Below are positions 1 to 64,000 of a stretch of 64,000 nucleotides of DNA, one piece after another. The stretch comes from Wenzhouxiangella sp. AB-CW3 (GTDB lineage Bacteria; Pseudomonadota; Gammaproteobacteria; Xanthomonadales; Wenzhouxiangellaceae). The notes below the pieces were generated by a model. That model saw only the letters and a program-made list of their open reading frames with translations, was not told the DNA's origin and did not search any database. Position numbers and translations under genes: made by a program. The stretch is taken from contig NZ_CP061368.1 of NCBI RefSeq assembly GCF_014725735.1, forward strand, positions 3,425,225-3,489,224. Reading direction: 5' to 3'. How positions within the stretch are numbered: position 1 is the first letter of the stretch; each line of letters begins with the position of its first letter.

Positions 1-411
1 GGAGCCGCCATCGACATCGGCACCGGCGGGCTGACCCTCGGCACCGGCACCCTGGCCGGTACGCTCATCGGTACGGGTGTGGGTCTGACAAGAACACTCG
101 GAGACCGACTGCTGGGCCGCATGCGCAGTCGTGCCGTGCTGGCGGTGGATGACAAGACCCTGGGCTTGCTGGCGACCCGGCAACTGCACCTGCTGGCCAC
201 CCTGGTTCGCCGCGGTCATGGCAGCCAGGCGCCGGTCGGTGCTATCGACAAGTCGCGGCCGGTCTTTGATCGCCTGCCCGCCCCGCTCCGAAAGTCGCGC
301 TTTCATCCAAGCTGGTCGTCACTGGACAAACGCTGGCGACCCGACACCCGTCGCGAAGACTGCATCCAGCGCCTGGCCGGGAAAATGCGAACCACCGGAG
401 ACGATGCCTGA
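1..411 (+). CDS. DUF3482-type GTPase, C-terminal part (5' end outside window)
   Basis: The reading frame is open from base 1 and ends at a TGA at 409-411, so only the last 136 residues of a longer protein are present. The visible part starts with a Gly/Thr-rich hydrophobic stretch (AAIDIGTGGLTLGTGTLAG) and then a basic, Leu-rich helical region. This matches the C-terminal half of GTPase/DUF3482 membrane-associated proteins, which carry a glycine-rich double membrane segment followed by this kind of tail. The N-terminal G domain that would prove the call lies outside the window. Function is poorly known for the family. Confidence 0.65.
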   Translation, partial: GAAIDIGTGGLTLGTGTLAGTLIGTGVGLTRTLGDRLLGRMRSRAVLAVDDKTLGLLATRQLHLLATLVRRGHGSQAPVGAIDKSRPVFDRLPAPLRKSRFHPSWSSLDKRWRPDTRREDCIQRLAGKMRTTGDDA

Positions 412-622
412 AGACCTTACCCGGTCCGGTCAGCCCCGGTGGCAGTGTGCCTGACGTCACGCTGGCTTTTGCCGTGACAAGGGCGTACAATAAAGCGGCC
501 TGTAGCCTATGGCAGATTGAGTCAAGACAGTTCCCTCCGCGTTTCGCCAAGGTTCCCGTCCGACATTCCTTCCGCAATAAGCTGCAAGCGTTTTGTTCAT
601 TTTTATACAGGTAACAAGTATC

Positions 623-826
623 ATGGCAACAGGTTCAGTCAAGTGGTTCAACGAGGCCAAAGGATTCGGTTTCATCAGCCAGGATGACGGCGGCAAGGAC
701 GTCTTCGTTCACTTCTCCGCCATCCAGGGCTCCGGTTTCAGAACCCTGGCCGAAGGTCAGAAGGTCTCCTTCGACATCCAGGATGGCCCCAAGGGCCCGC
801 AGGCCGCAAACGTCCAGGCGGACTGA
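623..826 (+). CDS. cspA: Cold-shock protein, CspA family
   Basis: A 67-residue single OB-fold cold-shock domain, the normal size for the family. It binds single-stranded nucleic acid and acts as an RNA chaperone. RNP1 (KGFGFISQ) and RNP2 (VFVHFSAI) are both visible. The frame can be extended to 593, but the ATG at 623 gives the canonical N-terminus [17 protein letters not shown]. About 200 bases without a gene lie upstream, which suits a long structured cold-shock leader; a possible -10 (TACAAT) sits near 487. A strong terminator follows directly, so it is probably a single-gene unit. Confidence 0.95.
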
Positions 827-856
827 AGCGGATCACTGCGATCAACAGGGAACGAG

Positions 857-885
857 AAGCCCCGCCGCGTGCGGGGCTTTTTTTG
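857..885 (+). terminator. Rho-independent terminator of cspA
   Basis: A perfect 9-bp stem (AAGCCCCGC at 857-865, GCGGGGCTT at 871-879) with a 5-nt loop is followed by a T-run. It lies about 30 bases after the cspA stop. Confidence 0.9.
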
Positions 886-946
886 TCTGCACAATGCGCG
901 CATCACTAGCCCGAGTAACATGATTCACTAGCCCGAGGAGACCGCC

Positions 947-1609
947 ATGACCCACAGCGAAACACCCGAGACCATGGACCTGCCACTTGATCCGCCACTG
1001 GATGCAGCCGAAGCCCGGGTGCTCGGCTGCCTGATGGAAAAGGAAGCCACCACGCCGGACAACTACCCCCTGACACAGAATGCCACCATCAGCGCCTGCA
1101 ACCAGAAGAGCAGTCGCGATCCGATCATGAAGCTCGACCCCGGCACCGTGGGCGGCGCCTTGCGGTCGCTGGAACGCCGAGAGCTGGTTCGCAGTGAATT
1201 CGGCGCCCGGGCCAGCCGCTATCGGCACCAGGCCGACCGGTCGCTGGAGCTGACCGCTCCCCAGCGCGCCGTGCTCGCCCTGCTTCTGCTGCGCGGGCCC
1301 CAGACCGGCGCCGAACTGTTTACCCGCAGTGAGCGCCTGCACGCCTTCGACGATGTCGATGAAGTGCTCTACACCCTGGAACGACTGGCGTCACGGGATA
1401 CGCCCCTGGTGGTTCAGCTGCCCCGGCAGGCGGGCCAGCGCGGTGAGCGTTTCATGCACAGGTTGTGTGGCGAAGTCGATGTCGATGCCGATGTCGCATC
1501 CGGCCCGGCGTCGGCACCGACGCCCCCCGCATCAGACATTGAACAGCGTCTTGCCGACCTGGAAGAACGGGTGGCGGAACTGGAGTCGCGCCTGGATGAC
1601 GGCGACTAG
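947..1609 (+). CDS. YceH family protein (DUF480)
   Basis: A 220-residue protein of the YceH/DUF480 family. The family signature begins at about residue 20 (LDAAEARVLGCLMEKEATTPDNYPLT) and continues with SRDPIMKL. These proteins have two winged-helix domains and no settled function. The C-terminus here ends in an acidic coiled-coil-like segment (IEQRLADLEERVAELESRLDD). The start is supported by a GAGGAGA ribosome site 8 bases upstream. The stop overlaps the stop of the convergent lipoprotein gene (shared CTAG at 1606-1609). Confidence 0.9.
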   Translation: MTHSETPETMDLPLDPPLDAAEARVLGCLMEKEATTPDNYPLTQNATISACNQKSSRDPIMKLDPGTVGGALRSLERRELVRSEFGARASRYRHQADRSLELTAPQRAVLALLLLRGPQTGAELFTRSERLHAFDDVDEVLYTLERLASRDTPLVVQLPRQAGQRGERFMHRLCGEVDVDADVASGPASAPTPPASDIEQRLADLEERVAELESRLDDGD

Positions 1610-2049
1610 CGATCAGACTCCGATTCGGCCGGCGACTGACTGCGCTCCGACGGGCATGCAAAGGGAACACCATCGCGACCGGCATGGTAGGCATGGCGCT
1701 CACCATCGAATTCCAGCTTGACGTACATTCCCTCCACCAGCGCCTGGGTATACATGCCTCCGGGCTCGGGGCAACCCAGCGCGCCATCGCGCCAGGTCAC
1801 GCGACGGGCACGGATCACGCTGATCGCATGCGGCTCCACGCCCAGACGGCCCGCCAGGTCCTGACGTGCCATGTCAACGCTCTCATCAAGACTGACCTGG
1901 CGCGCTGGTTCAGCGGGGGCTAGCTCTTCACCGCCGGCTTCCGGCTCGACGACCTGCTCCGGCTCTTCTTCAGCCGGCGGCAGTTCCTCCTGGCAGGCAG
2001 CGAGAAACAGGGTCAGTGGCAGCGCCACGGCAATGAGGCGTATGGGCAT
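1606..2049 (-). CDS. Small lipoprotein of unknown function
   Basis: A 147-residue predicted lipoprotein. A short basic start and hydrophobic stretch lead to a lipobox (LAAC, Cys about 19). A Glu/Pro/Ala-rich linker follows (residues 20-50), then a folded C-terminal region with the motif GCPEPGGMYTQAL and a second Cys near the end, which could form a disulfide. The linker suggests a domain held away from the membrane. I recognise the general GCPEPG...YTQ pattern from other periplasmic lipoproteins but cannot assign a role. It is a single gene, convergent with the YceH gene. Confidence 0.75.
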   Translation of the reverse strand: MPIRLIAVALPLTLFLAACQEELPPAEEEPEQVVEPEAGGEELAPAEPARQVSLDESVDMARQDLAGRLGVEPHAISVIRARRVTWRDGALGCPEPGGMYTQALVEGMYVKLEFDGERHAYHAGRDGVPFACPSERSQSPAESESDR

Positions 2050-2149
2050 GTCGTTACTCCAGATTTTTCATTGAACCAGGAATACGCTTAGTATGACACC
2101 GACGATCACGCTTTTGACAACGCCATCCCTGCCGGACTGAACAACCACG

Positions 2150-2740
2150 ATGACAACAGCACGATGCCCCTGGTGTGGAGACGATCCGCTTTATCGCGCC
2201 TATCATGACCAAGAGTGGGGCGTGCCCGTTCACGACGACCGTACACTGTTCGAGTTCCTGATACTGGAGGGCGCCCAGGCGGGCTTGTCATGGATCACCA
2301 TCCTGCGAAAGCGGGAGAATTTTCGCAGGGCATTTGCGAATTTCGACCCGCAGCGCGTGGCTCGTTTCGACCAAGCCGACATCCGGAGGCTGCTCCATGA
2401 TACCGGCATCATTCGCAATCGGCTCAAGATCAATGCAGCGATTGGCAACGCCCGCGCGTTCCTGAACATACAGGAAAGGTTCGGCAGCTTCGATCGCTAC
2501 ATCTGGGATTTCGTCGACGGCGAACCCATTGTCAACCGCTTTGCCACCATGGACGAAGTCCCGGCCGAGACGGAACTGTCACGGCGCATCAGCAAGGACC
2601 TGAAGCAGCGCGGCTTTCGATTCGTCGGGCCCGTCATCGTTTATTCCCACATGCAGGCCACCGGCATGGTCAATGACCACCTCCTGGAGTGTTTTCGCTG
2701 GCGCGAACTCGTGATGGCCAGTCAACACATCTCGGGGTAG
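2150..2740 (+). CDS. tag: DNA-3-methyladenine glycosylase I
   Basis: A 196-residue protein matching Tag, which removes 3-methyladenine from alkylated DNA as the first step of base excision repair. The family pattern is complete: RCPWC near the N-terminus, YHDQEWGVP, the LILEGAQAGLSW block and the C-terminal HMQATGMVNDHLLEC. The Cys/His residues of the zinc site (Cys near the N-terminus, His of YHDQEW, His and Cys of the C-terminal block) are all present. It has its own short leader and is followed closely by the diguanylate cyclase gene in the same direction. Confidence 0.95.
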   Translation: MTTARCPWCGDDPLYRAYHDQEWGVPVHDDRTLFEFLILEGAQAGLSWITILRKRENFRRAFANFDPQRVARFDQADIRRLLHDTGIIRNRLKINAAIGNARAFLNIQERFGSFDRYIWDFVDGEPIVNRFATMDEVPAETELSRRISKDLKQRGFRFVGPVIVYSHMQATGMVNDHLLECFRWRELVMASQHISG

Positions 2741-2757
2741 TATGAGGACACTGGCGT

Positions 2758-3945
2758 TTGACAGCCACTGATTCGGGGCCGGGAGTGAACCGACCAGACA
2801 ACAGCAAACAACGCATTCATCAGACAATCGGCCGGCACAACCTGTTCCGGCAACACGTCTTCACGCTGATCACGCTGCCCCTGCTGTTCTACCTGCTGGT
2901 CAATGAAGTCGGCCACATGCAGTCCACTCCGGCAGATTTGCTGGCCTACTTTGGCAGCGGAGTCAACCCGGAACTGTTCGAGAAAGTGGTCGCACTCCGC
3001 CTGACCACCATCATCTGCATGGTTGCGATTTCCATTGCCGCCGTGCTGCTGCGCCACCGTCGAGAGTGGCTTGGGACGATTGGAGCAGCCTATGTACTGG
3101 CGACTGGCCTGCTGCTGATTGCAACCGCCTCTATGCATCTGGGCATCCGGGGAACGCTGGAACTGTTCTATCTGAAAATCTTTGTCTATAGCGCGGTATT
3201 CCTGATGCGGCCGGCGCTGGCACTGACCTTCTTCCCCGGCGCGCTGATCGTCTACTTCATCGGTGGCGAGCTGATCATCCAGGATCCGTCACCAAGCCTG
3301 CGCCAGGGTCTGTACTTCAATGCCACGCTCATGACCAGCCTGGCCTTGCTCGTGAACATCCAGAATTACCGGGGCCGATGGCGCGAACTCAAGGCCCTGA
3401 TCCAGCTCGAGAGCGACAATCGTGAACTGGAAAAGGCCAAGAGCGCCATCGAGGCATCCAGCGTACTGGACGGACTGACCGGCGTGTTCAATCGCATGAA
3501 GCTCGAAACTGACCTGCAGGCGCTCAATGACAATAAGCGACTCTACGCCCTGGCGATGATCGACATCGATCACTTCAAGCCCTACAACGATCATTACGGG
3601 CATGCCGCTGGCGACGATGTACTGAGGACGGTAGCCCAGACGCTCAAGCAATCTCTCAATCGCCCGGACGACCAGGTCTATCGATATGGTGGAGAAGAGT
3701 TCCTGGTAATACTTCCGGATACAACACAGGCTGATGCGGTTGGGGTCATCGACCGGATGCGGCGCCATATCGAGCGGCTCAGCATACGGCATGAGTATCG
3801 TGACGATGGAATCGAAATGGTCACCATATCGGCCGGTGTCGCTGATACTACCGGAGCCGATCGGGCCGGGGTCATGCAGGTGGCCGACCAGCGCCTATAC
3901 GAAGGCAAACGCGCAGGACGCAACCGGGTTGTCCTGACACTGTAG
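2758..3945 (+). CDS. Diguanylate cyclase with an N-terminal membrane domain
   Basis: A 395-residue protein making cyclic di-GMP from two GTP. The first ~200 residues hold several hydrophobic segments and form an integral-membrane sensor region that I cannot name. A short coiled-coil linker (about residues 212-235) leads to a GGDEF domain with the active-site loop YGGEEF. The substrate motif DIDHFKPYND and the C-terminal GVA...ADQRLYEGKRAGRNRV are intact, so it should be active. The start is uncertain: TTG at 2758 has GAGGA 10 bases upstream; GTG at 2785 is the alternative. Confidence 0.9.
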   Translation: MTATDSGPGVNRPDNSKQRIHQTIGRHNLFRQHVFTLITLPLLFYLLVNEVGHMQSTPADLLAYFGSGVNPELFEKVVALRLTTIICMVAISIAAVLLRHRREWLGTIGAAYVLATGLLLIATASMHLGIRGTLELFYLKIFVYSAVFLMRPALALTFFPGALIVYFIGGELIIQDPSPSLRQGLYFNATLMTSLALLVNIQNYRGRWRELKALIQLESDNRELEKAKSAIEASSVLDGLTGVFNRMKLETDLQALNDNKRLYALAMIDIDHFKPYNDHYGHAAGDDVLRTVAQTLKQSLNRPDDQVYRYGGEEFLVILPDTTQADAVGVIDRMRRHIERLSIRHEYRDDGIEMVTISAGVADTTGADRAGVMQVADQRLYEGKRAGRNRVVLTL

Positions 3946-3952
3946 CTTCATG

Positions 3953-3980
3953 GACTGACTGGGCACCGGCGCGGTCAGTC
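3953..3980. terminator. Possible bidirectional hairpin between convergent genes
   Basis: A 7-bp inverted repeat (GACTGAC / GTCAGTC) with a 14-nt loop sits between the cyclase stop and the marC stop and includes the marC stop codon. There is no clear T-run, so its activity as a terminator is unproven. Confidence 0.3.
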
Positions 3981-4652
3981 AGGTGCACCCTCGAAATTGG
4001 CGAGTAGCTGATTCACAGCGAGGTAGTCGTCGACGACATTGATCACCCCATTGATGATGAACTGGGCGGCAACCACGGCGAGGATCAGACCGAACACCTT
4101 GGTCAGGATCCGTCGGCCGCTTTCACCGAGCCATCGAACGACATACTTCGAACGGGTCATGGTGAAGTAACACGTTACCGTGGTGACCAGAATGGCAAAA
4201 AAGGTCACCACCAGGTAAAGCGGGCCGGGCGCCTCGCTGGTCAGGATCATGGCCGTGGCAATGGCCCCTGGGCCGCTGATGAAGGGGATGGAAAGCGGCA
4301 CGATGGAGATATCGGCTGCGACCTTTCCCGAAGGCCTGGCATCTTCCTCGGAGTGATCGGGCGCCTCGCTCTTCTTGAGCATACCCATGGCTATACCGAA
4401 CAGGATCAGCCCCCCGGCGATCCGGAAAGCCGCAAGTGTGATGCCAAACAACTGAAAGATCAGGCCGCCGAGCAGGGCGAAGACAAACAGGATGGAAGTC
4501 GAGGCCAGCACGGCACGCCGGGCCGTGGCCTCCTGTTCTTCCTCGCCGTCATCGGAAGTCAGCGAGGCAAACACGAACGCCGTGGTCAGCGGATTGACAA
4601 TCACGAACATGCCGATGATGGCGATGAGGAAATATTCGATCAGCGAAGCCAT
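3975..4652 (-). CDS. MarC family integral membrane protein
   Basis: A 225-residue polytopic inner-membrane protein with about six hydrophobic segments spread over its length and a charged cytoplasmic loop near residues 105-120. It matches the MarC/UPF0056 family, including the N-terminal FLIAIIGMFVIVNPLTTAFVF block and the PLSIPFISGPGAIATAM block. The family was once linked to antibiotic resistance but its substrate is unknown. It is a single gene, convergent with the cyclase. Confidence 0.9.
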   Translation of the reverse strand: MASLIEYFLIAIIGMFVIVNPLTTAFVFASLTSDDGEEEQEATARRAVLASTSILFVFALLGGLIFQLFGITLAAFRIAGGLILFGIAMGMLKKSEAPDHSEEDARPSGKVAADISIVPLSIPFISGPGAIATAMILTSEAPGPLYLVVTFFAILVTTVTCYFTMTRSKYVVRWLGESGRRILTKVFGLILAVVAAQFIINGVINVVDDYLAVNQLLANFEGAPD

Positions 4653-4767
4653 GCAGGTACCTGTGTCAGTCCACCGCTTTCAAGCTATCACAACAGACTT
4701 CAGACATGGCCCGCGACCTATCCACCACAAGCCAGATCCTGCCCGCTCTTTTCTTCCCACCTTTCAA

Positions 4768-4973
4768 GGGCGGGTGGTGGTGCCTGTGTGGGCCGGCAGG
4801 ATGCGGAATCCTGCACTGATCCATCCGTCACCCGACACTTGATCAAAGCCCAATGCCGGCACCGCGGCCAACGAATCAGAGGAGCAATTTCGACGGCACC
4901 AGAACGCCACGACACCCGAAGCGCCAGCCACGCCGTTTACCCTGCCGGCCCACACAGGCACCGCTACCCGCCC
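4768..4973 (-). repeat. Family A palindromic element, copy A1
   Basis: Two 33-bp arms (4768-4800 and 4941-4973) are inverted copies of each other with two mismatches, separated by 140 bases. On the minus strand the interior carries the core GTGGCGTTCTGGTGCC (4895-4910), preceded by GGCGCTTC. The same core appears in copies A2 and A3, whose arms are unrelated. The right arm touches the stop codon of the S9 peptidase gene, so a read-through transcript would place the fold at the very start of the 3' UTR. With the marC leader, it fills the gene-free interval 4653-4973. Confidence 0.8.
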
Positions 4974-7475
4974 CTACTCCTCCCCCGCTTCGGGGTAGAG
5001 GTGATACCACCACTCCCGCTCGTCCTTCAGCCAGTAGTCGAACCAGGCCAACATGGTGTCCCACCAGACGTAGCGCTGCTCGCGGTCCAGGATATGATGA
5101 TCCTCGCCGGGAAACTCGATCAGCTCAACATCGCGATCAAGCAGCTTGAGCGCGGTATACATGTTGTGGCTCTCGCCCGGCGGCACGTTGGTATCGGCAT
5201 CGCCGGTCACCAGCAGCAGCGGCGTGGTGATCTGGTCGGCCGAGTAGACCGGGCTCTGACCCACGTAGAGCTCGGGGTTGTTCCACGGGAAGGAGCCACG
5301 GCTGGCAATACCCGAGTAGCCATAGCCCCACCAGCCTTCGCCCCAGTAGGAAGTCAGCGCGCTGATGCCGGCATGCGAGATGGACGCGGCATACAGGTCG
5401 GTCAGCGTGGCCAGATGCATGGTCATGAAGCCACCGTAGCTGGCGCCGATGTTGCCGATGCGATCGCCGTCGATGAACTCGTGCGCCTCGACGAACTGCT
5501 CCGTGCCCTCGATGATGTCATGGGCGGTGTACTTGCCCCACGCATTGACATGAAGCGCCGAGAACTCCTGGCCGTAGCCAATGGTGCCGCGCGGCTGCAG
5601 CACGTAGACCACATAGCCCTGCGCGGCCCAGAGATGGAAGGGATAGCGGCCGGTGAACTGGCGATTGACCGGCGTCGTGCCACCGTAGTAGTACACGATC
5701 AGCGGGTAGTGCTGGTCGGGCTCGAAGTCCGGCGGCAGGTAATAGCGCCCCTCGATCTCGTCTCCATCGGTATTGACAAACGACCAGGCCTCGACCGCGG
5801 CCAGCTCGACATCGACGTACTCGGTCTCGGCGCTATCGATCAGGACACTGTGCCGGTTGCGGTTGAGATCGACGGTATGAACCCGCTGCGGGCGGTCAGC
5901 GTCAGTGCCGCGGAGCACCACCAGGGGGCGGCGGGTTTCGGATGCGGAAAAGGACTCCATGACCTCAACGCCGGTGTCGATCTCGACCCAGCGTTCGCGC
6001 CCGGCCTCGAAGCGCAGCAGTATCACCCGCTCACCCGATACGGCCGACAGCAGCAAATCGCCGTCGGGCAGGCGATGGATGCCGGACAATGACGGATCGA
6101 GCTCCCGGCTGACGCTGGTCGCGGTCTCGCCGTCGGCGCTCAGCCGATACAGCTGGGTGTCGTATTCATTGGGGGTGCGTTTCTCTCCGGTTGTCGCACC
6201 ATCGCCCTGGGGCAGACCCGGCCCGGCCAGCAACCAGTAGCCTTGATCGGCGAACAGGGCACCGTTGAACAGGCGGTACTGGCCCACCTCGCTGCGTTCG
6301 AGGGTATCCAGATCGACTTCGAACAGCCGAAACAGGCTGTGCGGCGGTTCGCTGTAATCGATGATGCGCTCCGAAACGAGCAGCCTGTCGCCTTCGGGAT
6401 GGATGTCCTGCAGCATGACCGACTGGTCGCCTGCGGTCAGCGGGCGAATCAGGCCACTGGCGACATCCACCTGGTAGAGCTGGGTATTGTCACGAAATCC
6501 GGCCCAGCGATCTTCCAGCGATCGGATCCGGCGCACCCTGGCGTTGTCGTCTTCGTAGGGCGCGTTCCAGGCAAAGATGACAGAGCCCGAATCCGGGTGC
6601 CAGCGCCAGCTACCAACCTGCTCGTGATTGGCCAGCAGCAGGCTGGCGCGCCCCGACTCCGCTTCATGCAGCCACAGATTGTCACCATCCTGCACGGCCA
6701 GCCAGGCGCCATCCGGGCTCCAGGCCAGCGCCCCTGGTCGATGAGCGGTCCACTGCCGTTCGATCCGGCCGGTGGACAGCTCGCGGATCTCAAGACGCTG
6801 GATATCCAGATCGGCGGCGTCGCTGCGGGCATCGAAAGCCAGGGCGAGGTAGCGCCCATCGGGAGAAACAGCCTTGCTGCTGACCGTCTCGGCATTGGTC
6901 AGGCGCTCGGGTGAGACCCGACGGGTCGGCTCGACATGAAACGCCGGTGTGTCGTGCGTCTCGCGCCCCTGCCAGGATATTTGCGGCGCGCCGTCCTCCT
7001 CCCGTCCATGACTGGTGATCCAGAGCGTATGCGTGCCATTGCGCAGGTGGAGCTCAAAGCCATCATCGCCGGCGCTGACCTCGCGACCGGCCAGAAACAG
7101 GCGCGGTCGTTCGACCTGCTCGACCAGCAGGCGCCCGCTGACAAAACGCCTGGCTTCGACCTGGACCGCCCAGAGCCAGATCCGGTCATCATCCGGCAGC
7201 TCTTGCGGGCTCATTCTCTGCCACTGGAGCGTGGTATCGAAAAAGCGCTGCTCTACGCCGTGGCGCGGCAGGCCACCGGCCATCTGCTGCATCACCATTG
7301 CCCGCGCCATCTCGTCGCGCTTGTCGGACTGGCCGGCGATATCGGTGACGATGGGCATGGGACCGAGCGCCAGCACTTCCTCCACCGGTAGCGGCTCGAC
7401 ATCGTCGGCCCAGGCGGCAGAGCAGGCCAGGATCAGCAGGGCGAGGATCGAAAGCGATCGGGTTGACAACGGCAT
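4974..7475 (-). CDS. Exported prolyl oligopeptidase family (S9) serine peptidase
   Basis: An 833-residue periplasmic peptidase of the S9 alpha/beta-hydrolase family. A signal peptide (MPLSTRSLSILALLILACSAAWA) is followed by a long beta-propeller region with repeated LAWSPDGAWLA-like strands. The catalytic domain begins at about residue 590 (YYYGGTTPVNRQF). The nucleophile is in GASYGGFM, the Asp in TGDADTNVPP and the His in GEDHHI. Such enzymes usually act as dipeptidyl- or oligopeptidases on peptides taken from outside. With the M14 enzyme at 9937-12492 it suggests use of protein as food. It is divergent from hemN. Confidence 0.92.
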   Translation of the reverse strand: MPLSTRSLSILALLILACSAAWADDVEPLPVEEVLALGPMPIVTDIAGQSDKRDEMARAMVMQQMAGGLPRHGVEQRFFDTTLQWQRMSPQELPDDDRIWLWAVQVEARRFVSGRLLVEQVERPRLFLAGREVSAGDDGFELHLRNGTHTLWITSHGREEDGAPQISWQGRETHDTPAFHVEPTRRVSPERLTNAETVSSKAVSPDGRYLALAFDARSDAADLDIQRLEIRELSTGRIERQWTAHRPGALAWSPDGAWLAVQDGDNLWLHEAESGRASLLLANHEQVGSWRWHPDSGSVIFAWNAPYEDDNARVRRIRSLEDRWAGFRDNTQLYQVDVASGLIRPLTAGDQSVMLQDIHPEGDRLLVSERIIDYSEPPHSLFRLFEVDLDTLERSEVGQYRLFNGALFADQGYWLLAGPGLPQGDGATTGEKRTPNEYDTQLYRLSADGETATSVSRELDPSLSGIHRLPDGDLLLSAVSGERVILLRFEAGRERWVEIDTGVEVMESFSASETRRPLVVLRGTDADRPQRVHTVDLNRNRHSVLIDSAETEYVDVELAAVEAWSFVNTDGDEIEGRYYLPPDFEPDQHYPLIVYYYGGTTPVNRQFTGRYPFHLWAAQGYVVYVLQPRGTIGYGQEFSALHVNAWGKYTAHDIIEGTEQFVEAHEFIDGDRIGNIGASYGGFMTMHLATLTDLYAASISHAGISALTSYWGEGWWGYGYSGIASRGSFPWNNPELYVGQSPVYSADQITTPLLLVTGDADTNVPPGESHNMYTALKLLDRDVELIEFPGEDHHILDREQRYVWWDTMLAWFDYWLKDEREWWYHLYPEAGEE

Positions 7476-7561
7476 CGTGACGGGCTCCCGGTGAGGATTC
7501 GGATCAGACCGGGCAATTTACCAGATCGGCCGCACCCAATAGATGCATATTGGACCCCTGT

Positions 7562-7575
7562 TTGATCGTGATCAA
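7562..7575. promoter_or_regulatory. FNR/Anr box upstream of hemN
   Basis: TTGATCGTGATCAA is a perfect match to the FNR consensus TTGAT-N4-ATCAA. It lies 67 bases before the hemN ATG, in the divergent gap with the S9 peptidase. The fnr gene itself follows hemN. Confidence 0.85.
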
Positions 7576-7642
7576 TTCATCGGCCGTCGAATAGCACTAC
7601 GCTTTGCCATCACGATTGAGCCAAACCGGCGGAACCCAGGTC

Positions 7643-9037
7643 ATGTCCGAATTGATGCGCCCCACTTTTGATAGCCAACTGATCGAAAAATACGGCGGGG
7701 AAGGCCCGCGCTACACGTCCTACCCCACGGCCGTGCAGTTCAATGATCAGTTCACCGAGGCGTCGTACCGGGACGCTATACGGGAAAGCAATGAGCTGCC
7801 GATTCCTCCGGCTCTGTCGCTCTACATTCATGTCCCGTTCTGCACCAGTCCATGCTTCTACTGCGCCTGCAATCGGGTCATCACCCGCTCGGCCACTGCC
7901 GGGCAGGAGTTTCTCGTAAGCCTGGAAAAGGAGCTTCGCCTGACCGCCCCCAGGTTCGACGACGACCGGCCGGTTCGGCAGCTTCACCTGGGCGGGGGCA
8001 CTCCAACCTTTCTGAGCACCGAGCAGATACGCCAGCTGATGGCATTGCTTCGCTCGCACTTCCACTTTGCCGCCGATGCCGAAATCGGGCTGGAAGTCGA
8101 CCCGCGCACGGTCGATCCTGCCGGCATCCGCGAACTCAAGGCCATGGGTTTTAACCGAATCTCGATCGGTATCCAGGATCTCGATCCCAAGGTGCAGAAG
8201 GCGGTCAACCGCATTCATGACACCGCACTGGTCAGTTCGGTACTGGGTGCGGCTCGCGGTGTGGGCTTCGGTTCCATCAGCATCGACCTGATCTACGGCC
8301 TGCCCATGCAGACGACTGCCGGGTTCGCCAAGACGATCGAGACGGTCATCAACATGCAGCCAGACCGCATCTCGCTGTTTAACTACGCCCATCTGCCTCA
8401 CCTGTTCAAGGCACAGCGGCAACTTGATGAATCGCTACTGCCGACACCGGCAACCAAGCTGGCCATTTTCCGCAACACGCTCAATAGGCTGCTTGATGCC
8501 GGCTACGAGTTCATCGGCATGGACCACTTCGCCAAGCCCGACGACTCCCTGGTCAAGGCCAAGAAGAACGGCACCATGGTGCGAAACTTCCAGGGCTATT
8601 CCACGCACGGCGGTCTGGACCTGGTGAGCTTCGGCCCCAGCGCCATCAGCCAGGTGGGTGACTCGTTTGCCCAGAACCATCGCAAGCTGGAAGACTGGAA
8701 CATCTCGTTGCTGGAGGGTCGCATGCCCGTTGCCCGCGGACTGACCCGGACCACCGACGACCGGATTCGCGCTGACGTGATCGAGCGCATCATGTGCGAC
8801 GGGGCGCTGGACTTCCATGGCGTGGAACGCGACTACCAGCTCGTGTTCCGCCGCTACTTTGCCAGTGAACTGGAGCAGCTCGAGGAAATGGCCGGCGACG
8901 GGCTGATCGAGTGGACCGAGCAGGGATTTGCCGTGACCGCCGACGGGCTGCTGTTCCTCCGCGCCATCGCCCGGCACTTCGACGCCTACCTGAGTTCCGG
9001 CAGCAAATCCCGGGGACGCTTCTCGCGCATCGTCTGA
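7643..9037 (+). CDS. hemN: Oxygen-independent coproporphyrinogen III oxidase (radical SAM)
   Basis: A 464-residue cytoplasmic radical-SAM enzyme that decarboxylates coproporphyrinogen III to protoporphyrinogen IX without oxygen. The 4Fe-4S motif is C67-x3-C71-x2-C74-x-C76 (PFCTSPCFYCAC). The HemN signatures GPRYTSYPTA, GGGTPTFL and GIQDLDPKVQKAVNR are present and the length matches E. coli HemN. An in-frame TTG lies at 7604, but the ATG at 7643 gives the family N-terminus. The FNR box upstream suggests induction at low oxygen. The aerobic enzyme HemF is also in this window, so the cell can make haem in both states. Confidence 0.95.
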   Translation: MSELMRPTFDSQLIEKYGGEGPRYTSYPTAVQFNDQFTEASYRDAIRESNELPIPPALSLYIHVPFCTSPCFYCACNRVITRSATAGQEFLVSLEKELRLTAPRFDDDRPVRQLHLGGGTPTFLSTEQIRQLMALLRSHFHFAADAEIGLEVDPRTVDPAGIRELKAMGFNRISIGIQDLDPKVQKAVNRIHDTALVSSVLGAARGVGFGSISIDLIYGLPMQTTAGFAKTIETVINMQPDRISLFNYAHLPHLFKAQRQLDESLLPTPATKLAIFRNTLNRLLDAGYEFIGMDHFAKPDDSLVKAKKNGTMVRNFQGYSTHGGLDLVSFGPSAISQVGDSFAQNHRKLEDWNISLLEGRMPVARGLTRTTDDRIRADVIERIMCDGALDFHGVERDYQLVFRRYFASELEQLEEMAGDGLIEWTEQGFAVTADGLLFLRAIARHFDAYLSSGSKSRGRFSRIV

Positions 9038-9066
9038 GTGGTTCCTCCCGGCCAGGCCGCAGGCCC

Positions 9067-9075
9067 TGATACAAT
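9067..9075 (+). promoter_or_regulatory. Extended -10 promoter element before fnr
   Basis: TGATACAAT is an extended -10 (TGN-TACAAT) 30 bases before the fnr ATG and just after hemN. It would let fnr be transcribed on its own as well as by read-through from hemN. Confidence 0.45.
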
Positions 9076-9104
9076 CGGGGCTGCGGCCATAGACGGGAGC
9101 CGAG

Positions 9105-9872
9105 ATGAGCGACAGGACAAAGGTCACCGACCTCGATCGTACCGAGGTATCCTGCGAGGATTGCGCGCTGTTCAGCCTGTGTTTCGCGCAGGAGATATCC
9201 GATGACGAGCGTCAGGACCTGCACAAGGTGCTGAAGCGGCGCCAGCCTGTGGAGCGCAACGATCACCTGTTTCATGGCGGCCAGCGTCTGAAAAGCGTGG
9301 CCGTGCTGCGCACCGGTTCGGTCAAGGCCTACAACGTCTCCCACGATGGCGACGAGATCGTTTCCGGCTTCTACCTCCCCGGCGAAGTTATCGGCCTCGA
9401 TGCCCTGTCGAGCGAAAAGCACCCCGGATTTGCCGTGGCGCTGGAAGACAGCCGCTACTGCGAGATTCCCTATCGTGATTTCGAACGCATGCTGGCCGAA
9501 AGCCCCAAGCTCAACCAGGTCATGCTGCGCATGCTCTCGGAGGAAATGACCGAGACCCGGGAGTTGCTGCTGGTGGTTGGCCGGCTCGACGCACGAACAC
9601 GAGTTTCGCTGTTCCTGCTCAGTCTGTCGCGCCGCCTGGCACGCCGCAAGCAGGATCCCGATTGCTTCCGACTGACCATGGACCGGCGCGATGTGGCCAA
9701 CTACCTGGGCCTGACCATCGAAACGGTGTCGCGCACCCTGTCGGCGCTGCAACGCGAGAACATCATTGAGGTCCGCGGCAAGCAGGTACGCATTCTCGAC
9801 CGCTCTGCCCTGCAGCGTGCGGCCCGCCAGCTCGAAGAACTGGATCCAGTCAACCAGAACAACGCCGGCTAG
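9105..9872 (+). CDS. fnr: Fnr/Anr oxygen-sensing transcription regulator
   Basis: A 255-residue CRP/FNR family regulator. The 4Fe-4S ligands are in place: Cys17, Cys20 and Cys26 in the N-terminus (CEDCALFSLC) and Cys119 in SRYCEIP. A cyclic-nucleotide-like beta barrel and long dimer helix follow. The recognition helix contains ETVSR (Glu206, Ser209, Arg210), the residues that read TTGAT in E. coli FNR. It should be active without oxygen and matches the FNR box in front of hemN, its co-directional neighbour. Confidence 0.95.
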   Translation: MSDRTKVTDLDRTEVSCEDCALFSLCFAQEISDDERQDLHKVLKRRQPVERNDHLFHGGQRLKSVAVLRTGSVKAYNVSHDGDEIVSGFYLPGEVIGLDALSSEKHPGFAVALEDSRYCEIPYRDFERMLAESPKLNQVMLRMLSEEMTETRELLLVVGRLDARTRVSLFLLSLSRRLARRKQDPDCFRLTMDRRDVANYLGLTIETVSRTLSALQRENIIEVRGKQVRILDRSALQRAARQLEELDPVNQNNAG

Positions 9873-9936
9873 TCGCCATATTATTGACCCGGCAGCCCCG
9901 GCCACTGTCGCGACCGGGGCCGATCTCACTCTCCGT

Positions 9937-12492
9937 TTATTGCCCTTCCGGCAACTCCGTGGTTCCGATCAGCTGACCGAAGAACAGCGCATTGGCCAGC
10001 AGCCGTTCGGTGCCTCGCCAGTAGCCGCGAAACACCGCGTCATCCGACATGCGGATGACCGTACCCTCGCCGTGACGACTGGCGCTGATGGCCGGAGCGC
10101 CGGCCAGGCGATCACGATTGGCCTCTGAGAGATAACCGGCGGCCAGCGGCGAGTCAGCGTAAATGGCCGGCTGCGCGTAGGCGTTGTCCACCGCACGCAT
10201 ACGGAAGCGCCCGCGACGAAAGGCGACCAGCTCGTCCCGCTCGTAGCCGAACGCCAGCGGATGCGTGGTATCCAGCAGCAGCCTCAGCGCGCTGCCACCG
10301 ATCAGCTCGCGCGCGAAATCCTGCCGGAAATCGCCATAAGGCCGGCGCTCGGGGGGCTCTTCGCTTTCAGCATCGTCGTTGCTTTCGGCATCGACCAGGC
10401 GCCAGTCCAGATCCAGCTCTTCAACCCAGGTCGAGGCAGCACGCAGGGCAATCAGTATGCCTCCGCCCTGTACATACTCGACGATGCGCTCACGAACCCC
10501 GCCGGGCAGAGCTTCATAGTTGCCGTCAGGCAATATCAGGTGACTGTACTCATCAAGATCCACCCGGAACAGGCCAGTCCAGTCGAGCATGGACAGGGGC
10601 TGATCGAGCTCCACATCCAGCCAGTGCCATAGATAGCCGGCATGATTGGCCCGCAGTCCGTTACCGGTCAGCATGGCCGGCTTGAGCGAATCCAGCACCG
10701 GCGCTGACGGCGAGCCCAGGTCGATACCGGATACGGCCAGCCCGCGCCTGACGGTTTCCACGGCCACCGCGTGGCGCTGGCTCAGCTCGACCAGGCGCGG
10801 ACCGACCGGATCCAGATGATCGGGCTGAATACCGGAATGAACGATCAGGCTGCCGCGCACCATTTCACGCTCGCCGTCCGGAGTGGCCACGGTCAGCGGC
10901 TCGGTGGCCGCCTGCACCCGGTAACCATCGTCAAGCAGCGCGCCCAGCAGGGCGCCGGCCCGGTACTGGTTCCATGGCACAACCCAGGCCAGGGCGTCGC
11001 TGGCCGGTGGCTCAGGACGCTGCTCCGGGGCCGCCTCGAGCCGCTCCCCGTGCGCCGGCAGGCGCCGCATGGTTTCCAGGGGCAGGTCGTGCGACATGCC
11101 CAGGGGCCAGGCCGACACATCGTAGAAGGTTTCCATCGGCAAGTCGGTGACCGGATCGAGGATGGATTTCAGCAGCAGGTAATGCGGCTGATCGGCGGGA
11201 ATGACCCAGGCCTCTCCGGCCTGGTGGCGACGTCCGGCCAGGTCGACCGCTTCGGTCACCGGGTGGATGGCAATGTCATGCCCCAGCAAAAGCTCGATCA
11301 GTCGTGCCGCTCGCACCGGGTCGCCATCATCTCCCAATACCCAGCCGGCGTTTCGATCACGACGGGCCTGATCACGCGTTTCCGCGAAGAACTCGCGCTG
11401 AAAATCGATCAGCTCCTCGGCCAGCGCATGGGTCGCGGCCAGGGTCGACAGGCTGGTAGTGACCTGGTTGGCCACCGCATCGGCAAAGCTGCGCTTCCCG
11501 TACTGGGTGTCCTTGAGGTGGCCGCGGGCCGAACCCTGCTCGAACAGAATGCCGATGCCGCCGGTCAGGTCCGGATAGGTCGATCCCTTGCCGACGTAGT
11601 AGTCGTCGAACAGCTCGCGGGTAAAGTGCGGCTCTCCGGCGCGGTCGAGGAACTCGCCATGGAACTCGGCGATGCTGGCGGTCAGTTCGTAGTTGCGCTC
11701 GGGCGTGAGCGGATTGTTGCGCTCGGGCACGCCGGGCTGGAAGAAATAGGTGGTCTCCGCGCCCATCTCGTGATGATCGGTGAGCACATGCGGACGCCAG
11801 GCATGATATTGCGCCTTGCGTGCTTGCGATTCGGGATGGATCAGCGGCAACCAGTCGCGATTGAGGTCGAACCAGTAATAGTTGGTCCGCCCGTTGGGCC
11901 AGGCCTCGTTGTGTTCGCGATCGGCGGGATCGGCCGACGGATGCCGGCCGCGGTGCATGTTGACCCAGTGGGCAAATCGGTCGATGCCGTCGGGATTGAG
12001 GCCGGGCTCCATGACGATGATCATCTCTTCGAGCCAGGTCTTGACCTCCTCGTCTTGCGATGCAGCCAGATACCAGGCGGTCACCAGCGCCGCGGTGGCG
12101 CCGGAAGCCTCGTTACCATGCACTGAATAGCCCAGCCAGGCGACTGCGGGGCCCTCACCGGCCTCCGAAGCATCACGGCGGGCGGCCCGAATCTCGTCGA
12201 TGCGTGCAAGTCGCTCGGGGCTGGCAAAGGTGAGGAACAGCAAGGGTCGCTGGCCATGGGTCATCCCGATGCGCTCGAGATGAACACGATCGGACGCTTC
12301 GGCCAGCGTTTCCAGGTAGGTCACCATCTGGTCGTAGCGAGGATGCCATTCGCCCGGCTCGAATCCGAGCACCTCGGCCGGCGTGGGGATGGTTTCGTCG
12401 ACCGGAAAGTCGTCGGGCAGGCCGGGCATTGCGGCCAGGCCGAAGGAAATCGTCAACAGCATCACGGCTGCCAGAACTTGCATTGCTTTCAT
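9937..12492 (-). CDS. Exported M14 family zinc carboxypeptidase
   Basis: An 851-residue secreted protein with a signal peptide (MKAMQVLAAVMLLTISFGLAA) and an M14 peptidase domain in the first ~400 residues. Zinc ligands are visible in GYSVHGNEASG (His-x-x-Glu), with a further LTDHHEMGAETTYFFQPG block. The long C-terminal part resembles a class-I glutamine amidotransferase-like/ThuA-type accessory fold common in this M14 subgroup, but I cannot prove that. The frame is open up to 12690, but the signal peptide fixes the start at 12492. It is divergent from the PEBP-like gene. Confidence 0.9.
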   Translation of the reverse strand: MKAMQVLAAVMLLTISFGLAAMPGLPDDFPVDETIPTPAEVLGFEPGEWHPRYDQMVTYLETLAEASDRVHLERIGMTHGQRPLLFLTFASPERLARIDEIRAARRDASEAGEGPAVAWLGYSVHGNEASGATAALVTAWYLAASQDEEVKTWLEEMIIVMEPGLNPDGIDRFAHWVNMHRGRHPSADPADREHNEAWPNGRTNYYWFDLNRDWLPLIHPESQARKAQYHAWRPHVLTDHHEMGAETTYFFQPGVPERNNPLTPERNYELTASIAEFHGEFLDRAGEPHFTRELFDDYYVGKGSTYPDLTGGIGILFEQGSARGHLKDTQYGKRSFADAVANQVTTSLSTLAATHALAEELIDFQREFFAETRDQARRDRNAGWVLGDDGDPVRAARLIELLLGHDIAIHPVTEAVDLAGRRHQAGEAWVIPADQPHYLLLKSILDPVTDLPMETFYDVSAWPLGMSHDLPLETMRRLPAHGERLEAAPEQRPEPPASDALAWVVPWNQYRAGALLGALLDDGYRVQAATEPLTVATPDGEREMVRGSLIVHSGIQPDHLDPVGPRLVELSQRHAVAVETVRRGLAVSGIDLGSPSAPVLDSLKPAMLTGNGLRANHAGYLWHWLDVELDQPLSMLDWTGLFRVDLDEYSHLILPDGNYEALPGGVRERIVEYVQGGGILIALRAASTWVEELDLDWRLVDAESNDDAESEEPPERRPYGDFRQDFARELIGGSALRLLLDTTHPLAFGYERDELVAFRRGRFRMRAVDNAYAQPAIYADSPLAAGYLSEANRDRLAGAPAISASRHGEGTVIRMSDDAVFRGYWRGTERLLANALFFGQLIGTTELPEGQ

Positions 12493-12599
12493 CACTTGAG
12501 GAATCTTGTCTTGTTGGACTGGTACAGTAATCCTAACTGACTGGCGGTCGACAATTCGTTCCGACTCACGAAAACTCAACCTCTGCAAGGAGAAGGCTG

Positions 12600-13226
12600 A
12601 TGAAACTGGAATCCCGCGACCTGCGCAACAACACGCCGATCCATCCGCGTTTTGCCTTCGGCAAGCACGATCCTCAGAATCACATGGCACGTTCGGACAA
12701 TATCAGCCCGCACCTGAAGTGGTCGGGCGCGCCCGAGGGCGCCCGTTCTTTCGCCATCGTGTGCATGGACCCGGATGTGCCGTCGATTCCCGATGACGTC
12801 AACAAGGAAGGCACCACGCTGCCCTCGGAGATGGAGCGGGTGGATTTCTGTCACTGGGCCATGGTCGAGATCCCGACCAGCGTCACGGAGCTGGCCACTG
12901 GCCAGTGTTCAGACGGCGTCATACCGAAAGGCAAGCAGGATCCGCCCGGTCCCGAGGGCTCCCGCCAGGGACTCAATGACTACACCCAGTTCCTGGCCGG
13001 CGACCCCGATATGGGCGGCAAGTATTTCGGGTACGACGGCCCCTGTCCGCCATGGAACGACGAGCGCATGCATCACTACACCTTCACCGTCTACGCGCTC
13101 GACATCGACAAACTGGACCTGCCAACCGAATTCACCGGTCATGATGTGGTGGAAGCGATCGAGGGACATGTGCTGGATCGGGCGGAGCTGACTTGTACCT
13201 ACACCATTAACCCCGGATTGAGATGA
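12600..13226 (+). CDS. YbhB/YbcL-like phosphatidylethanolamine-binding (PEBP) protein
   Basis: A 208-residue PEBP/Raf-kinase-inhibitor-like protein. The family ligand-site motif is seen as FAIVCMDPDVP, with HWAMVEIP and the C-terminal HHYTFTVYALDIDKLDLP. It is somewhat longer than E. coli YbhB, with an extra loop around residues 65-80 and near GKYFGYDGPCPP. No signal peptide is visible. The biochemical role of bacterial members is unsettled. The ATG is preceded by AAGGAGAAGG, a strong ribosome site. Element A2 begins 9 bases after its stop. Confidence 0.88.
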   Translation: MKLESRDLRNNTPIHPRFAFGKHDPQNHMARSDNISPHLKWSGAPEGARSFAIVCMDPDVPSIPDDVNKEGTTLPSEMERVDFCHWAMVEIPTSVTELATGQCSDGVIPKGKQDPPGPEGSRQGLNDYTQFLAGDPDMGGKYFGYDGPCPPWNDERMHHYTFTVYALDIDKLDLPTEFTGHDVVEAIEGHVLDRAELTCTYTINPGLR

Positions 13227-13235
13227 GGGGGAGGG

Positions 13236-13449
13236 AAACCGGGTGGTACCGGGCGGCGGGCTGCCTACATCGGCGTTCGGCGGGAGTGGCCGCTTCCGAG
13301 ACCGGTGGCGTTTTGGTGCCAGTAAAATTTTGTCGGAGTCGCATCAGATCGCGAGTTTGTCTGGCTGCATGGTGCCTGGGACAGGACGGATGTTCTGGCG
13401 GTTCTTCCGCGCCGATTCCGGCAGCCCGCCGCCCGGCACCACCCGGTTT
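13236..13449 (+). repeat. Family A palindromic element, copy A2
   Basis: Arms 13236-13265 and 13420-13449 are 30-bp inverted copies with one mismatch. The 154-base interior carries the core GTGGCGTTTTGGTGCC (13305-13320), one base different from A1 and A3, preceded by CCGCTTC. The core points the same way as the upstream PEBP-like gene. It occupies much of the gene-free interval 13227-13715; the rest is the glnA control region. Confidence 0.8.
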
Positions 13450-13548
13450 GAAAGGGTTGGAGGAAAGTAAAGGATTGGTCGTGCCGATTTCTATCCTTGC
13501 TGCATTTTCAAGCTTGTTGACCTGCCCGAGCGCCACCAATTAAGGTGT

Positions 13549-13585
13549 AGCGCTTAAAGTATGAGCACTCATGTGCCAAAGCGCT
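13549..13585. promoter_or_regulatory. Possible upstream activator region of glnA
   Basis: Inverted AGCGCTT (13549-13555) and AAAGCGCT (13578-13585) flank GCAC-TCAT-GTGC (13564-13575). This resembles an NtrC-type GCAC...GTGC palindrome but the spacing is shorter than the usual NtrC site. It lies about 55-105 bases before the sigma-54 promoter, a sensible enhancer position. Confidence 0.3.
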
Positions 13586-13638
13586 CAAGTCTTGATCATA
13601 CCCCTACCCCAAGGCCTTGCAGCTTGGGGCAGGATGGC

Positions 13639-13654
13639 TGGCATGGAATCTGCA
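13639..13654 (+). promoter_or_regulatory. Sigma-54 promoter of glnA
   Basis: TGGCATGGAATCTGCA has the invariant -24 GG and -12 GC with exactly 10 bases between them, close to the consensus TGGCAC-N5-TTGCA. It lies about 62 bases before the glnA ATG. The ntrBC genes needed to drive it are just downstream. Confidence 0.75.
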
Positions 13655-13715
13655 TATATCCTGGCGTTCGCCCAATTGGGCTTGATTCACTGACCTGAAG
13701 AGGACTTCAATCACC

Positions 13716-15125
13716 ATGTCTGCAGAAGACTTTCTCAAGCGTATTCGCGACGAAGAGATCGAATTCGTCGATTTCCGCTTTGCCAACACCCTCGGCAAGG
13801 AACAGCACGTCACCATGCCGGCATCGGCCATTGACGAGGACCTGCTGACCGACGGCAAGATGTTTGACGGCTCGTCGATCGTTGGCTGGAAGGGCATTCA
13901 GGATTCCGACATGACGCTGATGCCCGACCCCGACAGTGCATTTCTCGACCCCTTCGCCCAGCACAAGACGTTGAACGTCACCTGCGACGTACTCGAACCC
14001 TCGACCATGCAGGCCTACACCCGCTGCCCGCGCTCGCTGGCCAAGCGCGCCGAGGCCTATCTGAAGTCTTCGGGCATTGCCGACGAGGCCTTCTTCGGCC
14101 CCGAGCCGGAGTTCTTCGTGTTCGATGACGTGCGCTGGAAAAACGACATCTCGGGTGCGTCCTACGCTCTTGATGCCGAAGAAGCGGCCTGGAACACCAA
14201 CAAGAAGTACGAGGACGGCAACCACGGCCATCGCCCCAAGGTCAAGGGCGGATACTTCCCGGTGCCGCCGGTCGACGGACTGTCGGATCTCAGGAGCCTG
14301 ATGTGCGCCACGCTGGAAGCCGTCGGCATTCCGGTCGAGGTGCATCACCACGAGGTCGGCACCGCCGGGCAGTGCGAGATCGGTACGCGCTTCAACTCAC
14401 TCACGCGCAAGGCCGACGAGCTGTTGATGACCAAGTACATCATTCAGAATGTCGCCCACGTGCATGGCCGCACCGCCACCTTCATGCCCAAGCCACTGGT
14501 CGGAGACAACGGTTCGGGCATGCATGTCCACCAGTCGCTGTCGCTCAAGGGCGAGAACCTGTTCGCCGGCGAAGGCTACGGGGGGCTGAGTGACACCGCG
14601 CTGCACTACATCGGCGGCATCTTCAAGCATGCCCGCGCCATCAACGCCTTCGCCAACTCGACCACCAACAGCTACAAGCGCCTGGTGCCGGGATTTGAAG
14701 CGCCGGTGCTGCTGGCTTACTCGGCCCGCAACCGCTCGGCCTCCTGCCGGGTGCCCTGGGTGGGCACGGCCAAGGCGCGCCGCATCGAGGTGCGCTTCGG
14801 CGACGCGGCCGGCAATCCTTACCTGACCTTTGCCGCCATGCTGATGGCCGGCCTGGACGGCGTGATCAACAAGATCAATCCGGGCGCGCCCATGGACAAG
14901 GATCTCTACGACCTGCCGCCCGAAGAAGAGGCCAACATCCCGCGCGTTTGCCACGCCCTGGACCAGGCGCTGGAAGCACTGGACCAGGACCGCGAGTTCC
15001 TCAAGGCCGGCGATGTGTTTTCCGACGACCTGATCGACGGCTACATCGAGCTGAAGATGAAAGAGGTCACGCAACTGCGCATGTCGCCCCACCCCGTGGA
15101 ATTCGATCTCTACTACTCGAGCTGA
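13716..15125 (+). CDS. glnA: Glutamine synthetase type I
   Basis: A 469-residue cytoplasmic enzyme making glutamine from glutamate, ammonia and ATP. Family blocks include [12 protein letters not shown], the [10 protein letters not shown] metal site, [11 protein letters not shown] and [22 protein letters not shown]. The adenylylation site is Tyr398 in [10 protein letters not shown], so activity is probably tuned by GlnE. A sigma-54 promoter lies upstream and ntrBC downstream, the classical nitrogen-control arrangement. Confidence 0.98.
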
Positions 15126-15148
15126 TCAGGCGGGGGCTGCGACACTTG

Positions 15149-15175
15149 ACGGCCGGGTTCGCCTGGCCGTTTCCT
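15149..15175 (+). terminator. Weak hairpin after glnA
   Basis: ACGGCC (15149-15154) and GGCCGT (15165-15170) form a 6-bp stem followed by TTCCT, 24 bases after the glnA stop. It may act as a partial terminator separating the abundant glnA message from ntrBC. Confidence 0.3.
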
Positions 15176-15236
15176 GTCTGCCGGGTGCTTCGGCTAGAAT
15201 CGGAGCCTGGGTTTGTGCAAACAGGGCAAAGACGCC

Positions 15237-15755
15237 ATGAAAACCGCCGCTTTTCTGACGCTTATCGCCTGCGCGCTGGTCGTTTCGCCGGTCATCGCCC
15301 AGGATATCTACCGCGTGGTCGACGAGGACGGCAACGTCACCTACACCGACCAGAAGCCCGATGACCACGCCGAGGTCGTGGAGCTTCCGGAACTCAACGT
15401 CCTGGGCGATGACACCGAAGCCGGGGCCATCGAACCGGAACCCGAAGAAACCGAGCCGGCCGAGCCCATGGACTTCCACATCGACTCGCCCCAGGCCGAC
15501 GCGACCATCGAATCGAACCAGGTGGATGTCTCGATGAGCAGCAATGTCGAGATCCCCCCGACCGCCCAGATCGTGCTGTATCTCAACGGCCAGGCCCAGG
15601 AACCGGTCCAGAGCACGGAAGTGACGCTGGATGGCATCGGACCCGGGCTCTACCAGCTTCGCGCCGAACTGCAGACGCCGGCTGGTCGGCTGCTGGCCGA
15701 AACCGACAGCGTATCGTTCGAAGTCGTTGGCGGAGACGATCCGGATGGCCCATGA
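15237..15755 (+). CDS. Exported DUF4124 domain protein
   Basis: A 172-residue protein with a signal peptide (MKTAAFLTLIACALVVSPVIAQ) followed at once by a DUF4124 segment (IYRVVDEDGNVTYTDQKP), typical of small periplasmic proteins in gammaproteobacteria. A Glu/Pro-rich linker and a beta-rich C-terminal region follow, of the kind that often resembles a bacterial Ig-like fold. The role is unknown. It sits between glnA and ntrB, and its stop overlaps the ntrB start (ATGA at 15752-15755), so it is translated with ntrBC. Confidence 0.85.
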   Translation: MKTAAFLTLIACALVVSPVIAQDIYRVVDEDGNVTYTDQKPDDHAEVVELPELNVLGDDTEAGAIEPEPEETEPAEPMDFHIDSPQADATIESNQVDVSMSSNVEIPPTAQIVLYLNGQAQEPVQSTEVTLDGIGPGLYQLRAELQTPAGRLLAETDSVSFEVVGGDDPDGP

Positions 15756-16771
15756 GCAGTGCGCCTCACCCGGATGATCTGGCCACCGGCCTGATCCGGG
15801 TGCATGCCGATGGCACCATCAACTGGCTCAATCGAAGTGCGGCCGATCTGCTGGCCCGCTCTCCCAGAAACCTGATCGGTACCGCACTGTCCGATCACTC
15901 GCCGTCCCTGGCCCACTGGCTGGACCATTGCAGCGACAGCCGGCGCAGCCTGCGTGTACCGGAAGCCCGTATCGAATCGGACCGGCCGCCTGTCGACGCC
16001 TGTTTTCATGCCACCCCACCCGACATCCTCATAGAACTTCACCCGGTCGCCGAACGACTGCGACAGCGCGAACTGGCCGAACGCGCCGACCGCGAGCAGG
16101 CGCTGAGCCTGCTGACCCGGCGGCTCGCCCACGAATTGCGCAATCCCCTGGCCGGCGTGCGCGGGGCAGCACAACTGATCACGGCCGCCCACCCTGACGC
16201 ACGCAGCGGCGAGCATGCCCGCCTGATCCAGCGCGAGGTGGACCGGATTACCTCACTGATCGAGCGTTTCGCCGAGGGCGATGCGCCGTGCAATGGCGTA
16301 ATCGACCTGCATCGCGTTCTCGACGAAGTCATTGAGCTGGTGGGCGTGGAGCACGCCCCGCCACCGCGCTTTGCCAGAAACTATGACCCCAGCATTCCTC
16401 CTATCCAAGGAGATTCGGCCCAGGTTCACCGACTGTTTCTCAACCTGGTTCGCAACGCCGTCCAGGCCGGCGGCCGGACCATCGGCCTGGTGACCCGTAT
16501 CGAGCACCACTGCGCGCTGCTCGACGAGGCCGGGCATGCCGTTCGCATCGATATCGAAGATGATGGCGAAGGCGTGGACCCGGCCCTGCGCGACCGTCTG
16601 TTCCTTCCCCTGGTTTCCGGCCGGCGCGACGGATCAGGCTTCGGCCTGGCCATTGTTCAGCAGATCGTGCGCGCCCACGGCGGACTGGTGGAACACCAGC
16701 CCCTGGACCCAGGCAGCCGCTTCCGGGTCCGGCTGCCACTGATTCCGGCCAAGGAGGAAGACCATGAATGA
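15752..16771 (+). CDS. ntrB: Nitrogen regulation sensor histidine kinase NtrB
   Basis: A 339-residue soluble histidine kinase. An N-terminal PAS domain (residues ~5-100) is followed by the dimerisation/phosphoacceptor helix with His127 in RRLAHELRNPLAGVRGAAQLI. The ATP-binding domain has the N box (LVRNAVQAG), G1 (DDGEGVDP) and G2 (GSGFGLAIV). NtrB responds to the PII protein and phosphorylates NtrC when nitrogen is short. It overlaps the DUF4124 gene by 4 bases and ntrC by 8. Confidence 0.95.
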   Translation: MSSAPHPDDLATGLIRVHADGTINWLNRSAADLLARSPRNLIGTALSDHSPSLAHWLDHCSDSRRSLRVPEARIESDRPPVDACFHATPPDILIELHPVAERLRQRELAERADREQALSLLTRRLAHELRNPLAGVRGAAQLITAAHPDARSGEHARLIQREVDRITSLIERFAEGDAPCNGVIDLHRVLDEVIELVGVEHAPPPRFARNYDPSIPPIQGDSAQVHRLFLNLVRNAVQAGGRTIGLVTRIEHHCALLDEAGHAVRIDIEDDGEGVDPALRDRLFLPLVSGRRDGSGFGLAIVQQIVRAHGGLVEHQPLDPGSRFRVRLPLIPAKEEDHE

Positions 16772-18146
16772 CGCGGTCTGGATCATTGATGACGACCCCG
16801 GCATTCGCTACGTACTGTCCGAGTTCTTCGAAGAGCGAAAAACACCCGCTCGCTGTTTTTCCCGTGGCAAGGAACTGCTCGCAGCCCTGGACCATGAGCA
16901 GCCCGGCCTGGTCATGGCCGACATCCGCCTTGATGGCGAAGACGGGTTGGAACTGATGCACGAGGCAAGAGCCCGGCATACGGACCTGCCGGTGATCGTC
17001 ATGACCGCCTACTCGGATCTCGATTCGGCCGTTCGCGCCTTTCGCGGTGGAGCCTTCGAGTTCCTGGCCAAGCCGTTCGACCTCGAGGAAGTCGGACGCC
17101 TGGTCGACAAGGCCCTGCAAACCGGCCCGGACGAGGCCGAATCCAGTGCCCGCAAGGCCGGCATGATCGGCTCTTCGCCGTCCTTCCAGCAGGTCATCCG
17201 GCTGATCGGTCGGCTATCGGCCAGCGAAGTCCCGGTACTGATCACCGGCGAGACCGGCACCGGTAAAGAACTGGTCGCCCGGGCATTGCACAACCATTCG
17301 CCTTGCAGCAGTGGTCCATTCATCGCCATCAATACCGCGGCCATTCCGGCCGATCTGCTGGAATCGGAGCTGTTCGGTTACGAACGAGGCGCTTTTACCG
17401 GGGCCGAGCAGCGCCGTGCCGGGCACTTCGAGCGCGCCTCCGGCGGCACACTGTTTCTGGATGAAATCGGCGACATGCCACTGACCCTGCAATCGCGCTT
17501 GCTCAGGGTGCTGGCCGAGGGCGAGTACTACCGGCTAGGTGGCCGCGGACTGGTGCAGGCCAATGTCCGCGTCATCGCCGCCACCCATCACGAGCTGGGC
17601 GCGAGGGTGGAGAGCGGAGAGTTTCGTGCCGACCTCTATCACCGCCTCAAGGTCATCAGTCTAAAGGTCCCGCCGCTGAAGGAGCGGCGTGAAGACATAC
17701 CCGAACTGATCGATCACTTCCTCGGCCAGGCCGCCGAGGAGTTTCACTTGCCCACACGCACCGCCACGCCGGAGTTGGTCGATTACCTGAAGCAACTGGA
17801 CTGGCCCGGCAACGTGCGCGAACTCAAGCACCTGTGCCAGTCCATGGCCGCCCTGGCACCGGCCACCCTGATCGGCCTGGACGACCTGCCGCCGGAATAC
17901 CGCGACAATCAGTCGACATCAACAAACGGAGAAGGCTGGGAGAGCGACCTGGCCCGGGAAACCCGCCGGCGCACGGCCAGCGCCACGGGAGAACTTCACG
18001 AAGAACTGCAGGCACGCTTCGAAGCCAGCCTGTCCAAAGCCGCACTGGAAGCCTGCAACGGCAACAAGTCCGAAGCCGCCCGTCGCCTCGGTATCAGCAG
18101 GAACACACTGGCAAGGATGATCGGTGGGGTGAAAGGTGAAAGGTAA
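16764..18146 (+). CDS. ntrC: Nitrogen regulation response regulator NtrC
   Basis: A 460-residue sigma-54 activator. The receiver domain carries Asp53 ([11 protein letters not shown]). The AAA+ domain has Walker A GETGTGKE, the sigma-54 contact loop GAFTGA (residues 209-214) and Walker [10 protein letters not shown]. The C-terminal Fis-like helix-turn-helix is [16 protein letters not shown]. The final residues GGVKGER and the stop codon are read from a heptanucleotide tandem repeat that continues beyond the gene, so the native end has probably been rewritten by the repeat. The DNA-binding helix itself is intact. Confidence 0.96.
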
Positions 18147-18277
18147 GAGGTGAAAGGTAAGAGGTGAAAGGTAAGAGGTGAAAGGTAAGAGGTTCGAGGT
18201 TCGAGGTGCGAGGTGAGAGGCGGCGATTCCATTCCTTTCACCTTTCACCTTTTTCCTCGCACCTCGCACCTTGAACC
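18128..18277. repeat. Opposed heptanucleotide tandem repeats between ntrC and the ABC permease
   Basis: Thirteen head-to-tail 7-mers of form GGTNNNA run from 18128 to 18218: first GGTGAAA and GGTAAGA, then GGTTCGA, GGTGCGA and GGTGAGA. After an 17-base spacer, six 7-mers in the opposite orientation run from 18236 to 18277 (TTTCACC, TCGCACC and others). The two blocks can pair as an imperfect long hairpin. They lie at the junction of two convergent genes and include the last codons and stop of ntrC. Confidence 0.9.
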
Positions 18278-18295
18278 TTCCCCCCATCAGGCACT

Positions 18296-20770
18296 TCAGT
18301 CATCTCGCAACAGGTTCGATGGCTGCAAGCGGCTGATCTTCCGGGCCGGCCCCGCGCAGGAGAGGATGACAAGCACCAGCAGCGCCAGGCCGGTCAGCAT
18401 CGAGACGAGCAGCGGCGAAATCGAAGGGTCCACAAAGGTTTCGCGCAACTCCAGGGTGACGATGTATGCCAGCAGTGTTCCGATGGCCAGGCCGGGCAAA
18501 CCCAGTTGCAGCCCACGCTTCATGTCCAGCAGGGCAAGATGCGTCGGCGTTGCCCCTACGGCTGCGTGAATCGCATACTCACGACGACCCGCCGAGACCA
18601 GGTAGCGCTGGGTGCCGAAAAAGCCCAGGCCGGCCAGCATCATGACCAGCACCGCACTGCCCAGGGTCAGGTGCGGCCTGGCACGATCAGCCGCCAGCTC
18701 CTCGTGCCAGCGTGACGACAAGCGCTCTATCCAGTCGAGTTCGAAGTCCAGTTCGCCGGTACTCACCTTCTCTTCCAGCATGGAACGCAATTCCGAGGGC
18801 GAGCGCCGGGTTTGCAATACCATGACATCCAGAAGCGAATTGGATTGCACCTGGCTGTACACCATGGCACCCACTGCTTCGCTCGGGTGTCCATGGACGG
18901 TATTGGCCAGAACGCTAACCACGCGCGGGTTGCCCTCAACGTCTTGCACCGTGGGACCACGCAGCTCGATCACTTCATCCACCACGTCAGTATGACCCCA
19001 CATGCCCCGGGCAAACGTTTCATTGACCAGCACGGCAGTCGGGTCGTCGTCGGCAGGCCAGTTTCCGGCCAGCAATCGCTTACCCATGATGTGCGGGTAA
19101 CGGGTATCGATCGAGGCCATGGTGAATGGCAGCGACTCCTCGGGATCGTCGGCCAGGGGCGCGGACATCGACATTGACATGTGAGCGACTGTCGGCACCG
19201 GATGGGCAAAACCCACCGCTTCGACACTAGGCAGACTCTCAAGTACTTCACGCCGGGACGAACGCAGCGCGACCACCTCATCCCACTGGGCACGCAGCAT
19301 GTCCTGGCGTTCGATCTCGGGCATGACGATCACGACATCTGACGGATCGAAGCCGATATCGGCCCGTTCCAGCAGAATCATATGCCAGGCGAATGCCAGT
19401 GCCGCACCACCCAGCAACCCGGAGAGCGCAATCTGAACCAGACCGGCCAGGCGCTGTGACGGCCTCGGGCGGGCTGATACCTGGCGGGTGCTGGCAACGA
19501 TACTCAAACGGCCCAGGCTCCAGACCGGCGCCAGCGATACGACAGCCGTCAGCACCATCGAAGCCGTTGCCATGGCCGCGAGAACCCGCCAGTCGAGCGG
19601 ATGGACGTCGCGCCAGCGGGCATCCTGCAGAAAGGCCATGTCCTTGAGCAGAACCGCCAGCCACAGGCCCAGCACCAGTGCCAGCACTGCGGCGACCATC
19701 ACAATCAAGGCCGCCTCGCCGATCAGTTGCCGGGCCAGCCGCCAGCGGGTGGCGCCAACGGTCTGGCGTATCCCCAGCTCGCGCTGCCGGGCTGGTGCCC
19801 TGGAGAGCATGAACAGGCTGGTGCTAGCCGCCGCCACCAGCAATACCAGTATGCTGCCGACCATGAACAGCGCCACCTGGCGTGAGGTCTCCTTCTGAAC
19901 CGCCGGGTCGTGAACGATTCCGGGAGAAACCACCAGCCGGGCATCGGATCTCAAGCCGCGAATGGATTCCCCGGCATCGGCAAAACGCTGATTCAGTTCG
20001 TCTTCCAGTGCCGCCGGAGCAGCCCGCCCTGGAACCTGCGCCATTGCCGTCATGGAATCGATGACCATCCCTGCCGAAGGCATCATTTCGTCCACCAGGG
20101 CACGATCCGGCTCGTAGGCGAGCCAGAGATCGGTATCGCCTCCCCCGGTCGTGGAGCGCATGGCAGGAGCCATCACGCCGACGACGCGAACACCATGCGT
20201 GGTCTCCGACAGGTCCGTGGTCTCGCCCCCGGTGCGAATCATCACTGGCGGGCCGTGGATCGGAAACTCGTGACCGAGCACCTCCCGATCACCGTCGAAA
20301 TGCCGCATCCAGAAGGCGTAAGACAACACCACGGCAGGCTCGGCATCGGCATGATGATCGCTCTCGCGCAGCGGCCTGCCCAGGTGCATCAATGGGCGCA
20401 TCACGGGGAAGTACTCCCGCGAGACCTGCTCGATACCGGCCCGCAGGCTCTCCCCGTCGATGACCACATCGCGATTGGTCGTGGTGGTGCCGGCCACCTG
20501 GTCGACGGACGACAGGTCATCATTCATGGCCTCAAGCAGTTCCACGGGCAGGCCACGAAAGTCCTCTCCCGTATCCTGCATGATGGTAACGATCTGTCGG
20601 CTGTCGGCCACGCCGGGGTGCGGTGCCAGTGCCAGGTCATTCCACAACGAGAACAAAGCGGTGACAAACGCCAGCGCAAACGCCAGCACGACGACAGCCA
20701 GCAGGCTCGAAAACGGTGTGGCGGCAGACAGCCTGAAGGCATGCCGCAAGTCCGACAGCAAGCCCGTCAC
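18296..20770 (-). CDS. ABC export system permease, two-domain FtsX/MacB type
   Basis: An 824-residue inner-membrane permease built as two FtsX-like halves. Each half has a membrane helix (residues ~22-42; ~435-455), a periplasmic MacB-type core domain, and then three helices (about residues 285-400 and 715-820). This doubled layout is that of permeases that work as one long chain with a separate ATPase. The start overlaps the end of the ATPase gene by 4 bases, and the adaptor gene precedes that, giving a MacAB-like export unit for peptides, lipids or small toxic compounds. The substrate cannot be told. Confidence 0.88.
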   Translation of the reverse strand: MTGLLSDLRHAFRLSAATPFSSLLAVVVLAFALAFVTALFSLWNDLALAPHPGVADSRQIVTIMQDTGEDFRGLPVELLEAMNDDLSSVDQVAGTTTTNRDVVIDGESLRAGIEQVSREYFPVMRPLMHLGRPLRESDHHADAEPAVVLSYAFWMRHFDGDREVLGHEFPIHGPPVMIRTGGETTDLSETTHGVRVVGVMAPAMRSTTGGGDTDLWLAYEPDRALVDEMMPSAGMVIDSMTAMAQVPGRAAPAALEDELNQRFADAGESIRGLRSDARLVVSPGIVHDPAVQKETSRQVALFMVGSILVLLVAAASTSLFMLSRAPARQRELGIRQTVGATRWRLARQLIGEAALIVMVAAVLALVLGLWLAVLLKDMAFLQDARWRDVHPLDWRVLAAMATASMVLTAVVSLAPVWSLGRLSIVASTRQVSARPRPSQRLAGLVQIALSGLLGGAALAFAWHMILLERADIGFDPSDVVIVMPEIERQDMLRAQWDEVVALRSSRREVLESLPSVEAVGFAHPVPTVAHMSMSMSAPLADDPEESLPFTMASIDTRYPHIMGKRLLAGNWPADDDPTAVLVNETFARGMWGHTDVVDEVIELRGPTVQDVEGNPRVVSVLANTVHGHPSEAVGAMVYSQVQSNSLLDVMVLQTRRSPSELRSMLEEKVSTGELDFELDWIERLSSRWHEELAADRARPHLTLGSAVLVMMLAGLGFFGTQRYLVSAGRREYAIHAAVGATPTHLALLDMKRGLQLGLPGLAIGTLLAYIVTLELRETFVDPSISPLLVSMLTGLALLVLVILSCAGPARKISRLQPSNLLRDD

Positions 20771-21450
20771 TGAATTCGACCGTCTAGCAACTGGATACGC
20801 CGCTGGGCCCTGGCGGCATGGTCCGGGTCATGCGTCACCATGATCACGGTGGTCCCCTGCTCATGCAAGGCGTCGAGCAAGGCCATGATTTCCTGGCCGG
20901 TGTCCTGGTCGAGATTGCCAGTGGGCTCGTCAGCCAGCAGCAGGGAAGGATCGCCGGCAATTGCACGGGCCACGGCCACGCGTTGCTGCTGACCGCCGGA
21001 AAGCTGACTCGGGTAATGATCAGCCCGGCTGGACATGCCGACTTCGGCCAGTGCCTGTTCTGCCTTCTTTCGACGCATGGTCCGTTGCCCGCCACCTCGA
21101 TACATGAACGGCAGCATGACGTTCTCGATCGCGGTCATTTCCGGAATCAGGTTGAAGCTCTGGAACACGAAACCGATCTCGCGATTACGCAGCCGAGCCT
21201 GTTCGGCGCGATCGATCTCGTCAGTGGGAACCCCGGCCAGCAGGTAGGACCCGGTCGTTGGCCGGTCCAGCAGGCCAAGGACATGCAGCAATGTCGACTT
21301 GCCACAACCGGATGGGCCTTCTATGGCAACAAACTCGCCACGCCGGATTTCGAATGCGATATCGGTCAGGGCATAGGTCACCACTTCGTCGGTGGTGAAC
21401 ACCCGCTCCACGTCCTTCATCGCGATCAATGGTTGAGTATCCGTATTCAA
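20767..21450 (-). CDS. ABC export system ATPase, MacB/LolD type
   Basis: A 227-residue ATP-binding subunit. It has Walker A GPSGCGKST, Q-loop FVFQSFNLIPEMT, signature LSGGQQQRVAVARAI, Walker B LLLADEPTGNLD and the His switch MVTHD. The EPTGNLD and FNLI motifs are those of the MacB/LolD/FtsE subfamily that powers mechanotransmission exporters. It is flanked by its adaptor (10 bases upstream) and permease (overlapping). Confidence 0.95.
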   Translation of the reverse strand: MNTDTQPLIAMKDVERVFTTDEVVTYALTDIAFEIRRGEFVAIEGPSGCGKSTLLHVLGLLDRPTTGSYLLAGVPTDEIDRAEQARLRNREIGFVFQSFNLIPEMTAIENVMLPFMYRGGGQRTMRRKKAEQALAEVGMSSRADHYPSQLSGGQQQRVAVARAIAGDPSLLLADEPTGNLDQDTGQEIMALLDALHEQGTTVIMVTHDPDHAARAQRRIQLLDGRIQ

Positions 21451-21460
21451 TCCAATCTCC

Positions 21461-22714
21461 TCAGCGTATCCTCAAGACCGGTTGATCGGCCCATTCGGTC
21501 AGGTCGGCCAGAATGATGCGGTCTCCTGCCACCAGGCCATTGACCACCTCGATTTCCCGACTCGACATCCGACCCAGTTCGATCTGGCGGCGCTCTGCCC
21601 GATCACCGGAGGGGTCGAGTCGGAACACCGTCAGCGTGGTCGCCTCACTGCTGAGCCCGACCGGACGCTCGACAACCAGCGTGTCCTCGACCCGCTCCAG
21701 TTCGATGCGCGCGGTAACGCTCAACTCCGGGCGCAGCCCTTTCGCGGCCTCCTCGCCCAGAGCGATATCAACCGTGACCGATCGATCACGCACGGTTGGC
21801 TCAACACGCATCACTTGGCCGGCATGAACGTGCCGTCCGATCTCCAGCGTGGCTGGCAATCCGGGCGCTACCAGGGCTGCATCACGCTCGGAAACGCGAA
21901 CACGGGCGACCAGGTCTTCGGTATTGACGATGCGCGCCACGGCGATGCCGGCGACCAACTGCTCCCCCTCCTCGACATTGATTTCGCGCACCACGCCCGG
22001 ATGACTGGCCACGATACTCAACGCCTCGACGTTGGACTCGAGCCGCTCTACCCTTTCCCGCAGGCGATTCAGGCGGGCCTCGGATGCCTGCTGTTCCGCC
22101 TTCAGGCTTTCGGGGAAGCGCTCCAGGCGGGCCTGTTCGGCCTCCATTCTGCGGTGAAGCTGTTCGACGCTCAGGCGCGTCCGTTCGATCTCGATTTCAG
22201 AGTACACCCCCCGCTCGCCCAGCTCCTGCTGGGCTTCGAGCACCATCTTCTTTGAGGTGTACTCCGACTCGGCCGCAACCGCCTGGGCCACGAGATCAAG
22301 ACGCCGATTGTCTGCTTCGGCAACTTGCAATACGTGCTCGGCATTGGCCTCGGCCAGTTCCCAGCGCGCTTCGGCCAATGCATCCTCAAGCTGGGGACTG
22401 GACATCTCCACCAGCAGCGAACCCGGCTGCACGCCATCGCCAGGCAAGACCGCAATGCGTTCGACCACGCCGTCGTTGCGATTGGTGACCGCTCGCGTTT
22501 CCCGGGCTGTCAGACGACCTGCAGCCGACACTTCTCGCAGCATTTCGTCATGTCGCACTTCGCCAGTCCAGATCCGGTCGGCATCGATTGCCGGCGGACG
22601 TGATTGCAGACTCCAGGCCGTCAAGGCCAGGCCGGCCAGCACCACAACCAGCACCGCCGGCACCAGGTAGCGGGCAAGTTTTCGGGAAGAGCGACGAGAT
22701 CGTTGTACATCCAT
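21461..22714 (-). CDS. Periplasmic adaptor (HlyD/MacA-type membrane fusion protein)
   Basis: A 417-residue membrane fusion protein. A basic N-terminus and one membrane helix (residues ~15-34) are followed by a lipoyl half-motif, a long alpha-helical hairpin (residues ~110-235; ELAEANAEHVLQVAEADN and the matching Glu/Arg-rich helix), a second lipoyl half (GVVREINVEEGEQLVAG) and beta-barrel domains. It would link the inner-membrane permease to an outer-membrane channel. It is first in the transcription unit. No TolC-like gene is nearby. Confidence 0.9.
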   Translation of the reverse strand: MDVQRSRRSSRKLARYLVPAVLVVVLAGLALTAWSLQSRPPAIDADRIWTGEVRHDEMLREVSAAGRLTARETRAVTNRNDGVVERIAVLPGDGVQPGSLLVEMSSPQLEDALAEARWELAEANAEHVLQVAEADNRRLDLVAQAVAAESEYTSKKMVLEAQQELGERGVYSEIEIERTRLSVEQLHRRMEAEQARLERFPESLKAEQQASEARLNRLRERVERLESNVEALSIVASHPGVVREINVEEGEQLVAGIAVARIVNTEDLVARVRVSERDAALVAPGLPATLEIGRHVHAGQVMRVEPTVRDRSVTVDIALGEEAAKGLRPELSVTARIELERVEDTLVVERPVGLSSEATTLTVFRLDPSGDRAERRQIELGRMSSREIEVVNGLVAGDRIILADLTEWADQPVLRIR

Positions 22715-22782
22715 CAGCGAGCCACCCGTCTGATTCGGCTACGCTTTTTTATCGTCCGCCGGCGCGTTTCGTACCACACGGA

Positions 22783-23163
22783 TCAATGACCGTGATTCCA
22801 CGCGAAGGGCGCGATGACCGGTCGACGCTCCTCGTTTCCGGGAGCAGGTGCAAACCGCTTTTCCTCGGTCGCTACAACCGCCGCCTGGTCATATTCCTCG
22901 TTGCCCGACGATTCAGCCAGCCGTGCCCGCACACTGCCATCCTCCTGCACCAGCATTTCAACCACGACGGTCAGGCTGTCTTCCCCACCTGCCTGAAGCA
23001 GGGCCATTTGCGACTCGGTGCCAGGGGGTGAGGAAAACTCCCAATAGGCCTCCAGCGCTTCGGTTGAATCCACGCTCAGGGCGTCATCCCATGGTGATCC
23101 GGCATGGCCTGTACCAATCCATGCGCCCAGAACAACGATCAAAGTCAGTCGAACAACGCTTAC
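22783..23163 (-). CDS. TonB C-terminal-like small exported protein with a damaged start codon
   Basis: The frame has no good start codon. An ideal ribosome site (AAAGGAGG, minus strand of 23171-23178) is followed after 7 bases by GTA (23161-23163), not ATG or GTG. Read from there, the protein begins with a convincing signal peptide ending GTGHA. The first legal start in frame is TTG at 23142, which cuts the basic part of the signal. The C-terminal half (VEMLVQEDGSVRARLAESSGNEEYDQAAVVA) looks like the C-terminal domain of TonB-like proteins. It is probably a natural or sequencing-derived start mutation. Confidence 0.55.
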   Translation of the reverse strand, partial: VSVVRLTLIVVLGAWIGTGHAGSPWDDALSVDSTEALEAYWEFSSPPGTESQMALLQAGGEDSLTVVVEMLVQEDGSVRARLAESSGNEEYDQAAVVATEEKRFAPAPGNEERRPVIAPFAWNHGH

Positions 23164-23466
23164 TGGTTATCCTCCTTTCCAAAACCGGCCAGAAAATCAA
23201 TAATGCACGACGTGCTGGGACCGGTCAGCCCGATGCAGCAAGGCTCTCACCCTGTCACGCAGACAACGGGCCCGGTCGGCGAAGACCTGATGAGTTGGTC
23301 CCGGCACAGGTGCCACCTGCCGGGCCGGGAAAAGGAATCAAAGCCAGCCAACCCAACCATGCATCCGCCCGAACAACGAGCAACGCAGCCCAGAGCGAAG
23401 CTACCCCCAAGCCAGGCAGCCTGTCAACTATTGCCTCGGCCGCCCTTCACCTGTCACGCACCCCCG
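23164..23466. other. Gene-free interval
   Basis: I see no coding frame with family support here. It contains the ribosome site for the small TonB-like gene and one hairpin at 23300-23324 (CCCGG-CA-CAGGT-GCC-ACCTG-CCGGG) downstream of dtd. That hairpin has no T-run. Confidence 0.5.
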
Positions 23467-23907
23467 TCACTCCACCTCAATCCAGAACGTCACCGGCCCG
23501 TCGTTGACCAGCCTTACCTGCATGTCGGCGCCGAAGCGACCGGCGGCGGTGTGGGGCCAGATGGATGCGGCACGTTCCAGGACCTGATCGAACAGGGCGC
23601 GGCCTTCTTCAGGGGGCGCGGCCGGGGTGAAGCTGGGGCGGTTGCCGGAATTAGTGTCGGCAGCCAGCGTGAATTGCGGCACCAGCAGCAATCCACCGCC
23701 GATATCCTGCAGGCTGCGATTCATGCGTCCGGCTTCATCGGGGAAAACGCGGTAGTTGATCAAGCGCTCGACGAAACGCGGTATGCGCTCGGACCGGTCG
23801 CCCTTGCGAAACCCGACCAGCACCAGCAGGCCGGGGCCAATGCTGCCCAGTCGTTCGCCTTCGCTGTCCACGCTGGCGCCACTGACCCGCTGGATCAAAC
23901 CGATCAT
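23467..23907 (-). CDS. dtd: D-aminoacyl-tRNA deacylase
   Basis: A 146-residue homodimeric enzyme that removes D-amino acids (and glycine) wrongly attached to tRNA. The N-terminal MIGLIQRVSGASV, the LLVPQFTLAADT block (in place of SQFTL) and the C-terminal VNDGPVTFWIE carry the active-site segments. The frame extends to 23949, but the family N-terminus fixes the start at 23907. It is divergent from the acyltransferase gene. Confidence 0.94.
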   Translation of the reverse strand: MIGLIQRVSGASVDSEGERLGSIGPGLLVLVGFRKGDRSERIPRFVERLINYRVFPDEAGRMNRSLQDIGGGLLLVPQFTLAADTNSGNRPSFTPAAPPEEGRALFDQVLERAASIWPHTAAGRFGADMQVRLVNDGPVTFWIEVE

Positions 23908-24135
23908 TGCATCTGTCCCTGTCGACAACCTGTCTGGAATGATACCCAATCCTGAAGATAGTCAATTCTGCGTTTAGCGGCGTTCATCTGCGGTTTCATG
24001 AATCAAGCCAGGGTGATGGCCGGGAAACATGCACGATCAGGAACAGCTATGCTGTAGCGGATGCGGTCGCCGGCAACCCGGCGCGAAGGTGGACCGCGCT
24101 CAGATCTTCAATGTAATCGGTGAGAATCCAGCCAC

Positions 24136-25023
24136 ATGCAACTTCTGCTTGCCCAACTGCTGCTGCGCCTGCTCGCGCTGATGCCGCTCAAGCTGCTGCA
24201 CGCCCTGGCCGTGCCGCTGGGCTGGCTGGCCTGGCGCCTGCCGTGGCGCAAGCACGCGGTCATCGACACCAATCTTGCGCGCTGCTTTCCCGAATTCGAT
24301 GAATCGGCACGCCACCGCCTGCACCGGCAGCATCTTGTCGAGATGATGCGCCTGGCCCTGGAGTCGGGCGCAGTTTGGTACTGGTCGAAGCAACGTCTGT
24401 TCCGGCACGTGATCTCCGCAGAAGGCTGGGAGCATGTCGAGCAGCACATGGCCGGCGGGAAGGGCGTGCTATTGGTCGGCGCCCACTTCGGCAACTGGGA
24501 AATTCTTCCCTTGTTCGTATCTGCTCGCATGCCCTTCGTGGCCCTGTACAAGGCCCCGAAAAGAGCCGACCTGGACGCGGCGGTCACGACCTCGCGCAGT
24601 CGCTTCGGCGCCACGCTGATTTCCAGTGGCTCGCCCGCCATGCGCAAGATGCTGGCCGCGCTGCGCCGGGGTGAGGCCATCGGCCTGCTGGCCGACCAGC
24701 AACCCAAGCAGGGCGAGGGCGTGTTCGCCCCGCTGTTCGGCATTCCGGCTTCGACCATGACACTGGTCAACCGCCTGGCGCGCAAGACCGATGCACCCGT
24801 CATATTTGCCCATGCCAAACGCATTACCGGGCAAGGCTGGAGTATTCATTTCGAACCGGCCGGAAAAGACATTACCGCGGCCACTCCCGTCGAGGGAATC
24901 GCGCCGATGCATCAATGGCTGGAACAGATCATTCGCCAGCACCCAACACAGTACCTGTGGAGTTACAAACGTTTCTCCGTGCGTCCCCCTGGCGAGAGCG
25001 ACTTCTATCCGCCCCGGCGCTGA
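24136..25023 (+). CDS. Lipid A biosynthesis acyltransferase (LpxL/LpxM family)
   Basis: A 295-residue inner-membrane enzyme of the HtrB/LpxL family that adds a secondary acyl chain to Kdo-lipid A. The catalytic HX4E motif is seen in VGAHFGNWEIL, followed by the LLADQQPKQGEGVFAPLFG block. One N-terminal hydrophobic stretch (residues ~1-35) anchors it. I cannot tell the lauroyl from the myristoyl type. It is a single gene. Confidence 0.88.
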   Translation: MQLLLAQLLLRLLALMPLKLLHALAVPLGWLAWRLPWRKHAVIDTNLARCFPEFDESARHRLHRQHLVEMMRLALESGAVWYWSKQRLFRHVISAEGWEHVEQHMAGGKGVLLVGAHFGNWEILPLFVSARMPFVALYKAPKRADLDAAVTTSRSRFGATLISSGSPAMRKMLAALRRGEAIGLLADQQPKQGEGVFAPLFGIPASTMTLVNRLARKTDAPVIFAHAKRITGQGWSIHFEPAGKDITAATPVEGIAPMHQWLEQIIRQHPTQYLWSYKRFSVRPPGESDFYPPRR

Positions 25024-25047
25024 GCAGCCGGCATCGGTCTGGCGGAC

Positions 25048-26871
25048 CTAGCCTCCGACGGCATAGCAGCTGGCCACGTATGGCCACTGCTCGGTCTTCA
25101 TCTGCTGGTAGTGGTTCCAGAACTCGCGGTCGATGGCGCGCAGGCGACCGGGGGTGTCTTCGCGCCGGTATCGGGGCAGGTGCGAAGGGCCGCCGTTGTA
25201 GGCAGCATAGGTGGCCCGGACCAGGTTGTCGATTCCCCCGGGCTGTTCGTGCTCACCCCGGCGAATCGCGTAGTCCACCAGGTAGTGCTCGAGGATCTCG
25301 ATTCCGGCGGCCACGTTGTACTGAACATCGCGCTCCAGCCGCTCCACGTCGTAGACGCCACGCCAGACCCGTCCCATGATCTGCATCATCCCTACCGCAC
25401 CGACCGAAGAGCGAATGACTTCGGGTTCGTCGACACGGCCCACGTAGTGACGCCAGCAACTCTCTTTCCAGGCCGTGGCGCGCACCAGGGGATCGAACAG
25501 GGGCCGTTGCGCATCGTCCAGGCGCGTGTTGGCCCCCAGGTGGGACTCGATTTCCACTGCGAGCAGATCCGAGACCAGATCGAGATAATCATCAAGAAAG
25601 GCCAGTCTGGGCACCAGTCCGCGCAAGGCCTCGGCCGGCGAGTCGTCGGCTGCATGGGCCGCCGGAATCAACCAGTCCAGCCAATGACGGCGCGCAGCCG
25701 CCGGCGTTCGGGGCGTCACGCCCTCGAGACCCAACAGGCGTTGCAGTCGCGGATCAATCTCGAGCGGCAGTGGCGTGAAACGGGCCGGTGCCTGTTCGGC
25801 CAGCAGCAGTCGGGCCAGACGACGCAGACCATCGCGGCTGACTTCCAGCCCGTATTCCGGCCCCAGGGCCTGCACTGCGGTGAGGGCATCGCCAGCGGCA
25901 AGAAACCCGGCCAGACGCAGATCCACATCGTCGCTTATAGCGAGCGCATCCAGTTGGCGGAACAACGGACGCAAGGCATCCCAGGCCTGCAGGAACAGGG
26001 CCTCGACCTGATCGGAGTCGCTGTCTTCCCTTAGCGCCTCGGCAATGCGGTGACGACTGTCGATCAGCACCCCCAGCAGATCAAGTTGCAGATCGCGCAT
26101 ATCGACGGCGTCGGCCAGGTGCACGATGATGGCGGTCAGAAAACCATCGAGTTCGTCCTCGATACGCTGCCACTCGGTCAGTTCGGCATCATCCAGAGGT
26201 GCCTCCGTGTGTACTTCGGCATCGGGCAGGGCATGCAGGGTCAGTGCCAGGGCGGCAGCCAGACCGTTACGGTCCACCTCTACATGGGCCAGATGAGCAC
26301 GATCGGCCAGCGGCGAGGGTCGAGCTGTCGTGGCCGGCATGAAGTGCATGACCAGATCATCAATGGCCACCAGCGGGCCCGAGACATTGATTTCGATGGC
26401 ATCCAGGCGTGGCACGATCAGCCGATCGGCCAACTGACTGGCGGCGCGGGCGAGCAGCCCGGCACTGCCATCGGCACGGCGGATCTCGGCTCCGACCGGC
26501 TCGAATACTACCGCCCGTCCGGTCGCATCGACTCCGGGCTCCAGACGAACGTGGAAACGCGCCTCAATGGGGCGCGGGCCAGTGCAGCGGCCGAAGGCCT
26601 TGGCGCCGCTGTGAACGTTCACGGCCAGGGACAGATCCAGTGCCGTCTGACCGGCGGCCAGCTCGGGCTCGGTCAGCCCGACGCGATTGCAGGCATCGGC
26701 GATCAGTTCGCCGCGGCCATCGGCATCGAGATCGAGCGCCTGCACGACAACCTCGTGCAGATAGCGCAGATCAATCTGAAGCGGCACCTCGATATCACGG
26801 GTTTCAGCGCGAACCTGAATGACCGTCGCCAGAGAAAACACCAACAGCAATGACACCCGCAAAACGGTCAC
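25048..26871 (-). CDS. Exported lytic transglycosylase (SLT domain)
   Basis: A 607-residue protein with an N-terminal signal peptide (MTVLRVSLLLVFSLATVIQVRAET). About 420 residues with no family I recognise follow, then a C-terminal SLT domain (residues ~470-590). The catalytic Glu lies in ATAWKESCW, followed by GAVGMMQIMGRVW and TYAAYNGGPSHLPRY, the hallmark of family-1 transglycosylases. It should cleave peptidoglycan in the periplasm. The large N-terminal part may target it to partners. Confidence 0.9.
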   Translation of the reverse strand: MTVLRVSLLLVFSLATVIQVRAETRDIEVPLQIDLRYLHEVVVQALDLDADGRGELIADACNRVGLTEPELAAGQTALDLSLAVNVHSGAKAFGRCTGPRPIEARFHVRLEPGVDATGRAVVFEPVGAEIRRADGSAGLLARAASQLADRLIVPRLDAIEINVSGPLVAIDDLVMHFMPATTARPSPLADRAHLAHVEVDRNGLAAALALTLHALPDAEVHTEAPLDDAELTEWQRIEDELDGFLTAIIVHLADAVDMRDLQLDLLGVLIDSRHRIAEALREDSDSDQVEALFLQAWDALRPLFRQLDALAISDDVDLRLAGFLAAGDALTAVQALGPEYGLEVSRDGLRRLARLLLAEQAPARFTPLPLEIDPRLQRLLGLEGVTPRTPAAARRHWLDWLIPAAHAADDSPAEALRGLVPRLAFLDDYLDLVSDLLAVEIESHLGANTRLDDAQRPLFDPLVRATAWKESCWRHYVGRVDEPEVIRSSVGAVGMMQIMGRVWRGVYDVERLERDVQYNVAAGIEILEHYLVDYAIRRGEHEQPGGIDNLVRATYAAYNGGPSHLPRYRREDTPGRLRAIDREFWNHYQQMKTEQWPYVASCYAVGG

Positions 26872-26968
26872 CGGAGAATCAACCCATCATGAGGACACGC
26901 GCTGTTTGAGTCTGGAATTCCCGATCAGTTCGTTGGCTTGCGGAACAACACCCCGCCTGGCGATTGCG

Positions 26969-27787
26969 CTAGCGCCGGAATTCAAGCTGATCTAGCAGGC
27001 CTTCGAGCAGTAATGCCGTGCGGCGACGCGTGGCGCGAAAGCTGCGAGTCATGGCGAACGGCGCGGCAATCGCACCACCGAGGGCGCCGAACAGCAACAG
27101 CCAGGACCACCACGAACCCGAGACAAAAACAAAGACCAGGCCCACGATGGCCATGGCCAGCAACGACCAGCCCCAGCCGCCCAGCTCCTCGGAGCGCTGT
27201 TCGCTCAGATCGGCAGTCAGCGTGACCATGGTCTGATCCGTTCCGGCCGGTGCGGTCACGATGCTCAGCGATTTGAGCTCTGACAATTCGTAACTGCGTC
27301 CCTCGGTGTCCAGCACCTGGGACAGGCCACGCCTGATCGTGCAGGCCAGCCCGTCATTGCACTCCCACAGCGACTCGAACTCGCGCCGGCGAACCGGTCG
27401 CATGTACTCGTCGTCGCGCAAATGCCGGTCGAAACGCCGGTGCACCGACGCGGCATTGCCGTCGATCAGGCGACGCACGCGAACGGCCGCCGGGCCGACC
27501 AGACGGGTGGCGAGCAGATCATCATCAGGCTCGGGAGGGGCAAGCGAATCGGCCCGCCATTCCGCCAGCGCGCGCCGAACGTGCTCTGGCGCCAGCCCGA
27601 CTTCCTCGCCGATGCTGACGATTTCCGCCTCGCTGAGCTGTCGGTGCTCGCCCTCGCCCTGGGCGTTCTGGAACACGCTGGCTCTGGCGATAATGCGTTC
27701 GAGTTGATCGGCGGGTATACCCGAGGGGGTGGCCGAACGTCCCGCATCGAAGGCATGCACGTTGGACGTTGAATCCTTGTCATTCAT
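26969..27787 (-). CDS. Hypothetical membrane protein with an N-terminal helical domain
   Basis: A 272-residue protein I do not recognise. Residues ~25-70 form a helical region (LSEAEIVSIGEEVGLAPEHVRRALAEW) like those at the front of several uncharacterised membrane proteins. A soluble middle region follows, then two close membrane helices (about residues 200-245) and a short basic cytoplasmic tail. No catalytic motif is seen. It may be a small sensor or scaffold. Confidence 0.7.
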   Translation of the reverse strand: MNDKDSTSNVHAFDAGRSATPSGIPADQLERIIARASVFQNAQGEGEHRQLSEAEIVSIGEEVGLAPEHVRRALAEWRADSLAPPEPDDDLLATRLVGPAAVRVRRLIDGNAASVHRRFDRHLRDDEYMRPVRRREFESLWECNDGLACTIRRGLSQVLDTEGRSYELSELKSLSIVTAPAGTDQTMVTLTADLSEQRSEELGGWGWSLLAMAIVGLVFVFVSGSWWSWLLLFGALGGAIAAPFAMTRSFRATRRRTALLLEGLLDQLEFRR

Positions 27788-27965
27788 GTTCGTTCTCCCG
27801 GATGAAAGATTTCTCTTTCACCTGAACCAAGCAGAAACCATGCCAGATCGAATCACCCCGCAACCCATTGATCACAATAGCATTTGATCAGACTTCCAGC
27901 CACGGCATACTTGCGGATGGCGAATTAAACCTGAAACAGCGGCAAATTACGCCAACTCAAGGACA

Positions 27966-28277
27966 TCAAGCCTTGTCAAGTCGCCGCAGCCAGACAACCA
28001 TGACCTTCTCTGCCTGCTTGTCGCCGTTTTCCCGAGCCGCGCCCAGCCCACGCTGCCAGGCCTCGCGCGCGCCGCCGGCATCACCGCACTCGTTACGGGC
28101 CCGCCCCAGCTCCTGCCAGGCCATGGTCTGATCGGGCTTGAAGCCAGTCGCCTTTTCCAAATGCTCGATGGCCTTTTCAATATCCCCATTCTTCAACCGC
28201 GCCTGGCCAGCCGCCAACCTGGCCTCGTAGCCGTCTCGGCCCTGATTGATGAGTTTTTCGATAGCTTCGGGGTTCAT
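27966..28277 (-). CDS. Small TPR-repeat protein
   Basis: A 103-residue soluble protein with two to three tetratricopeptide-like repeats (GQARLKNGDIEKAIEHLEKATGFKPDQTMAWQELGRARNECGDAGGAREAWQRGLGAA). TPRs mediate protein contacts, so a partner-binding role is likely. The frame runs on upstream to 28427 only because the heptamer repeat there happens to be open. The true start should be the ATG at 28277, although no ribosome site is seen before it; the repeat begins a few bases upstream and may have replaced the native leader. Confidence 0.75.
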   Translation of the reverse strand: MNPEAIEKLINQGRDGYEARLAAGQARLKNGDIEKAIEHLEKATGFKPDQTMAWQELGRARNECGDAGGAREAWQRGLGAARENGDKQAEKVMVVWLRRLDKA

Positions 28278-28283
28278 GGGGGT

Positions 28284-28546
28284 ATTTTGAAGTGTGAAGT
28301 GTGAAGTGTGAAGTGTGAAGTGAGGGGGCTTGCGGTTGGCAGTGGAGAGTGGGGAGGTTGAGGGGCCAAGGGTTGGGTTGGGAGTGTTAAGAAGCGAGGG
28401 GGTGCATTTAGGGGGACCGCCTAACACCTAACACTTAACACCTAACACCCATCCCCCAACCCACCCCGCAAGGCAACACGCATCACGCTCCCTCAAACAC
28501 CCGGCGATACCCACCCCTTCACACTTCACACTTCCCACTTCCCACT
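28284..28546. repeat. Heptanucleotide repeat block between trkH and the TPR gene
   Basis: Four exact AGTGTGA units (28291-28318) have degenerate units on each side. Degenerate units follow (AGTGGAG, AGTGGGG and similar near 28340-28390). Four opposed TAACACC/TAACACT units lie at 28422-28449, and opposed TCACACT/TCCCACT units at 28519-28546. All keep a 7-base period and all fit RGTGNNA on one strand. The block ends 4 bases after the trkH stop and starts 6 bases before the TPR gene's ATG. Confidence 0.88.
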
Positions 28547-28550
28547 TCCG

Positions 28551-30002
28551 TTAGTGCTTCCAATACGCCGGGGTCAGCAGCACCAGGATGGTGAAGATTT
28601 CCAGTCTGCCTAGCAGCATGGCGAAGCTCATGAGCCACTTGGTCGTGTCGTTGAGGCTGCCCCAGTTGGCACCCGCTTCGCCCAGGGCGGGGCCGAGATT
28701 GTTCATGGCGGAGAACACGACGGATACGGCGGTGACCAGGTCGTGCTCGATGCCGGCAACGATCAGGGTGAGCGCCACGACGCAGACGATGTAGAGGGAG
28801 ACAAAGCCCCACACCGCGTTGGCCACTTCCTGATCGAGCGTGCGGCCACCGAGCTTGAGGGGCACCACGGCGCGTGGGTGAATCAGGCGTTGCAGTTCAC
28901 GAATGCCCTGCTTGGTCAACAGGTAGACGCGCACGATCTTGAAGCCACCGGTGGTGGCGCCGGCACAGCCGCCGAAGGCGCTGACCAGCAACAGGAGCAG
29001 CGGCAGCATGCCGGGCCAGAGATAGACCGCGTCGGTGGCGAATCCGGTCGTGGTGGTGTAGGAAACGGCGTGAAAAACGGCATAGCGAAGCGACTCCCAG
29101 AAGCTGCCAAACACATGCTGCTGCCACAACAGCACGGTGGCGATGGCCGAAACCACCAACAGCAGGATGGCAAACAGCTTCAGTTCCGGGTCGCGAAGAT
29201 AGACCTGGGCGGTGGCTCGCCGCAGTGCCAGAAAGTGCAAGGCGAAATTTAGACTGGCAACGAAGATGAAAAATACCACCAGCCAGTCGATCAGCGCGCT
29301 GTCGAAGTGGCCGATGGAGTCGTCATAGGTTGAAAAGCCGGCCGTGGCGATGGTCGAGAAACTGTGGGTGACAGCATCGAACAGGCTCATTCCGGCAGCC
29401 CAGTAAGCCGCTGCACAAATCGCGGTCAGCCCGATATAGATCAGCCACAGCGCTTTGGCGGTTTCAGCAATGCGCGGTGTCAGCCGGCTTTCCTTGACCG
29501 GGCCTGTGACCTCGGCCTTGTAGACCTGCATGCCACCGATGCGCAGCATGGGCAGGATGGCCACGGCCAGCACGATGATACCCAGACCTCCCATCCATTG
29601 CAGTTGCTGGCGGTACCAGCGAATCGAGATCGGCATGTGGTCGATACCGGAAAATACGGTTGCACCGGTCGTCGTGATACCGGAGGTGGACTCGAAAACG
29701 GCTTCGGCCAGGCTGGCATCCAGGGCAAGGATGAATGGCAGGGAACCGGCCAGGCAGACCGCGCCCCAGCACGCCACCACCACCAGGAATCCGTCGCGCA
29801 CGCGCAGGTCGCGGTTGGCGCGGCGCACCGGCCAATAAAGGAGCGCCGCCACAACGACAACGACCACCAGGCTGGTCACGAACGCCCAAGCCGCTCCATC
29901 GTCGTTGACCATGGCGAAAATCAGCGATGGCACGAAGCCCAGGCTCAGAAACCCAAGCAAGACGGCAACGATTCGCTGAACCGGGGCGTAGGCGTTCATC
30001 AC
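28551..30002 (-). CDS. trkH: Potassium uptake membrane subunit TrkH
   Basis: A 483-residue polytopic protein forming the K+ pathway of the Trk system. Selectivity-loop-like repeats are visible (FESTSGITTTGATVF; FSTIATAGFSTYD; AVSYTTTTGFATD; FSAMNNLGPAL), as in the fourfold TrkH/KtrB fold. It works with the regulatory subunit TrkA, whose gene overlaps its start by 4 bases. K+ uptake is the first response to osmotic upshift, which fits the ectoine genes in this window. Confidence 0.96.
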   Translation of the reverse strand: MMNAYAPVQRIVAVLLGFLSLGFVPSLIFAMVNDDGAAWAFVTSLVVVVVVAALLYWPVRRANRDLRVRDGFLVVVACWGAVCLAGSLPFILALDASLAEAVFESTSGITTTGATVFSGIDHMPISIRWYRQQLQWMGGLGIIVLAVAILPMLRIGGMQVYKAEVTGPVKESRLTPRIAETAKALWLIYIGLTAICAAAYWAAGMSLFDAVTHSFSTIATAGFSTYDDSIGHFDSALIDWLVVFFIFVASLNFALHFLALRRATAQVYLRDPELKLFAILLLVVSAIATVLLWQQHVFGSFWESLRYAVFHAVSYTTTTGFATDAVYLWPGMLPLLLLLVSAFGGCAGATTGGFKIVRVYLLTKQGIRELQRLIHPRAVVPLKLGGRTLDQEVANAVWGFVSLYIVCVVALTLIVAGIEHDLVTAVSVVFSAMNNLGPALGEAGANWGSLNDTTKWLMSFAMLLGRLEIFTILVLLTPAYWKH

Positions 30003-31375
30003 ACGAACATGGCGTCGACGGCGAACAGTTTCTCGACCCGGCGGATCTGGCGCTGGTCGGCAACAAACAGGATGACGTGATCATCGGGCTCGATCAGCAC
30101 ATCATGGTGGGCAATGATCACGTCCTCTCCGCGAATGATTCCACCGATCGAGGTATCGGGTGGCAGTTCGATTTCCTCGATGCGCTTGCCCACCACCTTC
30201 GATTGCCCCGGGCGCCCGTGCGCGACTGCTTCAATGGCCTCGGCAGCGCCGTGCCTGAGTGAGTGAACCCGCACCATGTGACCGCGGCGGATATGGGTCA
30301 GCAAGGCACCAATGGTGACCTGCTGCGGGCTGACGGCCACGTCGATGCGGTCGGATTCGACCAGGTCGACATAGGCCGGACGATTGATCAGCGTAATCAC
30401 CTTGTCGGCCCCCATGCGCTTGGCCAGCATGGACGAGAGGATATTGGCTTCGTCATCATTGGTCAGTGCGCAGAAGACATCGATCTCATCGATACCCTCC
30501 TCGTGCAGCAGGTCTTCATCGGCACAGTCACCGACCAGAACGATGGTGGTATCCACCTCCTCGGCGATCAGCTCGGCACGGTTGGCATCGCGCTCGACCA
30601 GCTTGACGTGGTGGGTTCGTTCCAGCCGCCGCGCCAGCGCCGCACCGATGTTGCCGCCACCGGCGAGCATGATGCGGTTGGCCGGGCCTCCCATGCGTCG
30701 AAGCTCGCGCATGACCACCGGTATGTCGTCGTGCGCGGCCAGGAAGAAAACGATGTCGTCGACTTCGATGACGGTGTCGCCCTTGGGAATAATGGGCTCG
30801 TCTCCCCTGAAGATGGCTGCAACCCGAGCATCGACGGAATCGGGGAGTTTCTCGCGCAACGCCCTGAGCTCATGACCGACCAGCGGCCCGTCGTGAAATG
30901 CGCGGGTGCCGACCAGCTGGGCCCGTCCGTCGGCAAAGTCGAGCACCTGTAGTGCGCCCGGATACTCGATCAGGCGCTGGATATGATCGGTGACCAGGCC
31001 CTCGGGACTGATCAGCACATCGATGGGCGCGTGTTCGCGATTGAACAGCTCGGGGTGGGCCAGGTAGTCGGCTGCCCGCACACGGGCCACCTTGGTTGGT
31101 GTGCTGAACAGCGAGTAGGCCACCTGGCAGGCCACCATGTTGGTCTCGTCGGAGTTGGTCAAGGCAATCAGCAGTTCGGCATCCTGTATGCCGGCCCGGA
31201 TGAGGGTCTGCGGATGGGCCGCGTGCCCGAGCACGGTGCGGATATCCAGCTTTTCCTGCAGCTCGCGCAGCCGCGCAGCATCGGTATCAACGATGGTGAT
31301 ATCGAAGTCTTCCTGACTCAGGCTGCGCGCCATGCCGGTTCCGACCTGACCTGCCCCGAGAATGATGATCTGCAT
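29999..31375 (-). CDS. trkA: Trk system regulatory subunit TrkA
   Basis: A 458-residue cytoplasmic protein with two RCK (NAD-binding plus TrkA-C) halves. The first dinucleotide fold starts MQIIILGAGQVGTGMARSL and the second LAGGGNIGAALARRLE. It gates TrkH according to nucleotide state. The length equals that of E. coli TrkA. Confidence 0.96.
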   Translation of the reverse strand: MQIIILGAGQVGTGMARSLSQEDFDITIVDTDAARLRELQEKLDIRTVLGHAAHPQTLIRAGIQDAELLIALTNSDETNMVACQVAYSLFSTPTKVARVRAADYLAHPELFNREHAPIDVLISPEGLVTDHIQRLIEYPGALQVLDFADGRAQLVGTRAFHDGPLVGHELRALREKLPDSVDARVAAIFRGDEPIIPKGDTVIEVDDIVFFLAAHDDIPVVMRELRRMGGPANRIMLAGGGNIGAALARRLERTHHVKLVERDANRAELIAEEVDTTIVLVGDCADEDLLHEEGIDEIDVFCALTNDDEANILSSMLAKRMGADKVITLINRPAYVDLVESDRIDVAVSPQQVTIGALLTHIRRGHMVRVHSLRHGAAEAIEAVAHGRPGQSKVVGKRIEEIELPPDTSIGGIIRGEDVIIAHHDVLIEPDDHVILFVADQRQIRRVEKLFAVDAMFV

Positions 31376-31401
31376 GTCGCTGCCCCTTGAAGCTGGAGGT
31401 T

Positions 31402-32742
31402 TCAGACCTGCTTGGGATCGATGCCGAGCTGCTTGAGCTTGCGATAGAGATGGGTGCGCTCCATCTCCACGACTTCGGCCAGTCGGCCCACGCTGCCTTC
31501 CACGGACTGCAGCTTGAAGGTCAGATACTGGCGCTCGAACTCCTCGCGCGCATCCCTGAGCGGCAGGTTAAACAGCGCGGGCATCTTCTGATTGCCGACC
31601 GTCTCGCCGGTATCGGACTGGGCCAGCGCTTCCTCGACTTCGGCCACGCTGACCTCTTCGGCCCCGCCCAGCACCAGCAGGCGCTGAACAAGGTTTCTGA
31701 GCTCTCTGAGATTGCCCGGCCAGTGGTACTGACGCAACCGATTCTGGGCGGCAACCGGGATATGGCGATAGGGCGTGCCGTCGCGGCCGGGAAAATATTC
31801 GGCATAGAAGCGCACCAGGTCCGGCACGTCTTCCTGGCGTTCACGGAGTGGCGGAATATCCAGCGGCAGCACATTGAGCTGGTAGAACAGCGCCTCGTCG
31901 AAGCGACCGTCGCGAACCAGTTTTTCGAGCGGATGGCTGGTGCCGACGAGGATGCGAACATCCAGCGGGTCGCTGTCGGGCCGATCCGGATCGAGGCGAC
32001 CACTTTCGAGCACCTTGAGCAAGGCAGTCTGGCCGGCACGGTCGAGCCGGGCCACATCATCGATAAACAGCACACCGCTCTGGGCCTCGGCCAGCAGGCC
32101 GCGCTCTCCGACCAGCAGCGTCTCCCAGGAGTCGCCGTCGATGCGGGTGACGGCATTGACGAACGGACCATCCACCCGGCGCGAGTGGGCATGAATCCAG
32201 CGCGCCGCTTCCTGCTTGCCCACACCCGGCTCGCCAGTGATGAGCACCGGCGCCTCATGCGCGGCCACACGCTCCAGGCGCTGGCGCAGCTGCTGCACGG
32301 CCGGCGAGCGCCCCAACGGCTCAAGCACCGGTGGGCGCTGGCGCTTCAGGTCGGCATTCTCGCGCTTGAGTCGACCGCTTTCCAGCGCATTCTCTATCGT
32401 TACCATCAGCCGGGCCATGGACACCGGCTTTTCGATGAAGTCGTAGGCGCCCAGGCGGGTCGCCTCGACCGCCGTCTCGACCGAGCCGTGACCCGAGATC
32501 ATCACCACGGGGCATTCCAGGGTGCCGGCATCGCGCCATTCCCGCAACAGGCTGATGCCATCGGTATCGGGCATCCACACATCCAGCAACACCAAATCAG
32601 GCGCATGCTGGGAACGCATCTCCCGGGCAGCGGCGGCATCAGCAGCGGTCAGCACCTCGTGACCTTCGTCACCGAGGATGTCACTGATGAGCTCGCGGAT
32701 ATCGGGCTCATCATCAACGATTAGTATGCGGGCAGCGGACAT
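31402..32742 (-). CDS. ntrX: NtrX-like response regulator lacking the GAFTGA loop
   Basis: A 446-residue regulator. The receiver domain has Asp54 (LLDVWMPDTDG), and a Fis-type helix follows at the C-terminus (VEGSVGRLAEVVEMERTHLYRKLKQLG). The central AAA+ domain keeps a Walker A-like GEPGVGKQ and Walker B-like LFIDDVARL, but the segment that should read ELFGHEKGAFTGA is shortened to VGERGLLAEAQSG. It therefore probably cannot open sigma-54 promoters and may bind DNA as a plain activator or repressor. It pairs with the NtrY kinase just upstream. Confidence 0.9.
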   Translation of the reverse strand: MSAARILIVDDEPDIRELISDILGDEGHEVLTAADAAAAREMRSQHAPDLVLLDVWMPDTDGISLLREWRDAGTLECPVVMISGHGSVETAVEATRLGAYDFIEKPVSMARLMVTIENALESGRLKRENADLKRQRPPVLEPLGRSPAVQQLRQRLERVAAHEAPVLITGEPGVGKQEAARWIHAHSRRVDGPFVNAVTRIDGDSWETLLVGERGLLAEAQSGVLFIDDVARLDRAGQTALLKVLESGRLDPDRPDSDPLDVRILVGTSHPLEKLVRDGRFDEALFYQLNVLPLDIPPLRERQEDVPDLVRFYAEYFPGRDGTPYRHIPVAAQNRLRQYHWPGNLRELRNLVQRLLVLGGAEEVSVAEVEEALAQSDTGETVGNQKMPALFNLPLRDAREEFERQYLTFKLQSVEGSVGRLAEVVEMERTHLYRKLKQLGIDPKQV

Positions 32743-32788
32743 GGTCGCTATTGTTTCACGTCTGGCAGCCGATGTGCCATGTCATTGC

Positions 32789-34930
32789 TTAGTGTACTCC
32801 GCCACGGGGCAACCACAGACGCACCTCGGCACCGCCGGCTTCCGGATTGGCGACCTCGATCTGGCCACCATGCTCCTCGATGGTGCGCCGGACAATGGCC
32901 AGCCCCAGCCCCGACCCACGCGGCTTGGTGGTGACATAGGGCTCGAAAATCCGCTGGAGCACCTCGTCGGCAAAACCGGGCCCATCGTCATGCAGGCAGA
33001 TCGTCACACCATCATGCTCGTCACGGTGCTGTGCGCGGATCGTGATCCGAATGGTGGGCTGATCCTGCGGATGCGCTTCCTGGGCATTGCGGACCAGATT
33101 GAGCAGGACCTGCCGGAGCCTTCCCGCATCGGCCTGAATGCGGCCCACGTCCTCATCGGCCCGGACCTGGAAACTGACCGGCATGTCGCCGCTGGTATAC
33201 AGATCGACCACTTCATTGACCAGGGCCACTGGATTGACGGCTTCGAGATTCAGTCCACTGGGACGGGCATAGTCACCGAAGCTGTCGACCAGGCGCTTGA
33301 GCGCATCGACCTGCGCCCGAATGGTGCCGGTGGCCTTGGTCAGCAGCTGACGCTGCTCGTCGGGCAGCCCCGGTTCGAGCTTGTAGGCCAGCCGCTCGGC
33401 GGCCAGCTGAATGGGGGTGAGTGGATTCTTGACCTCGTGGGCCAGGCGGCGGGCCACCTCGCCCCAGGCCGCATCGCGCTGGGCCTGGTCCAGCACCGTC
33501 ACGTCGTCGAAGACCACCACGTGCCCACCGGTTTCGGCCGGCAGTTCCGAACCGCGGCAGACCAGCACCAGTGGGCGGTCCGGTGTTCCCAGCTTGATCT
33601 CGCGCCGCCATTCACTGCCCGGGGCGGCATGGCGCTCGGCAATCACGGCAAACAGCGGTTCCAGGTCCGGCCGCGATGTGCGCACTGCCTCTACCGCCTG
33701 GCCGCGGACCCGATCGGCATCAAGGCCAAGAATACTGACCGCCGAGTCGTTGAAAGCGCTGACGCGGCCGGCGGGGTCGATGGCCAGCACCCCGGCGGAA
33801 AGGCGCCCGAGCACGATCTCCAGATAACGCCGCTGCGCTTCGAGCTCGGCCCGGCTGGTGGCCAGCTCGCGCTTCATGGTGTTGAACGACCCGACCAGAA
33901 AGCCGAGTTCGTCACGGGTCTTGACCGCCAGATCACCGGGAAAGCGGCCGGCCGCAATTTCCTCGGTGGCCTCGGCCAGTTCCCGGATCGGCTGGGTCAG
34001 GCGCCGCGCCGCGTTGAATGCCAGCAGCATGGCCAGCAGTAGGGTCAACAGCAGCACCAGCGACAGAATGAGAATCAGGCTCTGCTGTAGCCGGCTTCTC
34101 AGGAAGCTGACGTTCTGGTAACGAAAATACGCCTCCTCGATGTTTCCGGCCAGGTCGCTAAAGCCCGCCGGCAGCGGATAGAGGGCCTGCAGCAGCAGGG
34201 TTTCTCCACCCAGCATCGGGGCAACCAGGCGCCGCAATACACGGATCTGAATGCCGTCTTCGGTCGGTTCGGCGGCGGCATACTCCTGGTTCTGCAACGC
34301 CTGCACCAGCGCAAAGTCGTTGGGCCGGTCGGCCACCAGCCTGCCGGCATCGATGCTGACCATGACTTCGGTGCGGCCGCTGGTGTCCAGTACGGCCAGT
34401 TCCGTGGGCCCGGCCGAGCTGACCTGGCGCAGGAGCTGGCCAAACAGCCGGTCCTCGTCGGTCAGGTCGATCTCGTCGGCGAGACGATTGATCTGACCGC
34501 GCACCTCGCGGGTGCGGATATCCATGAACATCTGGCCCAATTCGATCGAGTCGGCCAGCGCGCGCTCGGCCTCGACATCCATCCAGCCATCGATGGTGTC
34601 GGTAATGAACTGCATGGCAAAAAGGTAGAGAATCACGACCGGCGGCAGGGTCAGGACGACAAAGACGGCCACCAGCCGCGCGGTCAGCCGAGCCCCGGCC
34701 TCGCCGGCGCGCAGCCGCTGCACCAGTTTGACCAGCCGGCCGACGATCACGGCCAGCAGAATCAGCACCGACACACCCGTGAGCACAATGATCCACATTG
34801 CCAGGCGCCCGAGCTGGGTGGCTTCCTGCTCGACCGAAGACACCAGGTAGAGCGAACTGAGCAGCAGCACCAGTACGGCGGCCAGCGGGACGGCGCGCAG
34901 CAAACGCTTCCAGGTGCGCTTACTGGGCAT
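32789..34930 (-). CDS. ntrY: NtrY-like membrane sensor histidine kinase
   Basis: A 713-residue kinase. It has membrane helices in the N-terminus (residues ~10-30, 45-70, 85-105), a periplasmic/extracytoplasmic region, another helix (~290-320), a HAMP segment, a PAS domain (from about residue 390) and the phosphoacceptor motif ARRLAHEVKNPLTPIQLAAERL. ATP-binding boxes (LVRNAQEA, DDGPGF, GSGLGLAIV) follow. The frame is open to 35092, but ATG 34930 gives the expected basic start before the first helix. Known NtrY proteins sense envelope, redox or nitrogen status. Confidence 0.92.
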   Translation of the reverse strand: MPSKRTWKRLLRAVPLAAVLVLLLSSLYLVSSVEQEATQLGRLAMWIIVLTGVSVLILLAVIVGRLVKLVQRLRAGEAGARLTARLVAVFVVLTLPPVVILYLFAMQFITDTIDGWMDVEAERALADSIELGQMFMDIRTREVRGQINRLADEIDLTDEDRLFGQLLRQVSSAGPTELAVLDTSGRTEVMVSIDAGRLVADRPNDFALVQALQNQEYAAAEPTEDGIQIRVLRRLVAPMLGGETLLLQALYPLPAGFSDLAGNIEEAYFRYQNVSFLRSRLQQSLILILSLVLLLTLLLAMLLAFNAARRLTQPIRELAEATEEIAAGRFPGDLAVKTRDELGFLVGSFNTMKRELATSRAELEAQRRYLEIVLGRLSAGVLAIDPAGRVSAFNDSAVSILGLDADRVRGQAVEAVRTSRPDLEPLFAVIAERHAAPGSEWRREIKLGTPDRPLVLVCRGSELPAETGGHVVVFDDVTVLDQAQRDAAWGEVARRLAHEVKNPLTPIQLAAERLAYKLEPGLPDEQRQLLTKATGTIRAQVDALKRLVDSFGDYARPSGLNLEAVNPVALVNEVVDLYTSGDMPVSFQVRADEDVGRIQADAGRLRQVLLNLVRNAQEAHPQDQPTIRITIRAQHRDEHDGVTICLHDDGPGFADEVLQRIFEPYVTTKPRGSGLGLAIVRRTIEEHGGQIEVANPEAGGAEVRLWLPRGGVH

Positions 34931-35477
34931 CGACTTCGACTCTCTCGGTCGACCACTCCTGCCAGTCGCTGCGCACCCGCCACTGCGGATCCAGCCAGGC
35001 CGGCAGCCGCATCGGCGAGGGCAGCCGCGAACGATCCAGCTCGGCGCGCGCCTGCACCCGCCACGGGCCACGGTCGAGCTCATCGCCTTCAAGCTTGACC
35101 GACCACGGCTCGCGGGCCTCGAGCGCGTTGAGCAGCATCGACAAGCGGGGGAAACTGCTGTGACTGTCGTCGCGCAGATAGACCAGCTGGTAGTGCCGAC
35201 TCAGTGGCAGATAGCTGATCTCCAGCCGGTGTTTTCTGATCCGATCCAGCCCGGACACGAAAACCGGCCCGCCGGTTGCCCGGGTCTGCAGCGCCACGGT
35301 CAGCGTCACGCCACGCTCCAGCGCTTCGATCATGGCCGGACTGGGCTCGAAGCGGATGCCGGAAACGATGTCATAACCGTCTTCGTCGCGCTCAAGAGCG
35401 GGCTCGATCAGCTCGATATGCCAGTCATGGTCGTCATTCTGGCTGCAGCCGACGAGCAGCAGCACAGAAAAAACCAT
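34920..35477 (-). CDS. DUF4390 lipoprotein-like protein
   Basis: A 185-residue DUF4390 protein that regularly sits between rsmB and ntrY in gammaproteobacteria. A short hydrophobic start ends in a lipobox-like LLVGC (Cys about 11). The rest is beta-rich (GIRFEPSPAMIEALERGVTLTVALQTRA...). Its start lies inside the last 44 bases of rsmB, and its stop overlaps the ntrY start by 11 bases. Tight coupling to the kinase suggests a sensing partner on the outer face of the membrane, which is inference. Confidence 0.85.
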   Translation of the reverse strand: MVFSVLLLVGCSQNDDHDWHIELIEPALERDEDGYDIVSGIRFEPSPAMIEALERGVTLTVALQTRATGGPVFVSGLDRIRKHRLEISYLPLSRHYQLVYLRDDSHSSFPRLSMLLNALEAREPWSVKLEGDELDRGPWRVQARAELDRSRLPSPMRLPAWLDPQWRVRSDWQEWSTERVEVDAQ

Positions 35478-36759
35478 CGCAATCCTGATCGCCCGGCAGC
35501 AACTGGCGCCCCGGATCGCCCGGTCGGCCCGGAAGCTCGCTGTGTTCAATGAGGCACGCATCTGCATGTCGCTCCAGAAAGGATTGGAACTGGCCGGCAT
35601 TTTCTGCCACCAGCACCGAGCAGGTGGCGTAGACAAGGATACCGCCCGGGGCCAGCAGCGGCCACAGCGCATTCAGCATGGCGCGCTGGGTCTGGATGAG
35701 CGCATCGACATCGGATGCCCGACGCAGCCAACGGATATCGGGGTGACGACGGATCACGCCGGTTGCCGAACAGGGGGCATCGACGAGAATGCGATCGAAA
35801 CGCCGGTCGTCCCACCAGTCGCGCGGGCGGCAGGCGTCGCCGCACTGCAGCCTTGCATCCAGCCCGAGGCGTTTGAGAGTCTTCTCCACGCGAATCAGCC
35901 GGTCGGCAGACACATCCAAGGCGGTCAGGTCGACATCGGCGCGTTCGAGGATATGCGCGCTCTTGCCACCGGGTGCGGCACAGGCATCAAGAACGCGCAA
36001 GCCGTCTTCCAGGGCCATTTCATCGACAACCAGTTGCGCCGCACCATCCTGCACGGACAGTCGGCCTTCGGCCAGGCCGGGCAAATCGCTGACTCGGACC
36101 CGCTCGCGCAGGACGAGGGCGTCGGGAAAGTCGGGCATTGCCATGGCCTGGATACCAGCCGCCTCCAGCGCCTCGAGCGCCTGCTGGGGCGTCCAGCAGC
36201 GGCGATTGACCCGGAGCCACAGAGGCGGTACGGCATTGCCCGCGGCCAGTATGCCTTCACGCTCGCCCGGCCAATCCTGATCGATATGATCGATCAGCCA
36301 GCGCGGATAGCCGAGATCCCGCACGGGATCCCTGGCGACCTGCTTTTGCAGCGCTTCGCGCCGGCGCTGGAAGTTGCGCAGCACCGCATTCACGAGCCCC
36401 CGCAGGCGACCGCCCCGGAAATCGCCCGCCGCGGCCACCGCGGCATGCACCACGGCATGGTCGGGTTCGCGCGCGTCGCGCAATTCGTGCACGGCAACGG
36501 TCAGAAGGAAGAAGATCACCCGGTCGCCAGATCTCATCGGGCGTTCCAGCAATTCTCGAACAATGAAATCCAGCGCCGGCCAGTTGCGCATCACACCGTT
36601 GGCCAGTCGCCGTACCAATGCCCGGTCGCGCGCGTTTTCCACCTTATCGAGCAAGGAGGCCAGCACCTCGTCCAGCGCCTGCCCGCGATCCAGCACTGCC
36701 CGGCATGCCTGCGCCGCCAGCCAGCGCGGCCGCGCCCCGGCAGACCCGTTTCGCCTCAC
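35434..36759 (-). CDS. rsmB: 16S rRNA m5C967 methyltransferase
   Basis: A 441-residue SAM-dependent methyltransferase that modifies C967 of 16S rRNA. An N-terminal NusB-like RNA-binding domain (residues 1-~145) precedes the catalytic domain with VLDACAAPGGKSAHILE, DAPCSATG (catalytic Cys) and YATCSV (second Cys). The C-terminus LLPGDQDCDGFFCA is typical. The GTG start and its GAGG ribosome site both lie inside a short heptamer repeat after fmt. Confidence 0.95.
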   Translation of the reverse strand: MRRNGSAGARPRWLAAQACRAVLDRGQALDEVLASLLDKVENARDRALVRRLANGVMRNWPALDFIVRELLERPMRSGDRVIFFLLTVAVHELRDAREPDHAVVHAAVAAAGDFRGGRLRGLVNAVLRNFQRRREALQKQVARDPVRDLGYPRWLIDHIDQDWPGEREGILAAGNAVPPLWLRVNRRCWTPQQALEALEAAGIQAMAMPDFPDALVLRERVRVSDLPGLAEGRLSVQDGAAQLVVDEMALEDGLRVLDACAAPGGKSAHILERADVDLTALDVSADRLIRVEKTLKRLGLDARLQCGDACRPRDWWDDRRFDRILVDAPCSATGVIRRHPDIRWLRRASDVDALIQTQRAMLNALWPLLAPGGILVYATCSVLVAENAGQFQSFLERHADACLIEHSELPGRPGDPGRQLLPGDQDCDGFFCAAARRLQPE

Positions 36760-36773
36760 GCCTCACACCTCAC
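36753..36773 (-). repeat. Three heptamer units at the fmt-rsmB junction
   Basis: On the minus strand three head-to-tail 7-mers (GTGAGGT, GTGAGGC, GTGAGGC) follow the fmt stop. Each offers a GTG in a different frame; the last is the rsmB start codon and the earlier units provide GAGG as its ribosome site. The unit fits the RGTGNNA/GGYGTGA pattern of the larger blocks at 18 and 28 kb. Confidence 0.65.
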
Positions 36774-36777
36774 CGGA

Positions 36778-37701
36778 TCATCCCCGCCAGTCCGGATGTG
36801 CGTTGAGCCAGTCTCTTGCCGTGACCCGCTTGCGTCCGGGCGCCTGCAGTTCGAGGATTTCCAGCACGCCCTCGCCACAGGCCACGGCGATACCATCGAT
36901 ATCGTTGCCGCGCACCAGCTGCCCGGGCTGACCGCCTTCTCCCGGTAGCGCACGGGCCCGATGGATACGGAACTCGATACCCTGGAGTTCGGCAAACGTG
37001 ACCGGCCAAGGGTGGTAGCCGCGCACCATCCGAGCCAGTTGATCGGCCGGACGATGCCAGTCCAGCCTGGCATCGGACTTGCGGATCAGCGGTGCGTGCG
37101 TGGCCTGGGCATTGTCCTGTGGCACGGGCTCGGGCAAACGGTCGGTCTCCAGTTGCTCAAGTGCCTCGACCAGCAGTTCGGCGGCCAGGGGAGCCAGACG
37201 GTCATGCAACTGGCCGGCCGTTTCTTCGGCGCCGATTTCGGTGGCGGCCTGCATGATGACCGGACCGGTATCCAGCCCCTGATCCATCTGCATCAGGGAA
37301 ATTCCGGTCTGCCTGTCGCCGGCGATCACGGCCTGATTGATCGGACTGGCCCCTCTCCAGCGCGGCAGCAGCGAGGCATGCAGGTTCCAGCAGCCGTGCG
37401 CGGGCAGTTCAAGCACGGCGGGCGGCAGAAGCAGGCCGTAGGCGGCGGTCACCAGCAGGTCGGGCTGGATGTCGGCCAGCGGGGCACGCGCCTCGGGCGT
37501 CCGGAGTGAATGCGGCTGAAACACGTCGATGCCGGCATCGACCGCGACCTGCTTGACCGGGCCGAACTTCAGCTTTCGACCGCGCCCGGCCGGTCGGTCG
37601 GGCTGGGTGAAGACGGCCGCCGGATACCATTTCGCATGGTCGATCAGCGCCTTGAGGGCCGGCACCGCAAAGTCCGGCGTGCCGGCAAACACCACCCGCA
37701 C
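36778..37701 (-). CDS. fmt: Methionyl-tRNA formyltransferase
   Basis: A 307-residue enzyme that formylates initiator Met-tRNA. MRVVFAGTPDFAVPALKALI at the start, the catalytic segment NLHASLLPRWRGASPINQAVI (Asn and His) and the SLMQMDQGLDTGPV motif are canonical. A C-terminal OB-like tRNA-binding domain follows. It lies 2 bases after def, its usual operon partner. Confidence 0.97.
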   Translation of the reverse strand: MRVVFAGTPDFAVPALKALIDHAKWYPAAVFTQPDRPAGRGRKLKFGPVKQVAVDAGIDVFQPHSLRTPEARAPLADIQPDLLVTAAYGLLLPPAVLELPAHGCWNLHASLLPRWRGASPINQAVIAGDRQTGISLMQMDQGLDTGPVIMQAATEIGAEETAGQLHDRLAPLAAELLVEALEQLETDRLPEPVPQDNAQATHAPLIRKSDARLDWHRPADQLARMVRGYHPWPVTFAELQGIEFRIHRARALPGEGGQPGQLVRGNDIDGIAVACGEGVLEILELQAPGRKRVTARDWLNAHPDWRG

Positions 37702-37703
37702 GG

Positions 37704-38213
37704 TCAGGCAGTCGCCTTTTCGCGCTGCTGCTTGCGCAGCTTCTTCTCGACCATGCGCCGCTTGAGTGGCGAGAGGTAATCGACGAACACCTTGCCGTCG
37801 AGATGATCGATCTCGTGCTGAATGCAGACGGCCAGCAGACCATCGGCTTCCAGCTCGAAGCTTTCGCCGTCGGTATCCAGCGCCCGCACACGGATGCGCT
37901 CGGCCCGCTTGACCTCGGCATAGATGCCGGGTACCGAAAGACAGCCTTCCTCGCAGACCTGGCTGCCCTCGCGCTCGATAATCTCGGGGTTGATGAAGAC
38001 CTTCGGGTCGTCACGCTCCTCACTCAGGTCCAGCACCAGCAAGCGGACGCCTTCGTTGACCTGGGTGGCCGCCAGCCCAATGCCGCGCGCGGCATACATG
38101 GTTTCGAGCATGTCGGCGGCCAGTTGCTGCTCCCGTTCGGTCACCTGATCGACCGGTTGTGCCACCCGGCGAAGGCGCGGATCGGGGAATTCCAGGATGT
38201 TGAGTTTTGACAT
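37704..38213 (-). CDS. def: Peptide deformylase
   Basis: A 169-residue metalloenzyme removing the formyl group from new proteins. The three motifs are [13 protein letters not shown] (metal Cys) and QHEIDHL (two metal His and the catalytic Glu). The frame runs to 38249, but the family start [15 protein letters not shown] is at 38213. It heads the def-fmt-rsmB-DUF4390-ntrYX-trkAH operon and is divergent from the LysM gene. Confidence 0.97.
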
Positions 38214-38314
38214 GAGATGAGGAAAATCGCTTAAACGTGCGTTTTGCAATGATAATGTTTATGATAGTCTGCGAAAAATCAAGCCCGAGGGCCCTGCTTG
38301 GAGGGAGTCGCTCC

Positions 38315-39508
38315 GTGAAACGTGTATTGGTATTGACCGCAGTCCTGTTGCTGGCGTTCAGTGTACAGGCTGAGGACATTGAGTTGCGTGAGGATCATCC
38401 GCGCGAATACGTGGTCCAGGAGGGGGACACGCTTTGGGATATCGCCAGCCGCTTTCTGGAGCGGCCCTGGCAATGGCCGGCCATCTGGCATGCCAATCCC
38501 GATATCGAGAACCCGCACCTGATCTTCCCAGGCGATGTCATTTCGCTGGTATTCATCGGCGGTGAGCCGCGTCTGATGGTGGATGACTCGGTGCGCCGGC
38601 TTTCGCCGGAGGTGCGTCGGGAACAGTTGGTCGGGCCGATTTCGACCATTCCCTACGATGCCATTGAGCCGTTCCTGCGGCATCCGCGCATCATCCCCGC
38701 CGACGAGTTCGACGACCTGCCCTACGTCATCGCCAACCAGGATCGGCGCGTGATGACCGGCCCGGGAGACCGCACCTACGTGCGCGGCCTGGAAGATGCC
38801 CAGGTGGGTGACCAGGTGGTGGTTGCACGCGTGACCTTCCAGTTCGAGGATCGACGCGACCCCGACGATGACGATATCCGGCTGCGACGCAACGAGATTC
38901 GCCATGGGCCGGGCCAGGTACCCAGCAACGTGCGCCCGGCCGGTCGGGTCTGGCAATCGACCTTCGGACGGCTCGAGCGCTTCAACTACCCGGTCATCGG
39001 CTACGAAATGTGGGAGGCAGCCCGTGGCGAGGTCGTTCAAACAGGTGACCCGGCCACGCTTGAACTGCTCTCCGGGCGCCGCGAGGTGATGGAAGGTGAC
39101 CTCGTGCTGCCGGTCGACGAGCATGTTTTCGACACCAACTTCCACCCGCGTGCCATGGACGTGATTCCCGAGCGTGCGCGTGTGCTGGCCATTACCGAGG
39201 CCTATTACGGCGTGGGTCACTACCAGATCGTTGCCATCAACCTGGGCGCGGCCGACGGCATCGAGCCGGGGCATACCTTCTCGGCATTCCGTCCCGGAGA
39301 GACCATCCGCGACGAGCTGCGCTATCCTCTGCTCAGCCGGGCGGCTCGGCAGAACTCCGAGCGCCGGTATGTCACCCTGCCGGAGGAATTTGCCGGGCAA
39401 CTGATGGTTTTCAGGCCCTTCGAGAACATCAGTTACGCAATCGTGCTCGACGGCACCGACGCCATTCGCGTCGACGACAGGCTGTATCACCCCGACCGCC
39501 AGCCCTGA
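38315..39508 (+). CDS. Exported LysM-domain protein
   Basis: A 397-residue envelope protein. A GTG start with GGAGGG 8 bases upstream gives VKRVLVLTAVLLLAFSVQAED, a clear signal peptide. A LysM peptidoglycan-binding domain follows (residues ~30-80; EYVVQEGDTLWDIASRFLERPWQWPAIWHANPDIENP). The remaining ~300 residues are unassigned and beta-rich. This gene regularly sits divergent from def and before dprA in related bacteria. The frame also runs upstream to 38237. Confidence 0.92.
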   Translation: MKRVLVLTAVLLLAFSVQAEDIELREDHPREYVVQEGDTLWDIASRFLERPWQWPAIWHANPDIENPHLIFPGDVISLVFIGGEPRLMVDDSVRRLSPEVRREQLVGPISTIPYDAIEPFLRHPRIIPADEFDDLPYVIANQDRRVMTGPGDRTYVRGLEDAQVGDQVVVARVTFQFEDRRDPDDDDIRLRRNEIRHGPGQVPSNVRPAGRVWQSTFGRLERFNYPVIGYEMWEAARGEVVQTGDPATLELLSGRREVMEGDLVLPVDEHVFDTNFHPRAMDVIPERARVLAITEAYYGVGHYQIVAINLGAADGIEPGHTFSAFRPGETIRDELRYPLLSRAARQNSERRYVTLPEEFAGQLMVFRPFENISYAIVLDGTDAIRVDDRLYHPDRQP

Positions 39509-39536
39509 CGGCCGGCGGGCCGGGGAGTGTTTCAAG

Positions 39537-40688
39537 ATGCCGACCGTGCCGCATGCCGAGGCCTGGCTGGGCCTGGTTCTGACCCGTGGACTGGGGCCCA
39601 GGCGCCTGGCCGCACTCGAGTCGGCGCTCGGGTCGCTGGCCGGCTGGGCCGAGGCCAGCGATCGGCAACTGTCCGACATCGGCCTGGAACAGGCGCTGAT
39701 TCGCCGCCTGCGCCAGCCTGACCCCGATCAACTGGCCAGGTGCCGTGCCTGGCTGGACCACGAGCATCATCATCTCGTTACCCGCGATGATCCGCTGTTT
39801 CCGCCGCTGCTCAAGCGCACCGCGGATGCCCCGGCAGCATTGTTTGCGCTGGGCGATCCCCACTGTCTGGTGCACCCCCAGATCGCCATTGTCGGCAGCC
39901 GCAACGCTTCTCCCGGCGGGCGCGATCACGCCCGGTCGTTTTCCGGCACATTGAGCCGCAGTGGCTTCGTCATCACCAGCGGACTGGCTGCCGGCATCGA
40001 TGGCCACGCTCATGCCGGCTGCCTGGATGCCGGCGGCAAGACCATAGCCGTGGCCGGAACCGGCCTGGACCAGGTCTATCCGGCGCGTCACCGCGAGCTG
40101 GCCCACCGCATTGTCGACAGCGGTGTGGTGATCAGCCAGTTCCCCCCCGGCATCGGCCCATTGCCCGGGAACTTCCCGGCGCGGAACCGTATCATCAGCG
40201 GCATGAGCCTGGGCACCCTGGTCGTCGAGGCCGGGCTGAAATCGGGCTCGCTGATTACCGCCCGCCTGGCCAGCGAACAGGGTCGGGATGTGTTCGCTAT
40301 CCCCGGCTCGGTGCACAATCCGCTGGCGCGCGGCTGCCACCGGCTGATTCGCGATGGCGCCAAACTGGTCGAAAGCGCCGAGGAAATCGTCGATGAACTG
40401 GCGCCACTGGCGCGCCAGCTGGCCGAGGACATCGAGCACCTGCTGGCACCGGCGGCGGGCGGCATGACGGCTGCCCCCCTTGAGGAATGCGTCCAGGCGC
40501 CGCATATTGGAGAGGATCCGGAGTACCAGCGCCTGCTCGAAGCCATTGGCTTCGAGCCCACACCCGTCGACGAGATAATCCAGCGCTCGAACTTGACACC
40601 TGCCGCGGTATCCTCCATGTTGCTGATGCTGGAACTCGATGGGCGCATATGCGCCCATGCCGGCGGCCGCTACAGTCGCAACGCCTGA
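39537..40688 (+). CDS. dprA: DNA processing protein DprA
   Basis: A 383-residue Smf/DprA protein that loads RecA onto incoming single-stranded DNA during transformation. The Rossmann-like core begins around residue 120 (IAIVGSRNASPGGRDHARSF) and contains GFVITSGLAAGIDGHAHAG, GTGLDQVYPARH, PLPGNFPARNRIISGMS and DVFAIPGSVHNPLARGCHRLIRDGA. N-terminal SAM-like and C-terminal winged-helix regions are present. Confidence 0.96.
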   Translation: MPTVPHAEAWLGLVLTRGLGPRRLAALESALGSLAGWAEASDRQLSDIGLEQALIRRLRQPDPDQLARCRAWLDHEHHHLVTRDDPLFPPLLKRTADAPAALFALGDPHCLVHPQIAIVGSRNASPGGRDHARSFSGTLSRSGFVITSGLAAGIDGHAHAGCLDAGGKTIAVAGTGLDQVYPARHRELAHRIVDSGVVISQFPPGIGPLPGNFPARNRIISGMSLGTLVVEAGLKSGSLITARLASEQGRDVFAIPGSVHNPLARGCHRLIRDGAKLVESAEEIVDELAPLARQLAEDIEHLLAPAAGGMTAAPLEECVQAPHIGEDPEYQRLLEAIGFEPTPVDEIIQRSNLTPAAVSSMLLMLELDGRICAHAGGRYSRNA

Positions 40689-40701
40689 AGGTAAGCAGTT
40701 G

Positions 40702-41178
40702 ATGAAGGAAAACGTGCTCGATCTGCTCATGTATCTTTTCGAGAATTACATCTACGACGAACCGGAGCAGGAACCGGATCGAGAATCATTGAGCGAAAGT
40801 CTTGAAGATGCCGGCTTTTCGTCGGGCGAAATCGAGCATGCCTTTGCCTGGCTTGACGGCCTGGCCGAACAGCGCGAACTGCCCGAACTGGGTGGTGACG
40901 GGCCGAATGCGATTCGCATGTTCACCAGCGAGGAATGCCATCGTCTCGATGTGCATGCCCGTGGGTTCATCATGTACCTGGAGAATATTGGTGTGCTGGA
41001 CCCGGCGCGGCGCGAAATGGTGATTGACCGCCTGACGGCACTTGAAACCGAGGATATCGGCATGGAGGACGTCAAGTGGGTGGTACTCATGGTGCTGTTC
41101 AACCAGCCCGGGCAGGAAGCCAATTACGCCTGGATGGAAGAAATGATGTTCGATGAGGAAGGCGACTTGCGGCACTGA
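40702..41178 (+). CDS. smg: Smg family protein (DUF494)
   Basis: A 158-residue Smg/DUF494 protein, whose gene is almost always found after dprA. The start MKENVLDLLMYLFENYI is at 40702, although the frame is open from 40639. It is rich in acidic and hydrophobic helices. Its function is not established. It follows dprA by 13 bases, so they are probably co-transcribed. Confidence 0.93.
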   Translation: MKENVLDLLMYLFENYIYDEPEQEPDRESLSESLEDAGFSSGEIEHAFAWLDGLAEQRELPELGGDGPNAIRMFTSEECHRLDVHARGFIMYLENIGVLDPARREMVIDRLTALETEDIGMEDVKWVVLMVLFNQPGQEANYAWMEEMMFDEEGDLRH

Positions 41179-41268
41179 GTGCCGCACCGGCAGATCCTCT
41201 CCACTTGCACCACCCGCGAATTCGTGTCAGGTTGACAACGGGCCTGGCATACCAACAAGCATTGAAAG

Positions 41269-43683
41269 ATGGCCAAGAACCTTCTCATTGTCGAGTCGCC
41301 GGCGAAAGCGACCACCATCAACAAGTACCTCGGCACCGACTTCGAAGTGCTGGCGTCCTACGGACACGTGCGTGATCTGGTACCCAAGGAGGGTGCGGTC
41401 GATCCCGACAACGATTTCGCCATGCGCTACGACATCATCGAGCGCAACAAGAAGCATGTCGACAAGATTGTCTCGGCTGCACGCAAGGCCGATGCGATTT
41501 ACCTGGCGACTGACCTTGACCGCGAAGGTGAAGCCATTTCCTGGCATATTGCCGAGATTCTCAGGCAGCGTGGCATCAATTCCGACAAACCCATTCAGCG
41601 CGTGGTGTTTTCGGAGATCACCGAACGCGCCCTGAAGAAGGCCATGGAAGAACCGCGTGACCTGGCCGGATCCCTGGTCGATGCCCAGCAGGCCCGGCGC
41701 GCGCTGGACTACCTGGTCGGCTTCAATCTCTCCCCGCTGCTGTGGAAGAAGGTTCGCCGGGGCCTGTCGGCCGGCCGCGTGCAGTCTCCGGCACTGCGGA
41801 TGATCGTCGAGCGCGAGGAAGAGATCGAGAAATTCCAGCCGCAGGAATACTGGACTATCGAGGCCGATCTGGGTGAGGGCGAGGACAAGCAGTTCAGCGC
41901 CAGCCTGGTGCGCCTGGACGGCAGCAAGCTCGAGCAGTTCGACATCGACAACGCCGAACGGGCCGAACAGGTTCGCGAGCAGATCGAGCGTGATGCCGGT
42001 GGCCAGTTCCCGGTTTCGCGGGTCAAGAAGAGTCAGCGACGCCGGCGTCCGCAGCCACCGTTCATCACCTCCACGCTGCAACAGGAAGCCGCGCGCCGAC
42101 TCCGCTTTACCACCCAGCGCACCATGCGCATTGCCCAGCAGCTCTACGAAGGGGTGGATACCGGGGGCGGCAACCAGGGCCTGATCACCTATATGCGTAC
42201 CGATTCGGTCGCCCTGGCCGCCGATGCGATCAGCGAAATCCGCTCGGTCGTCGGCAAGGAGTTCGGCAGCGGCCTGGTCCCGGACAAGCCCAACTTCTAC
42301 CAGTCGAAGTCGAAGAACGCGCAGGAAGCGCACGAATCCATTCGTCCAACTTCGGCGAAGCTCACGCCCATCAAGCTCAAGCACCACCTGAGTGAAGACC
42401 AGTACAAGCTCTACCAGCTGATCTGGAACCGGGCCGTGGCCAGCCAGATGATCCCGGCGGTCTACGACACGGTCAGCGCCGAGTTCGACGTCGGCGAGGC
42501 CACCTTCCGGGCTTCGGGCTCGACCCTTATCGAGCCGGGCTTTCTCAAGGTCTACCAGGACGCGCGCGCCGAGGCCGACAACCGGCTGCCCGAACTCAAC
42601 GAGGGCGACCGCATTGCCCTGCAGGCGATCCGGCCCGAACAGCATTTCACCGAGCCGCCGCCGCGCTATTCGGAGGCCAGCCTGGTCAAGGCACTGGAGG
42701 AATTCGGCATTGGCCGCCCCTCGACCTATGCCTCGATCATCCAGACCCTCAAGGATCGCGAGTACGTCGATCTCGAGAACCGGCGCTTCACTCCCACGGC
42801 CACCGGCTGGGTGGTGGCCAAGTTCCTGTCGGAGCACTTTGACCGCTACGTCGACTACGACTTCACCGCCCGGCTCGAAGACGAACTCGATGCCGTTTCA
42901 CGCGGTGAAAGCGACTGGGTTCCGTTGCTCAAGGAATTTTGGCAACCCTTTATCGACCGGGTCAAGGAAAAGAACGAAACGGTCAGCCGCAAGCAGGCCC
43001 AGCAGGCGCGCGAACTGGGCACCGACCCCAAGTCCGGCAGACCGGTCATCGTGCGGCTGGGACGCTACGGTCCCTTCGCCCAGATCGGTGATGCCGAAGA
43101 CGAGGAGAAACCCCAGTTTGCCGGGCTGAGACCCGGGCAGCGCATGGACTCCATCACGCTGGAAGAGGCACTGGAACTGTTCAAGCTGCCACGCGACCTG
43201 GGCGAGACGCCGGAAGGCGAACCGGTGCAGGCCAACATCGGTCGCTTCGGCCCCTACATCCGCTACGGCAAGCGCAACTTCGTTTCGCTCAAGGAACACG
43301 ACCCGCACGAGGTCACCCTGGAGCAGGCGCTGGAACTGGTCGAGGCGCACAAGAAGGCCCAGCGCGAACGCATCATCCAGAACTTCGAGGCCGAGGGCAT
43401 CCAGGTCCTCAAGGGCCGCTACGGCCCCTTCGTCACCGACGGCAACCGCAACGCCAGCGTACCCAAGGACCAGGAACCGGAGAAGCTGACCCTGGAAGAA
43501 TGCCAGAAGATGCTCGCCGAAGCGCCCCCCAAGGGCCGACGCGGCAAGTTCGGCAAGAAGAAGGCCGGCGCCAAGAAGGCAGCGAGCAAGAAGACCGCCA
43601 AGAAGAAGGCCTCGAAGAAAAAGAAGAAGAAAAAGCGCTCGAAGAAGAAGGCTTCAAAAAAGAAGGCCGCTTCGAAGGCCTGA
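41269..43683 (+). CDS. topA: DNA topoisomerase I
   Basis: An 804-residue type IA topoisomerase that relaxes negative supercoils. A TOPRIM domain is at the N-terminus (LLIVESPAKATTI; ATDLDREGEAISWH), and the active-site tyrosine is Tyr308 in GLITYMRTDSVAL. The C-terminal region has topoisomerase-C repeats (GRFGPYIRYGKRNF; GRYGPFVTDGNRN) rather than the zinc ribbons of E. coli. The last ~45 residues are mostly lysine with Ala and Ser, a disordered basic tail likely to hold DNA or RNA polymerase. Confidence 0.97.
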   Translation: MAKNLLIVESPAKATTINKYLGTDFEVLASYGHVRDLVPKEGAVDPDNDFAMRYDIIERNKKHVDKIVSAARKADAIYLATDLDREGEAISWHIAEILRQRGINSDKPIQRVVFSEITERALKKAMEEPRDLAGSLVDAQQARRALDYLVGFNLSPLLWKKVRRGLSAGRVQSPALRMIVEREEEIEKFQPQEYWTIEADLGEGEDKQFSASLVRLDGSKLEQFDIDNAERAEQVREQIERDAGGQFPVSRVKKSQRRRRPQPPFITSTLQQEAARRLRFTTQRTMRIAQQLYEGVDTGGGNQGLITYMRTDSVALAADAISEIRSVVGKEFGSGLVPDKPNFYQSKSKNAQEAHESIRPTSAKLTPIKLKHHLSEDQYKLYQLIWNRAVASQMIPAVYDTVSAEFDVGEATFRASGSTLIEPGFLKVYQDARAEADNRLPELNEGDRIALQAIRPEQHFTEPPPRYSEASLVKALEEFGIGRPSTYASIIQTLKDREYVDLENRRFTPTATGWVVAKFLSEHFDRYVDYDFTARLEDELDAVSRGESDWVPLLKEFWQPFIDRVKEKNETVSRKQAQQARELGTDPKSGRPVIVRLGRYGPFAQIGDAEDEEKPQFAGLRPGQRMDSITLEEALELFKLPRDLGETPEGEPVQANIGRFGPYIRYGKRNFVSLKEHDPHEVTLEQALELVEAHKKAQRERIIQNFEAEGIQVLKGRYGPFVTDGNRNASVPKDQEPEKLTLEECQKMLAEAPPKGRRGKFGKKKAGAKKAASKKTAKKKASKKKKKKKRSKKKASKKKAASKA

Positions 43684-43722
43684 AGCCGTTAGCGTACCAG
43701 CGTCCCATGGTGCTGTGGGCTT

Positions 43723-43974
43723 AGAGTAGATAGGATTGATGGTGGCGGGGTGGGGAGCGGCCTTGCCCGTGGCCGGAACCGAGGTGAATCGCTGTGTTGG
43801 CGCTTCGAGCATGGTGGCGTTCTGGTGCCGATGAATAATGCCGTGCCAATGGACTTTCCCTGCGACTGATCGAACGTTTCGGGTACGTGCGGCGCGGACA
43901 GTCTGTGCCAGCTTCCATCACCTCGAACCCGGCCACGGGCAAGACCACTCCCCACCTGACGTGTGAGAGTAGAT
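43723..43974 (+). repeat. Family A palindromic element, copy A3, with flanking direct repeats
   Basis: Arms 43749-43787 and 43918-43956 are 39-bp inverted copies with five mismatches. The interior carries the core GTGGCGTTCTGGTGCC (43814-43829), identical to A1, preceded by GGCGCTTC. The unit is bracketed by the 9-base direct repeat AGAGTAGAT (43723-43731 and 43966-43974), which looks like a target-site duplication. The core points the same way as topA, which ends 39 bases before the first direct repeat. Confidence 0.8.
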
Positions 43975-44071
43975 TGATAGAGAAAACCAAGACGGTGCCA
44001 CCACCCTGCCTTTCAACCTTCTCTAACTCTTCATAGCGGGGGGTATTCGGTCGAGCACGGACTCACGACTC

Positions 44072-44233
44072 ACTAACGAGATCACCAATCAGCAGGCTTT
44101 CAGCTTGTCTCTCAGCGTTCGTGGCAAGGCGTCGTCGCGCCAGGTGTAGCAGGGTCTACATCAAGCGACGAGAACGCAGCCCACGGGCGCTGAGAGACAA
44201 GCTGAAAGCCTGCTGATTGGTGATCTCGTTAGT
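44072..44233. repeat. Family B palindromic element, copy B1
   Basis: Arms 44072-44117 and 44188-44233 are perfect 46-bp inverted repeats. The 70-base interior continues as an imperfect stem: GTGGCAAGGCG (44121-44131) faces TCAAGCGACGAGAACGCAGCCCACG (44161-44185), closed by an apical hairpin TGTAG-CAGGGT-CTACA (44146-44161). The two internal strands recur in copy B2, while the outer arms do not. Bases 44234-44472, up to hemF, hold no feature I can name beyond a likely promoter. Confidence 0.85.
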
Positions 44234-44439
44234 CAAGGGGTGACGGAATAATCGCCACACTTCTCCCGGTCCATCCCAAGCAGCAAGCGCCTTGTCGAAA
44301 CTGACCAATCCATCAGCGACAACACGCCAATCGTATCGACGCAAGGGCCACCCAACCCAAACGACCCGAAAAAGCCAATCACCCGCCCAGGCCGTGATCG
44401 ACCGGATGCCACCCGCCACCACCCCACATTCTTGTGTAA

Positions 44440-45402
<963 letters not shown>

Positions 45403-45505
45403 GTCAACTCATGCGTGTGGGATATCGCTCTCGAGCACTCGATTGAATGCCAAAGCAGCTCGCAGGCCAGTCAGTAGCGATCGCCGAACCTGGGGTTTGC
45501 ACAGA

Positions 45506-46729
45506 TCAAAGATACTTGGAGAGAAGCTCGGAAAGCGCTTGAGATCCAGTTCGCTTCCTCACTGACTCGACAAAAGTTTCAGGCAGCTCACCGCCGGGTC
45601 CAAACTCCTCGTCTCGCAATATCGTGAGAAAAGCATCCAGATCCTCCTCGCCATTCGTCGACTCCCCTAGCAGGGCATCCAGTGCCCGCCAGAAGTCCGC
45701 GCCGCGGAAATAGAACAGCCCGTAGTACTGGCTTTCACCCTGTTGCGCGACCCGATGATGCGCATCAAGCAACCCCATATCGGGAACTTGTTCCAGCATC
45801 TGCTCGAACAATGATTCGGCCGCTGGGTTCTCGCCCAGTGACTTGAAGCCATAGTAGTGAGCCAGGCTTTCACTGGCCCACAACGGCGCCTGATCGATAT
45901 CCAGCAGATGAAACAGTTCGTGGCCGGTGATCCACTGAAATCGAACCATCTCCGATGGCTTGATTCCACTGTCGGATACAGCCACATTGGCCAGCCAGGC
46001 ACCATGACCCGCCGCACCGCCAATCCGATCCAGGGATTCATCAATGCCAAGAATTAACACATCAATCACCTCCGGATTGGGCGAAGGACCTGCCCTATCG
46101 GGAGAAAGTGATCTCAGGTAGGCCAGTTGCTGTTCCAGCCCCCTATGCAGCTCCCGGGCATCAAACGCCACGGGTAGCAGGCCGTGAAAGAAGCGGAAGG
46201 TAGTCCCGCCAATCGTATGGATACAATCTGGTTGCCCGACCATCAGGAACAACGGTGCTTCATCCAGGGCAGGTACCGTGCGGCAAATCGTTTCGTTGCC
46301 GTCGGTGGCGCAAATCGATTCCGGTGTGCTGCCTGCGCTAGGGCGAAGCAGATCATTCCACTCAGTCAACAGCCACCAGCCGCCGGGATAATACAGATTG
46401 GACTGCTCGGACAGGTCCACACCTGGCCCCTCGACCCGTTGGAAGGTCACGTTCCAGGTGATGACCGAACAACCCGCCGGTGCAATCCAGGCACCATCGG
46501 TTTCAACGGGATCCGCCTCCAGACCTTTGCAGCGTGGGACCATTGTCTGAGTCGACTGTCCAAGCTGGCGAACCGTTAAGACCTCATCCACCGCCAAGGG
46601 AGTTGCCAGCTTCAAATGCAGGTTTGCAGATTCGGGCTGGTCCGGGTCAACCTGCAATTCATACCGGGCTGAATGAGCGGCGGTGGCCAATACCATCAGG
46701 CAGACTCCAGCCCAGAATAGCTTGCACAT
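45506..46729 (-). CDS. Exported M61-like (gluzincin) metalloprotease
   Basis: A 407-residue exported protein. A signal peptide (MCKLFWAGVCLMVLATAAHSA) is followed by a beta-rich N-terminal half and a helical domain with GHELFHLLD (HExxH, about residue 270). Nearby PLWASESLAHYYG supplies the third zinc ligand Glu and the YYG typical of M61 glycyl aminopeptidases. The overall similarity is otherwise weak, so the substrate is unknown. The frame reaches 46822, but the signal peptide fixes the start. It has lower GC than its neighbours and lies next to a toxin-antitoxin pair, which suggests an accessory segment. Confidence 0.75.
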   Translation of the reverse strand: MCKLFWAGVCLMVLATAAHSARYELQVDPDQPESANLHLKLATPLAVDEVLTVRQLGQSTQTMVPRCKGLEADPVETDGAWIAPAGCSVITWNVTFQRVEGPGVDLSEQSNLYYPGGWWLLTEWNDLLRPSAGSTPESICATDGNETICRTVPALDEAPLFLMVGQPDCIHTIGGTTFRFFHGLLPVAFDARELHRGLEQQLAYLRSLSPDRAGPSPNPEVIDVLILGIDESLDRIGGAAGHGAWLANVAVSDSGIKPSEMVRFQWITGHELFHLLDIDQAPLWASESLAHYYGFKSLGENPAAESLFEQMLEQVPDMGLLDAHHRVAQQGESQYYGLFYFRGADFWRALDALLGESTNGEEDLDAFLTILRDEEFGPGGELPETFVESVRKRTGSQALSELLSKYL

Positions 46730-46886
46730 CACGATACTATCCTCGGTTAAGAGGCAAGAGATACTGCCCCCGGGGCAGGAAACCCACAGTATCCGGGCCT
46801 TCCAAAATAACATGACCCACATACCAATAGCAGGGGCTGGGAGCAGCCGTTAGCCTCCGCGAGGATCTCACCACATCGGCAATGGC

Positions 46887-46935
46887 TTGACACGGACGGG
46901 CTTGAGACGGTAGTCTAGGTCATGTTACATGTAAC
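46887..46935 (+). promoter_or_regulatory. Promoter and palindromic operator of the mazEF module
   Basis: A -35 TTGACA (46887-46892) and a -10 TAGTCT (46911-46916) are 18 bases apart. A perfect 12-bp palindrome GTTACATGTAAC (46924-46935) lies at the expected transcription start and would serve for autorepression by the antitoxin or the complex. Confidence 0.65.
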
Positions 46936-46945
46936 AGCCAAGAGC

Positions 46946-47158
46946 ATGAGCCATTCCGTCCGCGATCGAGTCAGCAGCTACCGCGCAAGGATGCGACGCG
47001 CGGGGCTCAGACCCGTCCAGATCTGGGTTCCGGATACTCGCCGACCCGGCTTTGCCGAGGAGTGTCGACGGCAATCGTTCATGCTGCACGATGACCGGCA
47101 GGAAGCCGACCTTGCGGACTGGCTGGACCAGGTCGCCGATGACGACGGCTGGCAGTGA
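46946..47158 (+). CDS. MazE-like antitoxin (DUF3018 family)
   Basis: A 70-residue antitoxin. The pattern SVRDRVSSYRARMRRAGLRPVQIWVPDTRRPGFAEECRRQS is that of DUF3018 antitoxins paired with MazF/PemK toxins. The N-terminal part should bind the operator and the acidic C-terminus (EADLADWLDQVADDDGW) the toxin. An ATG at 46922 is also in frame but lies against the operator palindrome, so ATG 46946 is more likely. The stop overlaps the toxin start (ATGA). Confidence 0.85.
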   Translation: MSHSVRDRVSSYRARMRRAGLRPVQIWVPDTRRPGFAEECRRQSFMLHDDRQEADLADWLDQVADDDGWQ

Positions 47159-47478
47159 AACGCGGCGAGTTGGTGACCGTGGCGCTCAAGGGCGGCTACG
47201 GTAAACCACGGCCGGCCCTGGTCATTCAGTCGGATCTTTTCGATGCACATCCATCGGTCACCGTCATGCCGGTCACCAGTGAGCTTCGCGACACGCCACT
47301 GTTCCGGTTTGACATATCACCTGGCAGGGTCAACGGCCTGAAGCACCCATCACAGGTCATGATCGACAAGATTCACACCGTGGGCCGAGACCGTGTAGGA
47401 CCGGTCATCGGCCGCCTGGAAGAAGAACAAATGGTATCGGTCAATCGCCTGATGATGGTCTTCCTGGGTCTTGCCTGA
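47155..47478 (+). CDS. MazF/PemK family mRNA interferase toxin
   Basis: A 107-residue type II toxin expected to cut mRNA at short sites. The start MKRGELVTVALKGGYGKPRPALVIQ and the internal PSQVMIDKIHTVGRDRVGPVIGRLEEEQM contain the conserved Arg/Lys/Asp positions of the family. It overlaps the antitoxin gene by 4 bases, giving coupled translation. Such pairs in chromosomes act in growth arrest, phage defence or simple self-maintenance. Confidence 0.92.
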   Translation: MKRGELVTVALKGGYGKPRPALVIQSDLFDAHPSVTVMPVTSELRDTPLFRFDISPGRVNGLKHPSQVMIDKIHTVGRDRVGPVIGRLEEEQMVSVNRLMMVFLGLA

Positions 47479-47583
47479 ATGACCGAGTTGATCTGCATCC
47501 AACAATGGCGCTGATCGGAGCATGATCCTCGCTGCGACACGAAGATCATGCTACGGGCTCTGGCCGCCAACACCAAGCGGGAG

Positions 47584-48807
47584 CTACCGGGCGACTTCAC
47601 TGACCCGCACACCATTGATGACCGTGCCCAGCACGCGGGTGGTGTATTCGAACGGATCACCATCGAAAAGCGCCACGTCGCCATCCTTGCCGGGCTCCAG
47701 GCTGCCCACCCGGTCGGCAATGCCAAGAATCTCCGCAGGGCCCATGGTGATCAGGTGCAGGGCCTGGTCAAAACTGGCGCCATAGGGCAAGGTCATGGCG
47801 GCCTCGAACAACACCACCCGGGTCTTGGGCACATAACCTTCGTAGCCGCTTTGCAGGGCCACCGGAATGCCCGCATCGAGCAGACGCGCCGCGGTCGTAA
47901 ACGAGAAGTTCTGATACTCCGGCCCGCGCCCACGCATCATGGTCGGATGAATCAGCACTGGAACGCCAGCCTCACTGATCTCGTCGATTAGCAGATGGGC
48001 GTCACTGGCGCCGGCCAGGATCAGTCGGAACCCGAACTCCTCTGCCAGGCGCAGGGCGGTCATGATGTCGTTGTGGCGATGGACTTCGACGACCAGCGGC
48101 AGCTTGCCGTCCAGCACGTCGACCAAGGCTTCCAGGCCAAGGTCGCGTGGCCCATTGGAGGATGTTTCGCCGTTGTCCCGTGCGGCCTTATACTCGTCGG
48201 CCCGAATCAGTTGCTGGCGCAACATGGCCACCGACTTGGAACGACTGCCGGGACTGGAGCGCGAGTGTCCGCGGGTCGAGGCGTCACCCAGCGTCGCCGA
48301 CAGGGCAAAGACCGGTTCGACCACGGCCGCATCCACCGTACCGCCGGTGGTCTTGGCGATCAGGGTCTGGCCAGAGATGATCTCGCCAGGTCCATGACCG
48401 GTGTGGACGGTGGTAATGCCATGTTCGCGCAGCCAGCCCACCAGGCGTTCGCGCGGGTTGTAGGCGTCGATGGCGCGCAGCTCTGGCTGCATGGCATCAG
48501 AGCGCTCAAGCTGGTCCTGATCATGCGGCTGGTTCTTGGCGCCCGCCAGCCCCACGACGCTGCGCCCGTCGATCAAACCGGGGGTGGCCACCGGCACTTC
48601 GATGCGCTCCATGCCCTCGGGAATGCTGACCGAATCGGCCGGCCCGACGGCCGCGACCCGACCATCCTCGATAACCACCACACCGGGCGCATGACGCTCG
48701 CCATTGCCCACATGCAATGTATCGGCGACCACGACCAGGTTCTGCGCGGCCAGCCCGGCGCTGAAAACAGCCAGTGACAGGACGATAATCATTCGGCTAA
48801 AGATCAT
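47584..48807 (-). CDS. Exported amidohydrolase paralogue lacking the HxH metal motif
   Basis: A 407-residue protein with a signal peptide (MIFSRMIIVLSLAVFSAGLAAQ). It aligns with the upstream amidohydrolase throughout: GRVAAVGPADSV, GITTVHTGHGPGEIISGQTL, VEVHRHNDIMTALRLAEEFGF, VGSLEPGKDGDVALFDGDPFEY. Where the partner has VDTHSHVGE, this one reads IDGRSVVGL, so both histidines of the usual metal site are gone. It may be inactive, structural, or catalytic with one metal. It overlaps the partner gene by 4 bases and is probably translated with it. Confidence 0.88.
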   Translation of the reverse strand: MIFSRMIIVLSLAVFSAGLAAQNLVVVADTLHVGNGERHAPGVVVIEDGRVAAVGPADSVSIPEGMERIEVPVATPGLIDGRSVVGLAGAKNQPHDQDQLERSDAMQPELRAIDAYNPRERLVGWLREHGITTVHTGHGPGEIISGQTLIAKTTGGTVDAAVVEPVFALSATLGDASTRGHSRSSPGSRSKSVAMLRQQLIRADEYKAARDNGETSSNGPRDLGLEALVDVLDGKLPLVVEVHRHNDIMTALRLAEEFGFRLILAGASDAHLLIDEISEAGVPVLIHPTMMRGRGPEYQNFSFTTAARLLDAGIPVALQSGYEGYVPKTRVVLFEAAMTLPYGASFDQALHLITMGPAEILGIADRVGSLEPGKDGDVALFDGDPFEYTTRVLGTVINGVRVSEVAR

Positions 48808-50108
48808 TGCTGCTCTCCATGATGTCCGTGGCCGGCGCTGTCGTCATCACTCAGCGCCCCGAAGCCGCCCTCTGCCACCAGTCGGTCGTCTTCGTCCTCA
48901 AGATCAAAGCGCTTGACGCCTTCCACCCAGGTTTGTTGCACGCGCGTATAAACACTGAACGGATCGCCAGACAGAATGAGAAAATCGGCATCCTTGCCCG
49001 GCTCCAGAGAGCCGACCCGGTGTTCCAGATCCATCATGCGTGCCCCGGCAATGGTCATGGCCTCCAGGGCCGCCTGGCGCGACATGCCGGCACGAATCCC
49101 CATGGCCGCCATGCGCAGGAAGTAGCGTGAATCGGTAATCCAGTCATCGGAGTGGAAGGCCACATCGACACCGGCATCCTCCAGCGCTGGTGCGCTCTGT
49201 GCCTCCAGGTACAGCGCCTCGAGCTTGCCGCCCGGGCTGTCGATCAGAATCAGTGATACCGGCGCCTCGGCAGCCGCGATCTCGTCGGCAACCCGCCAGG
49301 CTTCGCTGGTGTGATGCAGCACCATGCGAAATCCGAATTCGTCGCGCAGGCGAATGGCCGTCATCAAGTCGTCGTGGCGGTGACTGTGGAAGTGAACGAT
49401 GCGTGTTCCTTCAAGCACCTCGACCAGGGTTTCCAGGTCCAGATCGCGATCCGGGCCGCCGTTGTCATCGGCCTTGGCGAGTCGGTCACGGTATTCCTGG
49501 GCGCGAATGAACTGCTGGCGGACCAGCGCGGCAGAACGCGCGCGGGTACCGGGAAACGGCGTGTCGCCAATCGAGTTGGTGCCGTTGGCCATCTTCAGCC
49601 CGCCGGCAATCGAGCCATCGTCGTTGTAGATCAACAATCCGTCGATGGTATTGGCCTCGCGCGGCTTGACATAGATGGTCTGGCCGCTGATCAGATGACC
49701 GGAACCGGGCATGATGTTGACGGTGGTGATGCCACCGGCCAGTGCCCGCTTGAAACCGGATGATCGAACATTGAGCGAGTCGACCACCCGTACCCCAGGC
49801 TGCATCGGACTGGAACGATCCGCTCCTGCAATCTCGCCAACATGGCTGTGAGTGTCGACCATGCCGGGCATGATGACCTGGTCGGATTCCAGCTCCACCA
49901 CCCGGGCGCCGCGCGGAATGCGGACCTCATCGCGAGAGCCCAGCGCGCGAATGCGACCGTCCTCGACCAGCAAAACCCCATCGGTAATTTCCGAATCGGT
50001 CACCGGCAGAATGCGTGCGCCTGCAAATGCCGTCACCTCGGCCATTGCCGCCGGAGGCAAGGCCAATAGCAGCACCACGAGCAGGGGAACAAGAAATCGT
50101 TGGGGCAT
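48804..50108 (-). CDS. Exported amidohydrolase family metal-dependent hydrolase
   Basis: A 434-residue protein with a signal peptide (MPQRFLVPLLVVLLLALPPAAMA). The metal-binding pattern is intact: VDTHSHVGEI after strand 1, HFHSHRHDDL, LHHTSEAW and a late FHSDDW. The family (imidazolonepropionase-like/dipeptidase group) hydrolyses cyclic amides or peptides. With two large peptidases elsewhere in the window it could act on peptide breakdown products, which is inference. The frame reaches 50291, but the signal peptide fixes the start. Confidence 0.9.
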   Translation of the reverse strand: MPQRFLVPLLVVLLLALPPAAMAEVTAFAGARILPVTDSEITDGVLLVEDGRIRALGSRDEVRIPRGARVVELESDQVIMPGMVDTHSHVGEIAGADRSSPMQPGVRVVDSLNVRSSGFKRALAGGITTVNIMPGSGHLISGQTIYVKPREANTIDGLLIYNDDGSIAGGLKMANGTNSIGDTPFPGTRARSAALVRQQFIRAQEYRDRLAKADDNGGPDRDLDLETLVEVLEGTRIVHFHSHRHDDLMTAIRLRDEFGFRMVLHHTSEAWRVADEIAAAEAPVSLILIDSPGGKLEALYLEAQSAPALEDAGVDVAFHSDDWITDSRYFLRMAAMGIRAGMSRQAALEAMTIAGARMMDLEHRVGSLEPGKDADFLILSGDPFSVYTRVQQTWVEGVKRFDLEDEDDRLVAEGGFGALSDDDSAGHGHHGEQQ

Positions 50109-50208
50109 GAAGACACTCCGGAAGCGACTGGACTCGGACAGGAAGACTATCACACCGGCGACGACGACCTTTCCGCTGCCCGGTACGGCCATTTCATAAA
50201 TCCGGCAC

Positions 50209-50362
50209 CTAGTGGGCCATGCGGTTATCAGCCGTCGCACAAGCGTCGTGGGCAAGGCGCGCGAGCGCAGGACTGGCCGTCGCCAATTCAAGCGAGCGGA
50301 ACGTAGCCCACGGCGCTTGTGCGACGGCTGAGTGTTACCTTATTAACCGCATGGCTCACTAG
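50209..50362. repeat. Family B palindromic element, copy B2
   Basis: The left arm 50209-50253 pairs with the right arm 50306-50362. There are two blocks, CTAGTG...GGTTA and TCAGCC...GTGGGC, each with one mismatch, and a 12-13-base insertion in the right arm. The interior shares GTGGGCAAGGCG and TCAAGCGA(G)CG-GAACG-AGCCCACGG with B1, whereas the outer arms are unrelated. Its last bases contain the TAG stop of the serine hydrolase gene on the minus strand. Confidence 0.8.
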
Positions 50363-51378
50363 TGCACTGCACGCACGATATCCGCGACAAGCCGACGCAG
50401 GTAGCCGAAATGGCCGCCACGCGACGGCGGCGTGGGATCGGACGTCATCGTGATGGTCAACGCCGCTTCCGGAATCACGAACAGGGCCTGGCCGCCGTAA
50501 CCGCGGCCATAGTAGGTGCGCGTGCCCTCGATCTCGGTGATGAACCAACCATAGCCATAGTCGTCGCCTGTCCAGGGCGAGCGACCATTGGCCTGCCAGG
50601 AGCGCTCAATCCACCAGGCCGGTATCACCTGCCGCCCGTCGATGGTGCCGCCGAGTCGATAGACTTCGCCGAAACGCGCCAGCGCACGCGGGCTCATCAG
50701 CATCTCGTTGCCACCGAAATGAATGCCCTGAGGATCCTGCATCCAGTCGGGGATGCGTATATTGAGTGGCTCACCCAGCCATTTGCGTGTCAGCCTGAGC
50801 AGGCTCTCGCCTGAGGCTTCCACCAGAGCGGCTCCGGCCAGATGCGTGGCACCCGTGGAGTAGATCATGCGACCGCCGGGCTCGGCCACCATGGGTCGGC
50901 TGATGGCATGGGCCACCCAGTCACTGCTCTGCACCCAGCGCCCGTAGTTGGCGCCGGAGGTTGATTCAAGCCCGGTCTGCATGGCCATGGCATGACCAAA
51001 GGTAATCCCACCCACCTGGGAATTGACGTCGGCGGGCACCCGTTCACCAAGCAGCTCCACCAGCGACTGGTCCACTCCCTCCACCACGCCGTTCTCGATG
51101 GCAATACCGCCCAGTGCCGATAGCACCGTCTTGGACACCGACTTGATATTGGCAGGCACCGACAGGCCGGGACCGCCCTGCACATACTCGACTACCGACT
51201 CGCCGTCATGCAGCACCAGCAGGGCGTGCAGACGAGGCGTCGATTCGGCGCGCTCGACGATACGGGCGGTACTCTCGGCATCAAAAGCCTTTGACGGCAC
51301 CGGCAACCCCACGGCAAGCAGGCAGCCAAGGGGTAAAATGGCACTTAGAAGTCTCGAGATCGAGAGTACTGCATTCAT
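50359..51378 (-). CDS. Serine hydrolase, beta-lactamase class C/NylB-like
   Basis: A 339-residue exported serine hydrolase. The nucleophile is in SVSK (ANIKSVSKTVLSALGG, SxxK), and a Tyr motif is seen in MIYSTGATH. The C-terminal GYGWFITEIEGTRTYYGRGYGGQALFVIPE is typical of 6-aminohexanoate-dimer hydrolase and esterase members of this fold. The N-terminus holds a signal peptide (MNAVLSISRLLSAILPLGCLLAVGLPV). The true substrate is not known, and resistance to beta-lactams is unlikely. Element B2 begins at its stop codon. Confidence 0.88.
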   Translation of the reverse strand: MNAVLSISRLLSAILPLGCLLAVGLPVPSKAFDAESTARIVERAESTPRLHALLVLHDGESVVEYVQGGPGLSVPANIKSVSKTVLSALGGIAIENGVVEGVDQSLVELLGERVPADVNSQVGGITFGHAMAMQTGLESTSGANYGRWVQSSDWVAHAISRPMVAEPGGRMIYSTGATHLAGAALVEASGESLLRLTRKWLGEPLNIRIPDWMQDPQGIHFGGNEMLMSPRALARFGEVYRLGGTIDGRQVIPAWWIERSWQANGRSPWTGDDYGYGWFITEIEGTRTYYGRGYGGQALFVIPEAALTITMTSDPTPPSRGGHFGYLRRLVADIVRAVH

Positions 51379-51384
51379 GACGCT

Positions 51385-52041
51385 ATGATGCCTGTGTCAG
51401 GTCAACTATTCGACAACGCCGATCCCGACGGTTCCGAGCGAATCGGCGAGGGAACGGTGCTGTTCCGTGGCCGGCTGGCCGATCGGGCCGAAGAAATCAT
51501 TGACGCGATTCGGCAGATTGCCGAACCATCTCCCTTTCGCCACCTCATCACCCCGGGTGGCCACCGCATGTCGGTTTCCATGACGTCCTGCGGCGAACTG
51601 GGCTGGATGTCGGATCGCAAGGGCTATCGTTACACCAGCACTGACCCACGCAACAACCAGCCCTGGCCGGCCATGCCGTCGCTGCTAGCTGACCTGGCCA
51701 CGGCAGCGGCAGCCGATGCCGGCTTCGATCACTATCGTCCCGACGCCTGCCTGATCAACCGCTACCGGCCGGGAACGAAGCTGTCACTGCACCAGGACAA
51801 GGACGAACGCGACCCGAGCCACCCGGTGGTATCCTTTTCCCTGGGGCTGCCGGCAACCTTTCTGTGGGGCGGATTCAAGCGCTCGGACAAACCGCAACGC
51901 CTATTGCTGGAACACGGCGACATCCTGGTCTTCGGCGGCCCCGACCGCCTGCGCTACCACGGCATCCTGCCCTTGCCCGATGGCGAACATCCGCTGCTGG
52001 GCGCACAGCGGATCAACCTGACCTTTCGCAAGGCCGGCTGA
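51385..52041 (+). CDS. alkB: Alpha-ketoglutarate-dependent DNA repair dioxygenase AlkB
   Basis: A 218-residue Fe(II)/2-oxoglutarate enzyme that removes methyl groups from 1-methyladenine and 3-methylcytosine. Iron ligands are in LHQDKDE (HxD) and RYHGIL, and the 2-oxoglutarate Arg in RINLTFRKAG. The start has a second ATG one codon on. Together with tag at 2.1 kb it gives alkylation repair in this region, although the genes are far apart. Confidence 0.94.
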   Translation: MMPVSGQLFDNADPDGSERIGEGTVLFRGRLADRAEEIIDAIRQIAEPSPFRHLITPGGHRMSVSMTSCGELGWMSDRKGYRYTSTDPRNNQPWPAMPSLLADLATAAAADAGFDHYRPDACLINRYRPGTKLSLHQDKDERDPSHPVVSFSLGLPATFLWGGFKRSDKPQRLLLEHGDILVFGGPDRLRYHGILPLPDGEHPLLGAQRINLTFRKAG

Positions 52042-52115
52042 AGAGCGTTGACCAATCATCCGGGATTGCTGCCTGACATTCTGATCAGTGCGTTCAATAT
52101 TTGGTTTACCCCGTC

Positions 52116-52135
52116 GCGGATATGACATAATCCGC
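52116..52135. promoter_or_regulatory. Inverted repeat upstream of the outer-membrane barrel gene
   Basis: GCGGAT (52116-52121) and ATCCGC (52130-52135) form an inverted repeat around a TATGACATAAT segment that could serve as a -10. It may be an operator. The leader to the GTG at 52275 is then about 130 bases. Confidence 0.3.
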
Positions 52136-52274
52136 ACCCGCCCGGATGGACTGCCCACTTTGACCGGCGCATGAGGTTGCGCCCGGCACTGATGTGCCTG
52201 TCGACATCCCCGCGCCTCTGAAAGCTGGTGTCGGCCCAACCGGAACCCTGTAACCAAAATGGAGAAACCTCAAA

Positions 52275-52781
52275 GTGAAGAAGCATTTTCTGGCACTCGC
52301 CGCCCTGGCCATGATGGCCGCCGGCCCCGCTGCAGCCCAGTTCGATCTCGGCATTGGCTACCATCACATTGACGACAGCCCGGTCTCTGTGGGCGGCCTG
52401 GTGGGCAGCGCTGGCTATCCGATCGTCGTGGACGAGAACTTCTCGGTCATTCCCGAGCTCCGGGTCGGCTTCGGCATCAACGACGACACAGTGTTGGGCA
52501 CCAAGGTCGAACTGGACCACATCTTCGGTGTCGCCGCACGGCTCCAGTACGAGCTCAACGAGTCGTTCTATGGCTACATCGTCCCCAGCTATGCCCAGTA
52601 CAAGTTCTCCGCCTCGGCGACCAGCAGCGCCGGCAGTGCTTCTATCAGCGGCAGCACCAATGAGTTCGGAATCGGCCTGGGCCTTGGTTTTCGGGCAACC
52701 GATACGGTCGGACTTGAGTTTGCCTACGAGAACGTGGACGGCAGCGATATCATTTCGGTAACCACCCGTTTCTCGTTCTGA
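52275..52781 (+). CDS. Small outer-membrane beta-barrel protein
   Basis: A 168-residue exported protein with a signal peptide (MKKHFLALAALAMMAAGPAAAQ, GTG start, GGAG 10 bases upstream). The mature part alternates hydrophobic and polar residues with Gly/Tyr-rich strands (FDLGIGYHHID...; FYGYIVPSYAQYKF) and ends in TTRFSF with a terminal Phe, the signal for the barrel assembly machinery. This is an 8-strand OmpA/OmpW-like size. It is probably a structural or adhesion porin-like protein. Confidence 0.88.
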   Translation: MKKHFLALAALAMMAAGPAAAQFDLGIGYHHIDDSPVSVGGLVGSAGYPIVVDENFSVIPELRVGFGINDDTVLGTKVELDHIFGVAARLQYELNESFYGYIVPSYAQYKFSASATSSAGSASISGSTNEFGIGLGLGFRATDTVGLEFAYENVDGSDIISVTTRFSF

Positions 52782-52917
52782 TCACGGGTTCCGGGGCCGG
52801 TCAGATCCGGCCCCGGTATCTGTGCAGCATCCACTCCATTCATCACGTCCCGCTTGCACACGTCCGTTGCACGGCGCACAATATTTCCTCCCACAAGCTG
52901 CACGAAGAGCCCTCCCA

Positions 52918-53871
52918 ATGAACACCAGGAGGATTTCGGGGGCATTGGTCATCATGGCGTTGGCAGCCCTGCTGGTCACTTTCGGCTATTACTACGGTGA
53001 ATGGGCGGAACCTGACGAGACCATGAATGTGGTCCAACTTGACGCTGACCCTCACGAAAGCTCCGAGGGTGACCTGAAAAGGTCAATGAGGACCGATAAG
53101 CGAACAAGAGATGCTGCGACCGGGGATTCGCTGCAACAGACCTTCCTGCATAGAGAAACTCGGGTTGACCCGCTTCTTGAAGACCAATCCATCTACGATG
53201 TGGCTCGGGATTTGCTTGCCAAAGGTGAGCTGAGTGAGCCTGATATGGCGATGATGATGCTGGACTGGATCGACGCCTGCAGCCGGTCAGATCAAATAAA
53301 AAGACGTGCGGCATCAGGCCGCCCTGGCTCTGGTCTAATGGCTCACTCGGCAGACCGAATGGGTAACATCTGTGACGAGCTGGCGATGGATGTCGGCTCC
53401 GACAGGCAGGCTTGCATGGAAGCCTGGCGGGAGATTGCATTCGAGGAAGGCACCAAGAACCCGTTCATTGATCAAGCAGAGGACGGGCATATGAACATTG
53501 CGCTGAGCTCAGCGGCTGAAGCGGCTTTCGAGTCACTCAACTACCATCAGATATTTGCTGCACTGGCGGCAATCGTGATTTCCGGGGAACTGGAATCTCC
53601 CTTTCCCGATATCGATCCGGAATCGGCTCAATTTCTATTTTCCGGACGCATAAAGCAGGACGCTGCACTAGCACTACTGTGTGAAAATCTTGGAGGCTGC
53701 TCTGGCGATCACCCATTGGTGGTGCGCCATTGTCTTGGTGTGAAGCGGCACGATGGATGTTACTACCCACGCGATGTATATGATGCGATAGAGCAGACCC
53801 AGACACCGATTCAGCAGACCGTCTTCTGGTCGCTACTGAACCAGGTCAACGGCATTTACCGCAAGCCCTAG
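52918..53871 (+). CDS. Hypothetical membrane-anchored protein
   Basis: A 317-residue protein I do not recognise. One N-terminal membrane helix (MNTRRISGALVIMALAALLVTFGYYY) is followed by a soluble helical region with several Cys residues that could form disulfides (near residues 122, 155, 169, 262 and 267). Base composition is visibly less GC-rich than in the flanking genes, which suggests acquisition or rapid drift. The frame can be extended to 52822, but the helix fits the ATG at 52918. It is convergent with ectC. Confidence 0.7.
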   Translation: MNTRRISGALVIMALAALLVTFGYYYGEWAEPDETMNVVQLDADPHESSEGDLKRSMRTDKRTRDAATGDSLQQTFLHRETRVDPLLEDQSIYDVARDLLAKGELSEPDMAMMMLDWIDACSRSDQIKRRAASGRPGSGLMAHSADRMGNICDELAMDVGSDRQACMEAWREIAFEEGTKNPFIDQAEDGHMNIALSSAAEAAFESLNYHQIFAALAAIVISGELESPFPDIDPESAQFLFSGRIKQDAALALLCENLGGCSGDHPLVVRHCLGVKRHDGCYYPRDVYDAIEQTQTPIQQTVFWSLLNQVNGIYRKP

Positions 53872-53874
53872 CAA

Positions 53875-53901
53875 ATATCCCCCGACAGTGCCGGGGGATA
53901 T
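53875..53901. terminator. Hairpin between the hypothetical gene and ectC
   Basis: A perfect 10-bp stem (ATATCCCCCG / CGGGGGATAT) with a 7-nt loop fills the 34-base gap between two convergent genes. The T-runs are short, but the position and stem strength favour a bidirectional terminator. Confidence 0.65.
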
Positions 53902-53905
53902 CTCT

Positions 53906-54298
53906 CTACCCCAGGTCGGCGGGGTAAGCGCCGTCCGGACCGTGGACTTCGCGGCCGGAGACCGGGGGATTGAACACGCAGACCATGCGCATGTGCGAGC
54001 CCTTGTTAGCGCGCAGGATGTGCTTGTCGTGCTGGTCGAGGGCGTAGATGGTGAAGGCTTCGAGCGGGTAGACCTTGCCGTCGTCGACGGTCTCGATCTC
54101 GCCCTTGCCCTCGATCAGATACACGGCCTCGAGGTGGTTCTTGTAGTGCATGTGCAGCTCGGCACCTTCCTTGATCACGGTGTCGTGCACGGAATAACCC
54201 ATGCCTGCATCCTTGAGCAGCAACCGGCGGCTGTTCCAGCCTTCGGTATCCACGTCGTCCTTGGTGCCGATGATGTCCTCCAGTCTTCTAACGATCAT
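53906..54298 (-). CDS. ectC: Ectoine synthase
   Basis: A 130-residue cupin enzyme that closes N-gamma-acetyl-diaminobutyrate to ectoine, the last step. It shows [16 protein letters not shown], the cupin core [21 protein letters not shown] and [12 protein letters not shown]. It is separated from ectB by 196 bases holding palindromic element C, although in most bacteria ectB and ectC are much closer. Ectoine is a compatible solute for high salt. Confidence 0.97.
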
Positions 54299-54329
54299 AT
54301 TCCTGTCTCCTGATTCCAATTCAACCCAG

Positions 54330-54480
54330 CGCCGGGCCACAGTGTCCGGCCGCAATTTCGATTCGACCGAAAAACACAGTATGAGGCGGACGTTGCTTTA
54401 TGCGAGTATCGCAGGGAACCGGCGTCGCGTTGAGCGACGCCGATCAAACCGCACGAGCGGCCGGACACTGTGGCCCGGCG
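54330..54480. repeat. Palindromic element C in the ectB-ectC gap
   Basis: Arms 54330-54352 and 54458-54480 are perfect 23-bp inverted repeats around 105 bases. Inside, GGCGTCGC (54421-54428) and GCGACGCC (54434-54441) form an 8-bp hairpin. CAACCC occurs just outside each arm (54322-54327 and 54484-54489) and may be a target duplication. It starts 14 bases after the ectB stop. It shares the long-arm design of families A and B but neither core. Confidence 0.8.
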
Positions 54481-54494
54481 CCACAACCCGGTTC

Positions 54495-55781
54495 TTACGC
54501 GACCTTCTTGTCCGGCGAAGCCTCGCCCGCCACGGCCATCACCGCCTTCTCGATGATGTCCAGGCCCTGACCCAGGTCTTGGTCGGAAATGATCAGCGGC
54601 GGCAGCAGCTTGAGCACCTGGTCTTCCATGCCGGCGGTTTCGATGATCAGACCGAGTTCGAAGCACTTGGCCGAGGCCTTGCCGGCCAGTTCGGCGTCTT
54701 CGAAAGCGATACCCTGGATCAGGCCGCGTCCGCGTACGCTGGCCTTGACCGGCGCCTTCTCGACGATGGCCTTGAGGCGCTGCTCGACCAATTCGGCCTT
54801 GCGTTCGACCTCGTTCTTGAGCTCATCGTTGGTCCAGTAGTCCAGCGCCTTGGTGGCCGTGATGAAAGCCAGGTTGTGTCCACGGAAGGTGCCGTTGTGC
54901 TCACCGGGCGACCACTTGTCGAGCTCCGGCTTGAACAGGGTGATGGCAAACGGCAGACCGAAGCCGCTCAGGGACTTCGACAGGCAGACGATATCGGGCT
55001 TGATGCCGGCCGGCTCGAAACTGAAGAACGACCCGGTGCGGCCGCAACCGACCTGGATGTCATCGGCGATCAGCAGCACATCGTGACGCTCGAGAATCTC
55101 GGAGAGCTTCTTGAGCCACTCCATGCGCGCGACATTGACGCCACCTTCTGCCTGCACGGTTTCGAGAATCACCGCGGCCGGCTTGTCCACACCCGAACCC
55201 TCGTCGGCCAGGATCGCCTCGAGCAGTTCCAGGCTATGGTCGCTGCCATCTTCCAGGTAGCCATCAAACGGCATCTGGGTGGCATTGCTGAGCGGCACGC
55301 CCGCACCAGCGCGCTTCATGGCATTGCCGGTCACGGCCAGCGAACCCAGGGTCATGCCGTGGAAGCCGTTGGTGAAGGAAATCACGTTCTGACGTCCGGT
55401 GACCTTGCGGGCCAGCTTGAGTGCGGCCTCGACGGCATTGGTGCCGGTCGGCCCCGGGAACTGGACCTTGTAGTCCATGCCGCGTGGTTTCATGATGACT
55501 TCCTCGAAGCGCTCGAGGAAGCGCGCCTTGGCATGCGTGGCCATGTCCAGGCTATGGACGATATGGTCCTCTGCCAGGTAGTCCATCAGGGCCGACTTCA
55601 GTTCGGGATTGTTGTGCCCGTAGTTCATGACCCCGGCGCCGGCAAAGAAGTCGATGTACTCGCGACCTTCCTCGTTGATCAGGCGCGCTTCGCGAGCATG
55701 GGTGAACACGGTCGGGAAGCCGCGCACGTAACCACGCACTTCCGATTCGAGACGATTGATGGTTTTCAGGTCAGTACTCAT
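54495..55781 (-). CDS. ectB: Diaminobutyrate-2-oxoglutarate aminotransferase
   Basis: A 428-residue PLP enzyme (class III aminotransferase) making L-2,4-diaminobutyrate from aspartate semialdehyde, the first committed step to ectoine. MSTDLKTINRLESEVRGY...FDFF-type start, TGTNAVEAALKLAR, LLIADDIQVGCGRTG and CLSKSLSGFGLP (PLP Lys) are typical of EctB. The start overlaps the ectA stop by 4 bases. Confidence 0.97.
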   Translation of the reverse strand: MSTDLKTINRLESEVRGYVRGFPTVFTHAREARLINEEGREYIDFFAGAGVMNYGHNNPELKSALMDYLAEDHIVHSLDMATHAKARFLERFEEVIMKPRGMDYKVQFPGPTGTNAVEAALKLARKVTGRQNVISFTNGFHGMTLGSLAVTGNAMKRAGAGVPLSNATQMPFDGYLEDGSDHSLELLEAILADEGSGVDKPAAVILETVQAEGGVNVARMEWLKKLSEILERHDVLLIADDIQVGCGRTGSFFSFEPAGIKPDIVCLSKSLSGFGLPFAITLFKPELDKWSPGEHNGTFRGHNLAFITATKALDYWTNDELKNEVERKAELVEQRLKAIVEKAPVKASVRGRGLIQGIAFEDAELAGKASAKCFELGLIIETAGMEDQVLKLLPPLIISDQDLGQGLDIIEKAVMAVAGEASPDKKVA

Positions 55782-56311
55782 TGCTTGCCTACTTGGTTTG
55801 AATTTGAATCGAATGGGCCGATGCGGAACAGATCCTCGGCCTCGTGCCCACCGGGAAACAACTCGGCGGGCATGTAATCACTGATTTCGCAGTCCACGCC
55901 CCTGTCGCGTGCCACCGACTTGAACAGCTTGCGTGAAGCGGTGTTGTCGGGTGTGACCGATGCTTCCAGCCAGCGCGCGTCCGGGTTCTGTGCCAGAAAG
56001 GCCTCCAGCAGCTTGCGTGCCAGACCCCGCTTGCGCATCCAGGGTGCGACACCCACCTGCCATACGAAGACCGCATCCGGCCGCTTCGGCGGGCGATGGC
56101 CGAGCACGAAGCCGGCCAGTTTGCCGTCGACCTCGGCAACCACGCAGGTATCGGCAAAGTCGATGCAGAACAGGATGTAGAAATAGGCAGTGTTGAGCTC
56201 CAGTCCGCCCATTTCCTGGACCAGTTCGTACATGGCCTTGCCGTCGGCGGGTTCGGCCCGGCGAAAGGTCGGCTCCAGAGTCACCGCACTATTGGCACTT
56301 TCAGGCGACAT
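55778..56311 (-). CDS. ectA: Diaminobutyrate acetyltransferase
   Basis: A 177-residue GNAT enzyme that acetylates diaminobutyrate. FRRAEPADGKAMYELVQ..., the acetyl-CoA segment VAPWMRKRGLARKLLEAFL and EASVTPDNTASRKLF match EctA. The frame extends to 56371, but ATG 56311 has AAAGAGG 9 bases upstream and overlaps the end of ask by 11 bases, so translation is coupled. Confidence 0.96.
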   Translation of the reverse strand: MSPESANSAVTLEPTFRRAEPADGKAMYELVQEMGGLELNTAYFYILFCIDFADTCVVAEVDGKLAGFVLGHRPPKRPDAVFVWQVGVAPWMRKRGLARKLLEAFLAQNPDARWLEASVTPDNTASRKLFKSVARDRGVDCEISDYMPAELFPGGHEAEDLFRIGPFDSNSNQVGKQ

Positions 56312-57500
56312 CGGCGACCTCTTTGTTGACGATTCGGAAGCCATCGTGGAAACAACGGGTGGCCGCTGCAAAATCCTTGCTGTCGACCATGCAGGTTACG
56401 GCATGCTCAAACACCATGATGTCTGCCACTTCGATGTTCTTCTCGGCCAGCATGGCAACCGCCGCTTCGCGGATCGAGTCATCCTTGCCGGCCTCGTAGC
56501 CAACAGCCGATACCGTGGCCAGCGAACCCGAGACCTCGACACCTTGCGGGAACTCCTTGCGAATATCCCCGGCCAGGCCATCGGGATCCGGCACCTGGTC
56601 GCGCGGGATCATGCAGATGCCGGAATCGCCCTCGGCCATCTCCGGGACGAAGAACTGGTAGTCATCCAGCTCGGCTCGCAGGCGGTCAGCATCGGCACTC
56701 TCATCAAACTTCACGCACAGCAGTTCATCGTGTCCGGCCACGCCGACGATGCGAGCTTTCCCGGCACCACCTTCCGGGCTTAGTATGGTCTCGCCGCCAT
56801 CACCGTGCGCCTTGCGTGCATGAATGGTCACATCCTGCTCAAGCGCATAGTCGATGGCACGTTCGTTGAGAACGCCCGCGCCGTGATGGGCCATGGTCTT
56901 CATCTCGGGCAGGCTGATCACGTTCATGCGGACGGCGTCGGGCACGACACGCGGATCGGCGGTGTAGACACCATCGACATCGGAGTAGATCTCGCAGCGA
57001 TCGGCCTTTACCCCGGCGGCAATGGCCACTGCCGTGGTATCGGACCCACCGCGCCCCAGCGTGGTGATGTCGCCATCCGGGGTCTCGCCCTGGAAGCCGG
57101 CCACGACCACAACCGCACCTTCATCGAGGTAGCGGTTCATGCGCCTGGGATCGACCGTGCTGATGCGGGCATTGAGATGGGAATCGCAGGTCAGCACACC
57201 GGCCTGCGGGCCAGTCAGCGCCACGGAGCGGATATCCATGTCCTGCAGCGTGATGCTCAGCAGGGAAGCAGACAACTGTTCTCCGGATGCCAGCAGCATG
57301 TCGAGCTCCCGGTTGTCCGGATTGGAATTGACCTTGCCGGCATAAGACAGCAGGCGGCTGGTGGTGTTGCCACGAGCCGACACGACAACCACGACGCGAT
57401 TGCCATCGCGGTGGCACTGAGCGACACGCTCGGCCACCGCGCGAAGTTGCTCGTCCTCTGCCAGGGAGGATCCGCCGTATTTTTGAACGATGGTTTCCAT
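56301..57500 (-). CDS. ask: Aspartate kinase associated with the ectoine cluster
   Basis: A 399-residue aspartokinase supplying aspartyl phosphate, the precursor of aspartate semialdehyde. METIVQKYGGSSLAEDEQL, VVVAGFQGETPDGDITTLGRGGSDTTAVAIA and EIYSDVDGVYTADPRV are conserved, and two ACT regulatory domains occupy residues ~265-399. It lies before ectABC here. A dedicated copy within ectoine clusters is usually less sensitive to feedback; whether this one is cannot be read from the sequence. Confidence 0.93.
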   Translation of the reverse strand: METIVQKYGGSSLAEDEQLRAVAERVAQCHRDGNRVVVVVSARGNTTSRLLSYAGKVNSNPDNRELDMLLASGEQLSASLLSITLQDMDIRSVALTGPQAGVLTCDSHLNARISTVDPRRMNRYLDEGAVVVVAGFQGETPDGDITTLGRGGSDTTAVAIAAGVKADRCEIYSDVDGVYTADPRVVPDAVRMNVISLPEMKTMAHHGAGVLNERAIDYALEQDVTIHARKAHGDGGETILSPEGGAGKARIVGVAGHDELLCVKFDESADADRLRAELDDYQFFVPEMAEGDSGICMIPRDQVPDPDGLAGDIRKEFPQGVEVSGSLATVSAVGYEAGKDDSIREAAVAMLAEKNIEVADIMVFEHAVTCMVDSKDFAAATRCFHDGFRIVNKEVADVA

Positions 57501-57549
57501 CTTTAGTACTACCTTTCTAGGTTCCAGATTTGAATTTGAAATCGGTTTC

Positions 57550-58116
57550 TCAGGACTTTCCGGGCGGCATCGGCGCCATCGCCGAACCCTCGTCCTTGAT
57601 GCTGAGTATCTCGACCAGCGCTTCGAGCCCCTTGTTTAGCCCCTCCAGCTCGCCGTCGGCCAGACGTGTCAGGCCGTCAAGCAGAGCGCCCTGGGCCGGC
57701 AAGGGAGCAGTCGCCAGCAGCTTTTCCCCGGAACGGGTGACAAACAGCTTGACGACGCGCTGATCAGGCCCGGAACGCGCCCGCTCCAGCAGCCCCTTGT
57801 TCTCGATCTTGTCGAGCAGGTTGCTGGCGGTGGCCGGCTTGATCGACAGGCGCCGCGCGATCTGCGACACATTCAGCCCCGGTGCCCGAGCCACTTCCCA
57901 CAAGGCCCAGAGCTGCGCCGCACTGAGACCGCACTGGCGCTCGACCCAGGCCGAATGTGCCTGGATGGATCGGACCACGATGCGAAAGTGCCGCACCGCC
58001 GCCATGACACGGGGGTCGTCCGGCTCGATCTCCGGCGCGTCCGGCACGGTGGCTTCCACTGGCTGGCAGATTTCGCTGCCCGCTTCGAGTTCGGTATTGC
58101 TGTGATCGGTCTTCAT
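57550..58116 (-). CDS. ectR: MarR-family regulator, likely EctR
   Basis: A 188-residue winged-helix regulator. The helix-turn-helix is LNVSQIARRLSIKPATASNLLDKIENKGLLER with the wing SGPDQRVVKLFVTRSGEKLL. The position upstream of ask-ectABC on the same strand, with only 49 bases to ask, suggests it is EctR, the repressor known from halophilic methylotrophs. There EctR is usually transcribed apart from the cluster. A 36-residue acidic extension precedes the MarR fold. The frame runs to 58191. Confidence 0.82.
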   Translation of the reverse strand: MKTDHSNTELEAGSEICQPVEATVPDAPEIEPDDPRVMAAVRHFRIVVRSIQAHSAWVERQCGLSAAQLWALWEVARAPGLNVSQIARRLSIKPATASNLLDKIENKGLLERARSGPDQRVVKLFVTRSGEKLLATAPLPAQGALLDGLTRLADGELEGLNKGLEALVEILSIKDEGSAMAPMPPGKS

Positions 58117-58308
58117 ATGGGGCGCTATTATATGGCAGCAAATTACTTTGTGGCTAACTATTTGGGTAAATAATATTTCCCGGCAAAGCAAATAGGGGCT
58201 ATGTTATTGACTTGAAAGGACTTACAGGGGAAAGAAATAGTTAGACTTGACCAGCCCCCCCCCCTGGACAGGCCGGACGACCGGCGGCCGCCCGGACCCG
58301 TCACGGCA
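58117..58308 (-). promoter_or_regulatory. Control region of the ectR-ask-ectABC cluster
   Basis: On the minus strand a perfect TATAAT (58127-58132) ends 10 bases before the ectR start, and a pseudopalindrome TATTT-GGGT-AAATA (58159-58172) lies upstream, as expected for a MarR-type operator. If that -10 is used, the message is almost leaderless. An uninterrupted run of ten C residues occupies 58255-58264. Confidence 0.4.
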
Positions 58309-58962
58309 TCAGCGACGCCCGACGCGCTGACTCCAGTAAACGATCAGCCCGAAGCCGAAGGCCATGCCGCCGAGATGGGCAAAGTGAGCAACGCCCGACA
58401 TGGTGCCGGTCATGCCGAAAAACAGCGTCAGCGCCCCGTAGCCGATCACGAACCACTTGGCCTTGATCGGCACCGGCGGAATCAGCAGCATGATGGTGCT
58501 GTTGGGGTACATCATGCCGTAGGCCAACAGCAGGCCGAAAACCGCGCCCGAGGCACCGATGGTCGGATAGACCCCGCCGGTCACCGCGGCCACCAGCAAC
58601 TGCACCAGGCCGGCACCCATCAGGCAGACGAAGTAATAGATCAGAAAACGGCGCGTGCCCCACAGCCGCTCGATCGGCAACCCGAACATGTAGAGCGCAA
58701 ACATGTTGAAAAACAGGTGCGCCAGGCCCCCATGCATGAATCCATAGGTCACCAGTTGCCAGGGGGCAAATCCAGTATCCAGCACGCCGACATCGCTGAA
58801 GCGAATCTGGTCGGGTGTACCCAGCGGCCAGAGCGCAAACAACCGCATGGTCTCGGCAAACGCATTCATCTGCAGGAAATAGGCGAACACCGTCACCCCG
58901 AGAATGACCATGGAGGCCGGCAGCGTCGACCCACCCACGGGGCCGGATTGCGGCACTCTCAT
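58309..58962 (-). CDS. Rhomboid family intramembrane serine protease
   Basis: A 217-residue polytopic protease with about six membrane helices. The catalytic Ser is in GASGAVFG and the His in HFAHLGGMAFG, with the loop-1 signature FMHGGLAHLFFNMFALYMFG. It cleaves membrane proteins within the bilayer. The start overlaps the stop of the cytochrome gene (ATGA). Confidence 0.93.
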   Translation of the reverse strand: MRVPQSGPVGGSTLPASMVILGVTVFAYFLQMNAFAETMRLFALWPLGTPDQIRFSDVGVLDTGFAPWQLVTYGFMHGGLAHLFFNMFALYMFGLPIERLWGTRRFLIYYFVCLMGAGLVQLLVAAVTGGVYPTIGASGAVFGLLLAYGMMYPNSTIMLLIPPVPIKAKWFVIGYGALTLFFGMTGTMSGVAHFAHLGGMAFGFGLIVYWSQRVGRR

Positions 58963-59435
58963 TCCAGCTCCTCCAGGGCATCGATCACCCCGTCCCAGCC
59001 GACCAGCGGCGAACTGTCGGACAGGGCATCGCGCAAGCCGTCCACATCCGAGGCCTGCAACGTGGGCTCGCGATCCCCCCACTGTTCGTCCATAAAGGCA
59101 ACGATGGCGGCCAGGTCCTCATCACTGATGTTGCGCATGGGCGGCATGAAGCCCCGGTAGGTACGCCCGGCGACCTCGATCTCCCCGCGCAGCCCGTAGA
59201 GCACGATCAGCGCCAACCCTTCCGGCGGCAACTCCAGCCACTCCGACTCGTCAAGCGGAGGAAAGGCAGGCGGGCGCCCTTCACCGGCATTGCCGTGACA
59301 GGAGGCGCAGTAGCGCAGATAAGGTTCCTGCCCATGGGCCATTTCCACCGGCTCATCCGGGGCCTGTCCGCATCCGGCCACCAGCAGTGATGCCAGCAGC
59401 ACGGCCAGCGCAGTCTGTTTACAATGTGTCGTCAT
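58959..59435 (-). CDS. Lipoprotein c-type cytochrome
   Basis: A 158-residue monohaem cytochrome. The lipobox LLVAGC (Cys22) follows the signal peptide, so it is tethered to a membrane in the periplasm. The haem site CASCHG is at residues 43-48, and the distal Met is in GFMPPM. It is a likely electron carrier for a terminal oxidase or dehydrogenase that is not encoded here. It is co-transcribed with the rhomboid gene. Confidence 0.9.
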   Translation of the reverse strand: MTTHCKQTALAVLLASLLVAGCGQAPDEPVEMAHGQEPYLRYCASCHGNAGEGRPPAFPPLDESEWLELPPEGLALIVLYGLRGEIEVAGRTYRGFMPPMRNISDEDLAAIVAFMDEQWGDREPTLQASDVDGLRDALSDSSPLVGWDGVIDALEELE

Positions 59436-59459
59436 TTCGTTTCGCACTCGCTCGCTCAA

Positions 59460-60059
59460 ATGCCAATCAGGACCGTCACCGTTTACGCCGCCTCCAGCCA
59501 GGCGCTGGATTCGGCCTACATCGACGCCGCCGCGCGCCTGGGCACGGCCCTGGGACGTACAGGATACCGACTTGTGTACGGCGGCGGTGGCCATGGCCTG
59601 ATGGGAGCGATGGCCGATGCGGCACTGGCCGCCGGCAGCGAGGTTCACGGCATCATTCCCGAGTTTCTCACCCGCGTCGAACAGGGACACCAGCACCTGA
59701 CTTCTCTGGAAGTGGTGCCGGACATGCGCACACGCAAGGCCCGCATGCTTGAGGACTCCGATGCCGTCATTGCCCTGCCCGGCGGCTGCGGCACCTTCGA
59801 GGAACTGTTCGAGGCCATGACACTGAAACGCCTGGGGCAATTTCTGGGCCCCATCGTGCTGATCAATACCGCCGGCTATTACGACCGCCTGCTGGATTTC
59901 CTGCATCACAGCGTCTCCGAGCATTTCATGAACCAGACCCACCTGGACATGTGGCAGACGGTGGCCGAGCCCGAGCAGGCCGCAAAGGCGCTGGAACAAA
60001 CCCACCGCTGGTCGGCGCAATCGGCGCTGGCCAGCGCGGCAGTACAAAAACGGAGCTGA
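59460..60059 (+). CDS. LOG family protein (TIGR00730)
   Basis: A 199-residue Rossmann-fold protein. It has the motifs VYGGGGHGLMGAMADAAL and LPGGCGTFEELFEAMT (PGGxGTxxE), which in this family bind nucleotide 5'-monophosphates and act as cytokinin riboside 5'-monophosphate phosphoribohydrolases. In bacteria the role is usually nucleotide turnover. The frame is open from 59424, but MPIRTVTVYAAS is the family start. Confidence 0.9.
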   Translation: MPIRTVTVYAASSQALDSAYIDAAARLGTALGRTGYRLVYGGGGHGLMGAMADAALAAGSEVHGIIPEFLTRVEQGHQHLTSLEVVPDMRTRKARMLEDSDAVIALPGGCGTFEELFEAMTLKRLGQFLGPIVLINTAGYYDRLLDFLHHSVSEHFMNQTHLDMWQTVAEPEQAAKALEQTHRWSAQSALASAAVQKRS

Positions 60060-60061
60060 AC

Positions 60062-60904
60062 ATGAACATCCGGGTACGCAAGATCCGCTTTGGACGCGGG
60101 CTGCGCTGGCTGCCAGCCGGCGCAGAACTGCTGTTTTCCAGCCCGGGGCCACTGGCCGGCGTGGCCGGACTGTGGCTGCTGGTTTCGCTGGTGGCCGTCA
60201 TCCCGATCATCGGCCAGGGCCTGCTGGCCGTACTGACCCCGCTGCTCACCGCCGGCGTTCTGTATGCCTGCGCGCAGGTCGCGGCCGGCCAGCGGCCGGC
60301 ACCCACTACCCTGTTTGCCGGCTGGCAGGACCCGCAGCGACGCGGCATGCTGTTGCTGCTCGGACTCTGGGGCATCGTCGGCAGCGTGGTCGCCGTGAGC
60401 ATTCTGGCCGGCTGGCTGGGCGCACAACTTGACGCCGAGCAGCTGGAAGCCGCCATGGCCTCGCCCGAAGCGCTGGCTGCCACCCTGGCCGAAACCTCCG
60501 TGGGTGGCGGCGTCCTGCTGGCCGCACTGGTCATGTTGCTGGTCATGGCGACCCTGTATTTCGCCATCCCGCTGGTGATGTTTGCCCGTCAGCCGGTCAT
60601 GCGCTCCCTGCTGCAAAGCCTGCAAGCCATACTTCACAATCTCCTCGCCTTTATCGGACTGGGGATGGCCGTCTTTCTGTTTGCCCTGGCCGTCGGTCTG
60701 ATCCTGCTGGTGCTGAGTTCGGTGGTCAGTATCGCCCTGGGCGAGGTGGGAGCCATGCTGGCGCAGGTGCTGTTTTTGCTGGTCACCATGTTCGTGCAGA
60801 TGGTCATGGCCGCCACCCAGTACGTGGCCTTTCGGGACGTTTTCGAACTGCCGACCGACGGCGATGATCAGGGCGACGGAGAGGACCGGCAACTGCTGGC
60901 CTGA
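60062..60904 (+). CDS. BPSS1780-type membrane protein
   Basis: A 280-residue inner-membrane protein with about six hydrophobic segments (residues ~30-65, 95-125, 150-185, 205-240, 240-265). The start IRVRKIRFGRGLRWLPAGAELL and internal FAGWQDPQRRGMLLLLGLW match the BPSS1780/DUF2189-like family of unknown function. It follows the LOG gene by 2 bases, so they form a pair. Confidence 0.8.
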   Translation: MNIRVRKIRFGRGLRWLPAGAELLFSSPGPLAGVAGLWLLVSLVAVIPIIGQGLLAVLTPLLTAGVLYACAQVAAGQRPAPTTLFAGWQDPQRRGMLLLLGLWGIVGSVVAVSILAGWLGAQLDAEQLEAAMASPEALAATLAETSVGGGVLLAALVMLLVMATLYFAIPLVMFARQPVMRSLLQSLQAILHNLLAFIGLGMAVFLFALAVGLILLVLSSVVSIALGEVGAMLAQVLFLLVTMFVQMVMAATQYVAFRDVFELPTDGDDQGDGEDRQLLA

Positions 60905-60918
60905 ACGGACACCTTGAC

Positions 60919-61713
60919 TCAGGACCGGCCGGACCGACCGAATTTCCGCGGGCCGTCGCCGGCCTCGTCGTCAGGCTTTGGCGCGTGCGTGACCAGCACG
61001 CGTGACATGATGATCCCCAGTTCGAACAGGGCCAGCACCGGCAGGGCGAGCAGGGTCTGGGAGATCATGTCGGGCGGCGTGATCAGCATGGCCACGACAA
61101 AGGCACCGACGATGACGTAGCCGCGCATGCGTCCCAGCGCCTCGGGCGTGGTCACGCCCAGCGCAACCAGGATCAGCGTGGCCACCGGCACCTGGAACGC
61201 CAGCCCGAAAGCAATGAACAGCGTCAGCACGAAATCCAGGTAGCGGTTGATGTCGGTCATCACCGCCACACCCTCCGGCGCCATGGTGGTGAAAAAGGCA
61301 AACACCACCGGAAAGACAACGAAGTAGGCAAACGCGCAGCCGGCATAGAACAGGCCGACGGCCATGAAAAGAAGCGGCCGAGCAAGCCGCTTTTCGTGTC
61401 GGTACAAGCCGGGAGCAACAAACGCCCAGGCTTGGTAAATCACCACCGGCATGGCCAGCAGCAGCGCCAGAATGAGCACCAGCTTGAACGGGGTGAGAAA
61501 GGGCGAGGCCACGTCAATGGCGATCATGCTGCTGCCTTCGGGCAGGTGACGCACCAGAGGTTCGGCCAGCCATGAGTAAAGCACGCGGGCAAACGGCGCC
61601 AGTACGATCAGGATCACGCCGATGGCCAGGATCGCCCGGAGCAGGCGCGAACGCAGCTCCAGGAGATGCTCGATCAGCGTGGCTTCCTGTTCAGGCGCCT
61701 CGGGATCGTTCAT
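60919..61713 (-). CDS. tatC: Sec-independent protein translocase TatC
   Basis: A 264-residue six-helix membrane protein that binds twin-arginine signal peptides. HLLELRSRLLRAI, FLTPFKLVLILALLLAMPVVIYQAWAFVAPGLYRHEKR and FGLAFQVPV are the hallmark blocks. The start lies within the last 23 bases of tatB. Two adjacent ATGs exist (61716, 61713); the second is better spaced from GGAG. Confidence 0.96.
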   Translation of the reverse strand: MNDPEAPEQEATLIEHLLELRSRLLRAILAIGVILIVLAPFARVLYSWLAEPLVRHLPEGSSMIAIDVASPFLTPFKLVLILALLLAMPVVIYQAWAFVAPGLYRHEKRLARPLLFMAVGLFYAGCAFAYFVVFPVVFAFFTTMAPEGVAVMTDINRYLDFVLTLFIAFGLAFQVPVATLILVALGVTTPEALGRMRGYVIVGAFVVAMLITPPDMISQTLLALPVLALFELGIIMSRVLVTHAPKPDDEAGDGPRKFGRSGRS

Positions 61714-61951
61714 CATCCTGCTCCGTGCGGTTCTCTTCGGAAGACGATTCCGTGTCGCCGGCCATGATGCGCCGGTTGTGTTCACGGTCCATCTCGGCCT
61801 GGAACTCCGATTTCAGGCTTTGCCAGGCGTTGCGGGCAGTGCGGGAAAGCTGGCCGGCCGTGCGCGCGATTTCCGGCAGTCGACGCGGCCCGACCACCAG
61901 CAGGGCGATCAGGGCCAGCAGCAACAGCTCACTGAAGCCGATGCCGCTCAT
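61691..61951 (-). CDS. tatB: Sec-independent protein translocase TatB
   Basis: An 86-residue protein with one N-terminal membrane helix (GFSELLLLALIALLVVGPRRLPE) and an amphipathic helix (ARTAGQLSRTARNAWQSLKSEF), then an acidic tail. The Glu in the first turn and GPRRLP are typical of TatB. It forms the receptor with TatC. Confidence 0.94.
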   Translation of the reverse strand: MSGIGFSELLLLALIALLVVGPRRLPEIARTAGQLSRTARNAWQSLKSEFQAEMDREHNRRIMAGDTESSSEENRTEQDDERSRGA

Positions 61952-61954
61952 CGC

Positions 61955-62191
61955 TCAGGTACCGTTGGAATCGGACCTTTCCGAGCGTGTCGACGATTCC
62001 GGCTCGGGGGACTCGTCGGACTCATCGTCCTCCCCGTTCGAGCTGTCATCCTCGCTGACGCCTTTGCGAAACTCGCGGATGGCGCCTCCCAGATCGCTGC
62101 CGAGATTGCGGATGCGCTTGGTTCCGAAAATCAGCAGTACGATCAGGAGGATCACCAGGATCTGGAACCAGCCGATATTGCCGATACCCAT
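61955..62191 (-). CDS. tatA: Sec-independent protein translocase TatA
   Basis: A 78-residue pore-forming subunit. A single membrane helix (WFQILVILLIVLLIFGTKRI) and an amphipathic helix (RNLGSDLGGAIREFRKG) are followed by a very acidic Ser/Glu/Asp tail. It is first in the tatABC operon. The long acidic tail fits a salt-adapted organism. Confidence 0.95.
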   Translation of the reverse strand: MGIGNIGWFQILVILLIVLLIFGTKRIRNLGSDLGGAIREFRKGVSEDDSSNGEDDESDESPEPESSTRSERSDSNGT

Positions 62192-62239
62192 GAGAATGCG
62201 CCTCGCCGTGCGGGGGTGAATTCAGGAACTGTCAGTGTA

Positions 62240-63217
62240 TCAGGATTGCGTGCGACGCAAGTGCCATGCCGCCGGCAAGACCAGCAGCAGCAGGAGCAGC
62301 CAGCGACCCGCATCGCTCATGAGCGGAATGGCATGGACCTCGTCTGATTCCATGCCCACGTCGCGCCCCCCGTCTCCATCACACTGGCTGGGCGGACCAA
62401 TGGCCAGTGATTCGATGCCGACAATGGTTTCAGCCGCCCGGGTGGCCCGACCGGTTTCCGGGTCGATGCGCAGGATTTCGCTGGGGCGGGCCTCGGTATC
62501 GTCATCGCCGAAGACCCGGTTGCGATCGGTAATTGCCCAGAGCTGCCCGTCTTCATCGGCTGCCAGGCCGGCCTGGTTGTAGGGACTGGCTGCCGAGCCA
62601 AGCGCCCCTATTAGCTCGGCTGACGCAGTTTCCGCATCAACCCTGTACAGATTCGGCACCGCCGTTGTTCCATCTCGATCTGTCCCCAGACCCAGGCCGT
62701 AGACCTGATCGCCGACGACCGCCAGATCAACCAAGGGCAGTCCCAGATCACCAATGCGCTCCAGCAGACCACTCTCCTCGTCGGCATGGAAAAGCTCACC
62801 CGTACCGGCCGACGACACCAGCAGGCGCCCGTCGCAGGTGAAGGTCATACCGAAATCCATGCTGGTGCCCAGCGGGATTCCAGTATTGTTCTCGCGACCA
62901 CCCACGGCAATGGCATTTCCCGACGACGTTCCAATACGCACCAACGTATTGGTATTGTCATCGGCACCGAACAACCGGCCGTCCGGACTGAATGCCATAC
63001 CTTCGATGTCAATGAAGTCGCCCCGCCCGGTCCAGCCAATATATTCGGCGTCTCCATTGACCAGGTTGACGCGCCACAAGGCAAAAACTCGGCTGTTGTC
63101 GGAAAAATCGCCGCGCGAATTGATGCTGTAACCAAAAGGCTCCGCCCACGCCGAAGCGCTGACCATGAAAATCAGGGTCAGCAGCACAGACCGCCACGGC
63201 AGCGCGGAAGCTCGCAT
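62240..63217 (-). CDS. Exported beta-propeller-like protein with an IPTL-CTERM-like sorting tail
   Basis: A 325-residue exported protein. After a signal peptide (MRASALPWRSVLLTLIFMVSASAWA) come repeated strands such as IEGMAFSPDGRLFGADDNTNTLVRI and GLAADEDGQLWAITDRN, which suggest a propeller fold. The C-terminus IPLMSDAGRWLLLLLLVLPAAWHLRR has the three-part IP..S / helix / Arg pattern of IPTL-CTERM sorting signals, which are processed by an exosortase-type enzyme and lead to surface attachment. No exosortase is in the window. Confidence 0.8.
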   Translation of the reverse strand: MRASALPWRSVLLTLIFMVSASAWAEPFGYSINSRGDFSDNSRVFALWRVNLVNGDAEYIGWTGRGDFIDIEGMAFSPDGRLFGADDNTNTLVRIGTSSGNAIAVGGRENNTGIPLGTSMDFGMTFTCDGRLLVSSAGTGELFHADEESGLLERIGDLGLPLVDLAVVGDQVYGLGLGTDRDGTTAVPNLYRVDAETASAELIGALGSAASPYNQAGLAADEDGQLWAITDRNRVFGDDDTEARPSEILRIDPETGRATRAAETIVGIESLAIGPPSQCDGDGGRDVGMESDEVHAIPLMSDAGRWLLLLLLVLPAAWHLRRTQS

Positions 63218-63342
63218 TCTTTTCCTTCGATGTACAGACTCCGACAAGATCAATCATAGCAGAACTGTCACAAAGTTCCCACACAAGACTCATCGTCAAC
63301 AGACTGATCGGCAAGCAAAAGCGACCTTGGGAAGCTCTGAAC

Positions 63343-63372
63343 AACTCTGCGCGGGCACGACGGCGCAGAGTT
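63343..63372. repeat. Hairpin in the hemH leader region
   Basis: A perfect 10-bp inverted repeat (AACTCTGCGC / GCGCAGAGTT) with a 10-nt loop lies about 75 bases before the hemH ATG. A -10-like TACAAT is at 63408-63413. The hairpin has no T-run of note and could be an operator or leader structure. Confidence 0.4.
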
Positions 63373-63445
63373 CCTTGACGCTCACGACAGAGAGAAACAA
63401 AACCTCCTACAATGCATTCATCACCCTATTGCAGGACCCGTGCAA

Positions 63446-64000
63446 ATGGCAGGCTTCATCAACACCCCGGCCGAGAATCGTGCAGCGGTTCGTGACACCG
63501 TTGCCCACTGCAAGACCCCGAAAACCGGCGTATTGCTGGTCAATCTGGGCACCCCGGATGCGCCCGACACACCCTCCCTGCGTCGCTACCTCCGAGAGTT
63601 CCTGTCGGATCGGCGGGTGATCGAAACACCGCGCGCCATCTGGTGGCTGATACTCTACGGCATCATTCTTCCGTTTCGTTCGCCGCGCTCGGCCAAGGCC
63701 TACCAGCGCGTCTGGACAGAACAGGGCTCACCACTGCTGACCCTATGCCGCGCCCTGGCCGACAAGCTGCAGGCGGACCTGAGACAAACCTCGCCACAGA
63801 TCAGCGTGCTGCTGGCCATGAACTACGGCCGGCCGTCCATCGACCAGGCGGTCGATCGGCTGCGCCGGGAAAACATTCAGCGCCTGCTGGTCGTACCCAT
63901 GTACCCGCAATACTCGGCCACCACCACGGCATCGGTATTCGATCGCGTCACGAACTCGCTGCAGCGCCTGCGCTGGCTGCCGGAAGTGCGCTTCATCAAT
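63446..64000 (+). CDS. hemH: Ferrochelatase, N-terminal part (runs off the window)
   Basis: The first 185 codons of ferrochelatase, which inserts iron into protoporphyrin IX. The family start TGVLLVNLGTPDAPDTPSLRRYLREFLSDRRVIE, AYQRVWTEQGSPLL and AMNYGRPSI are present, along with PMYPQYSATTTASVFD. No stop is reached by base 64000. It completes, with hemF and hemN, a set of late haem genes in this region. Confidence 0.95.
   Translation, partial: MAGFINTPAENRAAVRDTVAHCKTPKTGVLLVNLGTPDAPDTPSLRRYLREFLSDRRVIETPRAIWWLILYGIILPFRSPRSAKAYQRVWTEQGSPLLTLCRALADKLQADLRQTSPQISVLLAMNYGRPSIDQAVDRLRRENIQRLLVVPMYPQYSATTTASVFDRVTNSLQRLRWLPEVRFIN

Follow-up and report, generated by a model that had tools for sequence, protein, structure and literature searches.

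What kind of repeat keeps a long hairpin in each of its copies while the sequence of that hairpin is exchanged? The question is raised by three sequences in a 64,000-nucleotide stretch of the Wenzhouxiangella sp. AB-CW3 genome (hereafter, the window). A preliminary description, made from the sequence alone, reported three copies of a short core there, each set between inverted arms that match within a copy and differ between copies, and suggested either a structured 3'-UTR RNA or a foldback DNA element. The genome (CP061368) is given as 3.84 Mb with 61.8% GC (PMC7691419). We report a computational analysis of this repeat, named family A, of which our literature searches found no description.

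Identification of the repeat family

The exact core, GTGGCGTTYTGGTGCC, occurs three times in the window as first described, at 4895-4910 (minus strand), 13305-13320 (plus) and 43814-43829 (plus). With up to three mismatches the window holds four occurrences, no clear excess over shuffled sequence, in which the mean is 1.96 and 15 of 100 shuffles have at least four. The proposed genome-wide search found the core with at most one mismatch at 11 places in AB-CW3, six of them exact, against none for the reversed pattern; the tail pattern CCGCYTGAAAGGTTGG showed no advantage over its control (10 against 8).

Self-pairing long arms surround 10 of these 11 places, L010 having lost its 3' arm. When two further genomes with many cores (G094 and G197) were included, arms of 19-41 nt were found at 42 of 44 core copies, the exceptions being L010 and L079; the family, against which arm-less copies had been held to count, therefore stands, and it is larger than was thought. 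In the window the arms lie where they had been placed, for example 43749-43787 with 43918-43956 (39 nt, 87% complementary), and each of the three copies folds better than every one of its 200 shuffles (z -4.75, -7.34 and -7.37). In each of these copies the core is oriented like the gene that precedes it (topA, a PBP-family protein and an S9 peptidase). Two parts of the description needed narrowing. The arm pairs had been called unrelated: the copies at 4768 and 13236 do have private arms, but the 43749 copy shares its arms with other copies (L001, L007). The CGCTTC motif before the core is present in the three window copies and missing from several other family A copies.

The features of the window are as follows.

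43748..43966, minus strand: domain 1 of the full-length element, the strand given being that on which the fold appears to be selected (cmsearch, 178.9 bits); arms 43749-43787 and 43918-43956
43814..43829, plus strand: the conserved core, GTGGCGTTCTGGTGCC, which reads GGCACCAGAACGCCAC on the selected strand and lies within the loop (pattern search)
43957..44034, no strand assigned: central segment with halves able to pair (GAGAGTAGATTGAT.../...TTTCAACCTTCTCT; pairing by eye)
44035..44421, plus strand: domain 3, which is inverted relative to domain 1, has diverged from it and is interrupted by a later insertion (cmsearch, 63.3 bits for 44202-44421; orthologues in genomes G202 and G204 intact)
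44061..44236, outer limits approximate, no strand assigned: a "family B" hairpin repeat inside domain 3, not family A; arms 44072-44124 and 44181-44233
13234..13460, minus strand: solo domain (148.2 bits) with private arms at 13236-13275 and 13410-13449, beginning 9 nt past a stop codon
4756..4976, plus strand: solo domain (141.1 bits) with private arms at 4768-4800 and 4941-4973, directly after the stop codon of the minus-strand gene 4974-7475

The full-length element (~480 bp) thus consists of domain 1, a central segment with pairable halves and the inverted, diverged domain 3. The domain had been placed correctly, but the element runs past position 43974, the last one of the piece described, to about 44421 as an inverted second domain. 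A GAGTAGATTGAT-like motif occupies the left half of the central segment in 25 of 28 copies of the subfamily to which the 43748 element belongs. The family B hairpin, whose 53-nt arms are 96% complementary, is lacking at the orthologous site in G202 and G204. Other genomes of the genus also carry family B-like sequence (e.g. G119, G144, G089 and G037); there the left arm and loop seem to be conserved from copy to copy, which distinguishes them from family A.

Conservation of the stem and composition of the loop

The unit of the family is a domain of ~220 bp, in which a stem of ~38 bp closes a loop of ~130-140 nt that holds conserved motifs including the core. In a MAFFT alignment of 35 domains, read on the strand opposite the core, the RNAalifold consensus was a single stem of 29 pairs, 28 of which show changes on both sides. 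Paired cells made up 94.6% of the alignment, against 66.5% in shuffles and 33.6-42.1% with the partners slid, the structure being favoured over the slid versions as it was derived from the same alignment. The covariation score was 0.722 against 0.220 in shuffles, none of 500 shuffles scoring as high. The closing stem is therefore kept while its sequence is replaced, as had been proposed, and this suggests that the shape of the hairpin is what is recognised.

Across 142 domain rows the best ungapped stem has a median length of 38 bp, and the stem sequences fall into 34 arm clusters, two of them large (35 and 33 rows) and 17 singletons. Several stems are perfect or nearly so, e.g. L008 with 38 of 38 pairs. 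The stem is composed of a short semi-conserved base and another 25-30 base pairs in which any letters are allowed provided that they pair. The loop carries the strong motifs CGGA, GGCACC...CGCC and GCCG and the weaker motifs CCATCCG, ATTT and TCGAA, and when 56 loops were aligned with MAFFT, RNAalifold gave no internal helix common to them. On the selected strand 34 loops average 34% C, 25% G, 25% A and 16% T, and the minimum free energy of the loop is weaker on that strand in 31 of the 34. Compared with their own dinucleotide shuffles the loops fold no less (z about 0), so the openness of the loop is a matter of composition.

Replacement of stem letters can also be followed in place, at solo loci that share the same flanking gene. 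Between the 13236 copy and its counterpart in G204, 27 of 38 pairs are the same, five have changed on one side and six on both, and none is lost. The remaining comparisons are with G197: L008 (38 pairs) has 31 the same, five two-sided changes and two lost; the 4768 copy (33 pairs) has 28 the same, two one-sided changes and three lost; and L011 (33 pairs) has 32 the same and one one-sided change. The 13236 site of G202 and G197 retains only a short hairpin-like sequence, which we read as a deletion remnant. L011 and its G197 counterpart, L078, are 99% identical across the domain, as compared with 75-83% for the other three pairs, and this near-identity may reflect a recent transfer. The family thereby offers an unusually clean natural record of a hairpin of about 40 bp whose pairing is kept, with compensatory change in nearly every modelled pair, over many copies per genome and several orthologous loci.

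The strand on which folding appears to be selected

A strand that is selected for folding should tolerate G-T mismatches and not A-C mismatches. On the core strand of domain 1, A-C or C-A mismatches number 50 and G-T or T-G mismatches 7; on that strand the inverted domain 3 has 48 G-T and 2 A-C. Both results point to the strand opposite the core. Over the 142 rows and 34 arm clusters, counting each mismatch position and type once per cluster, the strand opposite the core has 136 G-T, 32 A-C and 125 other mismatches. The excess is present on both arms (T-G 86 and G-T 50, against A-C 22 and C-A 10) and in the 17 singleton clusters alone (21 G-T against 6 A-C). Clusters still contain kin copies, and several G-T pairs occupy fixed positions, so that significance is judged fairly only per cluster: G-T is in excess in 21 clusters, A-C in 5 and neither in 8 (sign test, p 0.0025). 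One single strand, the one opposite the core, seems to be selected rather than the duplex. This asymmetry is a simple test that may be applied to other palindromic repeats.

The same result bears on the view that no structure is selected at all and that template switching or conversion within a quasi-palindrome keeps the arms alike. The perfect or nearly perfect stems, such as that of L008, agree with such a process, but it gives no reason for a G-T versus A-C asymmetry tied to the orientation of the core, nor for conserved loop motifs, and we consider it improbable.

Genomic position and a possible role as RNA

The 14 copies with their own arms, which include three pairs of orthologues, were placed relative to the ends of open frames of at least 134 codons. 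Eleven of the 14 start -2 to 24 nt from such a stop codon, the copies elsewhere being L009, L011 and L078. In a stricter rerun the figure was 10 of 14, at -2 to 22 nt, compared with 3 of 28 copies of the other, full-length-type subfamily and 418 of 8400 random positions (5.0%) drawn from the same loci. On the other side of the domain no own-arm copy (0 of 14) is near such a stop codon. According to the open reading frames, four other AB-CW3 domains are in sense orientation to a gene that they precede.

Such a position resembles that of a 3'-UTR hairpin, one that would stabilise or terminate the upstream mRNA, and the mRNA strand does fold strongly as well. Yet the selected strand is antisense to the mRNA of the stop-codon genes, and a plain 3'-UTR RNA is therefore weakened; on the mRNA strand the own-arm mismatches are 13 A-C against 2 G-T, so pairing is not tuned there, and the few full-length-type copies so near a stop codon (3 of 28) also speak against it. 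Of the two natures first suggested, the 3'-UTR RNA thus keeps its support from position and loses it from strand, and we judge it unlikely.

A structured RNA may instead be made from the selected strand, antisense to the 3' end of the neighbouring gene for solo domains, or acting as a bidirectional terminator or insulator for inverted pairs. It would account for the strand polarity of the mismatches, the C-rich and T-poor loop (34% C, 16% T) and the stop codons next to own-arm copies. A C-rich loop and 5' flank followed by a long hairpin could in principle form a Rho loading region, but the loop, though C-rich, is not G-poor (25% G, 25% A). A crude scan of one copy gave no promoter-like site in 43600-44600, and the genes on the 3' side of the domain are oriented both ways in the AB-CW3 genome, which also argues against such an RNA. 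So does the Rfam search, which placed no match on the element: the window at gathering score matched cspA only, elsewhere than the element, and L001-L006 at E values up to 5 gave three weak matches, none on it. No tRNA or tmRNA was detected by ARAGORN in 10 domain-bearing loci. By eye no T run follows the stem; the intrinsic terminator scan covered loops of 3-8 only. As G-T tolerance fits RNA as well as ssDNA and does not separate the two, the RNA explanation stays alongside the one that we favour below, as a possible if doubtful reading. The cspA thermoregulator match (RF01766, 118.2 bits) lies at 494-884 of the window.

Polarity, distribution and probable mobility

The AB-CW3 genome has about 26 distinct places among 37 model matches, the other 11 being 10 antisense matches of the same palindromes and one doubtful 40-nt fragment. 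Six close pairs were found in this genome, every one with its left domain on the minus and its right domain on the plus strand, and close inverted pairs in seven genomes have the same polarity. Departures from the simple pair are the L102 cluster in G144 (minus, plus, minus) and same-strand neighbours in G129, G163 and G183. No replication-strand bias was evident by eye among the AB-CW3 genome matches.

A covariance model of the family, as the preliminary description had advised, matches 25 of 30 genomes of the genus (E <= 0.01), with 0 to 54 raw matches per genome, counts that are inflated by antisense self-matches. Beyond the genus, one of 13 further genomes of the taxonomic family matches (the sister genome G158), and in an order-wide draw 26 of 299 genomes match, namely 23 of the genus, G158 and two marginal ones near E = 6e-6. 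All seven named matches to a two-part pattern are Wenzhouxiangella MAGs. Plasmid and phage records gave no match in a distant blastn search with window positions 43720-44062 (domain 1 and the centre), and viral contigs gave none to one gapped pattern.

Downstream of topA the element is present in AB-CW3 (G000), G202 and G204, in the intact two-domain form in the latter two, and 17 other genomes whose gap was readable have short spacers without it, although here and at the 13236 site the intergenic flanks are too diverged for an exact reading of the empty site. G044 contains tandem arrays of four domains, with periods of 226 and 228 bp and 91% matches. In G129, direct domain repeats that are 97.6% alike across 254 bp flank a MazF/PemK-like toxin gene. 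Mobility of family A, as earlier suggested, is likely in view of the lineage-specific bursts in copy number, the tandem arrays and the presence or absence at an orthologous site.

The preliminary description had taken a 9-base direct repeat, AGAGTAGAT, as consistent with mobility. This pair was rejected as a target duplication: the copy at 43966 is the element's own central segment and the copy at 43723 is within left-hand sequence that G202 and G204 also carry there in a variant form. Nor could it be a duplication around the whole element, because domain 3 extends beyond 43966. No target duplication was seen, no terminal inverted repeats were clear by eye at the outer ends, and no autonomous copy or longer copy with a transposase was noticed among the loci examined.

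Two of the loci above have further features. The G044 arrays (L232 and L233) adjoin one inverted domain, and a 53-bp stretch is repeated about twice per locus. In L114 (G129:C18), region 636-1197, the toxin gene (859-1197) and a candidate antitoxin gene before it lie between direct family A domains.

Proposed explanation and comparison with known systems

We tentatively favour the reading that family A is a non-coding, non-autonomous and probably mobile foldback element, the hairpin ends of which are recognised as a folded single strand. Each end of the element is a single-strand foldback domain of ~220 nt with a C-rich, T-poor loop. The fold, its strand polarity and the way in which domains are arranged are observed, whereas the enzyme, ssDNA as its substrate and the copying step are inferred. 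An enzyme acting in trans may recognise the folded strand by the shape of the stem and the loop motifs, with ssDNA slightly preferred over RNA as the substrate, and would copy the inverted pair to new places. Solo domains would then be remnants, many of which are presumably now hairpins just after stop codons. With this family two questions can be put to the test: by what means extragenic palindromes of such size spread in the absence of RAYT genes, and whether ssDNA or RNA is the form on which selection acts.

MITEs are short, non-coding elements with inverted ends, and family A is like them in these respects and in its lineage-specific bursts. It differs in that its ends are related by fold and loop motifs and not by a fixed terminal sequence. 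A target duplication is not seen, exact empty sites being unreadable. The bcr repeats of Bacillus are dispersed, intergenic and have RNA-like conserved folds, as has family A, but would differ from it in that their stems keep their sequence.

The attC sites of integrons have R boxes, RYYYAAC ... GTTRRRY, at the base of the stem. Family A domains could be seen as oversized attC sites folded on the bottom strand: the hairpin is kept while its sequence varies, it is read on one strand, own-arm copies come after stop codons, direct domain repeats at one place enclose a MazF-like toxin gene, and integron integrases score above cut-off in 12 of the 30 genomes of the genus. The size and loop differ, however, and the boxes are present at the ends of none of the 142 domain rows on either strand. 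The presence of the integrase (TIGR02249) does not track domain counts: G009 carries an integrase but lacks domains, and in the domain-rich G094, G197, G202 and G203 no integrase scores above cut-off (G202 and G203 being incomplete). The attC reading is largely refuted by the box test and is very improbable. AB-CW3 has one integron integrase above the family cut-off, L279 (G000:C1:3826971-3827912), and 11 others of the 30 genomes also have one.

Family A also resembles REP sequences and REPINs. REPINs are described as inverted doublets that form clusters, leave remnants and undergo compensatory change in their hairpin spacer (PMC3116915), and a REP as a palindromic unit of 20-40 bp (PMC3733652). 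On these accounts family A, like REPINs, REP doublets and BIMEs, is extragenic and in many cases follows a gene; it forms inverted doublets around a short centre as well as tandem clusters, has singlets that are read as remnants, shows compensatory changes in the hairpin and is proposed to be mobilised in trans as a folded single strand (PMC3116915, PMC3733652). It differs in size, with a domain of ~220 bp and a median stem of 38 bp against a whole unit of 20-40 bp (PMC3733652), in a loop of ~130-140 nt that holds conserved motifs, and in that its variable pairing part is inside each domain and not between two REPs. The tags GTAG and CGTC occur in 1 and 10 of the 142 rows, respectively, when the 15 nt on the 5' side of the stem are read on the selected strand. 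The RAYT (Y1) family PF01797 is found in 9 of the 30 genomes of the genus, with six in AB-CW3 and one in G200, and in none of the copy-rich G094, G197, G089, G202, G203 and G204, some of these assemblies being incomplete. A RAYT/IS200 enzyme was accordingly rejected as the mobiliser, as the presence of the gene does not match domain counts. Family A works like a REPIN and, given its size, tags and transposase distribution, is not one on the features tested.

It is conceivable, though we hold this with less confidence, that the repeat represents a hitherto undescribed class of mobile element. The ends of such an element would combine a very long, strand-specific and sequence-free hairpin with motifs in a large open loop, the stem would drift without limit while the element keeps moving, and the enzyme would be neither a RAYT/IS200 transposase nor an integron integrase.

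In AB-CW3 a Y1-type transposase gene, L252 (G000:C1:1203214-1203576), is separated by ~125 bases from the paired family A element that occupies 1202609-1203088, and an equal-scoring Y1-type match is located at 1518222-1518584 of the same genome.
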